A stretch of DNA of 64,000 nucleotides from Solibacillus merdavium. GTDB taxonomy: Bacteria > Bacillota > Bacilli > Bacillales_A > Planococcaceae. The position numbers and the translations under genes were made by a program. The notes under the pieces are model-generated. The model was not told where the DNA came from. It saw nothing but the letters and a program-made list of their open reading frames with translations, and ran no database searches. The stretch is taken from positions 124,001 to 188,000 of the forward strand of contig NZ_JACSPW010000004.1 of NCBI RefSeq assembly GCF_014836935.1, given 5' to 3'. Below, one piece after another: positions 1-64,000 of the stretch. How positions within the stretch are numbered: position 1 is the first letter of the stretch; the number at the start of each line of letters is the position of its first letter.

Positions 1-1
1 A

Positions 2-607
2 GGTACATTACGCTTATATCACAATATGGGAGTTCCTGTTACATATGCTTGTTTAACATTAGGTGAAATGGGTCGTAATCTAGGAAATCCTCCGTTCGCC
101 ACTCGCGAATCATTGCCGGAAATACGTAGAAAAGAACTGATTGCTGCTTGTGAGGCGATGGGTATAGAAGATCTACGTATGATGGGTTTACGTGATAAGA
201 CGGTAGAATTTGAAGATGATGAAAAGATGATCAAACTAGTAACCGATTTAATTGTGGAACTTAATCCTTCTTTAATTTTCACATTTTTACCTGGATTTGC
301 AGTGCATCCCGACCATGAAGCAACTGGTCGTGCAGTAGTAGAAGCCGTTCGTCGGATTGATAAGAAATATCGCCCCCGTATTTTAGCCTGTGCTTTTGCC
401 AATGATACAGTCGAGAAAAATGGAGAGCCTGATGTAACAATTGATATTAGCTCTGTCAAAGAAGACAAATTAAAGGCGCTAAAAGCCCATATTTCGCAAA
501 CTGGCTGGATGTTGCAGGAAACAGCAAAACGTGTCGACGAAGGTGAAGTTTTATCGGACAGCTGGTTAAATACCGAAAAATTTTACAATGTTGTGTTTAA
601 CGATTGA
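2..607 (+). CDS. bshB2: Bacillithiol biosynthesis deacetylase BshB2, 5' end outside window
   Basis: LmbE/PIG-L-type zinc deacetylase that removes acetyl from GlcNAc-malate (or acts on bacillithiol conjugates) in cytosolic bacillithiol synthesis. The frame is open from base 2 (GTLRLYHN before the first ATG at 26), so the start and the N-terminal HPDD metal motif lie upstream of the window. Visible family motifs are LTLGEMGRNLGNPPFATRES and the downstream AVHPDHEATG metal/catalytic motif. The C-terminal end is complete, with the usual KLKALKAHISQ stretch. A hairpin terminator follows about 55 bp later. Identity rests on close resemblance to Bacillus BshB2 (YojG family); BshB1 is less likely. 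Confidence 0.9.
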   Translation, partial: GTLRLYHNMGVPVTYACLTLGEMGRNLGNPPFATRESLPEIRRKELIAACEAMGIEDLRMMGLRDKTVEFEDDEKMIKLVTDLIVELNPSLIFTFLPGFAVHPDHEATGRAVVEAVRRIDKKYRPRILACAFANDTVEKNGEPDVTIDISSVKEDKLKALKAHISQTGWMLQETAKRVDEGEVLSDSWLNTEKFYNVVFND

Positions 608-663
608 TTCTCTTTATAATACAATCAAGAATAATATAGAGACTACAACAAAAAACTCGTAAT

Positions 664-701
664 AAAAAGCGTCGCAAATTTTGGTTTGCGACGCTTTTTT
701 T
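664..701 (+). terminator. Intrinsic terminator after bshB2, possibly bidirectional
   Basis: A 15-bp stem (AAAAAGCGTCGCAAA pairing with TTTGCGACGCTTTTT) with a 6-nt loop is followed by a T run. It lies between the convergent bshB2 and larA-like genes. The A run on the 5' side would also end minus-strand transcription. Confidence 0.85.
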
Positions 702-732
702 ATGTCTATCTGAAATTGGAAATAGATTATAC

Positions 733-1995
733 CTATTCTTCTACATAAGGAATAGTCAAAGGACCAATTGGTAATATTGCAGTAGAATAGTTTGGACCAT
801 ATTTCCCCTTCAATTGCTCCAATAATACTTCAATATCTTCCACATAATTTAACATACTATTTTCAACTTGTTCTCGTGTTAATGTTGAATACAAATGTAC
901 GTCCGACCATACTTGAATAACAGCTTGTTTTTGAACTTGCCATTGATCAAACTTTTTAAAGTTTTCATCATTAATCATATCAAGCAATTCTTGTGGAGTT
1001 TTTCTCATTTGTAGTATTTCCGCATAATTTCCGTGGTTAGGTAAACCATCTATGCATTCTGCAGCACAAATAATCGTACCGCCTTCTTTTACAATTTTTT
1101 GCGCGGCACTCATCCCTTTTACCGCTTGATATAAATTTTGGTCTAATGGATATCCAGAATTTGAAGTAATCACTACATCAAATCGATCTTCGCATTTTAC
1201 CATCGTATGTTCTTTTACATATGCACAGCCTAAATCATGTGCTTCAATTAATTCCCCTGCAAATACATTTGTAATTTTCTTTTCGCGATTTAATGTAACG
1301 TTTAACATGAAATGTGGTTTACACATACCATTAATTTCACGTGTCATATCTTGCAGTGGATTATCAATCATATTTCCCCATGTAGCTAAAGGATGTCCAA
1401 TCATTTTTGCATTGTGAAATGTCATAATTGTTTCAATTCCAGCAATACCAGGCATAATTCCTTTTGGTCCTCCAGAAAATCCAGCAAAAAAGTGTGGCTC
1501 AATAAAGCCTGTTACGATTCTAAAATCAGCTTCAACATACTCCGAATTCAACCAAACATCACAACCAAATCTACTTGTTCCAACTTTCGTTTGAGTTGAT
1601 TTATCATGACAACTATTATTGATAATCCTAATGTTTTTGACAATATCTTCGCCCAACATTTGAATAAATTCTTCTTCCGTTTGATCACGATGTGTTCCCG
1701 TACCATTTATAATAACAAAATTCTCTTTTGGTACATGGGGCAGTGCATTAATAATCGCAGGAACTATTTTCTCATTTGGTGTAGGACGAGTAATATCACT
1801 TATAACGATTGCAACTTTATCTGTTTCTTTTACGATTTCATGTATCGGTGAAGTACCAATAGGGTTTAATAGCGCTTCGTTCAATGCCCCCATCTCATCC
1901 TCTACCCCATTAATGCTTTTTGGTTCCAAAACGACAGAATGGTCAGGTACATTAATTTTTAATTCTCCTTTACCATACAATAAAGATACTTCCAT
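733..1995 (-). CDS. LarA-family nickel-dependent 2-hydroxyacid racemase/epimerase
   Basis: About 420 residues, the usual LarA length. LarA enzymes interconvert stereoisomers of 2-hydroxy acids with a covalently bound nickel-pincer cofactor (NPN). Visible: DITRPTPN, GTGTHRDQ and EPHFFAGFSGGPKGIMPG. The histidines and lysine match the Lactiplantibacillus LarA His108, His174, Lys184 and His200 spacing exactly (H to K 10, K to H 16), so NPN attachment looks intact. The start chosen is the ATG at 1995 because AGGGGGAA lies just upstream; an in-frame ATG at 2016 lacks such a site. Third gene of an operon with the kinase and ECF S-component. The substrate is not shown: lactate is the founding activity, but the neighbouring glycerate kinase, KdgT permease and CdaR regulator suggest glycerate or another sugar-acid product. 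LarB, LarC and LarE are not in this window. Confidence 0.85.
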   Translation of the reverse strand: MEVSLLYGKGELKINVPDHSVVLEPKSINGVEDEMGALNEALLNPIGTSPIHEIVKETDKVAIVISDITRPTPNEKIVPAIINALPHVPKENFVIINGTGTHRDQTEEEFIQMLGEDIVKNIRIINNSCHDKSTQTKVGTSRFGCDVWLNSEYVEADFRIVTGFIEPHFFAGFSGGPKGIMPGIAGIETIMTFHNAKMIGHPLATWGNMIDNPLQDMTREINGMCKPHFMLNVTLNREKKITNVFAGELIEAHDLGCAYVKEHTMVKCEDRFDVVITSNSGYPLDQNLYQAVKGMSAAQKIVKEGGTIICAAECIDGLPNHGNYAEILQMRKTPQELLDMINDENFKKFDQWQVQKQAVIQVWSDVHLYSTLTREQVENSMLNYVEDIEVLLEQLKGKYGPNYSTAILPIGPLTIPYVEE

Positions 1996-2008
1996 TGTAT
2001 TTCCCCCT

Positions 2009-2554
2009 CTATGCATTCACTTGTGGAAGCTTGTTTTGTGTTTGAATTTTTTCAATTGCTTTTACAAGTGGAATAATGATTATTAATTGAATTAGAATTC
2101 CTGGTAAAGCTATTATGAATGCGGCTTGAATAAACATTTGTAAACCAAAATCGAAATTTGAGAATCCGTATAAAATAGCTCCTGCAACTCCGAATACTAT
2201 TCTCCCTATTAACAGCGAAGCTAAAAGGCTAATATATGGATTTAATTTCATGTTTTTATATGTGTAACCAGCTACAAAACCATAAGTAGCCAACTCAAAC
2301 ATCATACTAAGACCTACAGGAAAAATAATTGGCATTCCAGAAATCAAAAAGGCAATAAATGGAGTAAGTATTCCTGCAAGTAAACCATATTTTTTTCCAC
2401 ATATAAAACCACACAGTAAAATAGGGATATGCATCGGTAATAAAATAGCTCCTGGAGTACCGAGTGGTAAAACCTTAACAATTTGCGCCAAAACGATGGC
2501 TATTGCAATAAACAATGACGTATATACTAAATACCGTGCTTTCAATTGCTTCAC
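2009..2554 (-). CDS. ECF transporter S-component (substrate unknown)
   Basis: A 181-residue, very hydrophobic protein with about five to six membrane segments and the N-terminal basic MKQLKARYLVYTSLFIA start typical of small-molecule-binding S subunits of energy-coupling factor transporters. It would work with the shared EcfA/A'/T module encoded elsewhere. The GTG start overlaps the upstream kinase stop (GTGA), which implies translational coupling; a TTG at 2545 is better spaced from GGAGA and is an alternative start. It lies between a nucleoside-type kinase and a LarA homologue, so a vitamin- or nucleoside-like substrate is possible, but the sequence does not identify it. Confidence 0.75.
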   Translation of the reverse strand: MKQLKARYLVYTSLFIAIAIVLAQIVKVLPLGTPGAILLPMHIPILLCGFICGKKYGLLAGILTPFIAFLISGMPIIFPVGLSMMFELATYGFVAGYTYKNMKLNPYISLLASLLIGRIVFGVAGAILYGFSNFDFGLQMFIQAAFIIALPGILIQLIIIIPLVKAIEKIQTQNKLPQVNA

Positions 2555-3093
2555 TCTCCAATTCGGTTTAAATATTCAAAATACCTGTCCTCTAAAGGAA
2601 TCCATTCTTGAATATACTTTTCTACTATTTGAGGTGTATTTCTCTTTTTAAGCCTTGTCATTTGTTCTGACTTTGTAATTTCTAAAACTAACGCATAATC
2701 TATATATTTTTGAAGTGTTGGGTGTAATGCATATACACCTTCTAATAGCAAAACTTTGCTTTGCTGTCCTTGTTTTTCTTCATAAGTTTTTGTTTGACAA
2801 TTAAACGCTCTATAATGAGAAAATTCTCGGTTTTTAAAAGGAATGCAAATCTCTTCCTCCACTCTTCTATAATCTACATTTCCCCCTATTTCAGCTAGCC
2901 TTTCTGGTGTTTTCATATTCATTGGTAAGAAGAAATGATCCATCGGTATCATAACTATATTAAATTTTTCTTTTAATTTTTGAGACAAAGTTGTTTTCCC
3001 ACTTGTTGCTGGACCATCTATCGCTATAATAACCGGTTCATCTTTTTCTAGTGATTGCTGAATTATAAATTCTATATCCTTTATTTTCTCCAT
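2551..3093 (-). CDS. Uridine kinase-like P-loop kinase
   Basis: Cytosolic P-loop kinase of the uridine kinase / nicotinamide riboside kinase-like group, about 180 residues. Walker A is visible as DGPATSGKTT, followed by the substrate-site MDHFFLP, the NVDYRR segment, and a Walker B-like VLLLEGVYALHP. The ATG at 3093 is preferred because GGAGGGTG sits 5-6 nt upstream; the longer frame would begin with a TTG inside that ribosome site. First gene of the operon, overlapping the ECF S gene by 4 nt. The substrate cannot be named: many such proteins are annotated uridine kinase without proof. Pairing with an importer fits phosphorylation-trapping of a nucleoside or vitamin. Confidence 0.75.
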   Translation of the reverse strand: MEKIKDIEFIIQQSLEKDEPVIIAIDGPATSGKTTLSQKLKEKFNIVMIPMDHFFLPMNMKTPERLAEIGGNVDYRRVEEEICIPFKNREFSHYRAFNCQTKTYEEKQGQQSKVLLLEGVYALHPTLQKYIDYALVLEITKSEQMTRLKKRNTPQIVEKYIQEWIPLEDRYFEYLNRIGE

Positions 3094-3229
3094 TAGTACA
3101 CCCTCCAAGCTTTTTGTAAAGACATAATATTTTGTATTTTTCGAATATTACTATTATACTTTACCAATATACCAACTAAAATAAAATTTAACAGGAATTA
3201 ATAGTCCGACTAATTTATGAGGTGCAAAT

Positions 3230-4324
3230 ATGTTAACAAAGGTTTTAGCTGAAGCTATCGTTAATGAAACTTCAAAAGTACTTTCGTTAAATGTTAATAT
3301 AATGGATCTGGAAGGAATTATAATCGCTTCTAAAAATCCTTCTAGAATTTCTCAATTTCATGAAGGTGCTATAATGGTCTTTAAAAAGAAAAAAGTAATT
3401 AAGATATTTAAAGAAGATACAAAAAAATATCAAGGTACACAGGAAGGTATTAATATTCCAATCGAATTTAACGACGAAATTGTTGGTGCAATCGGAATAA
3501 CAGGTGACCCTAATGAAATCGAGGAAATTTCTAATATAGTCAAAATGCTCGCTGAATTATTATTAAAGCAAGCGCATTTAACTTCTGCAAATGAGTTTAA
3601 AAATATTCAACAATCCTTAATTATTGAGGAGCTAATGCAACCTTCTATTAATATCGTAAATTTAAAACGTCTTCTTTTTAATTTGGATATCTCTGTAGAG
3701 AAAAAATATTTAATTACGGTTGTTGAAACTAATAATCATTTTGAAACAAATACAAAAGATTATTTTATTTTCATGAATGATTTAGTTACTCGAGCAACAT
3801 TACATAAAAAAATGTCCATTAGTCGATATCTATTAGTCTTCGATCTTTTGGTTCAACCAATGGGAACAGTAATCAACGATTTCAAAAATTTTATCAATCT
3901 TAGTAAAAACGTTAAAATTGTTTATACTGCCCCTATAGATAATATTACAAATTTAAAATCAGCTTATGAAGAATGTGAATTGCTATTAAACTTAAATATA
4001 GAAAATAATATTATTAATTACCAAAACCATCAAATAGAAGGCATGCTCGCACAAATCCCTTTAAATGCTGCAAAAAAATTTTTAAATAACTCAAATTATC
4101 GATTTATCCTTGATAATGAAGAAATGCTTTCCACTTTTATAAAATCAAATTTAAATGTTAATATCGCAGCTAAAGCATTATTCATCCATCCAAATACATT
4201 AAAGTATCGTTTAAATAAAATTCAAAAAGAAACTCTTCTTAATCCTCGCAATATTAACGATATTATTACGATCAAATTTATTTTATGGCTAAACCAATTT
4301 TCTTTGCAGCGAAATAGTATGTGA
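3230..4324 (+). CDS. CdaR-type sugar-diacid/hydroxyacid regulator
   Basis: 364-residue transcription factor. The N-terminal ~135 residues (LAEAIVNETSKVLSLNVNIM through the NIPIEFNDEIVGAIGITGDP region) match the putative sugar-diacid recognition domain of CdaR. The C-terminal end (NLNVNIAAKALFIHPNTLKY, then RLNKIQ) is the PucR/CdaR-type HTH. The start ATG follows GAGGTG. It is divergent from the kinase/ECF/LarA operon and convergent with the kdgT/glycerate kinase genes, so it probably controls the whole island. CdaR homologues activate glycerate, galactarate and glucarate genes in response to their acids; the ligand here is inferred only. Confidence 0.85.
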   Translation: MLTKVLAEAIVNETSKVLSLNVNIMDLEGIIIASKNPSRISQFHEGAIMVFKKKKVIKIFKEDTKKYQGTQEGINIPIEFNDEIVGAIGITGDPNEIEEISNIVKMLAELLLKQAHLTSANEFKNIQQSLIIEELMQPSINIVNLKRLLFNLDISVEKKYLITVVETNNHFETNTKDYFIFMNDLVTRATLHKKMSISRYLLVFDLLVQPMGTVINDFKNFINLSKNVKIVYTAPIDNITNLKSAYEECELLLNLNIENNIINYQNHQIEGMLAQIPLNAAKKFLNNSNYRFILDNEEMLSTFIKSNLNVNIAAKALFIHPNTLKYRLNKIQKETLLNPRNINDIITIKFILWLNQFSLQRNSM

Positions 4325-4338
4325 TTAAAATAGGAAAT

Positions 4339-4365
4339 GGCTGTAGCATATATGATGATACAGCC
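4339..4365. terminator. Weak hairpin between convergent cdaR-like and kdgT-like genes
   Basis: GGCTGTA pairs with TACAGCC across a 13-nt loop in the 63-bp gap between two convergent genes. The T run is poor on both sides, so the terminator role is only likely from position. Confidence 0.35.
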
Positions 4366-4387
4366 TTATAGCTATAGCTTTATTTCG

Positions 4388-5482
4388 TTACACTTTATCT
4401 AAACCTGGATACTCCTCTGTCCCGATAATGCCTCTCTTCCTTTGATACCTATCTACTAAAATTACTGCTAATGGACACAGAATAGATGTAGTAATAGTTG
4501 AAATCGAAATTTGTGCAGTTGCGATAGGCACTATAGCTTCAATTTTCGCATATTCAGCTGCACTCATTGCTCCTGAAGATACTGCGACAGCTGCTGCAGC
4601 TAAAATGGCTGCTGGAGTTGCTGCTGCATTACCTGCAGTTGAGGCTTCTGCAAATGGTGCAATAAAACTTTTTTCTTTGAACAGCTTAAATACTAAGACA
4701 CCTGTAACTGAAGTAACAACGAATGTTAAAATTGCTAATACTAATCCGCCTGCAAGCACCTCTGGATTCAAGAAATTTGATAGGTTCATACCGGCACCTA
4801 ATGAAAAGGCGAAGAACGGTATTAAAATTGATTCTCCTGGTTTTAAAAATTCGCGAATTTTTGGATCCAAATTCCCTAAAAGCATACCTATACCAATTGG
4901 TAATAAAACGGCGATAAATGAAATTACCGGGAATGCTGTACCTAAAAGACCTAACGAAACTAAAGTTAGAAACGGGCCATCATTAATTGCTAAAATAGAT
5001 AAGCCCCCTACATCAGAGCGATTACCATATTGTCCAGTTAAAGCTGCGTACATACCACTATTACTATTTGTCATACCTGCAATAAGGGCTAACGTGGAAA
5101 GCCCCAAAATACCTGTCCATGGGTCAAACATAATTCCAAATAACATTCCTACTCCAAGACCACCAAAATATTTAGTTCCAGTTAAAAGAACGCCCTTTTT
5201 TAAGGATCTCCCACCAACTTTTAAATTCATTTGACTACCTACGATGAATAAGAATAATGCGATAAGTACTAATGCGCTATCTTTAAATAAGTATTGCGAA
5301 AATCCACCAATTCTTAAAAATTCATAGTAGCCGTCACTTGTCGGTGCAGTACCTAAAGCTTTTAAAATATTCATTACAAACGGAATATGCAATTGATCAA
5401 TTGTATTTAATGTAGCCCCTAATAATAGTGGTATCACCATCATCCCACCAGGTACTTTTTCAATCGTATCCTTGATATTCAA
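4388..5482 (-). CDS. 2-keto-3-deoxygluconate permease family transporter (KdgT-like)
   Basis: 364-residue inner-membrane carrier with about ten membrane segments. N-terminal VPGGMMVIPLLLGATLNT and central ALIAGMTNSNSGMYAALTGQ are hallmarks of the KdgT family, which imports 2-keto-3-deoxygluconate and probably related sugar acids by proton symport. The start is TTG (5482) behind an AGGGGG site. It lies 15 bp downstream of the glycerate kinase gene in one transcription unit. In this setting it more likely brings in glycerate or a related hydroxy acid than KDG, since no KDG kinase or aldolase is near; that is inference. Confidence 0.85.
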   Translation of the reverse strand: MNIKDTIEKVPGGMMVIPLLLGATLNTIDQLHIPFVMNILKALGTAPTSDGYYEFLRIGGFSQYLFKDSALVLIALFLFIVGSQMNLKVGGRSLKKGVLLTGTKYFGGLGVGMLFGIMFDPWTGILGLSTLALIAGMTNSNSGMYAALTGQYGNRSDVGGLSILAINDGPFLTLVSLGLLGTAFPVISFIAVLLPIGIGMLLGNLDPKIREFLKPGESILIPFFAFSLGAGMNLSNFLNPEVLAGGLVLAILTFVVTSVTGVLVFKLFKEKSFIAPFAEASTAGNAAATPAAILAAAAVAVSSGAMSAAEYAKIEAIVPIATAQISISTITTSILCPLAVILVDRYQRKRGIIGTEEYPGLDKV

Positions 5483-5497
5483 TATAAAAACCCCCTA

Positions 5498-6640
5498 TTA
5501 ATTTTTAATTTCGTTGTAAAAAAATGTCCTAACGACTTGCTCAGACGTTGAAACCAATAATTCCCCTGCTTTTAAGATAGCTTCTTCTAAATTCATTGGA
5601 TGATTTATGATGCTATTTACACTTACAACACCATGCTCATATAAACTTTCAAACCCTTTACCTATGGATCCAGCTATTATAATTGTCGGTACATTTTTTA
5701 ATTTTGCCCTTTGCGCTACTCCAAGCGGTGTTTTTCCATATACTGTTTGGCTATCAACTTTTCCTTCACCAGTAATGACTAAATGTGCATCATTTAAATA
5801 TTCATTTAATTTAATAAAATCTAAAACGACATCCACACCTCTTTGAAATTCCACGGGGAAAAATGCTTGAAATGCTCCTCCAATTCCTCCTGCTGCACCT
5901 GCCCCTGCTTTTTCATGAAGTGTAATACTTGTAGTTGCCTCAATCATATTTGCCCAATGCACTAAATTTTCATCTAGAATTATGACTTCTTCTTTTGAGG
6001 CTCCTTTTTGAGGTCCGAAAACATGAGAGGCCCCAGTAGGACCAATTAAAGGGTTTTGGACATCTGAAGCAATCAAAAACTTACACTCTTTAATTCGTCG
6101 ATCGAAATGAGATAAATTAATGTGGTGAATATTATTTAATTCACCCCCTCCAAATTTTATTTCCTCCCCCTTTTGATTTTGCAGTTTCATTCCTAATGCC
6201 TGTAACATGCCAGCTCCACCATCATTAGTTGCCGAACCCCCCAACCCAATAACAAATGACTTATATCCTTCATCTAATGCATGCTTTATAAGTTCTCCCG
6301 TTCCATAAGTTGTTGTAGTTAAGGGAGATAATTGACCATTTGGGACTAGATGTAACCCAGAAGCGGTTGCCATTTCAATTACGCATGTTATTCCATCACC
6401 TAACACTCCGTAAGTTGCATTTACTTTATTTCCTAATGGCCCTGTCACGGATATACATTTTTTTGTACCTCCAGTCGCCGCAACCAAAGTATCCATAGTA
6501 CCTTCTCCACCATCACCAACTGGAAGCTTAATGGTTTTTACATCTCTAAAAGCCTGTCTAATTCCCATTTCTATGTAATTTGATACCTCAACGGCACTTA
6601 GGCTCCCCTTAAAGGAGTCCGGCGCTATAATAATGTTCAT
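5498..6640 (-). CDS. glxK: Glycerate kinase (GarK/GlxK family)
   Basis: 380 residues, the normal length for type-1 glycerate 2-kinases that phosphorylate D-glycerate to 2-phosphoglycerate. The start IIAPDSFKGSLSAVEV and the PVGDGGEGTMDTLV, GLGGSATNDGGAGMLQALG and GEGKVDSQTVYGKTP segments are diagnostic. ATG at 6640 behind GGAGGGTAATA. First gene of a unit with the KdgT-like carrier. A cre-like site overlaps its leader, so it should be shut off by CcpA during growth on preferred sugars. Together with the LarA homologue it suggests that both enantiomers of the imported acid could be drawn into glycolysis. Confidence 0.92.
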   Translation of the reverse strand: MNIIIAPDSFKGSLSAVEVSNYIEMGIRQAFRDVKTIKLPVGDGGEGTMDTLVAATGGTKKCISVTGPLGNKVNATYGVLGDGITCVIEMATASGLHLVPNGQLSPLTTTTYGTGELIKHALDEGYKSFVIGLGGSATNDGGAGMLQALGMKLQNQKGEEIKFGGGELNNIHHINLSHFDRRIKECKFLIASDVQNPLIGPTGASHVFGPQKGASKEEVIILDENLVHWANMIEATTSITLHEKAGAGAAGGIGGAFQAFFPVEFQRGVDVVLDFIKLNEYLNDAHLVITGEGKVDSQTVYGKTPLGVAQRAKLKNVPTIIIAGSIGKGFESLYEHGVVSVNSIINHPMNLEEAILKAGELLVSTSEQVVRTFFYNEIKN

Positions 6641-6656
6641 TATTACCCTCCTGTTT

Positions 6657-6670
6657 TGTAAACGCTTCCA
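6657..6670. promoter_or_regulatory. cre-like CcpA site before glycerate kinase gene
   Basis: TGTAAACGCTTCCA (reverse TGGAAGCGTTTACA) fits the CcpA consensus TGWAANCGNTNWCA with one mismatch. It lies 17-30 bp upstream of the glycerate kinase start, a position typical of catabolite repression by blocking initiation or elongation. Confidence 0.65.
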
Positions 6671-6909
6671 ACTAACTGAATTATAAGATTATTATTTTGT
6701 TACTTCTATATTAATAGTGACAAAAAAATTGCTTTTTTAGAGTAGAATTTTATTACATTTAACAAAATTTATTATTTAACTTCCATTAAGTACTAAAATA
6801 AAACAGCCAATAATACTCTTTTAGTTTGTTATCCTATAAATCCATGTTGAGGTATTATAAGTGTAAATATTTTTACATAGGGTAAAGATTAATCACCTCC
6901 CCACATCAT

Positions 6910-6924
6910 ACATTTCTGAAAATT
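6910..6924. promoter_or_regulatory. CodY-like box upstream of yjiH-family gene
   Basis: ACATTTCTGAAAATT matches the 15-base CodY motif AATTTTCWGAAAATT at 13 positions. It is 19 bp before the predicted -35 element of the next gene. CodY represses amino-acid and peptide uptake genes in Bacillales; binding here is inferred. Confidence 0.4.
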
Positions 6925-6943
6925 TAATCTTTATGCAAAACAG

Positions 6944-6972
6944 TAGACAAATGAATATTCAAGATTTATAGT
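6944..6972 (+). promoter_or_regulatory. Sigma-A-type promoter for the yjiH-family gene
   Basis: TAGACA, 17-bp spacer, TATAGT, about 40 bp before the start codon at 7012. The rest of the 371-bp gap from 6641 is AT-rich with no gene; it also holds the cre-like and CodY-like sites listed separately. Confidence 0.5.
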
Positions 6973-7011
6973 GTATAAATATTCAACTAATAAATTAAAG
7001 AGGTTATATAT

Positions 7012-8364
7012 ATGACAAAGAAATTTTCTTTTAACACGTGGTTTCTTTTTATAGCGTTTTCTGTGCTCGGTGTATTTATTTTTATTACTCCAATTGGAAC
7101 AGAAGATGGTATAAAAGTGCCGATTGCTATTCTTGCTAATTTTTTGGCAGGTAAAGTTGAACCGTTTATTCATTGGTTCGCATTTATTGTGTTTGTAATT
7201 GCTGCTGTAGGTTCTGTAGCAATAAAATTCATACCACAAAAAAGTTCTCATTCTTTAGCGGATTCTTTATTCCGTGTTAATTGGTTTTGGACAGTTATGC
7301 GTGTGCTTGCGGTTGTTTTCGCAAGTATGTATATTTTCCAAATCGGTCCGGAAAGTTTAACAAGTGATGTAACAACAGGTGTGCTACTCGATCCTGCTGC
7401 CGGCCTTGTAACATTCATGTTTGTATTATTCCTATTTGCCGGGCTATTACTGCCATTATTAACTGACTTCGGTTTACTTGAATTTTTCGGGTCAATGATG
7501 GTGAAGATTATGCGTCCCCTATTCAAAATTCCTGGTCGTTCTGCAATAGACTGTTTGGCTTCATGGGTTGGTGATGGGACAATTGGTGTCTTACTAACAA
7601 GCAAGCAATATGAGGAAAAAAATTATACAGGTCGGGAAGCAGCAACAATCGCGACAACATTTTCTGTCGTTTCCATTACATTCTGTTTAGTCGTTGTTGA
7701 AACAATTGGCATTGGGGATTACTTCCTTGAGTTTTATGCTTCTGTTATCATTTGTGGATTAATTTTGGCGTTCATTATGCCGCGTATTTACCCGCTAAAG
7801 CAAAAGGCGGATACGTTAATTGACGGTAATGAAGTCCCTGCTAATCGTGAAGATGTACAAGAAGGCTTCAATGTATTTTCTTATGGCTTACACAATGCGT
7901 TGAATAAAGCGAATTCAAATCGCAACTTAGGTAAAATGGTGAAAAACGGTTTTGTGAATGTATTGGAAATGTGGTTTGCGGTAACGCCTATTATTATGGC
8001 ATTCGCAACAATCGCATTAGTATTGGCCGAATTTACAAGCTTCTTCCGTATTTTAGGAATGCCATTTGAGCCGATTTTAGCGCTGCTTCAAATTCCTGAA
8101 GCTGGTGAAGCCGCTCAAACGATGATTGTAGGTTTTGCTGATATGCTATTGCCTTCAATTTTAGGGGCAGGCATTGAATCGGAAATGACACGTTTCTTCA
8201 TTGCTACGGTATCTGTTACGCAATTGATTTACATGTCGGAAGTCGGTGGATTAATATTAGGTACGAAGCTCCCATTAAAGCTTTGGGATTTATTCATTAT
8301 CTTCCTAATCCGTACAATTATTTCAATTCCAATTATTGCTGCAATCGCTCATTTACTATTCTAA
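7012..8364 (+). CDS. YjiH family membrane protein with nucleoside-recognition Gate domain
   Basis: 450-residue polytopic membrane protein with roughly ten to eleven hydrophobic segments. The LLPLLTDFGLLEFFG and ASWVGDGTIGVLLTSKQYE segments are typical of YjiH proteins containing the Gate domain shared with concentrative nucleoside carriers and spore SpmA/B. The biochemical function of YjiH is not established; amino-acid or dipeptide export or import has been supposed from context. ATG behind AGAGG. A CodY-like box upstream would fit a nutrient-transport role. It stands alone, ended by a strong bidirectional hairpin. Confidence 0.75.
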   Translation: MTKKFSFNTWFLFIAFSVLGVFIFITPIGTEDGIKVPIAILANFLAGKVEPFIHWFAFIVFVIAAVGSVAIKFIPQKSSHSLADSLFRVNWFWTVMRVLAVVFASMYIFQIGPESLTSDVTTGVLLDPAAGLVTFMFVLFLFAGLLLPLLTDFGLLEFFGSMMVKIMRPLFKIPGRSAIDCLASWVGDGTIGVLLTSKQYEEKNYTGREAATIATTFSVVSITFCLVVVETIGIGDYFLEFYASVIICGLILAFIMPRIYPLKQKADTLIDGNEVPANREDVQEGFNVFSYGLHNALNKANSNRNLGKMVKNGFVNVLEMWFAVTPIIMAFATIALVLAEFTSFFRILGMPFEPILALLQIPEAGEAAQTMIVGFADMLLPSILGAGIESEMTRFFIATVSVTQLIYMSEVGGLILGTKLPLKLWDLFIIFLIRTIISIPIIAAIAHLLF

Positions 8365-8377
8365 ATCGAACAAAAAT

Positions 8378-8429
8378 AAAGGGCTGCCGAAAAATCAGAT
8401 TTCCCTCTGACTTTTCGGGCAGCCCTTTA
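8378..8429. terminator. Strong bidirectional terminator
   Basis: AAAGGGCTGCC...AAATCAGA pairs with TCTGACTTTTCGGGCAGCCC in the gap between convergent genes, with A/T-rich tails on both sides. Confidence 0.85.
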
Positions 8430-8434
8430 TATAT

Positions 8435-9184
8435 TTATTTTGTGCTAGTGAATCCACCGTCAATACGGATGACTTCCCCATTAATATATTCTGCTTTTGA
8501 TGTTAATAGGAAAGTTACAAGCTCTGCCACTTCCTCTGGTGTTCCTAAGCGTTTTTGTGGAATTCCACTTGTTGCATTTTCCTTCATTTGCGGGTTTGCT
8601 TCGAAAAATGTTTTAACCATCGGTGTTTCAGTTGGTCCCGGTGCAATCGCATTGACACGTAATCCATCTTTTGCGTATTCTGCTACCATACTTTTCGTTA
8701 AGCCAATGATCCCGTGTTTCGTTGCTGAGTATGTGACAACGGAATCTTGTCCAATAACACCCGCACTTGAGGCTGTATTCACGATTGCCCCTCCACCATT
8801 TTTTAACATAACTTCTGCTACATAACGTACCCCATACAATGCACCTAGTAAATTAATGCCGACTATCTGTTCAATTTCTTCGATTGTTGTATCTAAATAA
8901 TATTTTCCGCTTCCTGAAATCCCTGCATTATTGAAGAAGTAATCGACAGAACCGAATTTCTCCATTGTTTCGTCTACATATTTCTTTACTTCCTCTGCTT
9001 TTGAAACATCTGCTTTAATAAAAATAGCATCGACGCCATGTGCTTTTACTTTTTCGACTGTTTCATTACCGCCTTTTTCACTTACATCCACTACTGCAAT
9101 ATTTATACCTTCCTGGGCCATACGGATAGCTGTCGATTGACCTAATCCGCTTCCCCCACCTGTAATGATAGCTGTTTTAGTCAT
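8435..9184 (-). CDS. SDR family oxidoreductase
   Basis: 249-residue classical short-chain dehydrogenase. Cofactor motif TGGGSGLGQS near residue 8-17, acidic VVDVS after beta-2 (suggests NAD(H) preference), NNAG, catalytic Ser in VNTASSAG and Tyr/Lys in YSATK, and the C-terminal INGEVIRIDGGFTS. Cytosolic; substrate unknown, with 3-oxoacyl, glucose or hydroxysteroid type alcohols all possible. ATG behind AGGAGGAATTAA. A short open frame lies directly upstream on the same strand. It does not form an operon with ilvA, which is divergent. Confidence 0.85.
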   Translation of the reverse strand: MTKTAIITGGGSGLGQSTAIRMAQEGINIAVVDVSEKGGNETVEKVKAHGVDAIFIKADVSKAEEVKKYVDETMEKFGSVDYFFNNAGISGSGKYYLDTTIEEIEQIVGINLLGALYGVRYVAEVMLKNGGGAIVNTASSAGVIGQDSVVTYSATKHGIIGLTKSMVAEYAKDGLRVNAIAPGPTETPMVKTFFEANPQMKENATSGIPQKRLGTPEEVAELVTFLLTSKAEYINGEVIRIDGGFTSTK

Positions 9185-9196
9185 ATTTAATTCCTC

Positions 9197-9388
9197 CTAG
9201 ATATGTTCTTGGAACTTGTAAATAATTGATGTACTACAACCAAATTTCCACTGCCATAACATTGTATTTTTTACCCCTTCACTTCTTTGCATAAACAAAA
9301 AAGCAACAGATGCAGGCTCTGACAATTCTTCATAAGGCTGTCCGTTTCCCAAAAAATCTATGCAATTTTTGGATGGAATAGGAATGGA
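9197..9388 (-). pseudogene. Possible gene remnant or tiny ORF upstream of the SDR gene
   Basis: On the minus strand a frame stays open for 63 codons from an in-frame stop at 9389-9391 to a TAG at 9197-9199, which touches the SDR ribosome site. The reading contains FLGNGQPYEELSEPASVAF, then LFMQRSEGVKN and TMLWQWKFGCSTSIIYK, which has protein-like composition. It has no good ATG near the 5' end (a TTG at FLG or the internal ATG are the only options) and no family I recognise. It may be the 3' end of a decayed gene. The remaining 9389-9523 stretch holds no further gene. Confidence 0.3.
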
Positions 9389-9523
9389 TTAAGTTACTCT
9401 CTCCAATAAAACGCTTTCATTATGAATAATTTAAGAACTTTCTAAATTTACTGACTTTTCATGTCTCTTAAGCGTAAATTTATGATAGAATGATGTAATC
9501 TTTAAACTGATTACGGAGGTTAC

Positions 9524-10792
9524 ATGAAAATGGAAGTTGCTCAACCTAAAACAATTGCAGTTGAAAATGTATTGATTGCCCACCATTTTTTAAAAGATGT
9601 CGTCGTGCATACCCCACTGCAGTTAAATGAATATTTATCCGAAAAGTATGGTGCAAAAATTTATTTTAAGCGTGAAGACCTACAGCATGTTCGGTCCTTT
9701 AAATTACGCGGTGCCTATTATAAAATCAAGAAAATCGAAAATGAGGCACGTGCTGCAGGTGTCGTCTGTGCAAGTGCTGGGAATCATGCACAAGGTGTCG
9801 CCTATGCCTGTGCAAAGCTTGAAATTAAAGCAACCATTTTCATGCCAAAAACAACGCCAAAACAAAAAATTGATCAAGTTCGTATGTTTGGCCGGAACTT
9901 TGTAGAAATTGTGTTAGCCGGTGATACATTCGATGACTCGGCGGAAAGCGCAGTAGCCTATTGTGAAGTAGAAAACCGCATCTTCATCCATCCATTTGAT
10001 GATATTGACGTCATGGCTGGTCAAGGAACTGTGGCAGTAGAGATTATGAATGATATCGAAGAGCCGATTGACTATATTTTCGGTAGCATTGGTGGCGGCG
10101 GTTTAATGTCCGGAGTATCCGCATACATTAAAAACTTATCCCCTACGAGTAAAATTATTGGAGTTGAGCCTGCAGGTGCAGCAAGTATGAAGTCTGCATT
10201 TGAGAACAAGGAGCCCGTTTCTCTCGACTGGATTGATAAATTTGTCGATGGTGCTGCTGTTAAATGTGTCGGGCAGGAAACGTATGAAGTATGTAGGCAT
10301 TATTTGGACGATATTATTACTGTACCAGAAGGAAAAGTTTGTACAACAATTTTAGACTTATATAATAAGCATGCAATTATTGCAGAACCAGCTGGAGCTT
10401 TATCGGTTGCAGCTCTTGATTTTTATGCGGAGCAAATTCGGGGGAAATCTGTTGTTGTCATTATTTCCGGCGGGAATAATGATATCGGACGAATGCAGGA
10501 AATTAAGGAACGCTCGCTTATTTACGAAGGGCTTCTCCATTATTTCATCGTCAGCTTCCCGCAACGTTCTGGTGCGCTAAGACAATTTTTGGCTGAGGTG
10601 CTCGGACCGAATGATGATATTACGACATTTGAATATACGAAGAAAAACAATAAAGAGAGTGGTCCGGCATTAGTCGGTATTGAACTTGCCCACCCTGATG
10701 ATCGCGCCGGTTTAATCGAGCGTATGCTGGCCAATGGTTTTGAATATAAAGAGGTCAATAAAGACAGTACATTGTTTGCACTGCTTGTGTAG
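9524..10792 (+). CDS. ilvA: Threonine ammonia-lyase, biosynthetic
   Basis: 422 residues, the same length as Bacillus IlvA. A PLP enzyme that deaminates threonine to 2-oxobutanoate for isoleucine synthesis. PLP lysine K60 is in SFKLRGA, with SAGNHAQG and the glycine loop SIGGGGLMSG. A single C-terminal ACT-like regulatory domain (LLHYFIVSFPQRSGALRQFL) spans about residues 330-422, as in the short Bacillus form; isoleucine feedback is expected. GGAGG precedes two in-frame ATGs two codons apart, so the exact start is uncertain by two residues. Monocistronic: no other ilv/leu gene is adjacent. Confidence 0.93.
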   Translation: MKMEVAQPKTIAVENVLIAHHFLKDVVVHTPLQLNEYLSEKYGAKIYFKREDLQHVRSFKLRGAYYKIKKIENEARAAGVVCASAGNHAQGVAYACAKLEIKATIFMPKTTPKQKIDQVRMFGRNFVEIVLAGDTFDDSAESAVAYCEVENRIFIHPFDDIDVMAGQGTVAVEIMNDIEEPIDYIFGSIGGGGLMSGVSAYIKNLSPTSKIIGVEPAGAASMKSAFENKEPVSLDWIDKFVDGAAVKCVGQETYEVCRHYLDDIITVPEGKVCTTILDLYNKHAIIAEPAGALSVAALDFYAEQIRGKSVVVIISGGNNDIGRMQEIKERSLIYEGLLHYFIVSFPQRSGALRQFLAEVLGPNDDITTFEYTKKNNKESGPALVGIELAHPDDRAGLIERMLANGFEYKEVNKDSTLFALLV

Positions 10793-10827
10793 CACCTGGC
10801 TAAAACCTTCTTCATTTCATCTATATA

Positions 10828-10866
10828 AAAAATCCCGACAGTCATTCAATGATTGTCGGGATTTTA
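10828..10866. terminator. Bidirectional terminator between ilvA and the ABC operon
   Basis: AAATCCCGACAGTCATT pairs with AATGATTGTCGGGATTT with a one-base loop (one G-U/mismatch step). T runs are present on both strands, and the flanking genes are convergent. Confidence 0.85.
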
Positions 10867-10868
10867 AT

Positions 10869-11669
10869 TTAGCCTAATAGGGCGCGATCTGAATTCATTT
10901 TTTCTCCGCGGATATGCTCGAATTCGGACATTAAATCCGGAATAGTTAATGCTGGTTTTCGATTTTCTCCAACTTCTAAGATAATCTGCCCTTTATCCAT
11001 CATAATTAGGCGGTTGCCTAAATCCAACGCCTGCTGCATATTGTGGGTAACCATCAGCGTTGTCAGCTTACTTTCTTCCACCAGTTTTTTAGTCAGCTTT
11101 GTAATAAGCTCCGCACGTGATGGGTCAAGTGCAGCTGTATGTTCATCGAGCAACAATATCGAAGGCTTTGTAAAAGTCGCCATTAATAGACTTAATGCTT
11201 GGCGTTCACCACCTGATAATAGGCCCACCTTTGCATTTAAACGGTTTTCCAAATTTAGATGCAACTTTTCCAAGGAAGCTTTGAAAAACTCACGGCGTTT
11301 TTTATCTACACCGAACCGTAGTGTCCGTTTGGCATTACGTGAATAGGCAATCGCCAAATTTTCTTCAATCGTCATCGTAGGTGCTGTACCAGCCATTGGA
11401 TCCTGAAAAACACGGCCGATATGTACCGCACGCTTATATTCCGGTAAACGTGTTAAATCATTGCCATTAATAATGACGGACCCAAAGTCAGGTGTTAAGG
11501 CACCGGAAATCATATTCATCATTGTCGATTTCCCTGCACCATTACTTCCGATTATTGTGACAAAATCGCCAGGTGCTAAATTTAAATTAATATTATCCAA
11601 TGCAATTTTTTCATCGGGTGTTCCTTCGTTAAATACTTTATTAATTCCATCCAATTTAAGCAAGGCCAT
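10869..11669 (-). CDS. ABC importer ATPase of an ABC_sub_bind-type system
   Basis: 266-residue ATP-binding subunit. Walker A GSNGAGKST, signature LLSGGERQALSLLM, Walker B ILLLDEHTAALD (His after Glu as in this subfamily), and H-loop MVTHNMQQAL. Third gene of a minus-strand operon with a BPD_transp_2-type permease and a lipoprotein receptor. Similar triads are called trpXYZ in streptococci, and the trp operon is 1 kb away, but here no T-box precedes the operon, so a tryptophan role is only a guess. It overlaps the permease gene by 14 nt. Confidence 0.85.
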   Translation of the reverse strand: MALLKLDGINKVFNEGTPDEKIALDNINLNLAPGDFVTIIGSNGAGKSTMMNMISGALTPDFGSVIINGNDLTRLPEYKRAVHIGRVFQDPMAGTAPTMTIEENLAIAYSRNAKRTLRFGVDKKRREFFKASLEKLHLNLENRLNAKVGLLSGGERQALSLLMATFTKPSILLLDEHTAALDPSRAELITKLTKKLVEESKLTTLMVTHNMQQALDLGNRLIMMDKGQIILEVGENRKPALTIPDLMSEFEHIRGEKMNSDRALLG

Positions 11670-12696
11670 TCCCTCCCTGCTCTACTTTCAATTTCGCCTT
11701 TTGTAGTGCCATACGTTCTTCCAAACGCTTTGCCTTACGCTTCTTTTCTTTATACTTGCTAACGATTTGTGGGATAACTAACGCTAAAATAACAATAAAC
11801 GCTGTAATTAGTTTCATGTCGCCTGAATCTAACCATTTTACACGCAATGCTAATGCGTAAATCATTCGGTAAATTATTGCCCCGGCAATAACAGCAAATG
11901 TGACACGAACAATCGACTTTGTTCCGAAAATTGCTTCACCGATAATAACAGATGCTAGACCGACAACAATCATCCCGATACCTAATCCAACATCCGCAAA
12001 TTTTGTATATTGCGCAATTAATGCCCCGGATAATGCAACCATACCGTTTGAAATACCTAATCCTAAAATAACTAATGAATCTGTGTTTGCCGAAAAGCTG
12101 CGAATCATTCGTTTATTGTCCCCTGTTGCACGGATTGCCAAGCCGACTTCCGTTTTTAAGAACCAGTCAACGATAAGTTTAATAATAAACGTAACGACAA
12201 TCATTAAGGCTAAAATTCCCCAAGTCGTGGGCACCGTTGCAAGACCCATTGACTTTAATGCATTTGAGATTACTGAATCAATGCCTAGCCCCGACCAAAA
12301 ATTACCGAATGTCGAAAAGATTGTTTCTGAATTTAATAGTGGAATATTTGGTCTCGTTACACCAGTATCGGAACTTAATCCCATAATACGAAGATTGATG
12401 GAATAAAGAGCGATCATCATTAAAATCCCTGCAAGCAGCGGATTAATTTTCCCTTTAGTGTGTAAAATTCCTGTCATACATCCAGCAATAAATCCAGCAA
12501 CTGTTGCGACCAATGTTGCGAGTATAGGATTATAGCCAAGTACAATCATCATTGCTGCAGTACCTGCACCCGTTACAAAGCTTCCATCAACCGTTAAATC
12601 CGGAAAATCCAACACCCGGAATGTTAAATAAACACCAAGTGCCATAATTGCATAGATGATTCCTTGCTCTACCGACCCAAACAAAGCTGTAAACAT
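11656..12696 (-). CDS. ABC importer permease (BPD_transp_2 family)
   Basis: 346-residue membrane subunit, about nine membrane segments, with a basic C-terminal tail rich in Lys/Arg. GVYLTFRVLDFPDLTVDGSF, then VTGAGTAAMM, is characteristic of the permeases paired with ABC_sub_bind receptors. Second gene of the operon, 208 bp after the receptor gene. That gap is occupied by a large hairpin listed separately. ATG at 12696 follows AGGAGATGATTC. Confidence 0.85.
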   Translation of the reverse strand: MFTALFGSVEQGIIYAIMALGVYLTFRVLDFPDLTVDGSFVTGAGTAAMMIVLGYNPILATLVATVAGFIAGCMTGILHTKGKINPLLAGILMMIALYSINLRIMGLSSDTGVTRPNIPLLNSETIFSTFGNFWSGLGIDSVISNALKSMGLATVPTTWGILALMIVVTFIIKLIVDWFLKTEVGLAIRATGDNKRMIRSFSANTDSLVILGLGISNGMVALSGALIAQYTKFADVGLGIGMIVVGLASVIIGEAIFGTKSIVRVTFAVIAGAIIYRMIYALALRVKWLDSGDMKLITAFIVILALVIPQIVSKYKEKKRKAKRLEERMALQKAKLKVEQGGNGLA

Positions 12697-12904
12697 TCTG
12701 AATCATCTCCTACTATAGTTTTTTCCATTACACCATGGCGAGCGTAAGAACACTCGCGACCACTAAAAAGAGGTTAAACGTTAATTCGCGCTGGGATCCC
12801 CTCAGACAACCAGCCTTGACCTCATTACGATGACATTAGGCTGATCTTCCTTTTGGATACAAGCGCGAATATTTATTCCTGGCTATTGTTTACCAGCTTT
12901 CAAA
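12697..12904 (-). other. Structured intergenic region inside the ABC operon
   Basis: Within this gap, 12784-12870 forms a long imperfect hairpin. ATTCGCGCT.G.ATCC at one end pairs with the reverse complement at the other (14 of 16 positions), and an inner helix pairs ACCAGCCT with AGGCTGAT. A second hairpin at about 12737-12756 (GCGAGUGU with ACGCUCGC on the minus-strand RNA) lies nearer the permease start. Neither has a U tract, so they are not simple terminators. No known riboswitch consensus was recognised. A role in differential expression of receptor versus permease by mRNA processing is a reasonable inference. Confidence 0.5.
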
Positions 12905-13921
12905 TTATTGAACTTCTGCTTCCCATTCAGGTTTAACTTCCAACCCTAAATTTTCTGCAGTCGCTTTATTAATGACTAATTTTAAGTTCGCTGGATATGC
13001 TGCCGGAATTTCGGAAGGAGATTTCCCTTCCAGTAAAATTTGAGCTGCCATTTGCCCCGCTTCATAACCGATATCATAGTAATTGAAACCGTATGCTGCC
13101 AATCCGCCACGTGCTACAGAATCCAACTCACCAACAATTAATGGTAGTTTATTTGCATTTGCCACATCGATAACTGATTCTAATGCATTTACAACTGTGT
13201 TATCTGTAATGATGTAATACGCTTCTACTTTACCTAATAATGATTCTGTTGCTTGTTTTACTTCCGCTGATGTTGAAGCAGATGCTTCTACAATTGTAAT
13301 ACCTTCTTTTGCTGCTAATTCTTTAGCAGTTGAAATTTGGGCTACAGAATTTTGCTCCCCTGCGTTATACACCATCCCTACATTTTTCACACCTAGTTCT
13401 TTTAAGAATGCCATTGTTTTCGGCATTGTTTCTGGGTGTAAATCAATTGTTCCGGTAACATTTGACCCTGGAGTTGCCATTGATTCGATTAATTCCGCAC
13501 CTACCGCATCTGTTACCGATGTGAAAATGATTGGAATATCTGCAGTTGCACCTTTTGCCGCCTGTGCAGATGGTGTCGAGTTCGCAAAAATTAAGTCTAC
13601 ATTATCACTTACTAATTGTTGTGCAATTGTCATGTTTGCACTGTTATCTCCATTAGCTGATTTATCCACATACTCTGCTTTAATCCCTGCATCTTCAATC
13701 GCCTTTTTGAATCCTTCTTTTGCCGCATCTAATGATGGATGCTCTACGATTTGCGTTGTTCCAATTTTAAATGTTTTTGCTTCATCAGCTTGTGCAGTCT
13801 CTTTTGTTCTGTCACTTGCTGTAGCATTAATAGCAGTATCTTTCTCTTCTCCACCGCATGCTGCTAATAGTAAAAGAAGCCCAAATACTAAAAAGGAAAG
13901 CTTCGTTAATTTACGTGTCAT
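12905..13921 (-). CDS. ABC transporter substrate-binding lipoprotein (ABC_sub_bind family)
   Basis: 338 residues. A lipoprotein signal peptide ends in LLLLAACGG with lipobox Cys22, so the mature protein is anchored outside the membrane. The rest resembles the ABC_sub_bind family: FKIGTTQIVEHPSLDAAKEG, then QQLVSDNVDLIFANSTPSAQ, PIIFTSVTDAVGAELI and GFNYYDIGYEAGQMAAQIL. First gene of the importer operon, GGGGGGA 7 nt before the ATG. The ligand is unknown; homologues bind aromatic amino acids in streptococci. The leader (13922-14000) carries a small hairpin ACTTCAT/ATGAAGT but no T-box motifs. Confidence 0.85.
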   Translation of the reverse strand: MTRKLTKLSFLVFGLLLLLAACGGEEKDTAINATASDRTKETAQADEAKTFKIGTTQIVEHPSLDAAKEGFKKAIEDAGIKAEYVDKSANGDNSANMTIAQQLVSDNVDLIFANSTPSAQAAKGATADIPIIFTSVTDAVGAELIESMATPGSNVTGTIDLHPETMPKTMAFLKELGVKNVGMVYNAGEQNSVAQISTAKELAAKEGITIVEASASTSAEVKQATESLLGKVEAYYIITDNTVVNALESVIDVANANKLPLIVGELDSVARGGLAAYGFNYYDIGYEAGQMAAQILLEGKSPSEIPAAYPANLKLVINKATAENLGLEVKPEWEAEVQ

Positions 13922-14175
13922 CTATTTATCCCCCCATTATTCTCTGTCACTTTAAAGCGACGAACTTCATTTGGATGAAGTGTGAATTAAAATTATATTA
14001 CCTCTTCATTTTCAGATAGTCAATAAGATTTAGAATGTTCAGAAATTAATATATATACTAGTAAATGCACTAATGTTAATTTCGTGCTTTAAACTGCTAA
14101 ATCGCGTTTATTTCATTCAAAATTTTATTATTTGTCAATTTATTGAACAATGATGGAAAATTAGTTCTATAATTC

Positions 14176-14204
14176 TTTACTTTCGTTTTTAATATTGCTA
14201 TGAT
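14176..14204 (+). promoter_or_regulatory. Predicted promoter of the queT leader
   Basis: TTTACT, 17-bp spacer, TATGAT, placing the transcript start just before the preQ1 aptamer. The rest of the 13922-14175 gap is AT-rich and shows no gene. Confidence 0.5.
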
Positions 14205-14213
14205 TGCAGTTGC

Positions 14214-14256
14214 TTTGCGTGGTTCGTAACCATCCCACGTTAAAAAACTAGGAGGA
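14214..14256 (+). ncRNA. PreQ1-I riboswitch
   Basis: The aptamer hairpin GCGTGGTTCG...CCATCCCACG is followed by the A-rich tail TTAAAAAACTA and GGAGG. This matches the class I preQ1 consensus: a GGTTC loop, an ACCATCCC 3' strand and a pseudoknot-forming TTAAAAAACTA tail. The tail runs into the ribosome site of queT, so ligand binding should hide GGAGG and block translation. Confidence 0.93.
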
Positions 14257-14263
14257 ATTTAAT

Positions 14264-14749
14264 ATGAAAGTAAAGTTTCTTGCAACAAGTGCAATTATTG
14301 CAGCATTATATATTGCAATTACAATGCTAGTTGCCCCGATTAGTTTTGGACAAGTACAGTTTCGTATTGCCGAAATATTTAATCATCTAATCGCCTTCAA
14401 CCCCCGTTTTATGCTGGGTGTTGTATTGGGTGTATTTTTTTCAAATTTTCTTATGTCATCGGTTGGTCCAATTGACCTGATTTTTGGCGTGGGACATACT
14501 ATTCTTACACTAGGAATTTTTATTTTCATTTGTAAGTTTGTAAAAAACATTTGGGCACGTTTAGTTATTAATACGACACTCTTTACGTTTACAATGTTTA
14601 TCATTGCGGCACAGCTTAACCTAGTACTGGACTTTCCGTTTTGGGAGACATGGTTATTTGTAGCATTTGGGGAGTTTGTTGTTTTAGCTGTTGGTGCACC
14701 TATCATGTACACTTTAAATAAACGACTTGATTTCAAAAAATTGATCTAA
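14264..14749 (+). CDS. queT: QueT family queuosine-precursor transporter
   Basis: 161-residue membrane protein with about five segments. The QVQFRIAEIFNHLIAFNPRF segment and its general layout match QueT (DUF988), an ECF-type S-component thought to import preQ0/preQ1 or queuine. The preQ1-I riboswitch immediately upstream independently supports the assignment. ATG 7 nt after GGAGG. Monocistronic, ended by a hairpin at 14764. It implies salvage of the tRNA base precursor; no queC/D/E/F genes are present here. Confidence 0.92.
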   Translation: MKVKFLATSAIIAALYIAITMLVAPISFGQVQFRIAEIFNHLIAFNPRFMLGVVLGVFFSNFLMSSVGPIDLIFGVGHTILTLGIFIFICKFVKNIWARLVINTTLFTFTMFIIAAQLNLVLDFPFWETWLFVAFGEFVVLAVGAPIMYTLNKRLDFKKLI

Positions 14750-14763
14750 CATATATCGTTTCA

Positions 14764-14796
14764 CCCACTGGTCATTAGCCGGTGGGGTTTTTGTTT
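14764..14796 (+). terminator. Terminator after queT
   Basis: ACCCACTGG pairs with CCGGTGGGGT (one mismatch) around a short loop and is followed by TTTTTG. Confidence 0.7.
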
Positions 14797-14816
14797 AAGT
14801 TTTTTTAGAATTGTTT

Positions 14817-14844
14817 GACATTTTTATTTTCAGTGTTAGAATAA
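14817..14844 (+). promoter_or_regulatory. trp operon promoter
   Basis: Perfect -35 TTGACA, 16-bp spacer, -10 TAGAAT with an upstream TGT. It places the start of the T-box leader near 14851. Confidence 0.75.
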
Positions 14845-14854
14845 GCATATTCAA

Positions 14855-15162
14855 AATATTACATTACGGTAGCAGGTTGCGGGAGCGCGACCACCGTTTC
14901 AGTTGAGAAGAGTTTAGTTGAGTAAATTGTTGAATAAGAAGAGTAGCATTTTCCGTTTTGTGCAGAGAGCGTATGGTTGGTGAAAATACGTCAAAAGGTA
15001 AATGTGAATGGGCCTTATGAAAGCTGCCGGCATTAGTTGGCGGACGGTACCCTACCGTTATCAGGTTTAAGTGGAGGCTATTTTATAGCTTCAATCGAGG
15101 TGGCAACGCGGTGCAGATCGTCCTCAGCAAAAGTTTATTCTTTTGCTGGGGACTTTTTTTAT
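14855..15162 (+). ncRNA. Trp-specific T-box leader with terminator
   Basis: Stem I features are visible: AGAGAGC and the distal loop GGTTGGTGAAAA. The 3' side carries the specifier GAA-TGG-GCC, with the UGG codon at 15009-15011. The T-box core AGGTGGCAACGCGG is at 15098-15111. Its UGGC bulge would pair with a GCCA tRNA end, as for tRNA-Trp with discriminator G. The terminator stem GTCCTCAGCAAAAG / CTTTTGCTGGGGAC (15120-15153) precedes seven Ts. Uncharged tRNA-Trp should favour the antiterminator and switch on trpE-A. All parts look intact. Confidence 0.93.
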
Positions 15163-15188
15163 TCCCAAAATTAAAAGGAGTGTGTCGA

Positions 15189-16172
15189 ATGGTAATTCAA
15201 CAACGTTTTCGTACATCAATGAAAAAAGTGAACGGTGATTTACTGACACCGATTTCCATTTTCCAACGTTTAAAGGGCCACCGAAAGTTTCTTTTGGAAA
15301 GCTCGTCCAAGTATGAAGGTGATGGACGCTATTCCTTCATCGGCGTCAATCCAAGAAAAACCTATAGTGGAATTGGACAGCAGCTTATCGATAAATCACA
15401 TCTGTCCAATAGAGAGTACACATACGATGGTGAGCTTATTCAATTAATAAAACAGGTAATGCCGCGCATATCATCGCATACCGAATACCCGTTTACAGGC
15501 GGGGGTATTGGCTATATTCATGCCTTGCAAAAACCATTGCCTGAACTGCAGTTTCACGTTTACGATACACTCGTTATTTTTGATCATTTAACAGACGAGA
15601 TTGCTGTTTTCCATACGAATATCGAAGCTGAGCAGGATGAGCCGAATATCGATGTAATGATTGAACAGTTGTTTACAAGCACAACACCTGCCGAAAAGTC
15701 GTATACCTTAAACGATGTCGAAAAAGAGCGAAATGGTCATTATGCCGCACGATTTACTGGAGATACCCTTTCGCTTTATCGAAAAATGCGGATTGATTAT
15801 GCTGCACCTTATATGTATTATGTCGAATTTGATGATTGCACTGTACTTGGAACATCACAGGTAAACTTTATGCAAGTACGGGACGGATCTATTTCAGTTA
15901 CAAACAAAGCATTGCCGATAGAGCCATTTAGTGTGGAAAATTCAGTGCAGAAATTGCCCACAACAACACAAGGCTCACTGAACCCAACGTTGCATGCGAT
16001 TGATATTGTAAAGGAGCTTCTGCCGGCACAAGGCTTAATCGGCTATATCGGCTTTAACGGGCAAGTCGATTTTACGACACCCGATAATACAATAACGATT
16101 CAGGGAAATGTTGCACATCTTCACACAGAAACGAGTGAGGATGTCCCATTCCACTCACTATTGAAAGGATGA
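15189..16172 (+). CDS. trpE: Reduced TrpE-like anthranilate synthase component I, probably inactive
   Basis: First gene of the trp operon, 327 residues against about 460-520 for TrpE. The N-terminal regulatory part is recognisable (RKFLLESSSKYEGDGRYSFIG, GGGIGYIH). The chorismate-binding half survives only in pieces: LYRKMRIDYAAPYMYYVEF, then VLGTSQVNFMQVRDG, and HAIDIVKELLP with GLIGYIGFNGQVDF. Motifs needed for catalysis are absent: PIAGTRxRG, the DLxRNDxGR helix, the SH..S strand, SGAPKxRA, the DxAIxIRT strand and the C-terminal AGAGIVxDS..E metal glutamates. The frame is uninterrupted and has a normal AAGGAG site before ATG 15189; the longer upstream frame would run through the T-box terminator. 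No trpG is adjacent. It may be a decayed gene kept in frame or a non-catalytic protein. Confidence 0.8.
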   Translation: MVIQQRFRTSMKKVNGDLLTPISIFQRLKGHRKFLLESSSKYEGDGRYSFIGVNPRKTYSGIGQQLIDKSHLSNREYTYDGELIQLIKQVMPRISSHTEYPFTGGGIGYIHALQKPLPELQFHVYDTLVIFDHLTDEIAVFHTNIEAEQDEPNIDVMIEQLFTSTTPAEKSYTLNDVEKERNGHYAARFTGDTLSLYRKMRIDYAAPYMYYVEFDDCTVLGTSQVNFMQVRDGSISVTNKALPIEPFSVENSVQKLPTTTQGSLNPTLHAIDIVKELLPAQGLIGYIGFNGQVDFTTPDNTITIQGNVAHLHTETSEDVPFHSLLKG

Positions 16173-16178
16173 GTATGT

Positions 16179-17216
16179 ATGCCTTTACTTCCATATATTG
16201 AAAAAATCGAGCGAAAAGAACATTTAGTTTTTAAAGAGATGCAACAGGCTGCACAACTCATTTTTAATGAGCAGACACCAAAAGAGCAGATAGCTGCCTT
16301 TTTAACAGCGATGAGTATCAAAGGTGAAACAGCACATGAAGTTGCCGGGCTCGCTTCTGTCATGAAATCACATGCCGTTTCTGTCGATGCACCAGAAGGT
16401 ATTTATATCGATAATTGTGGTACAGGTGGCGACGGTCTTCAAAGCTTCAATATTAGTACGACCGCAGCTTTCGTGTTAGCCGGCGGGGGCATTTTAGTTG
16501 CAAAGCATGGTAACCGGAAAGTGTCGAGCGCTTCAGGCAGCTCGGATGTTTTAGAAGCACTTGGCATTACCCTACTCCCGGATACAGCACAAACGATAGA
16601 TTTATTGAAACAGCACGGAATCGCCTTTTTACATGCACCAAACATGCATCCAAAGCTAAAGCGGATCGGCGAAGTTCGACAATCACTTGGAAAGCCGACA
16701 ATCTTTAATTTAGTCGGACCTTTAACAAATCCTGTACCTTTGAAAACTCAATTCGTTGGTATTAACCGCCCTAACTTTACTACGGATTATGCTGAAGTGC
16801 TGCACATGCTCGGACGTGAGCGCGCGATTGTCGTATCAGGGGCACAAGGAATGGATGAGGCATCATTGGACGGTGAGAATACATTCGTCCTTTTAGACCA
16901 CGGTGATATTATTCCGTTTAAGCTTCGTGCGGAAGATGTAGGTTTAACTGCACAGCCATTATCAGCTATCCGTGGTGGGACCCCTTCTGAAAACGCAGTT
17001 ATTATGCGCGATTTATTAAAAGGAAAGCAAAGTGTATATTTCGACACAGTCGTGTTAAATGCCGGCATTGGATTCTTTGCATATGGCTTAGCGAGCACGA
17101 TGAAAGAAGGTATCGACATGGCAAAGGACAGCATCCTGTCGGGTCGTGCATATGAAAAGCTAGAAAGTGTTGTTGCCTATAACAAAAAAGTGATGCAGGA
17201 GGAAACGATTATATGA
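16179..17216 (+). CDS. trpD: Anthranilate phosphoribosyltransferase
   Basis: 345 residues, normal length. Transfers phosphoribosyl from PRPP to anthranilate. The PRPP-binding glycine motif DNCGTGGDG (residues 79-87) and KHGNRKVSS (109 on) with GSSDVLEALG are intact, as is the anthranilate-site region HPKLKRIGEVRQSLG. It begins 6 bp after trpE and overlaps trpC by 4 nt. The gene looks fully functional, which contrasts with the reduced TrpE before it. Confidence 0.95.
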   Translation: MPLLPYIEKIERKEHLVFKEMQQAAQLIFNEQTPKEQIAAFLTAMSIKGETAHEVAGLASVMKSHAVSVDAPEGIYIDNCGTGGDGLQSFNISTTAAFVLAGGGILVAKHGNRKVSSASGSSDVLEALGITLLPDTAQTIDLLKQHGIAFLHAPNMHPKLKRIGEVRQSLGKPTIFNLVGPLTNPVPLKTQFVGINRPNFTTDYAEVLHMLGRERAIVVSGAQGMDEASLDGENTFVLLDHGDIIPFKLRAEDVGLTAQPLSAIRGGTPSENAVIMRDLLKGKQSVYFDTVVLNAGIGFFAYGLASTMKEGIDMAKDSILSGRAYEKLESVVAYNKKVMQEETII

Positions 17217-18007
17217 CTATTTTAGACCGAATTATAGCGCAAAAAGAGCTCGAATTACCTGCTTTACTTGCATCAGCACCAAACTTTCCAACAATTGATA
17301 AGGTACGTCCCTCTTTATATAAAACATTAATTACAGCCAGTACGTTGCAAGTCATTTCTGAAATGAAGCGTGCCTCTCCATCAAAAGGTGATATTGCGAC
17401 ACATATCGACCCTGTTGAACAGGCTAGACAGTATGAGGAAGCCGGGGCTGCCTGCATTTCCGTTTTAACAGAGCAGGCATTTTTTAAAGGCAGCTTCGAA
17501 GATTTACATGCGGTAGCAAATGCGGTGGATATTCCGGTGTTATGCAAAGACTTCATGATTCATGAAGTGCAGATTGACTATGCAAAGGCTGCAGGTGCTT
17601 CAGTCATTTTATTGATCGTGGCGGCATTAACGGATGAACAATTAAAGGCACTTTACACATATGCAACTGAGAAACAGCTGGAAGTTCTTGTAGAAGTACA
17701 TGATACGGAAGAGTTACAGCGTGCACTCAATATTGGTGCGAAAATTGTCGGTGTAAATAATCGTAACTTAAAGACATTTGAAGTTTCTTTAACAACTACC
17801 GCTGAAATTGCCCAGCACCTTCCCCCTTCTTCCATCGCATTTATTAGCGAAAGTGGCATTTGGAACGCTGAAGATGCGCATTTTGTGGCGAATGCAGGCG
17901 CAAAAGGCGTTTTAGTTGGCGAATCCTTAATGGTGAGCGGAAACGTCAAGAACTCCCTTAAAGCACTACAAATCGACATCATAGCGAAGGTTGGCGAAAA
18001 TAGATGA
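17213..18007 (+). CDS. trpC: Indole-3-glycerol-phosphate synthase
   Basis: 264-residue TIM-barrel enzyme that closes the indole ring of CdRP. SEMKRASPSKGDI, LCKDFMIHEVQIDYAKAAGA, VGVNNRNLKTFEV and FISESGI carry the catalytic Lys/Glu/Asn residues. The start overlaps the trpD stop (ATGA), so translation is coupled. Usual length, no anomalies. Fourth enzyme step of the pathway. Confidence 0.95.
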   Translation: MTILDRIIAQKELELPALLASAPNFPTIDKVRPSLYKTLITASTLQVISEMKRASPSKGDIATHIDPVEQARQYEEAGAACISVLTEQAFFKGSFEDLHAVANAVDIPVLCKDFMIHEVQIDYAKAAGASVILLIVAALTDEQLKALYTYATEKQLEVLVEVHDTEELQRALNIGAKIVGVNNRNLKTFEVSLTTTAEIAQHLPPSSIAFISESGIWNAEDAHFVANAGAKGVLVGESLMVSGNVKNSLKALQIDIIAKVGENR

Positions 18008-18621
18008 CTAAAGCAAAAATTTGCGGATTGAAAGAAATCGAACATGTCGAAGCTGCGGTAAAAGCTGGAGCTGATTTTATCGGATTCATGTTTGCGCCCA
18101 GTAAACGACGCATTACAGTAGAGGAAGCAGCTGAATTAGCAAAAGTAATTCCAAGTACGGTAAAAAAGGTTGGAGTTTTTGTAAATGAACAGAACGATGT
18201 CATTCGACAAATTGCCGATCAAGTCGGACTCGACTATATCCAGTATCACGGAGATGAAACGCAGGAGCAAATACAGGAAATCGGCCTACCAGCTATTAAA
18301 GCATTTTCGATTCGTGGGGAAGAAGATGTTAAGCGAGCGGCAACCTATAATGTCGACTACTATTTATTTGATGCGCCAGGTACAGACTTCCGTGGAGGTA
18401 GTGGAGAATCATTTGACTGGATGCTTTTGGATAAAGTAAATATTCCGATGAATAAGGTCATTTTAGCAGGTGGTTTAAATGAAGAAAATGTAGGACTGGC
18501 GATAATGCTGGTCGAGCCATTTGCTGTAGATGTTTCAAGTGGTGTAGAGGTAGATGGTCGAAAAAGTTCGACAGCGATTACGAATTTTATTGAAATAGCA
18601 AAAGGAGAGTTGATTTTATGA
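18004..18621 (+). CDS. trpF: Phosphoribosylanthranilate isomerase
   Basis: 205-residue TIM barrel catalysing Amadori rearrangement of PRA. The catalytic Cys is in AKICGLK at the N-terminus and the general-acid Asp is in the [12 protein letters not shown] region. [15 protein letters not shown], then [10 protein letters not shown], is also conserved. Overlaps trpC and trpB by 4 nt each. Monofunctional, as in Bacillus. Confidence 0.95.
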
Positions 18622-19805
18622 CGACAGTAAAAGGACGCTTTGGACGATTTGGCGGTCAATTCGTGCCCGAGACATTGATGACTTCACTTAAAGAATTGGA
18701 GCTTGCATATGAGGAAGCAAAAAAAGACCCCTCATTCCAGGAAGAACTTGATTATTATTTAAAGCAATATGTCGGACGGGAAACTCCCCTTTATTTTGCG
18801 GAGCGTTTAACGAAAAAAGTCGGCGGTGCGAAAATCTATTTAAAACGTGAAGATTTAAATCATACTGGCGCTCATAAAATAAATAATGCGATCGGCCAAG
18901 CACTTTTAGCAAAACGTATGGGGAAGAAGAAGATTGTTGCTGAAACAGGTGCAGGTCAGCATGGTGTTGCAACGGCAACTGCATGTGCATTGCTTGATAT
19001 GGAATGTATCGTTTATATGGGGGCAGAAGATGTACGCCGTCAGCAACTGAACGTTTTCCGTATGGAGCTGCTCGGGACAAAAGTTGTTGCGGTAGAAAAA
19101 GGTTCTGCAACATTAAAAGATGCAGTTAATGAAGCATTGCGACACTGGGTTACTCATATTGAAGATACTCACTACATTTTAGGATCGGCACTTGGGCCAC
19201 ACCCCTTCCCTACAATTGTGCGTGATTTCCAGCGTGTCATTGGGGATGAAACACGTGCCCAAATTTTACAGCAGGAAGGACGCCTTCCGGATACAGTTAT
19301 TGCTTGTATTGGCGGCGGCAGTAATGCGATTGGCATGTTCTATCCCTTTGTGGAAGATAAGGAAGTCGCACTATATGGTGTGGAAGCAGCAGGTGCAGGG
19401 ATCGATACAAATCGGCATGCAGCAGCGATTCATGAAGGGAAAACAGGCGTCCTACACGGGGCTTTCATGTATTTACTGCAGGATGACAATGGATTCATTC
19501 AAGAAGCACATTCTATTTCAGCCGGATTGGATTATCCAGGAGTAGGTCCTGAACATTGTCATTTACATGAAACAGGCCGTGCATCCTACCCTTCTGTTAC
19601 AGATGAACAGTCACTTGAAGGTGTGAAGCTGTTATGTGAAACGGAAGGAATTTTACCGGCATTGGAAAGTGCCCATGCCGTTTACTATGCAGCACAATTT
19701 GCCAAAGACCGCCCTGCAGATGAAATTATTGTCGTGTGCTTATCAGGACGTGGGGACAAAGATGTTCACACATTAATGGATAAACTTGGAGGTGGAATAA
19801 AATGA
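18618..19805 (+). CDS. trpB: Tryptophan synthase beta subunit
   Basis: 395-residue PLP enzyme joining indole and serine. The PLP lysine is K87 in [31 protein letters not shown], the phosphate loop [11 protein letters not shown] and SGRGDKD are all present, the mark of a TrpB1-type subunit able to pair with TrpA. Coupled by 4-nt overlaps to trpF and trpA. Confidence 0.96.
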
Positions 19806-20581
19806 CATTGCAAAAACAGCTTGAAGACGTATTAGCAACTGGGGATAAAGCATTTGTTCCTTACATTATGGCTGGTGATCGAGGTATCGAAACATTAAAG
19901 CCAACTATTTTAAAGCTCCAGCAAATCGGTGTATCGGCCGTTGAAGTGGGTATTCCATTTACAGATCCTGTTGCAGATGGACCAACGATTGAACAGGCTG
20001 GAGAACGGGCACTTGCGCATGGTATTACACTAAGAAAAGTGTTGGCAGAGTTAACAAGCTTTTCACAGGAAATTCATATCCCGCTAGTTGTAATGACTTA
20101 TTTAAACCCAATTTTGGCATATGGTATTGAAGACTTTGCAAAGGATGCAAAGCTTGGTGGTGTGCAAGGGCTAATCGTACCGGATATGCCGTTTGAGGAA
20201 AGTGCTTTACTCCATACTGCATTAAAGGAACATGGCATTGCGCTTGTTCAGCTCGTTTCATTAACGAGTCCTGTTGAGCGAATAAAAAAATTGGCCGCAG
20301 CGAGTGAAGGATTTATTTATGCCGTAACAGTCAATGGAATTACTGGCGAACGTGTGAGCTTTGCAACAGAACTTGCTGGGCATTTCGCGAATTTGAAAGC
20401 AGCAAGCAACATCCCAGTTTTAGCAGGCTTCGGCATTTCAACAATTGAACATGTGAAAAGCTTTGGGGACATTGCAGATGGAGTGATTGTCGGCAGTAAA
20501 ATTGTTACTGCACTAGTTGAGCAAGACTGGGCAACGATTGAAGCGCTAGTGCAGGCGACGAAAAAAGCTACGATAAATTAG
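19802..20581 (+). CDS. trpA: Tryptophan synthase alpha subunit
   Basis: 259-residue TIM barrel that releases indole from indole-glycerol phosphate. The catalytic Glu48 and Asp59 are in [18 protein letters not shown] (Glu49/Asp60 of the enteric enzyme). [11 protein letters not shown] and VLAGFGIST line the active site. Overlaps trpB by 4 nt. No terminator follows it before the 77-codon membrane-protein gene. Confidence 0.95.
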
Positions 20582-20647
20582 TCTACTTTCTCTTTCCTTC
20601 CTGTGGTATCGTTTACTTATTAAGTAGTAGCGGATGGAGGCCAATGA

Positions 20648-20881
20648 ATGAGTGTAAAGGATTTTTTTGCTGGGATATTTTTCATCGCACTTGCAGGTTA
20701 TTTTACGTATGTTTTAGTCGACAATATGTCATTACTCTTTATTGAGAGTACGACAGTTTGGCAATATTTTGTTGCATTCTTTCGTGTAGCGCTTATTATT
20801 TTCCTTTTCAACCTAGGACTTTCCTTAATGAAACGCTTCTTCACAGGTGGAAAAGCAACAAAAAATGGGAACGCTCGTTAA
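20648..20881 (+). CDS. Small two-segment membrane protein at the end of the trp unit
   Basis: 77 residues, not recognised. Two hydrophobic segments (about residues 6-32 and 40-62) and a basic tail RFFTGGKATKNGNAR. GGAGG sits 7 nt before the ATG. Only 66 bp separate it from trpA, with no hairpin of terminator type, and a strong terminator overlaps its last codons, so it is probably co-transcribed with trp. No function is shown; a transport or membrane accessory role can only be guessed. Confidence 0.7.
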   Translation: MSVKDFFAGIFFIALAGYFTYVLVDNMSLLFIESTTVWQYFVAFFRVALIIFLFNLGLSLMKRFFTGGKATKNGNAR

Positions 20882-20902
20882 CTCGAAGCGTTCCCATTTT
20901 TT
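20861..20902 (+). terminator. Terminator of the trp transcription unit
   Basis: AAAAATGGGAACGCT pairs perfectly with AGCGTTCCCATTTTT. The 5' arm lies inside the end of the small membrane-protein gene. T run at 20897-20902. Confidence 0.9.
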
Positions 20903-20944
20903 CTGCAATTCTGTATTACACTTGGAGCTGTGGATAAATTTCAT

Positions 20945-21184
20945 TCACATTTTCGCGTAGCGTAGCTTTGCTTTTAAGAACTTCCCTACAGAAGTTTTCG
21001 GAATTTCTGTTAGGAATACGATATCATCCGGTAACCACCATTTTGCAAATTGTCCTTCCAGAAATGCAGTCAGTTCTTCTTTTAATACGACACATGCCAG
21101 TGGTCGCTCCTGCCATTTAGCATGTGGAATTGCGATTACAGCTGCTCAAATACCGCTTCATGGGACATAAGTGCATTTTCTAGT
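20945..21184 (-). pseudogene. Decayed C-terminal fragment of an acyl-CoA synthetase (AMP-binding)
   Basis: Translating the minus strand gives [14 protein letters not shown], a one-base shift, then [19 protein letters not shown] with [19 protein letters not shown] and [20 protein letters not shown], ending KAKLRYAKM-stop. This is the C-terminal subdomain of long-chain acyl-CoA ligases, including the catalytic-lysine motif PKTSVGK. Besides the frameshift (about 21145), a stretch between VVLKE and LTAFLEG is shorter than in the family, and the whole N-terminal ~400 residues are missing. So it is a residue of a deleted gene, not an active one. Confidence 0.8.
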
Positions 21185-21192
21185 ACTTATAT

Positions 21193-21232
21193 AAAAAAGC
21201 GAGTGAACTGTTTTCCAACAGCCACACTCGCT
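21193..21232 (-). terminator. Terminator of the threonine dehydrogenase gene
   Basis: On the minus strand AAGCGAGTGTGGCTGTT...AACAG..CACTCGCTT is followed by TTTTTT. It marks the junction with the decayed acyl-CoA synthetase. Confidence 0.85.
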
Positions 21233-21257
21233 TCACTAATCAATTGCGTTAAAGAAA

Positions 21258-22208
21258 TCAAACCGCGTTTTGTGCTAATCGTACTTTTAGTTTCTCCAGC
21301 ATATCAACCGTCATTTTCTCTAAATCATAGCTTGCTTTAAAACCCCATTCTTCAATTGCAGCTGATGAATCAATAGCATTTGGCCAGCTGTCCGCAATTG
21401 CCTGACGTACCGGATCTACATCATAATCCATTGTGAAGCTTGGAATATGCTTTTGAATTTCCGCTGCAATCTGCGACGGCTCAAAGCTCATCGCTGAAAT
21501 ATTAAACGCATTGCGATGTATAAGCTTCGCCGGGTCTGCTTCCATTAAATCAACTATTGCCTGTAGTGCATCCGGCATATACATCATATCCATATACGTA
21601 CCTTCTGCAATATAAGATGTGTAACGACCTTCTGCAATCGCCTTATAATAAATATCGACCGCATAATCCGTTGTTCCCCCACCTGGTGGCGTTACATACG
21701 AAATTAACCCTGGGAACCGGACTCCACGCGTATCCAGTCTATAGCGTGTATAGTAATAATCACATAATAATTCGCCCGCTACCTTGTTTACTCCGTACAT
21801 TGTAGTTGGACGCTGTAATGTATCTTGTGGTGTATTGTCCTTTGGCGTAGAAGGACCGAATGCGCCGATTGAGCTTGGCGTGAAAAACTGCATATCGAGC
21901 TCACGTGCTACTTCAAGTGCATTCATTAAACCGCCCATATTTAAATTCCATGCGAAAACTGGATTTTTTTCTGCTGTTGCTGATAGTAGTGCAGCCATAT
22001 GAATCATCGTATCTGCGCCAAAATCATGTGCGAGCGCATGCATGCGTTTCCCATCTGTTACATCCAATACTTCAAATGGACCTTCATGCTGATCAATTTT
22101 CCGAATATCTGTTGCCAATACATTGTCAACGCCATACGTATGACGTAATTTCTCTACTAATTCCGAACCAATTTGACCTAAAGCGCCGGTCACCATAATT
22201 TTTTTCAC
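21258..22208 (-). CDS. tdh: L-threonine 3-dehydrogenase, extended-SDR (epimerase-like) type
   Basis: 316-residue Rossmann enzyme. [18 protein letters not shown] binds NAD, ATDIRK gives the acidic strand end, and the catalytic Tyr/Lys are in [13 protein letters not shown] and [20 protein letters not shown] are typical of the short-chain threonine dehydrogenases, unlike the zinc-dependent Bacillus Tdh. It oxidises threonine to 2-amino-3-oxobutyrate, which Kbl (26871-28061) cleaves to glycine and acetyl-CoA. Here the two genes are on one strand but 4.6 kb apart. The start is GTG behind GGGAGG. Confidence 0.85.
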
Positions 22209-22360
22209 GATGAAGCCTCCCTATCCTTTAAAAGACGAATCCACCCCTAAATATTGCTGAACTCTATCTATTATTTTTTATTCACTAAAAACAATTGTCC
22301 TTAAGGAAAGTACAATCATCTACAATGAAAACTTGATGTTCAAAGATTTCCATGAAATTG

Positions 22361-22389
22361 ATTATAGGGTGTTCTTTTGTAAAAAACAA
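22361..22389 (-). promoter_or_regulatory. Predicted promoter of the threonine dehydrogenase gene
   Basis: Minus strand TTGTTT, 17-bp spacer, consensus TATAAT. The transcript start would be about 145 nt before the GTG start. A palindrome (22421-22436) lies 32 bp upstream of the -35. Confidence 0.45.
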
Positions 22390-22420
22390 TATTTTTTGAA
22401 TATTCTTTTTCAGCGATACA

Positions 22421-22436
22421 TTTGTACGTGTACAAA
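22421..22436. promoter_or_regulatory. Palindromic operator-like site
   Basis: TTTGTACGTGTACAAA: 7-base inverted arms TTTGTAC/GTACAAA around GT. Upstream of the predicted tdh promoter and downstream of yolD. The binding protein is unknown. Confidence 0.4.
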
Positions 22437-22479
22437 ATCCGCATGGAGAAATGCCTGCTAGATAGATATAGTGGGAATT

Positions 22480-22800
22480 TTAATCATCCAATATCGCTTC
22501 ATAAATATTATGAAATAGAATTTTTCGGTTGTCTGTTAGCTTCACATATTGTTCGTGTACATTTACTTTTTGAATAATACCTGTAATTGTATAAATGCCT
22601 GTTTGCTCCCATACTTTCAATTGGATGGGGCTAGCTTCTGAATAGGCTCTCTGTAAATTTTCATTAATTTGTTCCAATTGAGCTTCATCCAATTCAGGCT
22701 GTATCACCAGTGCGTCCTCTTCCTGCCATTCACGCAATAACTTTACATGCTCGGGTAACATCATCGCGGTCCATTTAATCACACCTCTATCTTTGTTCAT
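22480..22800 (-). CDS. YolD-like protein
   Basis: About 106 residues. Starts NKDRGVIKWTAMMLPEHVKL, the hallmark of the YolD family, which are small proteins coupled to UvrX/DinB-type Y-family polymerases in Bacillales. ATG at 22800 is preferred (AAGGGAG 8 nt upstream) to the GTG at 22809. It lies 13 bp after the polymerase gene in one SOS-controlled operon. YolD proteins have been proposed as UmuD-like partners; the mechanism is not established. Confidence 0.85.
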   Translation of the reverse strand: MNKDRGVIKWTAMMLPEHVKLLREWQEEDALVIQPELDEAQLEQINENLQRAYSEASPIQLKVWEQTGIYTITGIIQKVNVHEQYVKLTDNRKILFHNIYEAILDD

Positions 22801-22813
22801 CGCGTTCACTCCC

Positions 22814-24067
22814 TTATTGTTTATGTCCGCCTACTAATGTCGACCGTGCAAGTGCTGTACCCGCATCTGTATAGGAAACAGCACGTAATAAGGCAGTCGT
22901 TCCGTATTTTGTACGTAAACGGTCCATCGTTTCCCCGAGCTTACGGTTACGCCACCTCTTCTCATCAAATAAGCTGAGCTGCATTGAATATTCACTTTCG
23001 ATGTTACTTAATGTAATCGTAATTTTGCGTGCTGGGCGTTCTGCGTAAAATTCGTCGAGTAATTGTTTGCATACTTCAAAAATCTTCAATGTATCATTTG
23101 TCGGCTCATCGATTGTGCGCGAACGATGGAATCCACCTCCGAAGGCATCTTTACTATAGCTAAGCCCCAATGATATCGTTCGTCCGATTTTCTTTGCTTC
23201 CCTTGCACGCCTTGCTACGTCTTCGCACATTTCAAGCAGTACGACTAAAATTTCCTTTCGGCTGCGGTAATCACGCATGAGCATTTGCCCCTTTCCGAAG
23301 CTGATTTGCCCCTGCAGGATTGGTGCACCAACAGTCGAGTGATCAATTCCCCATGCATGATAATAGAGCTGATTACCCAACACTCCAAAGCGCTTTTCCA
23401 GTAGGGATAAATCGGTATGCGCTAAATCATAAACAGAGTAAATACCCATATGATTCAGCGTTTTTTCTGTACGACGACCAATTCCCCACATTGTAGATAG
23501 CGGCATTATCGGCCATAATTTTTCCGCTACATCATTATATGTCCATTTCGCAAATCCCGTTTTCTTTGCTTCAATATCCAGCGCCAGCTTTGCCATGAGC
23601 ATATTTGGTCCAAAACCGACTGCACATGGAATGTCAAATTGGTTGTAAATAAGTTGTTGAATATACTGCGCCGTTTCTTCAGGAGGTCCCCATAATTTTT
23701 CTGTGCCTGTCAAATCGATAAAGCTTTCATCAACGCTATATACATGAATGGCCTCTTTTGGAACGAAATTGTTGAACAAACGTGTAATTTCCATCGACAT
23801 ACGAATAAAGAGTGACATTCGTGGCTCAAATAGACGAATGTCCGGATGTGGCGGGATTTCATACAAACGTGAACCGGTACGAATATTAAAGCGCTTTTTC
23901 ATCGGTGGTGATGCAGCAAGTACGACGCTTCCCTTTTGCTGAAAATTACCGACAATTGCAATTGGCACTTCCATCACATTTAAATTTTCTAACGATGCGA
24001 TACAGCTCGCGTAAAAGCTACGCATATCAATACATATAATCGAGCGTTCTGGTGCATTTTCATACAT
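22814..24067 (-). CDS. Y-family translesion DNA polymerase (UvrX/YqjW type)
   Basis: About 417 residues. The metal-binding carboxylates are in IICIDMRSFYAS and HVYSVDESFIDLTG. The helix-hairpin-helix thumb (MWGIGRRTEKTLNHMGIYSV) and little-finger domain follow. Error-prone bypass polymerase acting at stalled forks. ATG 24067 is chosen because AAGGAG lies 9 nt upstream; the longer frame would start inside or before the LexA box. The paired yolD gene and the LexA box show the canonical Bacillales SOS mutagenesis operon. The fingers and steric-gate region look normal. Confidence 0.9.
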   Translation of the reverse strand: MYENAPERSIICIDMRSFYASCIASLENLNVMEVPIAIVGNFQQKGSVVLAASPPMKKRFNIRTGSRLYEIPPHPDIRLFEPRMSLFIRMSMEITRLFNNFVPKEAIHVYSVDESFIDLTGTEKLWGPPEETAQYIQQLIYNQFDIPCAVGFGPNMLMAKLALDIEAKKTGFAKWTYNDVAEKLWPIMPLSTMWGIGRRTEKTLNHMGIYSVYDLAHTDLSLLEKRFGVLGNQLYYHAWGIDHSTVGAPILQGQISFGKGQMLMRDYRSRKEILVVLLEMCEDVARRAREAKKIGRTISLGLSYSKDAFGGGFHRSRTIDEPTNDTLKIFEVCKQLLDEFYAERPARKITITLSNIESEYSMQLSLFDEKRWRNRKLGETMDRLRTKYGTTALLRAVSYTDAGTALARSTLVGGHKQ

Positions 24068-24086
24068 GAAGCTCATCTCCTTAAAG

Positions 24087-24100
24087 AGAACGTTTGTTCT
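24087..24100. promoter_or_regulatory. LexA (DinR) box
   Basis: AGAACGTTTGTTCT on the + strand (reverse AGAACAAACGTTCT) fits the Bacillus LexA consensus CGAACRNRYGTTYG with intact GAAC/GTTC arms. It lies 20 bp upstream of the polymerase start, ideal for SOS repression. Confidence 0.85.
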
Positions 24101-24164
24101 TATATTAAAATGAGACATGTGAGATGGCAAGTGGTAAGTAATGGGGAACTTTGTGGAAGGGTAA

Positions 24165-24440
24165 TTTTATTTCGCCAAGTATTTTATGTTTTTCGCCAAA
24201 TTTGAGTTCTTAATAGTCAAACTAGCGGATATTATAGCAACTTTTTACGGTGGGAAATTTTATTCGCCTCTTATAAGGTTATATTCGTCAACTGTAGCTA
24301 CTTAATCGCCACCTTCACTTACTTAATCGTCAATGGGTTTTACATATTCGTCACTTAAGCACGGATAATCGTCACTTTCAATTTTAATAGACAATTTAAT
24401 TTTTTATTCGCCACTTGATGCAACTTAATCTCCACTCTCT
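24165..24440 (+). repeat. 21-bp-period degenerate repeat array A (13 units)
   Basis: Units share the core WTAWTCGYCACTT. The base aligned to the C of CG falls at 24173, 24194, 24215, 24236, 24265, 24286, 24307, 24328, 24349, 24370, 24389, 24409 and 24430. Steps are 21, 21, 21, 29, 21, 21, 21, 21, 21, 19, 20 and 21. Units at 24215, 24236 and 24389 are the most diverged. The array fills the gap between the mtnU terminator and the LexA-controlled polymerase gene. No coding potential is evident; stops and the 29/19/20 steps break any frame. Confidence 0.8.
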
Positions 24441-24457
24441 ATTTTTTAGGTGAAACA

Positions 24458-24492
24458 TAAAAAAAGCGTACCCATATCCACCTGGTACGCTT
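24458..24492 (-). terminator. Terminator of mtnU
   Basis: Minus strand AAGCGTACC...GGTACGCTT followed by TTTTTATG. Confidence 0.85.
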
Positions 24493-24499
24493 CAAAAAT

Positions 24500-25291
24500 T
24501 TATTCTTTTATCACTTTCTCATAAAGAGCAGGGCGTCTATCTTCGTAAACTGGGATTCGTCCGCGCACTTCATCAACATTCGAAAAATCAACATCAATAA
24601 TTGCGAGCTCTTCATCTTCTGCACCTGTCCAAAGAACCTCACCCCATGGACCGATAATCATCGATTGCCCGTTGAAATTTTCTACTTTGCGCGCGATGCG
24701 ATTTACCGCAATGACGAAGCACTGATTTTCAATGGCACGAGCCTGCAATAAAATTTTCCAATGATCAATACGTGGAGTTGGCCATTGTGCCGGGACAAAT
24801 AATACCTTTGCACCGTCCAATGCATGGGAACGCAACCATTCCGGGAAACGTATGTCATAACAAATGACACCACCAGCCTCCAGCTCATCTAATGCAAAGC
24901 GGTTCATCTCATTGCCTGACTCTAAATACAAATGCTCATCCATTAAACGGAATAAATGTGCTTTACTATACTCGCCAACTAATTCGCCATCACGATTGTA
25001 TGTGTACATCGTATTATAAAACTTGTCGTCACGTTTTACCGACACGGAACCACCGACAATATGTACTGCCAATTCCTTTGCTAACCCACTTAAAAATGAT
25101 TTCGTACGTTCACCGTTGACATCAGAAAGCTCACCTAATTTTTCAAGTGCATAACCTGTATTCCACATTTCCGGCAATACGATGATTTCTGCACCACCTG
25201 CTGCCGCTTCACGAATAAACTTCTCCGCACGCTCATAGTTTTCATCTACTTTTCCAAAACCTACATTTAGTTGGATACAGCCGATTTTCAT
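24500..25291 (-). CDS. mtnU: Omega-amidase-type carbon-nitrogen hydrolase (MtnU/YkrU)
   Basis: About 263 residues, nitrilase superfamily. Catalytic Glu in VLPEMWNTGY, Lys in YSKAHLFRLMDE, Cys in GVICYDIRFPEWLR. Expected to hydrolyse 2-oxoglutaramate (or 2-oxosuccinamate) formed when MtnE uses glutamine to transaminate KMTB to methionine. The divergent arrangement with mtnE matches Bacillus subtilis ykrU/ykrV. ATG 25291 follows an imperfect GGGCGG site; a GTG three codons earlier is the alternative start. Confidence 0.88.
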   Translation of the reverse strand: MKIGCIQLNVGFGKVDENYERAEKFIREAAAGGAEIIVLPEMWNTGYALEKLGELSDVNGERTKSFLSGLAKELAVHIVGGSVSVKRDDKFYNTMYTYNRDGELVGEYSKAHLFRLMDEHLYLESGNEMNRFALDELEAGGVICYDIRFPEWLRSHALDGAKVLFVPAQWPTPRIDHWKILLQARAIENQCFVIAVNRIARKVENFNGQSMIIGPWGEVLWTGAEDEELAIIDVDFSNVDEVRGRIPVYEDRRPALYEKVIKE

Positions 25292-25388
25292 AAACAGCAC
25301 CGCCCTTAAATAAATTACCTACGAAATATAGTTTTCGCATACTTACCTTCTATTGTAACATTCCAATTCAAGTTATCAAAATCTTCAC

Positions 25389-25417
25389 TTTACTTAAACC
25401 TAGAAAAGTACTAAGAT
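25389..25417 (+). promoter_or_regulatory. Predicted mtnE promoter
   Basis: TTTACT, 17-bp spacer, TAAGAT, about 30 bp before the mtnE start. No SAM riboswitch is present in the mtnU-mtnE gap. Confidence 0.45.
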
Positions 25418-25448
25418 TAATTTTAATATTTTTAAAGGATGATGAATA

Positions 25449-26630
25449 ATGGAATTTTCAAAAAAGCTACAACAGCTTCCTCCACAATTTTTTGCAGCAC
25501 TTGTGAATAAGGTGAATGCTGCAGTGGCTGAAGGTCGTGATGTCATTAATTTAGGTCAGGGTAATCCAGACCAGCCAACACCAGCACATATTGTTGAAGC
25601 ATTGCAGATGGCAGCAACTGATCCGCAAACACATAAATATTCCCCATTTCGCGGTATTGCGGAATTAAAACAAGCGGCAGCTGATTTTTATAAGCGGGAG
25701 TATAATGTGGAGATTGATCCGCATACAGAAGTTGCAATACTTGGCGGGACAAAGATTGGTCTAGTCGAACTTCCGCTTGCGCTATTGAATCCTGGGGACT
25801 ACATGCTTCTTCCAGACCCTGGCTATCCTGATTATTTGTCGGGAGTCGCGCTTGCCGAAGTTAAGTTCGATACAATGCCATTGAAAGCAGAAAGTCAGTT
25901 TTTACCGGACTATGGTGACCTGGCTGATGAAGTAAAGCAACGTGCCAAGCTAATGTATTTAAACTACCCGAACAACCCTACTGGCGGTGTTGCAACAAAG
26001 GAATTTTTTGAGCAAACCGTTCAGATGGCAAAGGAAAACCATATCGCTGTTGCACATGACTTTGCCTATGGTGCAATTGGTTTTGATGGAGAGCGTCCTC
26101 CAAGCTTTTTGCAGGCTCCTGGTGCAAAGGAAGTTGGCATTGAGCTCTATACTTTGTCGAAGTCGTATAATATGGCGGGATGGCGTATTGGATTTGCTGT
26201 AGGAAATGCGAAAATGGTGGAAGCAATTAATATTATTCAAGATCATCTATTTTGCAGTCAGTTTCCAGCAATTCAGCATGCAGCAGCCATTGCACTGAAT
26301 GAAGAGCAAACTTGTGTGGAAGAAGTGCGAGATTTATATGAACGAAGACGAAATGTCCTTGTTGAAGAAGCTCAAAAAATTGGCTGGCACATTACGGCAC
26401 CAAAAGGCTCATTTTTTGCCTGGCTTCCTGTCCCTACACCGTATACGAGCGAGCAATTTGCCGACCTTTTACTAGAAAAAGCGGATATTGCTGTTGCTGC
26501 GGGAAATGGATTTGGTGAGTATGGGGAGGGCTATATTCGTGTCGGGCTACTCGTGGATGAAGAGCGTTTGCACGAAGCCATGCAGCGGGTGGCGAAGCTT
26601 GGACTTTTTACAGAAATGCTGTCCAAGTAA
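25449..26630 (+). CDS. mtnE: Methionine-salvage aminotransferase MtnE
   Basis: 393-residue fold-type I PLP enzyme. INLGQGNPDQPTP, LNYPNNPTGG (171-180) and the PLP lysine K238 in TLSKSYNMAG are visible, as is the C-terminal VAAGNGFGEYGEGYIRVGLL. Similarity to Bacillus YkrV/MtnE runs along the whole length. It transaminates 2-oxo-4-methylthiobutyrate to methionine. ATG behind AAAGGATGATGAATA. Divergent partner mtnU recycles the glutamine-derived keto acid. The other mtn genes (mtnK, mtnA, mtnW...) are not in this window. Confidence 0.9.
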   Translation: MEFSKKLQQLPPQFFAALVNKVNAAVAEGRDVINLGQGNPDQPTPAHIVEALQMAATDPQTHKYSPFRGIAELKQAAADFYKREYNVEIDPHTEVAILGGTKIGLVELPLALLNPGDYMLLPDPGYPDYLSGVALAEVKFDTMPLKAESQFLPDYGDLADEVKQRAKLMYLNYPNNPTGGVATKEFFEQTVQMAKENHIAVAHDFAYGAIGFDGERPPSFLQAPGAKEVGIELYTLSKSYNMAGWRIGFAVGNAKMVEAINIIQDHLFCSQFPAIQHAAAIALNEEQTCVEEVRDLYERRRNVLVEEAQKIGWHITAPKGSFFAWLPVPTPYTSEQFADLLLEKADIAVAAGNGFGEYGEGYIRVGLLVDEERLHEAMQRVAKLGLFTEMLSK

Positions 26631-26684
26631 ACAAGCACTGCCGTTTAAAAATGTCAAAATTGACTTACAAAGAAGAACACGGTG

Positions 26685-26826
26685 TTTATTCGCCAAATAA
26701 AAATTATATTATCCACTTTTTTAACAATAATAGCCATTTAGATAAGCTTAATCGCCAATTTCAATCGAATAATCGCCACTCTCACTTACTTAATGGACAC
26801 TTCCTCCTGGATATTCGCCAATTTCA
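26685..26826 (+). repeat. 21-bp-period degenerate repeat array B (7 units)
   Basis: Same core as arrays A and C (for example TTATTCGCCAAAT, TTAATCGCCAATT, ATAATCGCCACTC). The aligned C falls at 26691, 26711, 26732, 26753, 26774, 26795 and 26816: one 20-bp step and five of 21. Same + orientation. Lies between the end of mtnE and the kbl terminator. One frame (26651-26878) stays open through it and would read as heptapeptides, which is the expected side effect of a period divisible by three. Confidence 0.8.
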
Positions 26827-26832
26827 CAAAAA

Positions 26833-26870
26833 GCCCGGCACTATATGTATAATAGTGCCGGGCATTATTT
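26833..26870. terminator. Bidirectional terminator between mtnE and kbl
   Basis: GCCCGGCACTAT pairs perfectly with ATAGTGCCGGGC, with a T run on the minus side (TTTTTG) and ATTATTTTT on the plus side. Confidence 0.88.
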
Positions 26871-28061
26871 TTACTTAATCACTTCTAATTCACGGCCAAC
26901 CTTTTCGTAAATGGCCAATGCTTCATCCAGCATTTCTTTCGTATGTGCTGCTGTTGGCATATTGCGTACACGACCTGTCCCTTTTTGTACTGTTGGGAAC
27001 ACGATTGCTTTTGCGTAAACGCCTTCCTCAAGTAAACGCTTTGAGAACTGCTGCGTTAGCTTTTCTTCACCAATAATACATGGTGTAATCGGTGTTTCGG
27101 ATTCTCCAATATTAAAGCCAAGTTTTGCTAAGCCGTCTTTTAAATATTGACCGTTTTCCCAAAGCTTGTCATGCAGCTCTGTTGATTCCATAATCATCTC
27201 CACTGCACGAGTAATTGCTGCTACATCCCCTGGTGGTAAAGCGGTAGAGAATAAAAACGGACGAGAACGGACTTTTAACCAATCAATCAAGTTTTTCTTC
27301 CCTGCTACATAGCCGCCAACAACACCAATTGCTTTTGACAATGTACCGATTTGGAAGTCGATATCGTGTTGCAGACCGAAATGCTTTACTGTTCCGGCAC
27401 CTTTACCTGTAACGCCTGAACCGTGTGCATCGTCTACATACGTAATCAAATCAAATTCTTTTGCAATTTCCACGATTTCTGGAAGCTTGGCAATATCGCC
27501 GTCCATCGAGAATACACCATCTGTAATAACCATTACTTTATTGTAAAGGCCTGATTCCTTTGCATCTTTTGCTTTTGCGCGTAAATCATCCATATCCGCA
27601 TGGGCAAATGGAATAATTTTCGCCTTTGATAAACGGCAGCCATCAATGATCGAAGCATGGTTTAATGCATCCGATAAAATCGCATCATTTTTATCCATTA
27701 CAGCAGAAATTGCCGCCATATTACAATTGAAACCTGATTGATAGCTAATTGCTGCTTCTGTACCTTTAAATTTCGCTAATGTTTCTTCAAGTTTTACGTG
27801 TAAATCGAGTGTGCCGTTAATTGTACGAACTGCACCAGCACCGACACCGTATGTAGCGATTGTGTCTTGTGCGATCTTCTTCAGCTCATCATTTGTTGCC
27901 AAGCCTAAATAGTTGTTCGATGATAAGTTAATCAACTGCTTGCCTGCCACTTGAATGATCGGGCCGTTTGCTCCTTCTACCGGATCGATTTCATTGTATA
28001 AACCTTGTGCTTGTAATGCCAGTAAATTTTCATCTAAAAAGGTATTTAATACGTTTGACAT
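26871..28061 (-). CDS. kbl: Glycine C-acetyltransferase (2-amino-3-ketobutyrate CoA ligase)
   Basis: 396 residues, alpha-oxoamine synthase family. [38 protein letters not shown] and PLP lysine K243 in [13 protein letters not shown] are diagnostic, and the length equals Kbl. Cleaves 2-amino-3-oxobutyrate with CoA to glycine and acetyl-CoA, completing threonine breakdown started by the SDR-type dehydrogenase at 21258-22208. BioF is an alternative family member, but the presence of that dehydrogenase favours Kbl. Confidence 0.9.
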
Positions 28062-28119
28062 GCGCGTTCATCCTTTCGATTTCTATTTCCACTTTATTTT
28101 AGCATATAGGGAAATTTTT

Positions 28120-28737
28120 TTATGTAAGTGGCTCTCCGATTATTTCCTCAAGCTTTCTTCTGAAGAAAAAGAGCGATGGCTGAATGACATAGCCGGTGCC
28201 GAGCGCTAAAATAACCGTTCCTACACCAACAGGTCCACCAAGTAACCAGCCTGCACTTGTTGCAAATACTTCCATAATCATACGTCCTGTTTTGACAGAA
28301 TAGCCTTTACTCGCAATAATCATCATAATCGTATCACGAGGACCCTCGCCTAAATTTGGTGCGATATATAATGCACAGCCTATACTCATGACAAAGAATC
28401 CCGCCGTAAAATAGACGAGTTCAAGTAAAAATATATTCGCCACAGGTAATAGCCAGTTGAAAAAATCAATAAATGAACCAATCAACAGCATATTTAAAAT
28501 TGTTGCACGCTTCGGGATTCGCTTTAAATAAAGAGATGTCGCGGTAATAATAAAAAGCCCTGTCAAAATAGACCAAGAACCAATCGTCAGTCCAACCTGC
28601 TTATACATGCCTATATGAAAAACATCCCATGGTCCTGTCCCGATCACATTACCTTTAATCGTCATCGTAATTCCGAGAGCCATAATAATTTGCCCTATAA
28701 AAAAACTTCCCCATTGCCATTTAAATTTCTTCGACAC
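28120..28737 (-). CDS. YczE/YitT-type integral membrane protein
   Basis: About 205 residues, five to six membrane segments. IKGNVIGTGPWDVFHIGMYK, PNLGEGPRDTIMM and a GGPVGVGTVILALGTGYVIQ stretch are typical of the YczE/YyaS/YitT group of unknown function. The start is GTG at 28737 with GAAGGA 6 nt upstream; the longer open frame is the antisense-free shadow of ybaK in another frame. It lies 14 bp after ybaK and is probably co-transcribed. Confidence 0.8.
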   Translation of the reverse strand: MSKKFKWQWGSFFIGQIIMALGITMTIKGNVIGTGPWDVFHIGMYKQVGLTIGSWSILTGLFIITATSLYLKRIPKRATILNMLLIGSFIDFFNWLLPVANIFLLELVYFTAGFFVMSIGCALYIAPNLGEGPRDTIMMIIASKGYSVKTGRMIMEVFATSAGWLLGGPVGVGTVILALGTGYVIQPSLFFFRRKLEEIIGEPLT

Positions 28738-28751
28738 AACAATCCTTCTTT

Positions 28752-29240
28752 CTATTTTACGGCAATCACTGCAAAATGACCGTTTGTTGCCCTTACTAAA
28801 TCTGTCGGTGCAAGCTTCATTTGCATTCCTATTTTGCCTGCACTTACAATAATATAATCGAGTTCTGAAGCGGCTTGGTCGATAAATGTTGGAAACGGCT
28901 TTTTCATACCAATCGGTGAACAACCTCCGCGCACATATCCTGTTAAGCCAAGTAACTCTTTCACTGGAATCATTTCAACTTTTTTTTCTCCTACCACTTT
29001 TGCAGCTGCCTTTAAATCGAGTTCTGCATCGACCGGGATGACGAAAACGAAATATTTCCCTTTTCCAGCAGTAGCAATTAGTGTTTTATACACCATTTCC
29101 ACAGGCTGACCGATTTTACCGGCCACAGTGATGCCATCAACTGCTTCTCCATTTTCTGTCGTGTATTCAAAAACCTCGTGTGCAATTTTTTGCTGCTCAA
29201 TTAAACGAATTGCATTTGTTTTGGCTTGCTTCTTCACCAA
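28752..29240 (-). CDS. ybaK: YbaK/EbsC-type Cys-tRNA(Pro) deacylase
   Basis: About 162 residues, single YbaK domain. [39 protein letters not shown], the conserved Lys in [32 protein letters not shown] and the [16 protein letters not shown] segment match the trans-editing deacylases that clear Cys from tRNA-Pro. The start is taken at TTG 29240 (AAGGAG 8 nt upstream); GTGs at 29249 and 29237 are alternatives. Confidence 0.88.
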
Positions 29241-29476
29241 CGAAAACACTCCTTTTTATCATATACACCTCGGCATAATTGCTTCCGGATTCAGCTTTAA
29301 ACCCGCAGGATGCCAACCAATCAGCATTTGTTTGTTTTTAGGTGGTTTGACCACCAGGATAAAAGAAGCCGACTTTGAAAATAGTATATCATTGAATGTT
29401 TACTATGGGGGTATGCTTTAGCAAATCCCTAAAAATAAAAGCCCCCTCTAGTAGTTCCACTAAAGTGAGCTTATTG

Positions 29477-29953
29477 TTATGCAATTTGGGAGAAAACCGG
29501 TTCATCTACTGAACGATAACCGTTGTTTACCATGGCGATATGAGAAATATATTTTTGTGTAGCGGTATTGAATGAACGTTGGAATAACAGCTTTTCCAAA
29601 TCCAGACCAAATACGGTTTGCTCGTCTGGATTACGCGCAAAATCTTTTTGAAATTTTTCGGGCATAATAAAAGGTAGATCTTCGTTCTCAAAAGGAGCCC
29701 ATTCCTTAGGTTGATCTTTACTTTCCCCGACTGGTTGTTGCGGATTTTTGCCGGCTACTGCATCCACGTCGTGCAATTCTTTTTCCGTCTTACCAGAAAG
29801 TAAATGTTCAAGTGCTTCAAGCAGTGGATTTTTACTTGTATCTGTATATTTTGCGTGCTTCTTATAAATTTCACTTGCCTCTTTACGCTGCAGTAAACGT
29901 TTTCTTTCTTCCAATGCAAGGTTGGATCCATGGACCAAGCTAGAAATCTTCAC
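29477..29953 (-). CDS. Hypothetical protein, soluble, charged
   Basis: 158 residues, not recognised. Hydrophilic, Lys/Glu-rich N-terminal helix (ALEERKRLLQRKEASEIYKK), a low-complexity centre rich in Gly/Pro/Lys, and a C-terminal segment FGLDLEKLLFQRSFNTATQK that looks folded. No signal peptide or membrane segment. The GTG start follows GAGGGG 9-10 nt upstream. Flanked by gaps of 236 and 271 bp without other genes; 29954-30174 shows nothing I can name. Codon use and ribosome site support a real gene. Confidence 0.6.
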   Translation of the reverse strand: MKISSLVHGSNLALEERKRLLQRKEASEIYKKHAKYTDTSKNPLLEALEHLLSGKTEKELHDVDAVAGKNPQQPVGESKDQPKEWAPFENEDLPFIMPEKFQKDFARNPDEQTVFGLDLEKLLFQRSFNTATQKYISHIAMVNNGYRSVDEPVFSQIA

Positions 29954-30174
29954 CTGTCTTCACCCCTCTTGTAAATTCCCTATTAAAATTTATTTAAATA
30001 TACCAATATTGCCGGAAAATAAATAGAGAATATTCACAAAATATCCACATTCAGATCTTTCATACTAACTACCCCCTATTCCATTTACCTATAAGGTGAT
30101 TATTTTTATTAAGTACTCAATACCTAGAGTGAAAAAACTTTCTAGCATTTCCCCCATCCTCTATAACAAAACAA

Positions 30175-30209
30175 ACTGTATTAAAAGTCTAATTTACTTT
30201 TAATACAGT
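30175..30209 (-). terminator. Terminator of the nitroreductase gene
   Basis: ACTGTATTAAAAGT pairs with ACTTTTAATACAGT; the minus strand continues TTTGTTTTG. Confidence 0.7.
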
Positions 30210-30224
30210 CTCCCTATCGATCTA

Positions 30225-30857
30225 TTAGTAACCGTTGAAATTCACAAATTCTCCAACGGGTTTACGATATCCGCGTGCACGTACTTTTTCTACACTTTTT
30301 CCAATCGTAATCATCATGATTGGCTCCAAATGATTTGGAATATTGAAGGTTTCCCTTAATTCATCTACATTATGAACATGCATTGGACATGTATCAAAAC
30401 CGTAATGCTTTGCGCTTAGCATAAATAACATTGCGTGAAGGCCTGCATTTAACGACAGTTCCATATCCAGTGCACCTTGTTTGTCCTTTAATCCATCACT
30501 ATAGCTTTTAATTGTATTAATTGTTGTTTCATAGTCCACTTCATCCATCATTTTCAGCATTTTTAATGGACCATAAATTTTCTCGACATCAGGTCTTTCA
30601 ATGCTATTTTTGTTACCCATTACAATGACAACGCCACTTGCTGTGTGAATTTTATATTGGTTGTAGCTTAGCTCTTTAACCTTTTCTTTCTTTTCCTTAT
30701 CTGTAATGACTAAGTAATTTGTAAATTGCAGGTTATATGCGCTCGGTGCTGTTTTCGTAAGTTCAAATATATTTTTAAAGTCTTCTTCGGTCATCTGTTC
30801 ATTTTCAATAAAATTCATTGCGGAATGGCGGGATTTTACTAATTCTTCAAAGTTCAT
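30225..30857 (-). CDS. Nitroreductase family protein
   Basis: 210-residue FMN-dependent oxidoreductase. SRHSAMNFIENEQMT (FMN phosphate arm), TKTAPSAYNLQFTNYLVI and the C-terminal MITIGKSVEKVRARGYRKPV fit the NfsA/NfsB-like group with NAD(P)H. Substrate unknown: quinones or nitro compounds are usual. ATG with AGAGG about 9 nt upstream. Monocistronic; the SDR gene 31049 is divergent. Confidence 0.85.
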   Translation of the reverse strand: MNFEELVKSRHSAMNFIENEQMTEEDFKNIFELTKTAPSAYNLQFTNYLVITDKEKKEKVKELSYNQYKIHTASGVVIVMGNKNSIERPDVEKIYGPLKMLKMMDEVDYETTINTIKSYSDGLKDKQGALDMELSLNAGLHAMLFMLSAKHYGFDTCPMHVHNVDELRETFNIPNHLEPIMMITIGKSVEKVRARGYRKPVGEFVNFNGY

Positions 30858-31048
30858 TTTTTTCTACCTCTTCCATATAATTTGATTCGAATTAAAGTAT
30901 CTTCATTTCGAGATAAATTTACCATGTTTTATACTCAACTGTCAATAAGTTTATTTCCATGTAGCTCTTTAAAAATAAGAGGTCTATATTTTATAAAAGC
31001 GGTTAAGATATTTGCAGGCATTTTTTTAATGATAAGGAGCTGTGGAAA

Positions 31049-31819
31049 ATGAAATTGGATAATAAAATAGTCATCGTAACAGGAGCAGCAGGCGGTATCG
31101 GGAAAGAGGTTGTAAGGAAATTAATAGGGCTGCATGCAAAAGTTGTGTTAGTTGATTTAAACGAGGATGCCATTAAATCAGTGCAAACAGAGCTTTCTCT
31201 TAATGAAGATAACAGCTTAATCGTAAAAGCGGATGTATCCAAAGAGGACAATGTGAAAAACTATGTGGATCAAACGATTTCGAAATTTGGACGCATCGAT
31301 GGATTTGTTAATAATGCGGGTGTAGAGGGACCGGCAAAATCTCTTGAGGAAATTACAGAAAAAGAGTTTGATTTCGTTTATGGCATTAATGTAAAGGGTG
31401 TTCTTTTCGGTTTAAAATACGTATTGCCCGTAATGAAAGGACAAAAATATGGTTCTATTGTAAATACGTCGTCTGTAGCTGGCTTAATCGGCTCCCCAAG
31501 TATGGCACTATACAATTCCTCTAAACATGCAGTAATGGGGCTTAATAAGGTGGCGGCTTTAGAGGCAGCGGCATTCAATGTTCGTGTAAATACGGTAAAT
31601 CCGGGTGTCATCAATACACAAATGATGCGTAAAATCGAAGCAAATGTTGCCCCAGGCGCAGCGGAGGCCGCTCAAGCTGCATACAATGATGCCGTACCTA
31701 TGAAGCGTTACGGTGAGCCCGAGGAAGTAGCAAATGTCATTGCCTTTTTACTTTCCGATGAAGCTTCTTATGTAAGTTCTTCCTCGTTAACAATAGACGG
31801 TGCTTTATATAATGTATAA
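31049..31819 (+). CDS. SDR family oxidoreductase
   Basis: 256-residue classical SDR. TGAAGGIGKEVV (NAD-binding), VLVDLNED (acidic residue favours NAD), NNAGVEGP, NTSSVAGLIG and the catalytic YNSSKHA, ending in SSSSLTIDGALYNV. Substrate unknown. AAGGAG 9 nt before ATG. Divergent from the nitroreductase gene across a 190-bp gap, and may share control with it. The terminal hairpin overlaps its stop codon. Confidence 0.85.
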   Translation: MKLDNKIVIVTGAAGGIGKEVVRKLIGLHAKVVLVDLNEDAIKSVQTELSLNEDNSLIVKADVSKEDNVKNYVDQTISKFGRIDGFVNNAGVEGPAKSLEEITEKEFDFVYGINVKGVLFGLKYVLPVMKGQKYGSIVNTSSVAGLIGSPSMALYNSSKHAVMGLNKVAALEAAAFNVRVNTVNPGVINTQMMRKIEANVAPGAAEAAQAAYNDAVPMKRYGEPEEVANVIAFLLSDEASYVSSSSLTIDGALYNV

Positions 31820-31842
31820 TTCCAAACATAGGAATTATACAT
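31812..31842 (+). terminator. Hairpin overlapping SDR stop codon
   Basis: ATGTATAATTCC pairs perfectly with GGAATTATACAT. No good T run, so it may protect the transcript end; the real terminator may be the hairpin at 31906. Confidence 0.5.
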
Positions 31843-31905
31843 CATTTATAAGATGAATAATTATACTTTATATAACACGAAGAATTATTGTTCCCTCTTC
31901 ATCTT

Positions 31906-31955
31906 ACCTGTAGACAGACTCGAAAGTAATTAAGTTTGTCTACAGGTTTATTTTG
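31906..31955. terminator. Terminator between convergent SDR and ABC permease genes
   Basis: ACCTGTAGACA pairs with TGTCTACAGGT and is followed by TTATTTTG. Confidence 0.65.
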
Positions 31956-31981
31956 AAATAAACCAAATTGTTGCCTAACTA

Positions 31982-32674
31982 TCATTTTAAATCTGTCTTA
32001 TCAATATTCCGGATAGAAAAATAAGCGATACTGACGCCTATGATAGCGAGTGTTATTGGAATGACAATAATATCATTTAATGAAAAGCTCCCACTATTTG
32101 AAGAAACAACCAGGACGATGAGAATTGAAGAGATAATGGTTGCTGGCACAGAGTACTTTTTCATGCCAAAATATAATGGAATGAGACATATGCCTGCTGT
32201 AGCAATTGCATTCATCAGTACTGCAGAAGCGTGCTGTGTAATGATAGCCGCTGTTAATGTACCAGGTAACAAAACAAAGTAGTCTGTAACTACAGAAAAC
32301 ACGGCTGTTACAAATACATTCGAAAAGATGATGGAAACAAATGTGAAGAGGATGACGATTACGAGTTTTGCAGCAATTAATTTTTTTCGATTAATAGGAT
32401 ATAAAAACAATGTGTTAATCGTTTTACTTTTAAACTCTACAATGATGAGCTTTGAAATTAATGTGGCAGCAAAGATAATAAAAATCGCCCTTATAATCGC
32501 ATCAATAGTGGCCAATGCTTCTGTGTAATTGTTGAAAACTAGTTCACTTTCAGCATGGGAGATGAACAACATAGCTACAAAGGTCACCGCAATGACGATA
32601 TTAGCAAGAACTGCTCCTTTTATATAGGAACCTAATTTATACTTTTTCATTTCTAATCGCATTAAATTAAGCAT
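31982..32674 (-). CDS. ABC transporter permease (BcrB/NatB-like)
   Basis: 230-residue membrane subunit with six hydrophobic segments; LNLMRLEMKKYKLGSYIKG at the start and INTLFLYPINRKKLIAAK in the middle are typical of ABC-2 permeases of peptide-antibiotic exporters. Overlaps the ATPase gene by 8 nt. Part of a block with ATPase, histidine kinase and response regulator on the same strand, the usual arrangement for antimicrobial-peptide detoxification modules. Substrate inferred only. Confidence 0.8.
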   Translation of the reverse strand: MLNLMRLEMKKYKLGSYIKGAVLANIVIAVTFVAMLFISHAESELVFNNYTEALATIDAIIRAIFIIFAATLISKLIIVEFKSKTINTLFLYPINRKKLIAAKLVIVILFTFVSIIFSNVFVTAVFSVVTDYFVLLPGTLTAAIITQHASAVLMNAIATAGICLIPLYFGMKKYSVPATIISSILIVLVVSSNSGSFSLNDIIVIPITLAIIGVSIAYFSIRNIDKTDLK

Positions 32675-33590
32675 TCACCTCACCCCCGCTAATTAATTTC
32701 AGAAAATAGTCCTCTAAAGAACTGGTTTTCATGCTTATTTCTTTAATTTCCACATCGTGTTCAATCAATGCTTTTGAAATGACCTTTTGTGTGAGTTTCG
32801 TTTCATAAATACGAATACAAGATTCACCTACTAATTTGAAGTTCGGAATCGCTAATTTGTTCTCCAAAATAAAAGCAGCTTTTTTCCCGTCATCTACAAC
32901 CATTTCGATGTAATCTATATGTTTAAGATTCACCTCGTCCATTGAGAGCTCACTAATTAACCTTCCATTATGAATGACACCAATTGTATCTGCGATTCGC
33001 TCCATTTCCCCCAAAATATGGCTAGAAATAATAATCGTAATCCCATATGCTTTGCATAACATTTTCAATAAATCGCGAATTTCTTTAATACCGCTCGGAT
33101 CTAAACCATTAATGGGCTCGTCTAAAATCAGTAATTCAGGTTTTGTAATAATTGCTCGTGCAATACCTAATCGTTGTTTCATCCCGAGTGAGAAATCTTC
33201 TACTGATTTCCCTTCCGTATGTGATAGATTGACTAACTCAAGCACTTGATTGATTTCCTTTTTGTCATAATAGCCCATGTATTCACAATGGAGACTCAAT
33301 ATTTCTTGTGCAGTTAACTTTTCATAAAAAATAGGATATTCTATGATGGTGCCGATTCTTTTTAAAACTTCATAGGATTTAGGGGTTAATGTTTCTCCAA
33401 AAATTTCGATGTGTCCACTTGTCGGTTTTATCAAATTAGTAATCAATTTCATAATTGTTGTTTTCCCTGCACCATTGGATCCTAAAAAACCATAAATTTC
33501 TCCCTTTTTTACATGCATACTAACCTCGGAAACAACTTCCTTCCCTCCATATACTTTTGTAAGCCGATTTGTTTGGACAAGATATGTCAT
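32667..33590 (-). CDS. ABC transporter ATPase (BcrA-like)
   Basis: 307 residues. Walker A GSNGAGKTT, signature FSLGMKQRLGIARA, Walker B LLILDEPINGLDPSG, H-loop ISSHILGEMERIAD, and a ~90-residue C-terminal extension with LEDYFLKLI, as in bacitracin-type (BcrA) exporter ATPases. AAGGGAGG 8 nt before ATG. Works with the permease encoded just downstream; probably expressed in response to the adjacent two-component system, 100 bp upstream. Confidence 0.85.
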   Translation of the reverse strand: MTYLVQTNRLTKVYGGKEVVSEVSMHVKKGEIYGFLGSNGAGKTTIMKLITNLIKPTSGHIEIFGETLTPKSYEVLKRIGTIIEYPIFYEKLTAQEILSLHCEYMGYYDKKEINQVLELVNLSHTEGKSVEDFSLGMKQRLGIARAIITKPELLILDEPINGLDPSGIKEIRDLLKMLCKAYGITIIISSHILGEMERIADTIGVIHNGRLISELSMDEVNLKHIDYIEMVVDDGKKAAFILENKLAIPNFKLVGESCIRIYETKLTQKVISKALIEHDVEIKEISMKTSSLEDYFLKLISGGEVNA

Positions 33591-33693
33591 ACAAATTTCC
33601 TCCCTTATTTATAACTTACTTTAAGTATAAGAATTGAACCTCTCTTTTTTCTTACCTAATTCTTAAAAATTCCTTACGTTTAATAAAAATGGT

Positions 33694-34629
33694 TTAATAC
33701 GTAATTCTTTTTAATGAAATAGTAAAGACGGTCTTTTCGTACGGAATACTTGTTAAATGAATGAACCCTCCCATTGATTCAACGAGACGCTTTGTAATTG
33801 TCAGCCCGAGACCACTACCTTGATACGATTTATTTCTAGAATCTTCGAGAGTATACATTCTTTCAAAGACATGATCTCTATGATATTCATCAATGCCTTT
33901 CCCGCGGTCCCATACATTAATCGATATATGTGTCTCATCATATTCAATAGCTAAACCAATTACCTTGCCCGCTGCCCCGTAAGTAATCGCATTAGTTAAT
34001 AAATTATTCAAAATTCTATCAAGAGCGTCCTCATTTCCCAGTGCATAGACCGTTGTTTCTGGGATATCGATTTGAATATTAATGCCCTTTGACGTGACGA
34101 TATCATAGAATGTCAAAATGTTCTTCCGACAGATTTCATTCACATTTATCTTGGTGATGGGGTAATTCAAATCCCCTGATTCTATTTTAGCCAAATCAAA
34201 AAATTGATGCAGGAGTTGAAGAACTTCCAGTGTTTTTGCATGGACTCCTCGAAGCAGTCGTTGTTGTTCTTCTTCACTGTTAGTCGTGTCTAGCTGAAGC
34301 ATTTCAATATACCCAAGAACAACAGTCAAGGGCGTTTTTAGATCATGCGATATATTGGCCATCATTTTCTTTGTAGCATCTTCTGTTTTACGTTGTGTAG
34401 CAATAGCTTTTTGGTTATAGTCCAACAGCCGATTAATCTCTGTGAGCAATAGCTGTAATTCCCGATTGGTAGTCATGGTTAAAATCTTTTCACCTGTGTG
34501 CTCAGCCATGATGTTTTGTAATTTCTCGAATGTATAATGAATAGACATATTACATTCTTTCTTTTCACGATATTGGAAATAAATGATGATGAGTAACGAA
34601 AAAATAATTATGGTAAGAAATAAAATCAT
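33694..34629 (-). CDS. Sensor histidine kinase, single membrane segment
   Basis: About 311 residues. One N-terminal membrane helix (MILFLTIIIFSLLIIIYF) with almost no extracellular loop, a short linker, a dimerisation/phospho-acceptor box MMANISHDLKTPLTVVLGYI, and an ATPase domain with N-box NNLLTNAITYG, WDRGKGID and GSGLGLTITKRLVE. The lack of a sensor domain is like kinases that sense through a partner ABC transporter. Start ATG 34629 with GAGGGG; only 1 bp separates it from the regulator stop. Confidence 0.88.
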   Translation of the reverse strand: MILFLTIIIFSLLIIIYFQYREKKECNMSIHYTFEKLQNIMAEHTGEKILTMTTNRELQLLLTEINRLLDYNQKAIATQRKTEDATKKMMANISHDLKTPLTVVLGYIEMLQLDTTNSEEEQQRLLRGVHAKTLEVLQLLHQFFDLAKIESGDLNYPITKINVNEICRKNILTFYDIVTSKGINIQIDIPETTVYALGNEDALDRILNNLLTNAITYGAAGKVIGLAIEYDETHISINVWDRGKGIDEYHRDHVFERMYTLEDSRNKSYQGSGLGLTITKRLVESMGGFIHLTSIPYEKTVFTISLKRITY

Positions 34630-34630
34630 G

Positions 34631-35326
34631 TTAATTCCCCTCAAATTTATAACCAATGCCCCAAAGCGTCTTAATATATTGAGGATTGGATGGATCATCT
34701 TCAATTTTTTCACGAAGCCTACTAATATGGACATTTATAATATTTTCATCCCCATAATATTCATCGTTCCAAATGTATTGATAGATTTGTTGTTTCGTAA
34801 AGACGCGCTGACGATTAGTAGCAAATAACTTCAAAATGGCGAACTCCTTTGAAGTAAGTTTTATTATTTGCTCATTTTTTTTGAGAGAAAAGTTCAAAAT
34901 ATCAATTGTAAGATCACCAATTTTCAAAAAATCTTGCTTCATCTCTAAATGAGAGGAGTAGGTCGTTGCTCGCCTAATTGCGGCTTTCACTCGTGCAGAA
35001 AGCTCCAACATTGAAAATGGCTTAGCAATATAATCATCTGCCCCTAATCCCAGTCCGATTGCCTTATCCACATCACTATCTTTCGCAGACATGATTAAAA
35101 TCGGTAGTGCGTGTTTTTCTCGAATTACTTTCAATACTTCTAAACCATCCAGCTTTGGCATCATAATATCCAAAATCATTAAGTCAAACGAAGTATTTAA
35201 ACAATGATGTAACGCTTCTTCACCATTTGAAGCCGTAGTAACATGGAAGCCTTCCATGATTAAATATTTCTCTACCATTTCACGAATCGATTCGTCGTCC
35301 TCAACGAGTAAAATATGCTTTGGCAT
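34631..35326 (-). CDS. OmpR-family response regulator
   Basis: 231 residues. Receiver domain with acidic pocket VEDDES, phosphorylated Asp in LMILDIMMPKLDG, Thr/Ser in ILIMSAKDS and Lys in IAKPFSMLEL; winged-helix C-terminus with LTSKEFAILKLFATNRQRVF and VHISRLREKIE. Cognate partner of the kinase immediately downstream, likely regulating the ABC genes 32-33.6 kb. AAGAGGTG before ATG. Confidence 0.92.
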   Translation of the reverse strand: MPKHILLVEDDESIREMVEKYLIMEGFHVTTASNGEEALHHCLNTSFDLMILDIMMPKLDGLEVLKVIREKHALPILIMSAKDSDVDKAIGLGLGADDYIAKPFSMLELSARVKAAIRRATTYSSHLEMKQDFLKIGDLTIDILNFSLKKNEQIIKLTSKEFAILKLFATNRQRVFTKQQIYQYIWNDEYYGDENIINVHISRLREKIEDDPSNPQYIKTLWGIGYKFEGN

Positions 35327-35452
35327 TGCTATACACCTCTTTTAATTTTCGCAATCTTTTTAATTATCATAACGAATTTATAGAATGAAATATAGTTAAT
35401 CTCCTATCCTATTAAAACATCTGCAAAAATCCTCACGACAAAAATAAAATGA

Positions 35453-35499
35453 GACTCAAATCAAATTCGATGGAAATCGACTTGATTTGAGTCTTTTTT
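35453..35499 (+). terminator. Stable hairpin with T run on + strand, no + gene before it
   Basis: GACTCAAATCAA pairs with TTGATTTGAGTC and an inner stem TTCGAT/ATCGAC closes a GGAA-type loop; TTTTTT follows on the + strand. No + strand gene ends here, so it could end an unannotated small transcript or antisense RNA. Confidence 0.45.
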
Positions 35500-35522
35500 A
35501 TAATGAGTAGGATGTGAAGCAA

Positions 35523-35558
35523 ACAAAAAAGCTTATCAATAATTTTTATAGATAAGCT
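35523..35558 (-). terminator. Terminator of the 35585-35908 gene
   Basis: AGCTTATC pairs with GATAAGCT; the minus strand continues TTTTTTGTTTG. Confidence 0.7.
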
Positions 35559-35584
35559 AAATATGAATTCCTAATTTTTAAAGG

Positions 35585-35908
35585 TTATCTAAAAAGATTA
35601 AACATTGCACCGACTTGTCTCATCATATTAACTCCATTCGTAATTGTACCAACATGGCCCATCATAGTATTTAAATTATCGGATAAACCTCCAAAGCGAG
35701 ACGCTGGTGCTTGTGAATAAGGATTAAACTGCTGTTGCCCCTGTCTTGGATCAAACGGGTATGGTGAGTAAAAGGAATCTCTCGGTCTTGAAAAATCATT
35801 AGACCTAGGCACTCCATTACGTTGTCTACCCATTTGAGGAGGACCGAATTGTTGGCCAGCTGGTGGTGGAAATCTCTCCATTCTACCTTCTTGTCGGAAA
35901 AATGGCAT
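35585..35908 (-). CDS. Pro/Gln/Arg-rich small protein, YqfQ/YppG-like
   Basis: About 107 residues. The first ~70 are low-complexity (FPPPAGQQFGPPQMGRQRN and similar). The last 35 form a conserved-looking tail GHVGTITNGVNMMRQVGAMF ending NLFR. This layout, with disordered Pro/Gln-rich head and short Gly/Met/Val tail, resembles the YqfQ (VrrA) and YppG proteins of Bacillales, some spore-associated. ATG 35908 with GGGAGG 8 nt upstream; the GTG at 35917 is less likely. Family assignment is tentative. Confidence 0.55.
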   Translation of the reverse strand: MPFFRQEGRMERFPPPAGQQFGPPQMGRQRNGVPRSNDFSRPRDSFYSPYPFDPRQGQQQFNPYSQAPASRFGGLSDNLNTMMGHVGTITNGVNMMRQVGAMFNLFR

Positions 35909-36080
35909 ATCATTCACCTCCCTATTAATATTGAACTCTACATAATATATGTTCGTATCTTAATGCAACTTAGACATTTGAAATACTGATTCTTTTATAA
36001 ACCTCTCTTACTTAGGGTACATCCGTCACCTCAAACAATCAGGTAGCATATTGATAAAAAAAGACGATGGGAGTAGTGAC

Positions 36081-36536
36081 TTGAGTAAATTTGCCCCTGA
36101 AAGGCTAACTGTCGAATATAGGAATGGTGTGACGGCACAGGAACCGATTATTCCAAGACATCACACATTAACGCACTCTGACTTTACGGGAGAATTATTT
36201 TTAACCATTGGGACACAATTTGCCTGGGACAAAGTTAATACGGAGATGAGAGATGAAGTATTAGGACAGTGGATAATGAATGGTAATTCCCTAATCTACA
36301 ATGTATATATTTGTTTAGATCAAAAAGAGCATGATTTAGAAGCAGCAATACGCCGAAATAGCGTTTTCAGGCGCGAATTACCGCTTGCATTAACAGCCAT
36401 TCGATATGGGGATCGATTTTTATTCGACGTATATCTAATGCTGGATTATGCAGTAATAATGGTAAACTTCATATCCTCTTATCCAATGCTATATAAACAG
36501 GAGTATTGGGGAACTTTCAGTAATTTTTCCAGCTAA
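36081..36536 (+). CDS. Staygreen-family protein (putative Mg-dechelatase fold)
   Basis: About 151 residues. RLTVEYRNGVTAQEPIIPRH with YTLTHSDFTGELFLTIG-like HTLTHSDFTGELFLTIG, then DEVLGQW, FRRELPLALTAIRYGDRFLF and EYWGTFSNF are the conserved blocks of the Staygreen (SGR) family. Plant SGR removes Mg from chlorophyll a, and bacterial homologues with this fold also exist in non-photosynthetic Firmicutes, with unknown physiological substrates. TTG 36081 with GGGAG 7 nt upstream is the preferred start. A lone gene, divergent from the YqfQ-like gene. Confidence 0.82.
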   Translation: MSKFAPERLTVEYRNGVTAQEPIIPRHHTLTHSDFTGELFLTIGTQFAWDKVNTEMRDEVLGQWIMNGNSLIYNVYICLDQKEHDLEAAIRRNSVFRRELPLALTAIRYGDRFLFDVYLMLDYAVIMVNFISSYPMLYKQEYWGTFSNFSS

Positions 36537-36576
36537 ATATTTGGTATACATTAAATCCAAAACTTCCCCTCTCTCC

Positions 36577-36927
36577 CTAAAATACTTGACGCAATTCAAT
36601 CTGCCCTTCTCCATATCCTTGCGGGTCGGGCATCCGCATTGCCCACTCTATCGCTTCTTCCTTCGACTTCACCTCAATCAATATAAAACCGGCAACTAGT
36701 TCATTCGTTTCAGTAAAAGGACCTTCCGTAATTACTGGCTTTTCTCCGGGAATGGGAAATGAAATACGCAGACCATTTGAACTCGGATGAAGTCCCTTCG
36801 CCATTACTCTTACACCCGCATGTAGTAATTCCTCATTGTACTTGTCCATCGCTTCCATAAGCTCTGAGCTCGGGAGATTCCCTTTTTCCGAATTGCTTGA
36901 GGCTTTTACAATTAACATAAAAAGCAT
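36577..36927 (-). CDS. YCII-related (YciI/DGPF) domain protein
   Basis: About 116 residues. MLFMLIVKAS start, MEAMDKYNEELLHAGVRVMA, TEGPFTETNELVAGFILIEV and EAIEWAMRMPDP are the standard blocks of the DGPF/PhnB-like YCII family; no enzymatic role is proven for most members. ATG 36927 (AAAGGAG 14 nt upstream) or the GTG at 36939 may be the start. No operon partner. Confidence 0.82.
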   Translation of the reverse strand: MLFMLIVKASSNSEKGNLPSSELMEAMDKYNEELLHAGVRVMAKGLHPSSNGLRISFPIPGEKPVITEGPFTETNELVAGFILIEVKSKEEAIEWAMRMPDPQGYGEGQIELRQVF

Positions 36928-37001
36928 AATAATAATCACTCTCCTTTATCCTTATTATGTAAAATTATAACAAATAATTAATTAATAAATATTAGTTAAT
37001 T

Positions 37002-37601
37002 TTACACTTTTTTAGTATTTTTCTTTTGAATAAAGGAAATAATATCAATATATAATATCGTCATCTCTTGAGGTGTTTTGTCCAAATCATTTTGAACCCA
37101 TTGTTCGATTAATCCTAAAAAGGCAGATGTGATAAACGATAGAAAATATTCCATTGGGACCTTCAACGTAGCTTTGAAGCTTTCGTTTTTCTCTAGATTG
37201 ACACGTACCTTTTCTGAAAACGCCTCCCTGAATCGAAGGTGGAAACCTGCTCTACCATGATCACTTAAAAATATTTTGAGTAAAGGTGACTGCATTTTAA
37301 TAGCGCTGAATAATGTCGCAGCTAATTGTTCCTGTTCTTTTTCAAACGTATGCGTAGAAGAATAGTTCGATTGCAATTCATCAATATGATTGCCTAAATC
37401 TCCAAACAACCGCTGTTCTATTTGATCCAATAAATCAAATTTATCTATAAAGTGTAAATAAAATGTTCCTCGATTAATTTGTGCTTGTTTTGCAATATCG
37501 CCCACGGTAATTGATTCAAAGGTTTTTTTCTCTAAGATTTTTATAAATGACCCTTGAATAAGGTCTTTTGTTTTTCGGTTTTTTTCTCTGTAAATACTCA
37601 A
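37002..37601 (-). CDS. TetR-family repressor
   Basis: About 199 residues. N-terminal HTH: TKDLIQGSFIKILEKKTFES followed by ITVGDIAKQAQINRGTFYLH and FIDKFDLL; the C-terminal ligand domain is of the DhaS/TetR_C_33 type. TTG 37601 with GAGGG 7 nt upstream is preferred; the ORF also has an upstream start at 37622. Divergent from the membrane-protein gene at 37730. Two matching inverted repeats between the genes are likely operators for both. Confidence 0.87.
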   Translation of the reverse strand: MSIYREKNRKTKDLIQGSFIKILEKKTFESITVGDIAKQAQINRGTFYLHFIDKFDLLDQIEQRLFGDLGNHIDELQSNYSSTHTFEKEQEQLAATLFSAIKMQSPLLKIFLSDHGRAGFHLRFREAFSEKVRVNLEKNESFKATLKVPMEYFLSFITSAFLGLIEQWVQNDLDKTPQEMTILYIDIISFIQKKNTKKV

Positions 37602-37625
37602 AAAAACACCCTCTCTACACAAAAT

Positions 37626-37640
37626 TGAACAATCTGTTCA
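37626..37640. promoter_or_regulatory. TetR operator 1
   Basis: TGAACAATCTGTTCA, perfect 6-bp arms TGAACA/TGTTCA around ATC, 25 bp upstream of the tetR start. Autorepression likely. Confidence 0.7.
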
Positions 37641-37691
37641 TTTTGTTGATTGCTTTGCATTTTCTATGATTATAAAATAAACAGGTACCAC

Positions 37692-37706
37692 TAAACAATG
37701 TGTTCA
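37692..37706. promoter_or_regulatory. TetR operator 2
   Basis: TAAACAATGTGTTCA, the same motif as operator 1 with two changes, 24 bp before the membrane-protein start and 66 bp from operator 1. Confidence 0.65.
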
Positions 37707-37729
37707 AAATTGAGAAAGGAAGATTCCCT

Positions 37730-38872
37730 TTGAAATTATTTAAAGAAAAATTAGCATGGGCTGCTCCCATTGCCGTTATATTAATAATTGCTCTATTTTC
37801 GGTAAACTTATTCGCACAAGGAGATCCACAAGTAAAAAATCTACCGGTTGCACTAATTGTAAATGATGAGGGTGAGCATGTAGAATCTGTGAAAGCGGCT
37901 GTAGCACAAATGAGTCAGGGTATTGATGGCGCAGAGCCAATGCTGGCTTTTACAGATGAAAAACTGGAGGATATTGAAGTCTTATTTGATGAAAAAGAAT
38001 ATTATGCAGCATTAGTTATTTCTGATGGCTATAACGATGCCGTGCAATATGCGCTGGCTAACAACAGTGCCGCAACATTGGAAATATACCTTAACCAAGG
38101 CTTTAACATGACAGGTTCCAACGTTGCTAAAACAGCTTTAAATGGTTTAATTACACAGTTAAGCGGACAATACTCAGCAAACTTTATAGCACAAATGGAT
38201 AATCAGCAAATCGATGCTGATCAAGCTGCTGTGCTAGTGCATCCGATTGTAGCGAAAGAAGAGATATTTAACCCAATCACTGCAGCTACGGCTAATGGCA
38301 GTGCACCAACTTTATTGGCGGTACCTGCTTGGGTAGGTGCGCTAATTGGCGGTTTCGTATTATTCTTATCAACATCCATCATACTGAAAAGAGAAAACTT
38401 AACTCGTAAACAAGTAGTTCGATTAATGGGTGAACAAGTGTTATTCGGTGTGATTATCGCCCTATTCTCAGGTTTTACTGTAGCAACATTAGCATCGGTT
38501 GCTGGTATTAACATGCCTGGCTACTTCCTGGTTGCTTTCTTTGTATCGTTTGCAGCATTCTGTTTCTTCTTATTAGTATCTGCAATTACTGCATGGATCG
38601 GAAAACCAGCGATTACGTTGTTCATGGTTGTCATGCTTCTAGGTATGGGTGTTCTAATGACACCACAGGAAATGCTTCCAAGTTTCTTTGTAAACTTCAT
38701 TCGTCCTTGGGTACCGATTCGCTTCGCTTCTGAAGGATTGCGCGAAATTTTCTACTTCGGCAGCGGCTTTTACACAGGTGCTTCCTTCAATACCATTTTA
38801 GGAATTGGTATTACAGGTTTCGTTATTTTCTTACTGTCAATTTTTAAACCGGTAAAAGCACAGAAAAATTAA
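37730..38872 (+). CDS. ABC-2/YhgE-like membrane export protein (DUF3533-type)
   Basis: About 380 residues. One N-terminal membrane helix (WAAPIAVILIIALFSVNLF), an extracellular domain of ~165 residues (NLPVALIVNDEGEHVESVKA and onward), then about five to six C-terminal helices. This is the layout of YhgE/Pip or DUF3533 proteins linked to export or phage infection. TTG 37730 with AAAGGA 8-9 nt upstream. No ATPase gene is adjacent. Probably repressed by the divergent TetR regulator and induced by the drug or lipid it senses. Confidence 0.75.
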   Translation: MKLFKEKLAWAAPIAVILIIALFSVNLFAQGDPQVKNLPVALIVNDEGEHVESVKAAVAQMSQGIDGAEPMLAFTDEKLEDIEVLFDEKEYYAALVISDGYNDAVQYALANNSAATLEIYLNQGFNMTGSNVAKTALNGLITQLSGQYSANFIAQMDNQQIDADQAAVLVHPIVAKEEIFNPITAATANGSAPTLLAVPAWVGALIGGFVLFLSTSIILKRENLTRKQVVRLMGEQVLFGVIIALFSGFTVATLASVAGINMPGYFLVAFFVSFAAFCFFLLVSAITAWIGKPAITLFMVVMLLGMGVLMTPQEMLPSFFVNFIRPWVPIRFASEGLREIFYFGSGFYTGASFNTILGIGITGFVIFLLSIFKPVKAQKN

Positions 38873-38879
38873 ACCCATA

Positions 38880-38920
38880 AAAACGTTATTTTGCACTTAT
38901 TGCAAAATAGCGTTTTTTAT
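38880..38920 (+). terminator. Terminator of the YhgE-like gene
   Basis: AAAACGTTATTTTGCA pairs with TGCAAAATAGCGTTTT (one mismatch) then TTTTAT. Confidence 0.85.
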
Positions 38921-39005
38921 ATCTGCTGGGTCAATTGAAAGGCATGTTGGCTATAATTACCTGATACAATTTCCTTAAGCATTGTATAGCTTCTCTATTT
39001 TGTAC

Positions 39006-40289
39006 TTACACTGAATTTCTTTTTTGTTCTGGTTGTTTAAAGCGCTGTGTTTTATACCATTTGACTTCTTGTTTTAATAACACCCTTTTTGCTTCGAGGA
39101 ACACAGCCTGTATCACTAGAAGGATCCATAATTGCGAGTAAGTAAAATACATTAATAACACAATAAAGAAGTTCTTTGTGGTAAGCTGTTTCTTCTCCAT
39201 ACTCAAAGCCAAACAAACTTCCGTCACAAAAAGGAGAAATCCAATAATCAATAATGCATAAGAGACAAGTCCAATTGATAGCTTCAAATCATGTACAAAA
39301 TTAACGGCAAATATAAGGTGAGAAATCATAGCTCCGCCAAAAAACAAAAAATACGTAAATAAGAAATATGCGATATCGATAACTATTTTTTTATTTTTTA
39401 ATTTATGAATTTGGAATAGATATTTTAAAATTACATATATGTTTCCTCTGGCCCATCTTGTTCTTTGTCGCCACCATACACGAATATTTTCTGGTTCCTG
39501 TTCCCAAGTAACAGCTTCCGGGAAGAAACGGATATAATAGCCCAGATTATAGACCCTGATGCTTAATTCTGTATCTTCCGATAAAGCTTTTTCATCCCAC
39601 CCCCCAAGCTCATCCAAAATGGACCTACGGATTGCAAAGTTCGTTCCAGGAATTGTTGCCATTCTAAACCAAAACCAGCGTCCAGCTTGAGCGAGCCACT
39701 GAAAAGTTAAAGTTTCTATGTTTATTAGTCGTGTTAGTAAATTTTTATTTGCATTTACTACACGGAATTTACCTACCATTGCCCCGGCTTCTTTATCTTT
39801 CAGCAATCCCAATGCCAAATTACGTATAGCTGCTGGTTCGGGCGTATTGTCGGCATCATATACTACAATCATTTCTCCAGTTGAATGTTGGAATCCTTGA
39901 TTTAAAGCACCGGATTTTCCTTTTCCGGCATGAGGGGGCTTCGTATGGACAGCGTGGATATAAGAATATTCCTTTGCATACCTATCAATAATGGTACCAG
40001 TTTGATCACTCGAATTATCGTTAATAATTAACACTTCGAGCTTATCTTTTGGATAATCGAGCCTTATCATTGATTGAATCGTATCTTCAATGACTATCTC
40101 TTCATTATGAGCCGGTATAAGGATACTTACCTTTGGATATTCTTCCAGTGGAATATTGAATCTCTTCTTAAAGTCTTTATATTTTAATGAGTGAAAATAC
40201 CCCCCTAACATCAGGAAAGCATGGTAAAACAGCATAGTCCAAATCAGGAAAATAGAAATATAGAGGAATAAATTTGCTATTACGGTCAC
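39006..40289 (-). CDS. ydaM: Membrane glycosyltransferase family 2 (YdaM/PgaC-like)
   Basis: 427 residues. Membrane helices at both ends flank a GT-A domain: VSILIPAHNEE, nucleotide DXD as VVYDADNTPEP (D145-D147), acceptor-site ED at SEDTELS (238-239) and QRTRW at 275-279. This is the processive beta-glycosyltransferase set seen in cellulose, hyaluronan and PNAG synthases. Bacillus YdaM is the closest named relative, in the c-di-GMP-linked ydaJKLMN exopolysaccharide operon. GTG start overlaps the ydaL stop by 4 nt. Here no ydaK or ydaN is nearby. Confidence 0.8.
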   Translation of the reverse strand: MTVIANLFLYISIFLIWTMLFYHAFLMLGGYFHSLKYKDFKKRFNIPLEEYPKVSILIPAHNEEIVIEDTIQSMIRLDYPKDKLEVLIINDNSSDQTGTIIDRYAKEYSYIHAVHTKPPHAGKGKSGALNQGFQHSTGEMIVVYDADNTPEPAAIRNLALGLLKDKEAGAMVGKFRVVNANKNLLTRLINIETLTFQWLAQAGRWFWFRMATIPGTNFAIRRSILDELGGWDEKALSEDTELSIRVYNLGYYIRFFPEAVTWEQEPENIRVWWRQRTRWARGNIYVILKYLFQIHKLKNKKIVIDIAYFLFTYFLFFGGAMISHLIFAVNFVHDLKLSIGLVSYALLIIGFLLFVTEVCLALSMEKKQLTTKNFFIVLLMYFTYSQLWILLVIQAVFLEAKRVLLKQEVKWYKTQRFKQPEQKRNSV

Positions 40290-42022
40290 CCTTCTATTTG
40301 ATTATTTCTCTTTATTAAGCGGAAGGTAAAAACAATAAACACACAAACTGCAGCACCTCCTATAACAACCATTACCCATGCTGCAAATCGAACAAATTGG
40401 CCTAAATAAAAAAGGGGTGCTTCCATGGAAGAATAGACGATTTTTAAACGATTAAAATCTTTAATGATTTCACCATTCACAGTATGAATAGAAACATTTT
40501 TACCCTTTACCCATACATCCATTTCTTTTAGATCGATCCAGGAAACATTCGGTAATTTATCTAGCTCATCGAGTAATTCCTTAAACCCTTCTGCCCCTAG
40601 ATAAGGGTGATAAAAAGCAGCTAATATCCCGTCTCGAGTCAATCTAATTCTTCCGGCATTATCCATCATTTTTTGAACAGCTTGCTCAACACCTGGCTGT
40701 ATATATCCCATTGTTTCAGGAAGCAGCTTCATTCCATGCAAAAATGAAGGAGAAGTAATATACGGAGAGGTGTCCATTATTTCCCAATCCTTATCACTAA
40801 GCTGTACCTGACCTACATAAGTAGAAAAATACTCAGATAATATCTCGTAACCATATTGGGACATAGTATAATGCGGAGCTTCAAAAGCCAATGGATATAA
40901 ACCATATTTAGCTAACTCATCGATTCCTTGATTTATTTTTGTTTCTGTATACTCTCTTTCATATGCTTTTAAATCATTGATGTAATTCAAATAATCTTCT
41001 TTTGAAGAAAAATCCTTTTCTTCTTTTAATGTATATTCCTGATCTTCGGGGAAATATATCGGCGAGTTGTTCTCTACATCCCAAAACTCAAATCCCTCGC
41101 CTGTCTCAGAAGCTCTAAATTGATGTGTATATCCATGGAGTACAATACTTCCCCCATCCTTCTGTATCTGTTTTAGAACTTTCAGCAATTCCGGCGAATC
41201 AGCAAAGGTACTTCTCTTTCCCGTAATCTGGTTTGTGTAGATCGGTATTACAGCAACCATATAGGGTATATCCTTTTCCTTTAACATGCTAGCTATTTCT
41301 TGAAGTGGTTTAGGGTTCACTAAGGGGTGGACATCTTCTAATCGGATATAACCAGGGGATATTTCCTCATGTTCAATTTTGAACACATCGTGGAGAGCTT
41401 CAGCAAATAGTGTGGCCCGACTTGAATCCACAGTGTCAAATGCGTAGTAATAATTTCCATTTCCCTCTACCATTACCGGATAGTCCACACCCCCTTCCTT
41501 CAAACGTCCATTAATCAGAATCTCAGATCCTTCGTAAGCTTTAATTTCAACAATATACATTTTGGTAATATCCAATGTTTTATCTGAACTCTTCATAGAA
41601 ATTTGATCGATGGTAACCTCATGTTTTGGATCAATAAACGAAAATTGATTTCCTATCTTTTCTGAGTTATAACCAATTGCTACAATCGTACCTTCATATT
41701 CATCAAATAATGTATTAAATTTGGCTGGTAGCTGCGTTGAGTATTGACCAAAATAAAATAGATGTGTTGCTGAAGATAAATCGCTTTTCTCTACATCGTC
41801 ACTGCTTATAAATCGAATATTGGATGTGAAGTGACCGATTAATAAATCTAAATAACGCTGCTCCTCATTCATTTTTCCGTCCCTTGTTGTATATATAACT
41901 AGTACTTCCGGCTCTTTAGCCTCCTTGGCAGCTTCCACTGAAACATTTGGTAATATAGTACAAAGAGTGATACAAATAATGAAAATCAATATCTTGTGTC
42001 GGCCCATAGTCCTTACCTGCAT
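40286..42022 (-). CDS. ydaL: DUF2334 polysaccharide deacetylase-like protein (YdaL-like)
   Basis: 578 residues, exported and anchored. Signal peptide about 1-30 (GRHKILIFIICITLCTILPN), large extracellular region, C-terminal membrane helix (WVMVVIGGAAVCVFIVFTF) and short basic tail. The NodB-like fold shows IRLEDVHPLVNP (catalytic-like D), VLHGYTHQ and FEAPHYTMSQ, as in DUF2334 proteins such as YdaL. Probably modifies the polymer made by the downstream glycosyltransferase. Coupled to it by a 4-nt overlap. AAAGGAG 7 nt before ATG 42022. Confidence 0.8.
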   Translation of the reverse strand: MQVRTMGRHKILIFIICITLCTILPNVSVEAAKEAKEPEVLVIYTTRDGKMNEEQRYLDLLIGHFTSNIRFISSDDVEKSDLSSATHLFYFGQYSTQLPAKFNTLFDEYEGTIVAIGYNSEKIGNQFSFIDPKHEVTIDQISMKSSDKTLDITKMYIVEIKAYEGSEILINGRLKEGGVDYPVMVEGNGNYYYAFDTVDSSRATLFAEALHDVFKIEHEEISPGYIRLEDVHPLVNPKPLQEIASMLKEKDIPYMVAVIPIYTNQITGKRSTFADSPELLKVLKQIQKDGGSIVLHGYTHQFRASETGEGFEFWDVENNSPIYFPEDQEYTLKEEKDFSSKEDYLNYINDLKAYEREYTETKINQGIDELAKYGLYPLAFEAPHYTMSQYGYEILSEYFSTYVGQVQLSDKDWEIMDTSPYITSPSFLHGMKLLPETMGYIQPGVEQAVQKMMDNAGRIRLTRDGILAAFYHPYLGAEGFKELLDELDKLPNVSWIDLKEMDVWVKGKNVSIHTVNGEIIKDFNRLKIVYSSMEAPLFYLGQFVRFAAWVMVVIGGAAVCVFIVFTFRLIKRNNQIEG

Positions 42023-42231
42023 TTACATACTCCTTTACACTGTCCCTTTAACAGTCTTTTATCAATCATGAACAAAACCACTCAAAATTTGGTATCTTCC
42101 TTTATAAAATGTACTCCTTCTCCAAAAATACAACGATGGTTTATCAACATGATAAAATTACATTATTCTTGCTTCTATAGAACTATACCGAAAAGTAAAA
42201 ATAAATTATAAATATTTTTAAAGAGAATAAT

Positions 42232-42272
42232 AAAAGGCTGAAACCACATTCAGCGTGGTTTCAGCCTTTTAT
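42232..42272. terminator. Strong terminator between the GH113-like and ydaL-like genes
   Basis: AAAAGGCTGAAACCAC pairs perfectly with GTGGTTTCAGCCTTTT. It ends the upstream minus-strand unit, so ydaL-ydaM need their own promoter in the AT-rich 42023-42231 stretch, where no other gene is seen. Confidence 0.9.
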
Positions 42273-42349
42273 CATTAAGTTATTAAGAGTATATAATGAC
42301 CGGTCCTATGGAACTATAGTTACAGCATACCTATTTCTTTTATTTATCA

Positions 42350-43483
42350 TTAGTGATTTTGAAGAAAGTGCTTCTTAATCACTTCTTCTGTTGGTAATCC
42401 TAAAGGAGAGAAGCTGATTTCATTAGGATCCTGGCCAAGTGTAATAGCCCACCAATAAATTCCTTCCGCTTTCGGCTTCCAAGTATTGTATGTCGCTTCA
42501 TAATAATTAACTTGTGCCTGAGGGTCAAAAGTACCATCAGGAAAACTCCATGAGTAAGGGGTACGATATGCACCGGCAATAGGGTGGATTCCAACTTCAG
42601 TTACGATAATGGTTTGTTGCCATAACGCTTCTTCCAACTGATTGATTTGGTTCTTCCATTCCTCCTCCAGCATATTTGTCGTAGCTCCATCTGGTAGATC
42701 TAATGGGAAATATGCATCAATCCCAACCTGATCAAGTAATTTAACAAACTCAAGAGAAGGAATTTCTGAAACTGTATCATAGTTAAAGGAATACAATAGC
42801 TCTCCCTTGTAAACTCCACGCACACTTTCAATAAGTTCTGTCCATCTATCCTGATATTTATTTTGCATTGAGTTCAGTTCCGTCCCAATATTTAATGATT
42901 TTGCATTAGTCGTCTCAGCCAAAGTAGCGTATGTGAGTATTAATGCTTGATAGCTGTCAAACCAAGAATCCGGGTCTGTAGGTTTTATCTGCCCTCTCCA
43001 CATATTTGAGGATAGAAAAACTTGTTCATCCATGATGGGTCTAATCATAACACTGAGCTCAGACGCATGTGCGAATTCTATGATTTTTCGAAGTTCTTGA
43101 ATCGTCGGTGTATAAGCCTTGCTTACAGTTACCTCATTTGCTTGCGAATCTGATTGATAAAAAGGAAAATTTATTGCCACACTGTTAATCCCCAAATTTC
43201 TTATACGTTCAAATATCTTTCTGGCCTCAGCCATATCGGGATGACCGTAAATCAGTAGATTCATACCAGCCTGAAATTCATTACTAGTGTATTTCAATTG
43301 GGGTCTTTCTTCATTTCTTTCAGATTCCTTCAAAGGTGAAATTTCCATTTCAGAAGTCTCCTTTATAGAAAGTTTTGAATCTTCATCTTCTTGCTTCGAA
43401 AACCTATCCTTCCCAACGAAGATGGCCAATAATAGAAGTAGTGTAACAAATAAAGTCCCAATAATTAGCTTCTTATTTAACAT
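42350..43483 (-). CDS. Glycoside hydrolase family 113-like protein, membrane-anchored
   Basis: 377 residues. Membrane anchor about 4-24 (KKLIIGTLFVTLLLLLAIFV), charged linker to ~65, then a (beta/alpha)8 barrel. FQAGMNLLIYGHPDM, the acid/base Glu202 in NIGTELNSM and a second Glu296 in IIVTEVGIHP, plus GIYWWAITLG near the end, fit GH113-like beta-mannanase or glycosidase folds. It may trim or release a surface polysaccharide, in step with the ydaL-ydaM pair. It belongs to a separate transcription unit. Substrate unknown. Confidence 0.7.
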   Translation of the reverse strand: MLNKKLIIGTLFVTLLLLLAIFVGKDRFSKQEDEDSKLSIKETSEMEISPLKESERNEERPQLKYTSNEFQAGMNLLIYGHPDMAEARKIFERIRNLGINSVAINFPFYQSDSQANEVTVSKAYTPTIQELRKIIEFAHASELSVMIRPIMDEQVFLSSNMWRGQIKPTDPDSWFDSYQALILTYATLAETTNAKSLNIGTELNSMQNKYQDRWTELIESVRGVYKGELLYSFNYDTVSEIPSLEFVKLLDQVGIDAYFPLDLPDGATTNMLEEEWKNQINQLEEALWQQTIIVTEVGIHPIAGAYRTPYSWSFPDGTFDPQAQVNYYEATYNTWKPKAEGIYWWAITLGQDPNEISFSPLGLPTEEVIKKHFLQNH

Positions 43484-43708
43484 AATTCACACCTCGTAAA
43501 TACTACGATTAAATCAGATTTACAACCTACACACGACGGAAATAAAAAAACAAAATTTCCTAGTTCTTCATTCTCTTATTATTCCCTACTGTTCTGAAAA
43601 AAATACCCTTTCCCAACTGCTAATGTATGCTACAGATAAAAACTTATTCGTGTGGTAAGCCCCTCCCAAAAAGTGTCTTTCTAATTTTTAATTTCAAATT
43701 CTTTAAAT

Positions 43709-43760
43709 AAAAAAAACGCAAGAACATTGTCACTTCCACTGACTTCATGTTCTTGCGTTT
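43709..43760 (-). terminator. Terminator of topB
   Basis: Minus strand AAACGCAAGAACAT...ATGTTCTTGCGTTT then TTTTTT. The remaining 43484-43708 gap shows no gene. Confidence 0.88.
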
Positions 43761-43791
43761 AGTTATTTAAAATAATTAGTTAAAAAGATGA

Positions 43792-45981
43792 TTAATCATC
43801 AAATTTCATACCTTTTAGTAAATCTGCAAATGCATTATTAATCGGCTCTGCTTCTTTTTCTTGCTCTTTTAAATACTTTTGGACACTACGCTTGTCCACT
43901 TTGCCGCCACCTTCTTTTTTACGGCGCGCTTCAAAGGCTGATAATTTTTCACGGTAACCGCATTTACACACGAAAATTTGACCATCGCCTTGTCCGTGTA
44001 ATTCAAGCTTTTTCTTACATTGCGGACAACGGGCGTTCGTTACGCGGGAGACATTTTTACGGTGACCACACTCACGATCCTGACATACGAGCATTTTGCC
44101 TTTTTTCCCATTCACTTCAAGCATAGGTTTTCCACAATCCGGACAGGATTTTGTTGAAATATTATCGTGCTTGAACTTTTTGTCGCTCTTTTTTATGTCC
44201 GAAACAATGGCTTTTGTATGTTGCTTCATTTCATTAATGAACGTATCTTTTTTCAGCTTACCGTTAGCAATTAGCTCAAGCTTTTGCTCCCACTCGGCTG
44301 TCGTTTCAGGAGATTTTAGCTCGTTTGGTACTAAGTCTAATAACTGACGGCCCTTTGATGTAATGTGAATATCTTTCCCGCGTTTTTCGATAAGGAAGGA
44401 ATTAAATAATTTATCGATAATATCGGCACGGGTTGCAACTGTACCTAATCCACCGGTTGATTTTAATGTATCGGCAAGCTTTTTATTTTGTGTATTCATA
44501 TATTTAGACGGATTTTCCATTGCTGTTAGTATTGTAGCCTCTGTGAAACGAGCTGGTGGCTTCGTTTGTCCGGAAGTTTGAGCAAGTAAATTAACCTTCA
44601 GTATTTGTCCTTTTTCAAGACGTGGTAATAATTGTTCCTTCACGTCTTCATTTAAATCTTCATCGTCAAATCGATTTGAGTAAACTTCTTTCCATCCAGC
44701 AGAAAGCACCGTTTTACCGCGCGCAATGAACTTCTCCTTACCAATTTGGGCCTGTACTGTTAATTGCTCAAATTCATGTGCCGGGAAAAGAACAGCCAGA
44801 AAACGCTTAACGACTAAATCATAAATTTTACGCTCTTTATCCGTGAAATTCGCAAAGTTAACATATTCTTCAGTTGGAATGATAGCGTGATGATCTGAAA
44901 CTTTGCTGTCATCTACAAAAGATTTATTTGCTTTAATTGGTCTCGTTAATACCTTATTTGCCAATGTACGATATTCACCTACGCTACATGCTTTTAGGCG
45001 CTCTGGCAATGTACTAACGATATCAGATGAAAGATAGCGAGAATCTGTACGTGGATACGTTAGAACTTTATGCGACTCATACAGCTTTTGCATAATGTTT
45101 AGCGTTTCTTTTGCAGAATAGCCAAATAGTTTATTCGCGTCACGCTGTAATTCTGTTAAATCATAAAGCCCCGGTGAAAACGTTTTTTTCGGCTTTCGTT
45201 CCACATCGATTACTTTGGCATCCTGCTTGTCCAGGTCATTAACAATCGAATCGATCTTTTCTTTATTAAAGTTACGTGAATTGCCAGTAGCATCTTGCCA
45301 CGTTAATTTTAATTCTTTCGTTTGTGCCTCGATACCGTAGTATGTTTGAGCTTTAAAGTGCTTTATTTCATCTTCGCGTGCTGCCACCATTGCGACAACA
45401 GGAGTTTGCACGCGCCCTGTGTTTAGCTGTGCATTAAATTTCGTCGATAACGCACGACTTGCATTCAGCCCGATATACCAGTCCGCCTCACTTCGGGCTA
45501 CCGCTGCATGATAAAGGTTTTCATACGCTTTGCCTGGCTTTAAATTCGCAAAGCCTTCTTTGATTGCTTTATCGGTAACGGAAGAAATCCATAGGCGCTT
45601 AATCGGCTTATTCACTTTTGTACGGTCTATAATCCAACGTGCTACAAGCTCTCCTTCACGTCCCGCATCTGTTGCGATAATGATTTCATTGACATCACCA
45701 CGTGTAAGCTGTGATTTTACCGCATTATATTGCTTGCTCGTCTGTTTAATAGTTGTTAATTTCAAACGTTCCGGAAGCATTGGTAAATCTTCCAGCTTCC
45801 ATTGTTTATATTTTTCATCATAGCTTTCAGGATCTGCCAATGTCACTAAATGTCCTAGCGCCCATGTGACAATGTATTTATCCCCTTCTAAAAAGCCATT
45901 TCCTTTTTTATGACACTTCAGTACATTCGCAATGTCTCGTGCAACTGAAGGTTTCTCTGCCAATACTAAACTTTTAGCCAT
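43792..45981 (-). CDS. topB: DNA topoisomerase III
   Basis: About 729 residues, type IA topoisomerase. TOPRIM: LVLAEKPSVARDIANVL, metal site ATDAGREGELVAR; active-site Tyr309 in VLTYPRTDSRYLS; C-terminal two zinc ribbons CPDCGKPM...CQDRECG and CPQCKKKL...CKCGY, ending in a charged tail. Relaxes or decatenates DNA. ATG 45981 with AAAGGA 9 nt upstream; the ORF extends to 46014 without a better site. Not co-transcribed with recQ or other genes. The 46015-46310 stretch upstream is AT-rich without a gene. Confidence 0.95.
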   Translation of the reverse strand: MAKSLVLAEKPSVARDIANVLKCHKKGNGFLEGDKYIVTWALGHLVTLADPESYDEKYKQWKLEDLPMLPERLKLTTIKQTSKQYNAVKSQLTRGDVNEIIIATDAGREGELVARWIIDRTKVNKPIKRLWISSVTDKAIKEGFANLKPGKAYENLYHAAVARSEADWYIGLNASRALSTKFNAQLNTGRVQTPVVAMVAAREDEIKHFKAQTYYGIEAQTKELKLTWQDATGNSRNFNKEKIDSIVNDLDKQDAKVIDVERKPKKTFSPGLYDLTELQRDANKLFGYSAKETLNIMQKLYESHKVLTYPRTDSRYLSSDIVSTLPERLKACSVGEYRTLANKVLTRPIKANKSFVDDSKVSDHHAIIPTEEYVNFANFTDKERKIYDLVVKRFLAVLFPAHEFEQLTVQAQIGKEKFIARGKTVLSAGWKEVYSNRFDDEDLNEDVKEQLLPRLEKGQILKVNLLAQTSGQTKPPARFTEATILTAMENPSKYMNTQNKKLADTLKSTGGLGTVATRADIIDKLFNSFLIEKRGKDIHITSKGRQLLDLVPNELKSPETTAEWEQKLELIANGKLKKDTFINEMKQHTKAIVSDIKKSDKKFKHDNISTKSCPDCGKPMLEVNGKKGKMLVCQDRECGHRKNVSRVTNARCPQCKKKLELHGQGDGQIFVCKCGYREKLSAFEARRKKEGGGKVDKRSVQKYLKEQEKEAEPINNAFADLLKGMKFDD

Positions 45982-46310
45982 CGTACACAATCCTTTCATA
46001 CCTCTTTGAACCAACTATACCATACATTAATTAAGCCTTGGCGTAATTGTGTCTAACGTTGTGCTGACTTGTTGTTTAGCAAACCGAATCTCCTAATTAT
46101 GTAAAATAAATGTATATTATACTTCAATTAATTTCCATTTAATTTAATTTATTGTAAAAATAACCTTTATTTTTAATAAATACGCAAAATTTTATCCATT
46201 CCATCAAAATTTAAGTGGTAAAATAAGATTATTTCCGATATAATTTAATCGTTCTTTCCCTTCATTTGTATGAAAAATCAAAAATTTCACCTCTTTTCGA
46301 GAAAAATTAG

Positions 46311-46339
46311 TAGACAGTTGGATAATCTTGTTATACAAT
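46311..46339 (+). promoter_or_regulatory. Cold-shock gene promoter
   Basis: TAGACA, 17-bp spacer, TACAAT: both one base off consensus. Predicts a ~130-nt leader. Confidence 0.65.
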
Positions 46340-46374
46340 AAGAGTAATTAAATTGCTTAAGCTGTTTACGATTA

Positions 46375-46431
46375 ATTCACATATTAAAAAAGTGAACGTG
46401 TACGCTCCCTTTTTTAATGTGTGAATTTTTT
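46375..46431 (+). promoter_or_regulatory. Leader hairpin with U tract before the cold-shock gene
   Basis: ATTCACATATTAAAAAAG pairs with CTTTTTTAATGTGTGAAT (one mismatch), loop ~16 nt, then TTTTTT. It has all marks of an intrinsic terminator but lies in the middle of the predicted csp leader, so it may be an attenuator or cold-responsive switch. Confidence 0.6.
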
Positions 46432-46478
46432 TATACATTTAGCAATTCAATAATTAATTTTTTTGGAGGTTTTCTCTC

Positions 46479-46679
46479 ATGCAACAAGGTACAGTAAAAT
46501 GGTTTAACTCAGAAAAAGGTTTCGGTTTCATCGAAGTTGAAGGCGGTAACGATGTATTCGTACACTTCTCAGCTATCCAAGGCGAAGGTTTCAAAACTTT
46601 AGACGAAGGTCAAAAAGTTGAATTCGACGTTGAAGAAGGCAACCGTGGCCCACAAGCTACTAACGTAACTAAACTTTAA
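46479..46679 (+). CDS. cspA: Cold-shock protein CspA family
   Basis: 66 residues, single OB fold. RNP1 [10 protein letters not shown] and RNP2 VFVHFSAIQ are intact. RNA chaperone that melts secondary structure, abundant in cold or fast growth. GGAGG 12-13 nt before ATG. Unusually long leader with a terminator-like hairpin suggests post-initiation control. Codon use is strongly biased toward optimal codons, as expected for a highly expressed gene. Confidence 0.95.
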
Positions 46680-46709
46680 TTTTAACGATTTAAGTATATA
46701 GTTAGTTGC

Positions 46710-46747
46710 AAGAAGCATACTCAATATGAGTATGCTTCTTTTTTTAT
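46710..46747 (+). terminator. Terminator of cspA
   Basis: AGAAGCATACTCA.TA.TGAGTATGCTTCT followed by TTTTTT. Confidence 0.9.
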
Positions 46748-46863
46748 AGTTTCATAATGAACGAATAAAGAAGTTTGCCCTTTAAACATGACACTTCCCT
46801 TTTGCTTTAAGGTTTTGACATCAAAAAAGAGCTTCCCGAAGTAAATTCAGAAAGCCCCATATA

Positions 46864-47574
46864 CTATAAGTCTTTTGTACGTTTATTAAACAGTACTACC
46901 GATATTGCGATTGCACCTGCTGTCCATGCAGTGATAATGCTAAATGCACCTATTAACTCAGTGAATGCTGCATTTGCCTGTGACAGCTCTGCCAATCGTA
47001 TCAATTGTGTACTCGGTAAAACTTCGACAATTTTGTATAATAAATGATCTTCTCCTAAAGCCAATGCCAATGGACCGAATGTAAAAATAATCATTACTGG
47101 TAGAACAGCTAAAGAAGCTTCCATAATGGACTTTGTAAATAAGCCGCAAATTGTTCCTAACGCCAAGTAGAAAGCTGTCGAAAGCGCTAAAGCAAGCGCG
47201 ATTACTATAATCTGCTTCGGTGCAAACCCTACTAAATAGCAAGATACGGCTAAAATAATGCCTGTCATTAAAAATACTAGTAAGCTTTTGCCAAATAATA
47301 TATCAAATGTTGACGCCGGCGACATCATTAAACCACGTAGCGTATTCCTTTCTTTCTCCTCTGCAATCAGACATGCCTGAACATACGTAGTTACCATTGA
47401 AAGTGTTATATTCAAAGGCAAAAAGTACATATCAATGGAATTAGAGCCAACACGTCCATAAAAAAGCGCTAAAACTAGCGGCATAAGTACAACGGAAGAT
47501 ATTACATAATTACGGGAAAACTCTTTATAGTCCTTCATGAAAATGGCTTGAATACGTTTTACTGAAATGTTCAT
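46864..47574 (-). CDS. ABC-2 type transporter permease
   Basis: 236 residues, six membrane segments. AIFMKDYKEFSRNYVISSVV start and EEKERNTLRGLMMSPAS are standard ABC-2 permease motifs. Abuts the ATPase gene (47574) and probably forms an exporter with it. Next upstream is the LytTR-domain regulator, which likely controls the pair. Substrate unknown. Confidence 0.85.
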   Translation of the reverse strand: MNISVKRIQAIFMKDYKEFSRNYVISSVVLMPLVLALFYGRVGSNSIDMYFLPLNITLSMVTTYVQACLIAEEKERNTLRGLMMSPASTFDILFGKSLLVFLMTGIILAVSCYLVGFAPKQIIVIALALALSTAFYLALGTICGLFTKSIMEASLAVLPVMIIFTFGPLALALGEDHLLYKIVEVLPSTQLIRLAELSQANAAFTELIGAFSIITAWTAGAIAISVVLFNKRTKDL

Positions 47575-48419
47575 TATAAATCACTCCCTGTTATTTGTAC
47601 GAAAATATCGCCTAATGTTGGTTCATTGGAATACATACGTGACACACGCTTTGCCTTCATCCACTCCATTAATTGCACCGCACCCTGTTCGCCATTATAG
47701 ACAACATGATTTTCTCCATTTTCCAGTTCTACTGTAAATGAGTGGTCACTATATTTTTTCTTTAGAGCAAGTGGTGTATCAATTTCTCGAATTTCGCCTT
47801 TATGTAAGAAGGCAACACGATTACATAGCAACTCTGCTTCTTCCATATTATGTGTTGTTAAAAAGATCGTCGTACCTAACTCATTTAATTTACGAAGCCC
47901 GTTATAAATATGCTGGGCATTTACTGGATCGAGCGCAGATGTAGGTTCATCCAAAAACAGCAATGGCGGTTTATGCATAATTGTGCGGGCTAAAACAACA
48001 CGCTGCATCATCCCTTTGGAAAGCTGATTAACTTTCTTTTTACGATCCTTCTGCAAATTCACGAATGCCAATGCTTCTTCTATTGTACTTTTAGGCAAGT
48101 TGTATAACTGACTGTACAGTAATAAATTTTCTTCAATAGAGAGACGTTGATATAGCCCACTATTGTCTGATAAAATGCCAAACTTCGATTTATTGTGCCC
48201 TTTATTCATTTCACTGGCTGGCTGTCCAAAAACGGATACTTGACCGCCTGTATGTGTTAACTGTGCTGTCATTATTTTAATTGTTGTCGTTTTCCCTGAG
48301 CCGCTTGGACCAAGAAAGCCGAAAATTTCTCCTTTACGAATGGAAAAGGAAACATTTTTCAATGCCTCTTCCTTTCCATACTTCATCTGTAGGTTTTGCA
48401 CCTCAATAATCGCTGTCAT
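47574..48419 (-). CDS. ABC transporter ATPase
   Basis: 281 residues. Walker A GPSGSGKTT, signature LSKGMMQRVVLAR, Walker B LLFLDEPTSALDPVN, H-loop LTTHNMEEAELL. Fits drug or lantibiotic exporters with ABC-2 permeases. ATG with GGGAGG upstream. 146 bp after the LytTR gene; this gap carries the promoter region but I could not settle LytTR half-sites. Confidence 0.88.
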   Translation of the reverse strand: MTAIIEVQNLQMKYGKEEALKNVSFSIRKGEIFGFLGPSGSGKTTTIKIMTAQLTHTGGQVSVFGQPASEMNKGHNKSKFGILSDNSGLYQRLSIEENLLLYSQLYNLPKSTIEEALAFVNLQKDRKKKVNQLSKGMMQRVVLARTIMHKPPLLFLDEPTSALDPVNAQHIYNGLRKLNELGTTIFLTTHNMEEAELLCNRVAFLHKGEIREIDTPLALKKKYSDHSFTVELENGENHVVYNGEQGAVQLMEWMKAKRVSRMYSNEPTLGDIFVQITGSDL

Positions 48420-48565
48420 TTTATTTCCTCCCTTGAAATCGTTGATACCATTAATTTAAAGGAAGGAAGCAATCACTGCATTATAATATCGGTGAATTGT
48501 CGCTTTATAGGGTTGTTTGGTGTTATAAATCGATGAGTGGTACAAACTATTTCCCAGGAAATCTG

Positions 48566-49504
48566 TTATATTCCGACAATTTCTTTTAGTTCCGAAAGCT
48601 TTGTTCTTGAAAGGGGCACCTCTAATTTCCCTGTACCTTGCAGCGATAGACTATAGCTATTGCGTGTCCATGAGATTATTTCCCTTACTTTTTGCAAATT
48701 GACGATATATGAGCGGTGACAGCGGAAAAAACCGAAATGATGTAGTCGTTTTTCCAGCTCACTCAATGTTAATGTACATGGATATGCTTCTCCAGCAACA
48801 TATACAAATACTTCCCCTTCGACACTTTCAATATAGTCAATTTCTGGTGGATTAAATAGGATGATTTTTTCATTTTTTTTCGTTGGAATCTTTTCAATTT
48901 TCAACTGAATCGTTTCAATCGATCCTTGTCCTTGTTCCTGTTGCTCTTCTTTAACGTCCATTTTATGTAAGCCTTCTTCATCCAGTCTTAATATTTCGCC
49001 TTCCGAATTAATTAAGTGCTCTAAATTATTCGATAGTAACACTACTTTTTTACCTGCAAGCTGAATTTGTATGATTAAATGCATAAGAACTTTGCGTTCA
49101 ACTTGCTGTAAATTTTGAAAGGGTTCAATTAAAATAATTGCTTCCTTCCGTTGTACATAAGCCTTTAAAAAACTAAGTACTTGGCGTTCACCAGAAGTTA
49201 ATTCATTTACACGGATTTTTTTAAATTGTTCCAAGCCAAATGCCTTCATAAGAGTCTCGACAGAATCGTCCATATTATGTAATTTTAAATAGAACTGAAA
49301 CGTTTCCTCTACAGTTAATCGCTCGTAATGCCCTTCTTCATGTGCATGGACGTAAACTTTAGGCATTTTCAATAGTTGCTGCTTTAAAAGATTCATTTTT
49401 GTTACGTCTGTATAAATATTGACTAAAGGTTTTTCTGCAAATAGTTCCACTGCAGGTAAAAGTACCTCCCCAAACTCCTCAATTACTTCAATAGTTAATT
49501 TCAA
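48566..49504 (-). CDS. Degenerate ABC-ATPase domain fused to a LytTR DNA-binding domain
   Basis: 312 residues. Residues ~1-185 align with the second half of an ABC ATPase: VEETFQFYLKLHNM (helical region), signature-like LTSGERQVLSFLKAY (102-116) and Walker B-like AIILIEPF (122-129). But there is no Walker A P-loop, and the usual catalytic Asp-Glu is Ile-Glu. Residues ~212-312 are a LytTR domain with FFRCHRSYIVNLQKV. So it is probably a non-hydrolytic regulator built from an ABC protein, controlling the ABC genes just downstream on the same strand. The architecture occurs in Firmicutes but is little studied. Confidence 0.8.
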   Translation of the reverse strand: MKLTIEVIEEFGEVLLPAVELFAEKPLVNIYTDVTKMNLLKQQLLKMPKVYVHAHEEGHYERLTVEETFQFYLKLHNMDDSVETLMKAFGLEQFKKIRVNELTSGERQVLSFLKAYVQRKEAIILIEPFQNLQQVERKVLMHLIIQIQLAGKKVVLLSNNLEHLINSEGEILRLDEEGLHKMDVKEEQQEQGQGSIETIQLKIEKIPTKKNEKIILFNPPEIDYIESVEGEVFVYVAGEAYPCTLTLSELEKRLHHFGFFRCHRSYIVNLQKVREIISWTRNSYSLSLQGTGKLEVPLSRTKLSELKEIVGI

Positions 49505-49582
49505 TATCGTACACCTCGTTCAAATGGGTATTTTATAAAACATTATACTACTATTTCACAAATTTCCTATAAATGGTTTATT

Positions 49583-49621
49583 AAAAAAAGCTATTGCTTG
49601 AATGAATCAACACAATAGCTT
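49583..49621 (-). terminator. Terminator of the 49634-50800 aminotransferase gene
   Basis: AAGCTATTG pairs with CAATAGCTT; minus strand continues TTTTTTAATAA. Confidence 0.8.
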
Positions 49622-49633
49622 CGTTGTATGAAT

Positions 49634-50800
49634 TTATAAAATTTCCCCTAATCGTTTAATGCCTTCTTCAATAATTTCAGGGGTAGCATTTGTATAGTTA
49701 AGACGCATCGTATTTACTTCCTTTTTACCTGTGTAAAACGGGTTGCCCGGTACAAATGCTACTTTTTGATCCATTGCTTCATGGAATTTTTCAAGTGCAT
49801 TTACCCCTTCTGGCATCGTTACCCAGATGAACATACCGCCTTCAGGTTTTGTATAGGATACATACGGCGGGAAATATTTTTCCATTGCTGCTAACATCGT
49901 ATCCGATTGTTCCTTATAGAGGGCGATTATTTTTTCAACATGCTCCTCATAGGCGTTATTCGTTAAATAATGGTGCAAAGTGTATTGCGCGAAAATGTTC
50001 GTATGCAAATCAGATGCTTGCTTTGCTGTTTCGATATGACTTAAAAATTCATGGTTTTTCGTAAGCATATAGCCTAAGCGCATACCTGGTGCAACTGTTT
50101 TTGAAAAAGAACCTAATAGGACGCTATTTTCCATCTTACCTGCTGCAATATATGGTAAATGCTCACCTGTAAAACGCAGCTCGCCATATGGATCGTCTTC
50201 AATGAAAATGATATCTTCATTTTTTACCGCTTCATAAACTTCTTCCCGGCGCTTCTGTGTATAAGTTAAACCGGTTGGATTTTGGAAATTAGGTACTGTA
50301 TAAACCATTTTGACATTAGGTTTTTTCAGTGCTTCTTTCAATTCCGCTATATTTATACCTTCCGTTTCCAAAGTGACACCGTGGAAAGTCGGTTCGCGCA
50401 GTGTAAATGCCTGAATTGCCCCTAAGTATCCCGGTTCTTCTATAATTACGCCATCGCCTTTATTTAAAAGTACTTTTGAAATAAGTTCCAATGCCTGCTG
50501 TGATCCAGTTGTGATAAGCACATCATCAGCTGTATAATCCAGACCTGGCTGCTTTTTGTTATGTTTTTCTGCAATATACTGACGTAGTGGTAAATACCCT
50601 TGAGTCGTGGAATATTGGAAAACCTTCGCACCACTTTCATCAATCGCATGATTAACGGATTCTTTCAACTGTCCGATTGGAAATGAAATCGGATTTGGCA
50701 GTCCCCCGGCAAATGAAATGACATCCGCTGCGTCCGTTACTTTTAAAATATTACGGATAAATGATGATGGTGTGTTTAATATACTGTCAGAATACTGCAT
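49634..50800 (-). CDS. PLP-dependent aminotransferase (LysN/2-aminoadipate type)
   Basis: 388 residues, fold-type I. SFAGGLPNPISFP, TTGSQQALELISKV, VPNFQNPTGLTYT and the PLP lysine in LLGSFSKTVAPGMRLGYML fit the class of the 2-aminoadipate / branched-chain / aromatic aminotransferases related to MocR C-termini. The true substrate cannot be read from sequence. ATG with AGAAGAGAG upstream. Monocistronic. Confidence 0.87.
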   Translation of the reverse strand: MQYSDSILNTPSSFIRNILKVTDAADVISFAGGLPNPISFPIGQLKESVNHAIDESGAKVFQYSTTQGYLPLRQYIAEKHNKKQPGLDYTADDVLITTGSQQALELISKVLLNKGDGVIIEEPGYLGAIQAFTLREPTFHGVTLETEGINIAELKEALKKPNVKMVYTVPNFQNPTGLTYTQKRREEVYEAVKNEDIIFIEDDPYGELRFTGEHLPYIAAGKMENSVLLGSFSKTVAPGMRLGYMLTKNHEFLSHIETAKQASDLHTNIFAQYTLHHYLTNNAYEEHVEKIIALYKEQSDTMLAAMEKYFPPYVSYTKPEGGMFIWVTMPEGVNALEKFHEAMDQKVAFVPGNPFYTGKKEVNTMRLNYTNATPEIIEEGIKRLGEIL

Positions 50801-50866
50801 GTTAAATTCTCTCTTCTTTCAATTTAAATTTTCAAAATTTTATCACTTTTCAATCTATTACACAAG

Positions 50867-50897
50867 AGGCAAATATCATTTCAAAAGATACTTGCCT
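50867..50897 (-). terminator. Hairpin after the MFS gene
   Basis: AGGCAAATATC pairs with GATACTTGCCT (one mismatch); weak T run, so only a likely terminator. Confidence 0.45.
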
Positions 50898-50930
50898 ATC
50901 ATTAGTATATTTGTGACATAGATGCGTTAA

Positions 50931-52115
50931 TTACAGCACTTTCTTTCTCCCTACTAAAAAATAGTAAAGCGGGATGCAAATTAAGACAAGTGGAATCATA
51001 GAAGCAAAAATTACACGGTAAGTAGTATGTGCCTCTACCATCCCTAAAATAAACGGACCAATACCTAAACCTAAATCATAAAAAATAAAGTAGGTCGATG
51101 TTGCTAAACCAAATCGATGCGGCTCTGTTACTTTCACAGCAATTGTTTGGGCTATCGAGTTAAAGTTTCCATAACCAAGTCCTATCAAGGCAGCAGCTAC
51201 AAGTAACATCCAACTTGCTGAGGCTTGGCTAAATAGCAACATACCCACCGCAAAAATGATGAGACACGGATACACAATAATATTTGGTCCACGTAAATCC
51301 ATTAACTTCCCTGTATAAGGGCGTGAAATTATAATGACACAGGCATACGCCAAAAAGAAATAGCTTGAAGCTTCTACTAAATTAATTTCCCTAGAATAAA
51401 ACGTTAAAAATGACATTACACCTGAATAAGCAAAGCCAATTAATAACGCAACAAAAGAAATCGGTACTGCTTTCGGTTCAATAAATTTTTCAAGTAGCGA
51501 TAACTTTTGTGAGTGAAGTTCTGAATTAGTATTCTTTTGAGTTATTGATACTTTAACAAATAAAGAGGCGATTAATAAAAGTAGCGATAATACTGTATTT
51601 GTATAGAAAATAACATCAAAGCCATTTTCAAGTTTCATCATAAACATTCCTACAAATGGTCCTATTGCTGTCGCCAAAACAGCACTTAAGCTAAAGTAGC
51701 CAATTCCTTCTCCCTTACGTGTTGCAGGTAATATCGTGGCAACAATTGTCCCTGTTGCTGTACCAATTGTCCCAACTGCTACCCCTTGTAATAATCGGAT
51801 CACCAATAAATACGTAACACCCCACTCGAACAGATAAAGGGTTGTCGTAATAAAAAATACAATTAAACCAGTCATGAGTACTTTTTGTGGGCCACTATTC
51901 CCAATCAAGCGCCCTGCTCCTAATCGGCCGATTAACGTTCCAATAATAAAAATGCTCGATACGAGACCTGCAATACTTGTCGATACATGATACGTTTCGA
52001 CTGCATAGCTAGAGATCGTCACCATTAAGAGGAAAAATATTAAAATAGACATAAAATTAATGATTGATACTACAATAAAATCCTTTGTCCAAATAGGTTC
52101 TTTTACTTCATTCAT
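50931..52115 (-). CDS. MFS transporter, probable drug efflux
   Basis: 394 residues, twelve membrane segments. GRLGAGRLIGNSGPQKVLMT (loop 2-3 motif A) and RLLQGVAVGTIGTATGTIVA (motif B region) place it with DHA1-type 12-TM exporters (YfkF/YdhP-like). The start overlaps the marR stop by 4 nt, so both are made from one mRNA. Ligand unknown. Confidence 0.85.
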   Translation of the reverse strand: MNEVKEPIWTKDFIVVSIINFMSILIFFLLMVTISSYAVETYHVSTSIAGLVSSIFIIGTLIGRLGAGRLIGNSGPQKVLMTGLIVFFITTTLYLFEWGVTYLLVIRLLQGVAVGTIGTATGTIVATILPATRKGEGIGYFSLSAVLATAIGPFVGMFMMKLENGFDVIFYTNTVLSLLLLIASLFVKVSITQKNTNSELHSQKLSLLEKFIEPKAVPISFVALLIGFAYSGVMSFLTFYSREINLVEASSYFFLAYACVIIISRPYTGKLMDLRGPNIIVYPCLIIFAVGMLLFSQASASWMLLVAAALIGLGYGNFNSIAQTIAVKVTEPHRFGLATSTYFIFYDLGLGIGPFILGMVEAHTTYRVIFASMIPLVLICIPLYYFLVGRKKVL

Positions 52116-52528
52116 AATAAACCTTCTTTCAATAACTGTTCCATTTCATTTAAGGCTTGCTGAAATTTTTGTCGTTGCGCTTCAGTCAGCGTACTTAATA
52201 ACCGCTGTTGCAGTAGTTTAATTTCGGGGAATATAATTCCATACAAGTTCTCTCCGCTTTCAGTTAAACTCAAGTATTTTTCACGCTTGTCTTCCCCGTA
52301 CTTTATTTGAATTAGTCCATGTCGGGTTAATGTTTTGACATTTGCTGATACGGTCGGTTTTTCAACATCCCAGTATTTTGCTATTTGACTTGTTGTCGTT
52401 AAACCATGCTCCATTAAATAATGTAAAAGCGACCAGTTAGCATTCGATAATTCATGCGGAGCTAAAATAGCGGATAACTGTGCCGTATAACGTTTATGAA
52501 AACGATGTATTTGTAAAAAGAATGTCAT
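52112..52528 (-). CDS. MarR-family repressor
   Basis: 138 residues. Winged helix: LSNANWSLLHYLMEHGLTTT, then SQIAKYWDVEKPTVSANVKT and GEDKREKYLSLTESGE. Forms an operon with the MFS exporter. A 25-bp perfect palindrome overlapping its promoter region is the likely operator for autorepression. Confidence 0.9.
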   Translation of the reverse strand: MTFFLQIHRFHKRYTAQLSAILAPHELSNANWSLLHYLMEHGLTTTSQIAKYWDVEKPTVSANVKTLTRHGLIQIKYGEDKREKYLSLTESGENLYGIIFPEIKLLQQRLLSTLTEAQRQKFQQALNEMEQLLKEGLL

Positions 52529-52546
52529 GTCACTTCTTCCTCCGAA

Positions 52547-52571
52547 AATTAGTTAGTTAGACTAACTAATT
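52547..52571. promoter_or_regulatory. MarR operator: 25-bp perfect palindrome
   Basis: Arms AATTAGTTAGT and ACTAACTAATT around TAG. It starts 19 bp upstream of the marR start codon. TTAGTTAGN-type palindromes are typical MarR sites. Confidence 0.8.
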
Positions 52572-52611
52572 AAATAGAACTTTGCATTCTTTGTCAAGAT
52601 GTAAAAAAAAA

Positions 52612-52648
52612 TAGAAAAACACGTCTCGGAAAATTTTCCGAAACGTGT
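52612..52648 (-). terminator. Terminator of uppP
   Basis: ACACGTCTCGGAAAA pairs with TTTTCCGAAACGTGT (one mismatch); minus strand continues TTTTTCTATTTTTT. Confidence 0.85.
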
Positions 52649-52653
52649 AAGAC

Positions 52654-53469
52654 TTAATAAAAAATTAATAATAAAATACCGACTAAGAAGCAGTAGTACG
52701 TGAAGTAATGCAACTTGCCGTTTTTCATAATCCCCATAAACCAGCGCATTGCAAAATAGGTCATGAACAGTGTCGCAAGGAATGTTACTGTATATGGAAT
52801 GGCTAAGTCCATTTTATTTGGCTCATCGAGGAAATCTGTATAGCCTAATACTACTCCACCTAAGCTTACCGGAATATACAGCATAAATGAGAATCGTAAA
52901 GCCGTCTCTTGGTTCATACCGACTGCAATGGCAGAAATAATTGTCGCACCTGATCGGCTAATACCTGGTGTTAATGCAACAGCTTGCCCTAATCCGACGA
53001 TGAAGGCATCCTTTGCAGTTAAATCACCGTCACGCTTTGTTCCGCGCAAGTTGCGAATTAACCAAAGGGCAATCCCTGTTACAAAGAGCATTAATGCAAT
53101 TGTTGTCATACTCACATTGTCTGCAATGACATCACTTAGCAAGACACCCAGCACACCAGCCGGAATCGAGCCAATTATTACGTACAGTGCAAAGTTAAAG
53201 TCTGCGCGGTAGCGAGCATCCCGTGTTTTAATAAACAGTAAAAATCCAGTAATTAATCGAATAATATCTTCACGATAAATAAACATAATGGCGATTAATG
53301 ATGCGGTATTCGTTAAAATGGCGAACATAAAGCCTTGCTCACCCATTCCCAAAATTTCACTCGCAATCATTACATGACCACTAGATGAAACAGGAATTGG
53401 CTCCGTTAAGCCTTGTACCAATCCGATAATGAAGTGCTTTAAAACTAAAATCAAATCAAAATTTTCCAT
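52654..53469 (-). CDS. uppP: Undecaprenyl-diphosphatase
   Basis: 271 residues, eight membrane segments. The two active-site regions are visible: GLTEPIPVSSSGHVMIASEI near the N-terminus and PGISRSGATIISAIAVGM in the middle. Recycles the cell-wall lipid carrier (UppP/BacA) and can give bacitracin tolerance. Short-range resemblance only to the 'LTEFLPVSSTGH' form: here it is EPIPVSSSGH, as in some Bacillales paralogues. It lies 49 bp after helD and may be transcribed with it. Confidence 0.92.
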   Translation of the reverse strand: MENFDLILVLKHFIIGLVQGLTEPIPVSSSGHVMIASEILGMGEQGFMFAILTNTASLIAIMFIYREDIIRLITGFLLFIKTRDARYRADFNFALYVIIGSIPAGVLGVLLSDVIADNVSMTTIALMLFVTGIALWLIRNLRGTKRDGDLTAKDAFIVGLGQAVALTPGISRSGATIISAIAVGMNQETALRFSFMLYIPVSLGGVVLGYTDFLDEPNKMDLAIPYTVTFLATLFMTYFAMRWFMGIMKNGKLHYFTYYCFLVGILLLIFY

Positions 53470-53518
53470 TTGTATCTCCTAAAAAAGTTGTTATCTTCTG
53501 TTAGACGACAAAGTGCGC

Positions 53519-55711
53519 CTAAATGTTCACATCTTTACGATAATACTGTTCGCCAATGTGTGCAAGGGCTTTTGGTAATATTCCCCCTGTCACAAAAAAT
53601 AATTGACGTGTGGCACGCGAAGTCATTGTATAAAGTAAATATGCATCCATCTTCTCGGTATACACTTCGGCGTTCGCATCCGCTACAACAACCGTCGTAA
53701 ATTCAAACCCCTTCGCCATATAGCCCGGCATAATTAAAATGCCCTTCATATATACCTTCTGCTCCTCTGTTACGAGCTGCAATTGTGGTACGAGTGGCTT
53801 TAGTTCATGATATAACTGCTCACAGGCCAACTTATTTTTGCATAAGATGACAAAGCTGTCCTGCTCTTTAAATTGTGCTTTTACGAGCTGGGCAATTGTT
53901 TTAGGAGCAGTAGCTGTCTCAATAACTTGCGGCTTCTCACCTGATACACCCAGCGATTGGGTCGTCGTATTATTCAAAATAGCACTCATAAAATCGGTAA
54001 TCTCATTTGTTGAGCGATAGGATTTATTCAGCTCGACAACTTTGAAATGCTTTTCCAATGGACCTGCCAATGAATCTTTCATTTGGGGATGCACGAGTTG
54101 ATTTTTGTCGCCCAACAATGTGTAATGTGCTTTCGGATGCATCGCTTTTATTGTTAAGAGTTGTAAATAGGAATAATCCTGGATTTCATCAATGACGATA
54201 TGCTTGATTGTATTATTGGCATACAAGCCTTTTACAAATGCCTGCAAGTACATGATCGGCGCTAAATCTTCATAATATAATATGCGATTTTTCAGCGTTT
54301 CAGTAGTTGCCTCCTGAATTGCCTGTGTAAATAAATCGTCATTTCCGAATGCGAGCGAATTAATATACATTTTGTTAATATTGACGAACCCGAGTTGCTG
54401 AATTGTGTCCTCAAGCCTGCCGTATCTTTTTTGAAGCTTTTCATTTACTTGCTGTTCAATTTCTTTATCTGTTCCGATGTAAGCATTTACAGCCTTGAGC
54501 TCTTTTGTTAATACTTTTCGGTCCTTTGATTTTTGCTGCCCAACTTTTTCCAGTAGGAAGGTGCGGATTTTTTTCAGGCGGAAGTCGATATCCAGTGCAC
54601 CATACTTTTCATAAAACAATTCAGTTAGTTTTTTTGCAGAAATGAAAAGCTTCCCTTCTACCTTTAAGTTATAAAATGGCATGCCCGTCTTTTTTATGCT
54701 TGTAATATAATCGAGCAATTGTTTTACATAACTATGCGAACCTTTAAATGCATAATGTTCACGTTCTTCATCTGTAGCATGTTGAAGACGCTCAATGTTT
54801 TCATAGCTTGTTTCCGCCTTGTAATGCGTTAATTTTAAATCACGTAATAAACGGTAATACGTCGTATGCTGTACATTTTCCTCACCAAGCTCTGGCAGTA
54901 CATTTGAAATATAGTCATTGAACAAATCCGATGGCGAAATGAGTAAAATGCTGCGTGCATTCATTGTCTGACGGTATTCATAAAGTAAAAAGGCAATTCG
55001 CTGCATCGCAACGGACGTTTTCCCACTACCGGGTGGTCCAAGTACGATAAGGTTGTCTTTATTTGAAGAACGAATGACGATATTTTGGTCACTTTGGATT
55101 GTCGCAACAATCGACTTCATCTTTTCCTTTGCGGTATCGGATAAAAGGCTTTGCAGTACTTCATCACCTACATAAATATCCGCATCCAATACTTGCAACA
55201 ACTCATCATATTTCACTTTATATTGACGGCGGCCTTGAATCGTTACAGAGATATATTCACCATCCGGAATTTGATAGCGTGCCGGTCCGACTTTATTTTC
55301 ATAAAAAAGACTCGAAATCGGTGCACGCCAATCATAAATTAGAACATCATCCGTTAGTGGCTCCCGGAAAGTCGATAGGCCAATATATAAATGTTCGCGC
55401 TCACCTTGTTCATTTTCGAGTGATATGCGTCCGAAATAAGGACTTTTATATAAAATTTGCATTTTAGCTAATTGTTCACTTTGCTGTACATATTCTCGTT
55501 CACGTAATTGCATCGTTTGTAGCATTTGTGAAAACTGGATGGCACTTTCTCCAGAAATATCATTAAACTCCGAAGAAGCTTGTGTACGTTCCTCGACAAT
55601 GTCGCCCTTTTGCTTTTTTAAATGGTTTGTCTGCACTTCGATTTGTTGTTTTAACAGGGCACTAATTTGCTTTAAGTGTGCCTCTTCCTTTTGCCAAATC
55701 GTTTGTTCCAT
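53519..55711 (-). CDS. helD: HelD-like RNA polymerase recycling helicase
   Basis: 730 residues, the HelD length. N-terminal coiled coil (1-85) that enters the RNAP secondary channel, then SF1 core with Walker A GPPGSGKTSVA (225-235), DEIQDYSYLQL (Walker B), LLGDKNQLVHP and NKSYRSTNEITD, and a late TSRATRQLFFV. Releases stalled RNA polymerase from DNA and nucleic acid. GGAGGCGAACAGAAG before ATG. A UvrD/PcrA is excluded by the HelD-type N-terminus and spacing. Confidence 0.9.
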   Translation of the reverse strand: MEQTIWQKEEAHLKQISALLKQQIEVQTNHLKKQKGDIVEERTQASSEFNDISGESAIQFSQMLQTMQLREREYVQQSEQLAKMQILYKSPYFGRISLENEQGEREHLYIGLSTFREPLTDDVLIYDWRAPISSLFYENKVGPARYQIPDGEYISVTIQGRRQYKVKYDELLQVLDADIYVGDEVLQSLLSDTAKEKMKSIVATIQSDQNIVIRSSNKDNLIVLGPPGSGKTSVAMQRIAFLLYEYRQTMNARSILLISPSDLFNDYISNVLPELGEENVQHTTYYRLLRDLKLTHYKAETSYENIERLQHATDEEREHYAFKGSHSYVKQLLDYITSIKKTGMPFYNLKVEGKLFISAKKLTELFYEKYGALDIDFRLKKIRTFLLEKVGQQKSKDRKVLTKELKAVNAYIGTDKEIEQQVNEKLQKRYGRLEDTIQQLGFVNINKMYINSLAFGNDDLFTQAIQEATTETLKNRILYYEDLAPIMYLQAFVKGLYANNTIKHIVIDEIQDYSYLQLLTIKAMHPKAHYTLLGDKNQLVHPQMKDSLAGPLEKHFKVVELNKSYRSTNEITDFMSAILNNTTTQSLGVSGEKPQVIETATAPKTIAQLVKAQFKEQDSFVILCKNKLACEQLYHELKPLVPQLQLVTEEQKVYMKGILIMPGYMAKGFEFTTVVVADANAEVYTEKMDAYLLYTMTSRATRQLFFVTGGILPKALAHIGEQYYRKDVNI

Positions 55712-55886
55712 CTTCTGTTCGCCTCCAAATGCTCAAAAAGTAAAAATTTTACTTATTTATTTTCAGATGAATATTCATGCTACAACAAAATTACGTGAGA
55801 TTCAATCTGAAGGACATGCTAATTTCCATTTTTTAGATTTCAATTAAAGATGTATATACCCAATACTGCAAATGATAAGCTAAATG

Positions 55887-55928
55887 AAAAAAGTGAAGCA
55901 TCCATATTCGGCATGGACGCTTCACTTT
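55887..55928 (-). terminator. Terminator of the FMN reductase-like gene
   Basis: AAAGTGAAGC with an inner ATCCATATTCGGCATGGAC pairs to GCTTCACTTT; minus strand continues TTTTTC. Confidence 0.85.
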
Positions 55929-55931
55929 ATT

Positions 55932-56486
55932 TTACTGAATATCTACCGGCTGCTTTGACAACGTTTTCGTCATTTCGCAATATTGAACGAATACACGAGC
56001 CAATTCTCGAAGACGGTTGTGCACATCTTCATCGATAATTTTATTGTCCTTATCAAAGTGGTCTGCATGTGTATATACATAGTTCGGTGTTACTAAGCAA
56101 CGGAAATAATCCAAAATCGGACGCAATTGGTTTTCCAATACTAAATGGTGCTGATACGTACCGCCATTGCCGATAATCGCTGCTGGCTTGTAGCGCATCG
56201 CTTTGGGTGGAATCATATCAAACGCATTTTTCAATACACCAGGGATGGATGCCTGAAAGATTGGCGAAGCAAAAATATAAGCATCGGCTTCTTCGAATTT
56301 TTGGATCATCATTTTCATATCGTCATTTAGCGGGCTGCCGTCTAAAATTTGATGCTTTAATTTTGAGAAATATAATATCTCTAACTCCAGTGAAGGGTTA
56401 AAAGCTTCGATATATTGTTGAACCTGCTCCAAAAGAACGCCGGTTTTTCGGCCAAAGATGGTACCATCGACAAGTAATATTTTCAT
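55932..56486 (-). CDS. NADPH-dependent FMN reductase family protein
   Basis: 184-residue flavodoxin-fold enzyme. The phosphate loop region LVDGTIFGRKTGVLLEQV, the SPIFQASIPGVLKNAFDMIP loop and IIGNGGTYQHHL around the flavin are typical of SsuE/azoreductase-type proteins. Could reduce FMN, quinones or azo dyes with NAD(P)H. GGAGGAACAATT before ATG. Single gene. Confidence 0.85.
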   Translation of the reverse strand: MKILLVDGTIFGRKTGVLLEQVQQYIEAFNPSLELEILYFSKLKHQILDGSPLNDDMKMMIQKFEEADAYIFASPIFQASIPGVLKNAFDMIPPKAMRYKPAAIIGNGGTYQHHLVLENQLRPILDYFRCLVTPNYVYTHADHFDKDNKIIDEDVHNRLRELARVFVQYCEMTKTLSKQPVDIQ

Positions 56487-56613
56487 AATTGTTCCTCCAT
56501 GTAACTCGTTGTACTCATATTGTATCAGAATAACTTCTTTAGATAATAGGTAGTTGCTTAGGAAAGATCAATTTCAGTCTTTTGTCGGACATCGTTATAT
56601 TGGAATAGGAATG

Positions 56614-57420
56614 CTATTTTCCTTTGTCTGCTTCCTTTAATTTACTTTGATTACTTTCTGGCTTTTTATCTGCAAGTGGCAACTCTTCTTCGTCGAATTT
56701 TTTCCAATTGAAGGCTACTTCTTTGTCTACAAATGAGTTTTCTTCTTCAATAATTGGCATTTCCATTTCCAAAAGCTCATCCGATAAATAAATTGCGACT
56801 TTTTCCTTTTTGCCATGCAGTGCAATCACTTTCATGGCTTTTGCAATTTGCTTTGCAGGAATTGAACGCACTTTTTTCATCGGGCCCACCAATAAAGGAT
56901 TGAGCACCTTTAATACCTTATCCCCTACCGTCTCACCTAATCGAAACTCTGGACGGTTTCCTGTAATTAATGAGGGACGTACAATGGATAGCTTCGGGAA
57001 ATCCATATTAATCAGTTCCCTCTCCATTTTTCCTTTTACCCGACTATAATATGCGAAGGCTTTTTCGTTTGCACCCATTGCCGAAATAACGATAAAATGA
57101 CCGACTCCCTTATTTTTGGCAAGTGCGGCAACTGTTAATGGATACTCGAAATCAACCTTTTCAAACTGCTCCTTTGACCCTGCTTTTTTCATTGTAGTTC
57201 CTAAGCAGCAAAACACTTCATGCGCAAACTCAAAATCACATTCTGCAATCTGATCAAATTCACAAAGCCTTACATCTAATTTCGGATGGGAAAAATCAAG
57301 CGGTCTTCTCGAAAGGACATTCACTGCCGCATACTCATCACTTTCACACAGCAGCTTGACTAGTTCCGAGCCAACTAATCCTGTCGCACCTATGATTAAA
57401 GCCGAACGCATTACTTTCAT
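56614..57420 (-). CDS. NAD(P)-binding Rossmann protein (YraR/HTATIP2-like)
   Basis: 268 residues. IIGATGLVGSELVKLLCES and VFCCLGTTMKKAGSKEQFEK with VISAMGANEKAFAYYSRVKG match the atypical SDR group a5 of YraR and human HTATIP2. The catalytic Tyr/Lys is in YYSRVKG. The last ~60 residues are an acidic, low-complexity tail (ESNQSKLKEADKGK). Function unproven; no operon partner. GAGG 6 nt before ATG. Confidence 0.82.
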   Translation of the reverse strand: MKVMRSALIIGATGLVGSELVKLLCESDEYAAVNVLSRRPLDFSHPKLDVRLCEFDQIAECDFEFAHEVFCCLGTTMKKAGSKEQFEKVDFEYPLTVAALAKNKGVGHFIVISAMGANEKAFAYYSRVKGKMERELINMDFPKLSIVRPSLITGNRPEFRLGETVGDKVLKVLNPLLVGPMKKVRSIPAKQIAKAMKVIALHGKKEKVAIYLSDELLEMEMPIIEEENSFVDKEVAFNWKKFDEEELPLADKKPESNQSKLKEADKGK

Positions 57421-57520
57421 ATCTTTCCTCTTTTCTACGATTTAATGTATGTACTCTCTCATTCATAATTTCGGCTATTCCACCATATTTTATAGAGATA
57501 GTGGAAAGGATGGGATTTAC

Positions 57521-58555
57521 GTGCAAAAAAGAAAAATTATATGGATTATCGAACATTGTGATATTAAAGGAACGTATCCTTTTGAACGTGCAGTAACATT
57601 AGCAAATTTATTGCAAGATGAGAGTGTCATTCTATTTGTTAAAACGACTAACCAGCAGCTCATTGATAAATTGGCCCAAACAGGCTTAAATATTATTCTT
57701 TTTGATCGATTTATTGAGATTAAAAAGAAAATTCGTGAATTAGAACCTCATTTAATTATCCACGACGGAAAAGATACACAGGTAGAACAAGTTGAAATGA
57801 TTAGACCATTTTGCTCTACTATTGTTCACTTTGATGATTTTGGAATGGGTGCACATCTAATCGACTGCCATCTCGTTGCACTATTTGGCGAATCCCATGA
57901 AGAACCACATGTACAAGAACTGGCAGGAAGCTATGCGTTTGCTGTTCCGCAGAATTTGGAGAAAGTCGCACATGAAGTTCTCCAAACACCTGACAGCTCG
58001 ATAAAAGGCGAACTCCCGCACATTGTTGTGGCCTTTGAAGATGGGGATAACAATAATTTAACATACCGTACATTGCGCCACCTAACACAGCTTCATATCC
58101 CGTTGAAAATTTCCGTTGCCATTGATGCTGATTATAAGCATGACTTGGATAGTTTAAAATTAATGGCTTTAAGCCGAAAAAATACGGTAATTGTCCAAAA
58201 ACCCGATGCACTTCTAGAGTTAATGCCACAAGCGGACCTAATTATTTGCAATGCCAACTATACACCATATAAAGTTGCAGCTGTCGGTATTCCCTGCATT
58301 ACAACCGCTCAGCATGATAATGAGCTGAACTATGCGTTCACCCGTGAAATGAATGGATTTATCCATATCGGTTTAGGACGGAAAATGAAACAATCGATTA
58401 TTCAAAATGCGGTGATGGAACTATTACTTCATGAGCAGCGTCGCGAACGAGCAGTCCGTAAACAGCGCAATCTTGAAATTTTAACTAACAATGAGATTTT
58501 AAAAAATCTACTGTTGGATTTAGCTTATGCCCGCCACAATATGGCACACATTTAA
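57521..58555 (+). CDS. PseG/SpsG-like glycosyltransferase-fold protein
   Basis: About 344 residues. GT-B-like protein: IIEHCDIKGTYPFERAVTLA near the start, VHFDDFGMGAHLIDC, and C-terminal LIICNANYTPYKVAAVGIPC with TAQHDNELNYAF, as in PseG/SpsG UDP-sugar hydrolase or transferase proteins of glycosylation and spore-coat polysaccharide. GTG 57521 follows AAAGGATGGG; the longer frame has no ribosome site. No pse/sps genes are next to it. Assignment moderate. Confidence 0.65.
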   Translation: MQKRKIIWIIEHCDIKGTYPFERAVTLANLLQDESVILFVKTTNQQLIDKLAQTGLNIILFDRFIEIKKKIRELEPHLIIHDGKDTQVEQVEMIRPFCSTIVHFDDFGMGAHLIDCHLVALFGESHEEPHVQELAGSYAFAVPQNLEKVAHEVLQTPDSSIKGELPHIVVAFEDGDNNNLTYRTLRHLTQLHIPLKISVAIDADYKHDLDSLKLMALSRKNTVIVQKPDALLELMPQADLIICNANYTPYKVAAVGIPCITTAQHDNELNYAFTREMNGFIHIGLGRKMKQSIIQNAVMELLLHEQRRERAVRKQRNLEILTNNEILKNLLLDLAYARHNMAHI

Positions 58556-58707
58556 GAAGAAATAGTAGTCTGCGCCTTTTGTTGTACACATTAACGTATT
58601 TCTTATATAGATTCCGCAAAAAATTAAGGTTTCTTATCCTCCATAATAGAATGCATTATGTTACAATATGAAAAGATCAATTTTCGTTCGTAAAGGAGCA
58701 ATTATCG

Positions 58708-58893
58708 ATGTTAACAAAAGACCAGCTGCAGCAACAAATCGCCGAATTAAAGATGGATTACATCAATCTTCAAGGCGATATGGAAAAGCTTGAATCAGTA
58801 GGCCATCCAGACTCAGTCAAACAAGCGCTCGTACGTCTTGAAAATATGGAAGCACGGCTAGCAGAACTAAACAAACAGCTCGCAGCACTTTAA
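58708..58893 (+). CDS. SE1832-family small coiled-coil protein
   Basis: 61 residues, entirely helical with heptads. KDQLQQQIAELKMDYINLQG and DMEKLESVGH are family marks (SE1832, conserved in Bacillales and staphylococci, function unknown). AAAGGAG 9 nt before ATG. Confidence 0.8.
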   Translation: MLTKDQLQQQIAELKMDYINLQGDMEKLESVGHPDSVKQALVRLENMEARLAELNKQLAAL

Positions 58894-58910
58894 TGTTGCG
58901 GGTTTTTTTT
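58881..58910 (+). terminator. Terminator of the SE1832-family gene
   Basis: CGCAGCA pairs with TGTTGCG (one G-U) then GGTTTTTTTT. Confidence 0.8.
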
Positions 58911-58950
58911 GAGGAAAAAGCAAGGCAATATAATGCCGTTTTTAGTACTT

Positions 58951-59167
58951 GTTGATTTCCGTTTCGGCGGACGCTTTCCGGGGGCGTGAGTCCGACATGA
59001 TGTCGGTCACAAAAGCGTTGCCACAGGACGTGGCGTTCTTAGCTTTTGTTCCCTGTAGTCTCAGGCGTCACGCTTATCCTTCAGGAAGCTTTGAGTGACT
59101 TCTCTGCTTCGCTCCGCCACGAAAGGCAGAGCCGGTAGTTACACTCGCCGCCTCCACTCCAATCAAC
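58951..59167. repeat. Bacillaceae-type intergenic long-hairpin repeat
   Basis: Begins GTTGATTTCCGTTTCGGCGG and ends CGCCTCCACTCCAATCAAC; GTTGATT and AATCAAC are inverted ends. GC-rich GCGGACGCTTTCCG and GCCGCCTCC stretches resemble the REP-like/bcr elements found in many Bacillaceae intergenic regions. The middle (GACATGATGTC, CCACAGGACGTGGC and others) is full of short inverted pairs. No ORF. It fills the gap between the SE1832-family and ABC-F genes. Confidence 0.7.
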
Positions 59168-59244
59168 TACTGAATTCACTAATCTTATATTACTTTTTAC
59201 CATACTATTAGTAAGTACACACTAAAACACTCGGAGGATTATAT

Positions 59245-60825
59245 ATGGCAATTTTAACTGTTGAAAAGTTAGGTCATTCATTTGGTGACCGTACATTATT
59301 TAAAGATGTATCGTTCCGTCTTGTAGAAGGCGATCATATTGGTTTAGTAGGTGCAAATGGTGTTGGAAAATCGACATTAATGAGCATCATTACAGGTCAA
59401 GCAATTCATGATGAAGGGAAAGTGGAATGGCTTCCTGGCACGCATTACGGCTATTTAGATCAGCATACGGTTTTAACGGCTGGTCGTTCGATGCGCGATG
59501 CATTGCGAGACGCGTTTTTACCGCTGTACAAAAAAGAAGCACGCTTAAATGAGATTTCAGCTGAGCTTGCAGAGCCAGATGCAGATTATGACAAGCTTTT
59601 AGAAGAGATGTCTGAAATCCAGGATGCACTTGATGCCGGCGATTTCTACACGTTAGATATGAAAATTGATGACATTGCACGTGGTTTAGGATTGGATGCA
59701 ATTGGCCTTGACCGCGATGTTGCGGCATTATCCGGTGGTCAGCGAACAAAAGTACTTCTTGCTAAGCTTTTACTGGAAAAACCAAAAGTACTATTGCTTG
59801 ATGAGCCGACGAACTATCTGGATGAAGAACATGTCACTTGGTTAAAAAATTACTTAAAAAACTATCCATATGCCTTCCTATTAATCTCGCATGATACAGA
59901 ATTCATGAATGATGTAGTTGATGTTATTTTACATTTGGAATTCGCAAAAATGACGCGTTATACAGCAACATATGAAAAGTTTATTGAGCTTGCGGAAATT
60001 AACAAACGCCAGCATATTGATGCATATGAAAAACAGCAGGAATTTATTAAGCAGCAGGAAGATTTCATTGCCCGCAACAAGGCACGTTACTCAACAAGTG
60101 GTCGTGCAAAATCCCGTGCGAAGCAATTGGATCGTATGGAGCGTATTGATCGTCCAGAAACTGCTGTTAAACCTGAGTTTAGCTTTAAAGAAGCACGTAC
60201 ACCGGGCCGTTATGTAGTTGAAGCAGAAAACTTAGTCATTGGCTATGATAAAGAAAAGCCGTTACTGCCGCCTCTTACATTCCAAATTGAGCGTGGTGAA
60301 AAGATCGCACTTGTCGGCATGAACGGTGTCGGTAAATCGACTCTCTTAAAAACAATGTTAGGGAAAGTCCAACCATTGGACGGGAAAGTCATTTTAGGTG
60401 ATTATTTAGAGCCATCTTACTTCGAACAGGAAGTAAAAGCTGATAAAATTACACCGATTGATGATGTGTGGAATGCCTTCCCATCTATGGAACAGGCACA
60501 AGTCCGTGCAGCATTGGCACGTGCCGGTCTGAAAACGGATCATATTACTCGCCCACTGAACTCTCTTTCTGGTGGTGAGCAAGCAAAAGTACGTCTTTGC
60601 AAGCTGATGATGGACCAAACAAACTGGTTAATCTTTGACGAGCCGACAAACCACTTAGATGTTGATGCAAAAGAGGAGCTAAAACGCGCGATGAAGGAAT
60701 TCAAAGGCACAATCGTTCTTGTATCACATGAGCCAGAATTTTATGAAGGCTTAGCAACAAAAGTATGGAATGTACAGGACTGGTTCACTACGCGTGAAAC
60801 AAAAGAATTAAACGAATTTAAATAA
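59245..60825 (+). CDS. ABC-F family ATPase (YfmM-like)
   Basis: 526 residues, two ABC cassettes without membrane segments. First: GANGVGKST, LSGGQRTKVLLAKL, LLLDEPTNYLDEEH. Then a ~80-residue charged P-site tRNA interaction linker (NKRQHIDAYEKQQEFIKQQE) and second: GMNGVGKST, LSGGEQAKVRLCKL, IFDEPTNHLDVDAKEE. ABC-F proteins act on the ribosome E site, in resistance or in resolving stalled translation. The whole-length similarity favours Bacillus YfmM-like members rather than a resistance Vga/Msr type. GGAGG before ATG. Confidence 0.92.
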   Translation: MAILTVEKLGHSFGDRTLFKDVSFRLVEGDHIGLVGANGVGKSTLMSIITGQAIHDEGKVEWLPGTHYGYLDQHTVLTAGRSMRDALRDAFLPLYKKEARLNEISAELAEPDADYDKLLEEMSEIQDALDAGDFYTLDMKIDDIARGLGLDAIGLDRDVAALSGGQRTKVLLAKLLLEKPKVLLLDEPTNYLDEEHVTWLKNYLKNYPYAFLLISHDTEFMNDVVDVILHLEFAKMTRYTATYEKFIELAEINKRQHIDAYEKQQEFIKQQEDFIARNKARYSTSGRAKSRAKQLDRMERIDRPETAVKPEFSFKEARTPGRYVVEAENLVIGYDKEKPLLPPLTFQIERGEKIALVGMNGVGKSTLLKTMLGKVQPLDGKVILGDYLEPSYFEQEVKADKITPIDDVWNAFPSMEQAQVRAALARAGLKTDHITRPLNSLSGGEQAKVRLCKLMMDQTNWLIFDEPTNHLDVDAKEELKRAMKEFKGTIVLVSHEPEFYEGLATKVWNVQDWFTTRETKELNEFK

Positions 60826-60831
60826 TTTGAT

Positions 60832-60869
60832 AAAGCAGTGCACTCTTTATATGGAGTGTGCTGCTTTTT
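60832..60869 (+). terminator. Terminator of the ABC-F gene
   Basis: AAAGCAGTGCACTC pairs with GAGTGTGCTGCTTT (two mismatched positions) then TTG. The rest of the gap to 61215 is AT-rich; I see only a weak promoter-like TTGCAT...TAAGAT near 61112-61140. Confidence 0.8.
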
Positions 60870-61215
60870 GTGCATTCAAAGGCTTTTTAGAATTTTTTAT
60901 GCAATATGTGAACATTGTGAGTTCTTTTTTAAAAAAACAGGGAATATATTAGAAATTCGAGGATTTATTTATTCTATATTATTAATCTCCCTCTCTCCTA
61001 TCTTCTTTACAAAACTGTAATATAAAAATCGAAACTTTTTTATAAAAGAATACGTATATTTTATTAGAAGAATGGGTATACAGATAAAGGTAGGTAAACA
61101 TATAAAAAACCAGTTGCATTATAAATAGCTTACTGGTAAGATATTATTATAGACAAATGTCTTACAACTAAGCTATCACCAAATTATTGATTATGGGAAA
61201 GCGAGGAAAATTATT

Positions 61216-61617
61216 ATGACAGTAACAATCTATACACAATCAAGCTGTTCCTCATCACGAAAAGCATTGAAATGGTTAAACGAAAACAATATTGCTTATA
61301 CGGAAAAGAGAACAACTTCTCAACCTTTAACATTAGCAGAATTTAAACATATTTTAAGTATGACAGAAGACGGTACAGATGAAATTATTGCGACAAACTC
61401 GAATGATTTCAAGAACCTGGATATTGATATTGATCAGTTATCCATTCAGGAGCTTTACAACTTAATTCAGCATCACCCACGCATGCTGCGCAGCCCTATT
61501 TTACTTGATGAAAAACGCATTCAAATCGGCTATAACGAAATGGACATTCGTCGTTTCATTCCACGAAAAGTGCGAGCATTTGAATTAAATGCCCTTCAAA
61601 AATTAGCCGTAGAATAG
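61216..61617 (+). CDS. spx: Spx-family regulator with a CxxS redox motif
   Basis: 133 residues, ArsC-like Spx family. Starts TVTIYTQSSCSSSRKALKWL: Cys11 is kept but the second switch cysteine (Cys13 in Bacillus Spx) is Ser. MTEDGTDEIIATNSNDFKNL with the RNAP alpha-contact Gly and RIQIGYNEMDIRRFIPRKVR are intact. It should bind the RNA polymerase alpha-CTD but cannot form the intramolecular disulphide. Probably an Spx paralogue with constitutive or differently sensed activity. Downstream MarR gene at 9 bp may be co-transcribed. Confidence 0.88.
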   Translation: MTVTIYTQSSCSSSRKALKWLNENNIAYTEKRTTSQPLTLAEFKHILSMTEDGTDEIIATNSNDFKNLDIDIDQLSIQELYNLIQHHPRMLRSPILLDEKRIQIGYNEMDIRRFIPRKVRAFELNALQKLAVE

Positions 61618-61641
61618 CGATAACATTTGGAGTTGACACTT

Positions 61642-62067
61642 ATGAATGAGCATAAACGCGAGCAATTATCCGACCTTTTTGAAAAGATGACATCGTTAGA
61701 ACGCAAAATTGCCAATCAATGGAATAGTCAAAATCAGCTAGGCTTTTCAAAATCACATATTTTAATATTAGCTTACTTACATACAGACGGACCTAAGCGC
61801 CCATCTGCCATTGCCGAGAAGCTAAAAGTGACTACAGGCGGTGTGACGGTTTTGACTACGAAGCTTATTAAAGCAGGCTTAATTGAGAAAACCCAAAATG
61901 AAACGGATCGCCGCGCTTCGCAAATTCATATTACAGAAGCAGGAATTGAGGTGCTCGAACGCTCTCGTCAGCAAGTAGACAATCTTTTTGAGAATCTGTT
62001 CGGGATGTTAACAGAAGATGAAATTAAAACTTTAACAGCAATCTTTGAAAAATGTACGAAATTTTAA
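61642..62067 (+). CDS. MarR-family regulator
   Basis: 141 residues. Winged helix with GFSKSHILILAYLHTDGPKR, AIAEKLKVTTGGVTVLTTKL and the wing DRRASQIHITEAG. ATG 61642 with GGAG 9 nt upstream (the upstream TTG 61627 would overlap the spx end spacing). Twenty-four bases after spx, hence likely one unit. Ligand and targets unknown. Confidence 0.85.
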   Translation: MNEHKREQLSDLFEKMTSLERKIANQWNSQNQLGFSKSHILILAYLHTDGPKRPSAIAEKLKVTTGGVTVLTTKLIKAGLIEKTQNETDRRASQIHITEAGIEVLERSRQQVDNLFENLFGMLTEDEIKTLTAIFEKCTKF

Positions 62068-62104
62068 AACATGTGAGCACTTTACTGCTCACGTGTTTTT
62101 TTAT
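62067..62104 (+). terminator. Terminator of spx-marR
   Basis: AACATGTGAGCA pairs with TGCTCACGTGTT, then TTTTTTT. Confidence 0.9.
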
Positions 62105-62196
62105 TTTAAATCGGGAGTTTCCCCTCTTGACTGCACTTTATCAGCCGGTACTCGCATTTACTATAAAAAAGCTCCTGCAAATGATCGGGGTTTAAT

Positions 62197-62378
62197 TTTA
62201 TTCGTCACTTTTTGTGAGTTATTCGCCATACTTGCCTCTATATTCGTCAACTGAACTTACATAATCGTCAATACCAATGTCATAATATCCACTTTTAGAA
62301 TTTTATTCGCCACTTCCGCATATATTCGCCACTTAAGTTTTTTAATCGCCACTTTACCCAACTTATTCGCCATTATAA
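62197..62378 (+). repeat. 21-bp-period degenerate repeat array C (9 units)
   Basis: Same motif as arrays A and B (TTATTCGTCACTT, TTATTCGCCACTT, TTAATCGCCACTT and variants). The aligned C lies at 62203, 62224, 62245, 62266, 62287, 62308, 62327, 62347 and 62368: steps of 21 except one 19 and one 20. + orientation again. Lies between the spx-marR terminator and the terminator of the ECF sigma gene. Confidence 0.8.
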
Positions 62379-62392
62379 GGGAGCAATTTAAC

Positions 62393-62428
62393 ATAAAAAA
62401 AGCTACAGCAACTTTTTGCCATAGCTTT
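62393..62428 (-). terminator. Terminator of the ECF sigma gene
   Basis: AAAGCTACAGCAA pairs with TTGCCATAGCTTT (one mismatch); minus strand continues TTTTTTTATG. Array C begins just beyond it. Confidence 0.8.
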
Positions 62429-62442
62429 CGTCCTAAAAATTA

Positions 62443-62988
62443 TTAAGCCAATACTGCTTCTGCAACACCATTGTCGGATAGTAAAATTTCTTTTAAGCGT
62501 GCTTTTGCACGGAATAAACGAGATTTCACAGTACCAATTGAAACTTTCATAAGATCAGAAATTTCGGCTAAAGAAAATTGATCTACATAGAAATACCATA
62601 ATGTTTTTTGATAAATATTATCAAGCTGACTCATCTTTTCCTGTACAATTTTCGTAATTTCAGTTTTTTCCACAATCTCTTCTGTCGTAAAGTCGTTGTT
62701 GGGAACCAAATCTAAAATTGGTACGTCTAATTGTTCAGGTTGATTCATCATGTATTTACTGCGACGAACATTTTTGCGATAGCGGTCACGGAATGTATTC
62801 ATCGTAATTGTTGTCAGCCAGGCTTTCACATGGTCTACTTTTGCTACTGATTCTTCGTAGCGTACAACTTTTACCCAAACTTCCTGCATCAAATCTTCTG
62901 CTTCATTTTGATTGCGTGTTAGTTTTAAACAAAGATGATAGATGTAACGGTTATACTCATCATAGATATTTGTTAGTAATTCATTCAT
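62443..62988 (-). CDS. ECF-type RNA polymerase sigma factor
   Basis: 181 residues. Region 2: YIYHLCLKLTRNQNEAEDLM with QEVWVKVVRYEE and KAWLTTITMNTFRDRYRKNV; region 4: IYQKTLWYFYVDQFSLAEIS and VSIGTVKSRLFRAKARLKEI. Clearly a group 4 (ECF) sigma; which stress or signal it answers cannot be told. No anti-sigma gene follows (the convergent unit ends right after). GGAGGATAAAAAA before ATG. Promoter with an overlapping palindrome upstream. Confidence 0.9.
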   Translation of the reverse strand: MNELLTNIYDEYNRYIYHLCLKLTRNQNEAEDLMQEVWVKVVRYEESVAKVDHVKAWLTTITMNTFRDRYRKNVRRSKYMMNQPEQLDVPILDLVPNNDFTTEEIVEKTEITKIVQEKMSQLDNIYQKTLWYFYVDQFSLAEISDLMKVSIGTVKSRLFRAKARLKEILLSDNGVAEAVLA

Positions 62989-63053
62989 TTTTTTATCCTC
63001 CGATAGATTTTATTTTATATAAAGTCAATTTATGTTTAATTTTATAAATATCC

Positions 63054-63071
63054 ATTATGCCATGGCATAAT
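63054..63071. promoter_or_regulatory. Perfect 18-bp palindrome at the ECF sigma promoter
   Basis: ATTATGCCATGGCATAAT. It overlaps the -10 element and the probable start site of the ECF sigma promoter, a classical repressor position. The binding protein is not known. Confidence 0.6.
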
Positions 63072-63095
63072 ATTGGTATGACCTTATTGTGCCAA
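63067..63095 (-). promoter_or_regulatory. Promoter of the ECF sigma gene
   Basis: Minus strand TTGGCA, 17-bp spacer, TATTAT: both one base off sigma-A consensus. Start about 70 nt before the ATG. No typical ECF AAC-type -35, so not obviously self-activated. The 63096-63224 stretch has nothing else I can name. Confidence 0.6.
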
Positions 63096-63224
63096 ATAAA
63101 ATACTTACGCTCTATCGGATTGGCTTTCAATTACCTTACAATGCTGTAAGTTTTGAAGGGATAATTTGAACTGCATGACCTTCTATGCAACGTGTTACTA
63201 CGATGTTTCCACTATCTCCTTCCC

Positions 63225-64000
63225 TTACAACGTTTCCATCATATAAGAAATAAGCTCCATTACTTTTTTATAATCCTTTTCAAAGTTTGGCTGGATGGTA
63301 CTAATTTGCGCAACGTTGAGTTCCTTTAAGTATGTACTGTCACCATGGAGTAAAAAGCCATTCAATTCACATGTTTGGATAATGTGAGGCATTTTTTCAT
63401 GTTGCCACGATGCAATCATCGGATACATCGCCTTTACAGGTAAACTTGAATTTTTGATAAGCTCCATACGTTTTTCCAATACAATATAGCGTTCTGGGTA
63501 TGCCTTCAACGCATCGCTTACTGCCTTAATATAAAAATGCGGTAACGTAAACGGAATTTGTTTTTCGATATAATAAGGTAAATTTAAATAAAGTGGTGCA
63601 TCACTCGCACTCGGTAAGTCCTTGCAAAAAACGAAAGCCAGACCCGCTATCGTTCCGAGCGCCTTGCCACTGACTGCTGTCGCATAATGCAGACCTTCCA
63701 TTAAAAAAGGAAGCGCAGCAAAAGAACTAATACAATCCGCACACAACTTTACCTTATATTTTTGTGCCAGTTCCATAAGTGGTTCGAGCGGGTTCAAGGT
63801 GCTATTGGATGTCTCACCATGGACAAAAATAATATAATGGTAGTTCCCCTGCTGTATTGACGACTCGATTTGCGATATATCAAATACATTACCCCACCCG
63901 AAGTCCAGGCACTCGACATGTAACCCCCATTGTTTTGCCTGATTTTTTAGGCGATTGCCGAATTCCCCGTTCACTAAAATAAGCCCTTGCTCCTGAGGGA
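63225..64000 (-). CDS. Class V aminotransferase, 5' part outside window
   Basis: PLP enzyme of the serine-pyruvate/alanine-glyoxylate transaminase group. The frame continues past position 64000 (QEQGLILVNGEFGNRLK read upstream of the first in-window start), so it is partial. Visible: HGETSNSTLNP, CADCISSFAALPFLMEGLHY and PLP Lys in AVSGKALGTIAGLAFV. The shortened C-terminus (~250 residues visible) lies within normal limits for the family. Products unknown; relatives include PucG and phosphonate transaminases. Confidence 0.82.
   Translation of the reverse strand, partial: PQEQGLILVNGEFGNRLKNQAKQWGLHVECLDFGWGNVFDISQIESSIQQGNYHYIIFVHGETSNSTLNPLEPLMELAQKYKVKLCADCISSFAALPFLMEGLHYATAVSGKALGTIAGLAFVFCKDLPSASDAPLYLNLPYYIEKQIPFTLPHFYIKAVSDALKAYPERYIVLEKRMELIKNSSLPVKAMYPMIASWQHEKMPHIIQTCELNGFLLHGDSTYLKELNVAQISTIQPNFEKDYKKVMELISYMMETL

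Follow-up and report, generated by a model that had tools for sequence, protein, structure and literature searches.

A TrpE paralogue without catalytic residues at the head of the Solibacillus trp operon, and its possible role as a tryptophan-binding regulatory subunit

The trp operon is a textbook example of feedback control, and in Solibacillus merdavium its first gene has kept the tryptophan-pocket segments of TrpE and lost the catalytic residues. Which enzyme takes over the chemistry, and for what function is the dead protein kept?

The operonic gene, its leader and its lost catalytic residues

Within the window, the whole 64,000-nucleotide stretch of DNA analysed here, pseudo-trpE (15189..16172, + strand) encodes a 327-residue TrpE paralogue without catalytic residues, with an ATG start and no internal stops. 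It is preceded by a ribosome-binding site, AAGGAG (15175..15180, +), read from the sequence, and by a T-box leader (14921..15128, +; RF00230, 137.9 bits) whose specifier position reads GAA-UGG, the UGG codon of Trp. Downstream on the same strand lie trpD (16179..17216, starting 6 nt past the pseudo-trpE stop), trpC (17213..18007), trpF (18004..18621), trpB (18618..19805) and trpA (19802..20581), all matched full-length by their family models. An earlier note, made from the sequence alone, had described a first trp gene of about 327 residues in an open frame with good start signals and a T-box, had declared the TrpE catalytic motifs gone and had judged the other five trp enzymes intact; all three claims held, on the features above and on the residue alignment and family-model scores below.

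The loss of the catalytic residues from the operonic TrpE is shown at two levels. Against family models, the short protein satisfies the TrpE N-terminal domain (PF04715, 81.6 bits, cut-off 23), matches only positions 36-83 of PF00425 (48 of 257 positions, 27.3 bits, cut-off 27), thus lacking a complete chorismate-binding domain, and falls far short of the TrpE equivalog TIGR00564 (104.7 bits, cut-off 517.7). Residue by residue, it was aligned with intact operonic TrpEs, TrpE2 proteins and E. coli TrpE, whose sequence was checked against the PDB entries for Salmonella and Serratia. The short protein has lost G328, T329, R330, E358, E361, H398, T425 and Y449 (E. coli TrpE numbering) by deletion, while R469, G483, G485, E495, E498 and K502 are either replaced or deleted; in every one of the 16 genus members the catalytic and metal residues have been deleted or replaced. 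G328, T329, H398 and G485 belong to the chorismate site (PMC10464499). E358, E361, T425, Y449, R469, E495, E498 and K502 are generally known as further catalytic or metal residues of the family. Relative to intact operonic TrpE, gaps fall at residues 121-131, 199-224, 285-321, 338-351 and 375-400 and near the C-terminus; since they are internal as well as terminal, active-site segments have been excised rather than the protein simply truncated, and several in-frame deletions account for the loss in the Solibacillus genus.

A missing DLxRND motif was not retained as a mark of a dead enzyme, since Sporosarcina-type TrpE without it keeps the metal, His and pyruvate-site residues. In two such operonic TrpEs (L078, L079) the motif is replaced by LVALGREE and LLEVSKKE, all other catalytic residues are kept, and the protein is the single TrpE seen; DLxRND may thus be dispensable in TrpE.

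Several further features of the leader and its surroundings were observed. A TRAP-binding-like array of (G/U)AG triplets (14905..14946, +) comprises four triplets, separated by 2-nt spacers, where the T-box begins and a further pair just within it, a run of four being reached by 0.4% of shuffles, and the TRAP gene mtrB is present in the genome (G000:C12:39296-39493). Across genera, runs of four to six such triplets, with spacers varying between 2 and 3 nt, lie directly against the 5' end of the trp T-box and run into it (L035, L037, L043, L048, L050, L053, L078, L092, L101 and others); they are rare in dinucleotide shuffles for most species, the exceptions being G002, G011, G015, G017, G020 and G086. 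The leader may be a hybrid read both by TRAP, for free Trp, and by the T-box, for uncharged tRNA-Trp, a suggestion for which there are no TRAP-binding data. Immediately 5' of the T-box, a PreQ1 riboswitch precedes queT (14213-14749, +), the riboswitch also lying upstream in L035, L050 and L051, and an ABC transporter (10869-13921, -) comprising an ATP-binding protein, a permease and a PF04392 substrate-binding lipoprotein adjoins the operon. Such a transporter resembles the TrpXYZ type linked to Trp uptake. Elsewhere in the window, a cspA thermoregulator RNA and a Bacillaceae-1 RNA lie at 46408-46742 and 58992-59058.

A second TrpE, selection and a graded series of losses

The probable maker of ANTHRANILATE is a second TrpE (TrpE2) of 464 residues on contig C8, scoring 578 bits against TIGR00564 (cut-off 517.7), whose gene overlaps that of a 193-residue TrpG by 4 nt and follows its own T-box, again with GAAUGG. 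PabB-PabA-PabC and two isochorismate synthases account for the remaining chorismate enzymes of the genome. With this complement, auxotrophy is rejected at the level of gene content. The earlier note had suggested, with uptake as the alternative, that another TrpE or PabB-type protein makes anthranilate and had proposed a search for one together with trpG or pabA; that search returned both TrpE2-TrpG and PabB-PabA, and the suggestion stands, with TrpE2-TrpG as a possible source. In a tree of the kept columns, TrpE2 proteins form one clade (support 100) and the short protein falls in the operonic lineage. At the trpE2 start itself (L075:8099-8162, contig C8), up to nine (G/U)AG triplets behind the T-box are spread across the ribosome-binding site and start codon, a signal that is strong in G000, G005 and G002 and weaker elsewhere; the sequence raises the possibility that TRAP controls translation of the active trpE2, in the absence of binding data.

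The short form is a property of the genus. Orthologues of 325-333 residues, 61-94% identical and free of stops, occur in 15 of 15 other species, which answers the earlier note's proposal to look in related species and rules out a frameshift and the assembly error that it had named as a refutation. Pairwise dN/dS (Nei-Gojobori, own script) is 0.05-0.14 in 10 of 11 pairs, the closest pair giving 0.23 at a dS of 0.05; for TrpE2 and TrpD the values over the same pairs are 0.03-0.10 and 0.02-0.13, respectively, and dead copies in genera g14, g16, g18 and g19 give 0.08-0.20. These figures are approximate because many dS values lie near or above 1. No frameshift was found among the operonic copies read. 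Purifying selection on pseudo-trpE across the genus is thereby shown, so that of the two fates the earlier note had offered, a regulatory or a dead subunit, a dead relic is unlikely; the regulatory role remains an inference.

About 250 family genomes were screened by search, and proteins from about 45 were aligned; of the numbered genera we take g1 to be Solibacillus, g3 Sporosarcina, g4 Bhargavaea, g6 Viridibacillus, g14 Lysinibacillus, g16 Caryophanon and g18 Metasolibacillus, these names being inferred. Every catalytic residue checked is intact in the operonic TrpE of g3, g4, g8, g2, g12 and one g5 genome, where match counts gave no sign of a second TrpE; in the genomes read, a fully intact operonic TrpE occurs only where no second enzyme was seen. 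Mild lesions appear in g6 (R330V/I) and g17 (T425A), both with TrpE2. In g15 and g14 the protein is dead but almost full-length; in g1, g16, g18 (257-274 residues) and g19 the dead protein also carries deletions. Solibacillus apart, this makes five dead genera, which include Lysinibacillus and Caryophanon. For every dead genus, direct reading of one or more genomes showed TrpE2 with an adjoining TrpG, and TrpE2 is listed in nearly all others. Two genomes stand apart: in G227 (L197, Lysinibacillus group, operonic TrpE also dead) TrpE2 is split into two overlapping frames (G227:C1:2738975-2740353), possibly through a frameshift or sequencing error or possibly marking an anthranilate auxotroph, and in G086, a 2.1-Mb MAG rated 90% complete, neither TrpE2 nor PabB was found, true absence being unresolved given its incompleteness.

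In other lineages the operonic trpE is absent and the T-box stands directly before trpD (most of g5, g10, g11 and one g17 genome). The TrpD tree requires four or more independent losses of the whole gene, which shows that it can be removed cleanly and is not essential there. The history of the deletions is less simple: in a tree of TrpD, TrpE2 and TrpG, the full-length dead g15 groups with g1 (support 87/94), so some deletions were probably parallel, and the test weakly rejects one truncation shared by g1, g18 and g19 (AU p 0.039). Similar deletions thus likely arose more than once, shared ancestry of some not being excluded. The gap between trpE and trpD is at most 8 nt, or an overlap, in all dead copies; where no trpG intervenes, most copies that are intact or mildly damaged have a gap of 13-65 nt (one g6 row overlaps only via an alternative upstream trpD start). 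A general deletion bias might also explain the shorter gap.

The tryptophan pocket, the proposed role and its rivals

The Trp-binding residues of TrpE are Ser40, Pro291, Met293, Val453 and Tyr455 (PMC10464499), and their positions fall inside three retained blocks identified by alignment, with roles taken from the same source: LLES (residues 35-38; 15291..15302, +), the N-terminal part of the pocket, PYM (residues 207-209; 15807..15815, +), the second part, and IGY (residues 284-286; 16038..16046, +), the third. In the allosteric pocket, E39, S40, Y292, M293 and Y455 are identical in 16 of 16 genus members, P291 is replaced by A in four, and V453 by I. Across the dead clade the second segment drifts: some genera have A or S for P291 and L for M293. 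LLES shows no change in any dead copy and lies in a stretch (residues 8-61) that holds many of the invariant positions. Across genera, conservation of the pocket residues exceeds that of the remainder only modestly (permutation p 0.014), an effect driven by LLES.

The fold was approached through an AlphaFold2 model built on an alignment of 48 relatives (pLDDT 89.8, pTM 0.90); the 257-residue version from g18 is modelled nearly as well (pLDDT 86.7, pTM 0.85). Foldseek with the predicted model returned TrpE and PabB at E about 1e-19, and VIA-align superposed 314 of 327 residues on the Trp-bound Serratia TrpE 1i7s (Z 29.4, rmsd 2.9 A), with a Z of 31.4 against 7bvd, meeting the criterion for a TrpE/PabB fold and completing the comparison with TrpE structures that the earlier note had recommended. 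The short protein is predicted to be the whole TrpE beta-sandwich, its Trp pocket built from N- and C-terminal segments. Two claims of that note are accordingly amended: the surviving part is not a regulatory N-terminal half, since blocks from the whole length are kept, and Trp would be bound not through the N-terminal domain alone, since the retained pocket segments come from both ends. That L-Trp is still bound at the LLES/PYM/IGY site is inferred, with no direct binding evidence. As a separate observation, linker residues T143, I145 and E148 (within residues 143-148, the FHTNIEAEQ region) are nearly invariant among dead copies and differ in the few intact operonic TrpEs seen; this segment is a possible partner-binding site.

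Our best reading, which we consider as likely to be wrong as right, is that pseudo-trpE encodes a Trp-binding pseudoenzyme that acts as regulatory subunit to TrpE2-TrpG or to TrpD, both the Trp binding and the partner being inferred. The protein descends from the operon's own TrpE, the second intact TrpE-TrpG pair lying elsewhere; excision of the active-site segments has left a compact protein with a confidently predicted TrpE fold, which would bind L-Trp at its allosteric site and pass the signal to a partner. Its synthesis responds to tRNA(Trp) charging just as that of the pathway which it would regulate. TrpE2-TrpG would be the obvious partner by homology, in a prozyme-like heteromer, and TrpD is suggested by the tight coupling of the trpE and trpD frames. 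Retention of a dead but constrained protein, where clean loss has been repeated elsewhere, argues for a function, and Trp binding is inferred to be the simplest function consistent with what was kept. A bolder version, which we are slightly more inclined to doubt than to accept, would make the protein a stripped-down receptor for free Trp, co-made with TrpD as a Trp-sensing regulatory subunit and feeding back on the synthesis or use of anthranilate, derived by repeated and partly convergent excision of the TrpE catalytic centre in several genera with pocket and sandwich kept.

This reading is weakened on several counts. There is no direct evidence for Trp binding or for any partner, its basis being sequence and predicted structure only, and the retained segments are also core strands of the sandwich. 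TrpE2 keeps its own Trp-pocket residues except L38F, so an outside Trp sensor may be unneeded; the idea that TrpE2 lost its Trp site and depends on the dead subunit is unsupported, as L38F is the only difference and also occurs in lineages without the dead gene.

Among the rival explanations, a scaffold, though rather unlikely, survives best. The protein may be a structural or stabilizing partner held at a fixed ratio with TrpD, a scaffold for TrpD or the downstream enzymes that does not sense Trp. In its favour, the dead trpE and trpD frames abut or overlap in all dead lineages, purifying selection acts without catalysis, and the pocket drifts in some genera; against it, LLES and its surroundings stay invariant, and genera that lost the operonic gene still keep their TrpD genes. 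A new function, whether in sensing or binding some other small molecule or in partnership outside the pathway, is unlikely: the missing active-site segments and the nearly invariant linker residues speak for it, but in the dead genera examined the gene still heads the trp operon and follows a T-box, and the Trp-pocket segments are retained in the Solibacillus genus. Very unlikely is a slowly decaying pseudogene, open only because its translation feeds ribosomes to trpD; deletions that differ between genera and outright loss in other lineages would fit, but dN/dS is low within g1, g14, g16, g18 and g19, every copy read is free of frameshifts, the predicted fold is confident, and genomes without the gene simply have trpD next after the T-box. 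Residual anthranilate synthesis through a rearranged active site, or an assembly error, is all but excluded, with no supporting evidence found, the metal-binding glutamates, catalytic His and pyruvate-site residues deleted or replaced, and 15 other genomes in agreement.

If the regulatory-subunit reading is true, a change from enzyme to regulator becomes traceable through living intermediates, from intact to full-length dead to a 257-residue remnant. For annotation and metabolic models, the operonic 'trpE' of Lysinibacillus, Solibacillus and relatives should not be counted as an anthranilate synthase, and as the hosts are cultivable, binding, complexes and deletion phenotypes are open to direct test.

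Comparison with known systems

No earlier description of a dead or truncated TrpE was found in the open-licence literature searched. With canonical TrpE (TIGR00564, PF04715 plus PF00425), the short protein shares the fold, the N-terminal domain, the Trp-pocket motifs, the position as first trp-operon gene and T-box control; it differs in lacking the catalytic residues, in its length (327 against about 460 residues), in scoring far below the equivalog cut-off and in having an intact TrpE2 elsewhere. PabB, the aminodeoxychorismate synthase, has the same fold and is among its top structural matches, and E. coli PabB is generally known to hold bound Trp at the equivalent site; PabB is active, unlike the short TrpE, and an intact PabB is encoded in the genome together with PabA and PabC.

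Trypanosomatid prozymes, dead paralogues of AdoMetDC and deoxyhypusine synthase (PMC5201418, PMC3663545), likewise are kept beside an active enzyme of the same pathway. Of the prozyme-type criteria, a dead paralogue beside an active enzyme in one genome (judged by residues) and maintenance by selection are met here, and complex formation with, and modulation of, the active enzyme are inferred only. The prozyme heteromer is proven and activating (PMC5201418, PMC3663545), whereas the short TrpE has had active-site segments excised and its partner and direction of control are unestablished. HisZ of the short-form ATP phosphoribosyltransferase (HisGS-HisZ; PMC10795190) is a regulatory subunit from another amino-acid pathway. 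It originated from a tRNA synthetase; the short TrpE, unlike HisZ, derives from the enzyme of the pathway step itself. A precedent for control between TrpE and TrpD is provided by the anthranilate synthase-phosphoribosyltransferase complex of enteric bacteria, where Trp inhibits TrpD activity only within the complex with anthranilate synthase (PMC10464499); in that complex TrpE is active, whereas in Solibacillus the operonic TrpE is dead and TrpD is a separate protein.
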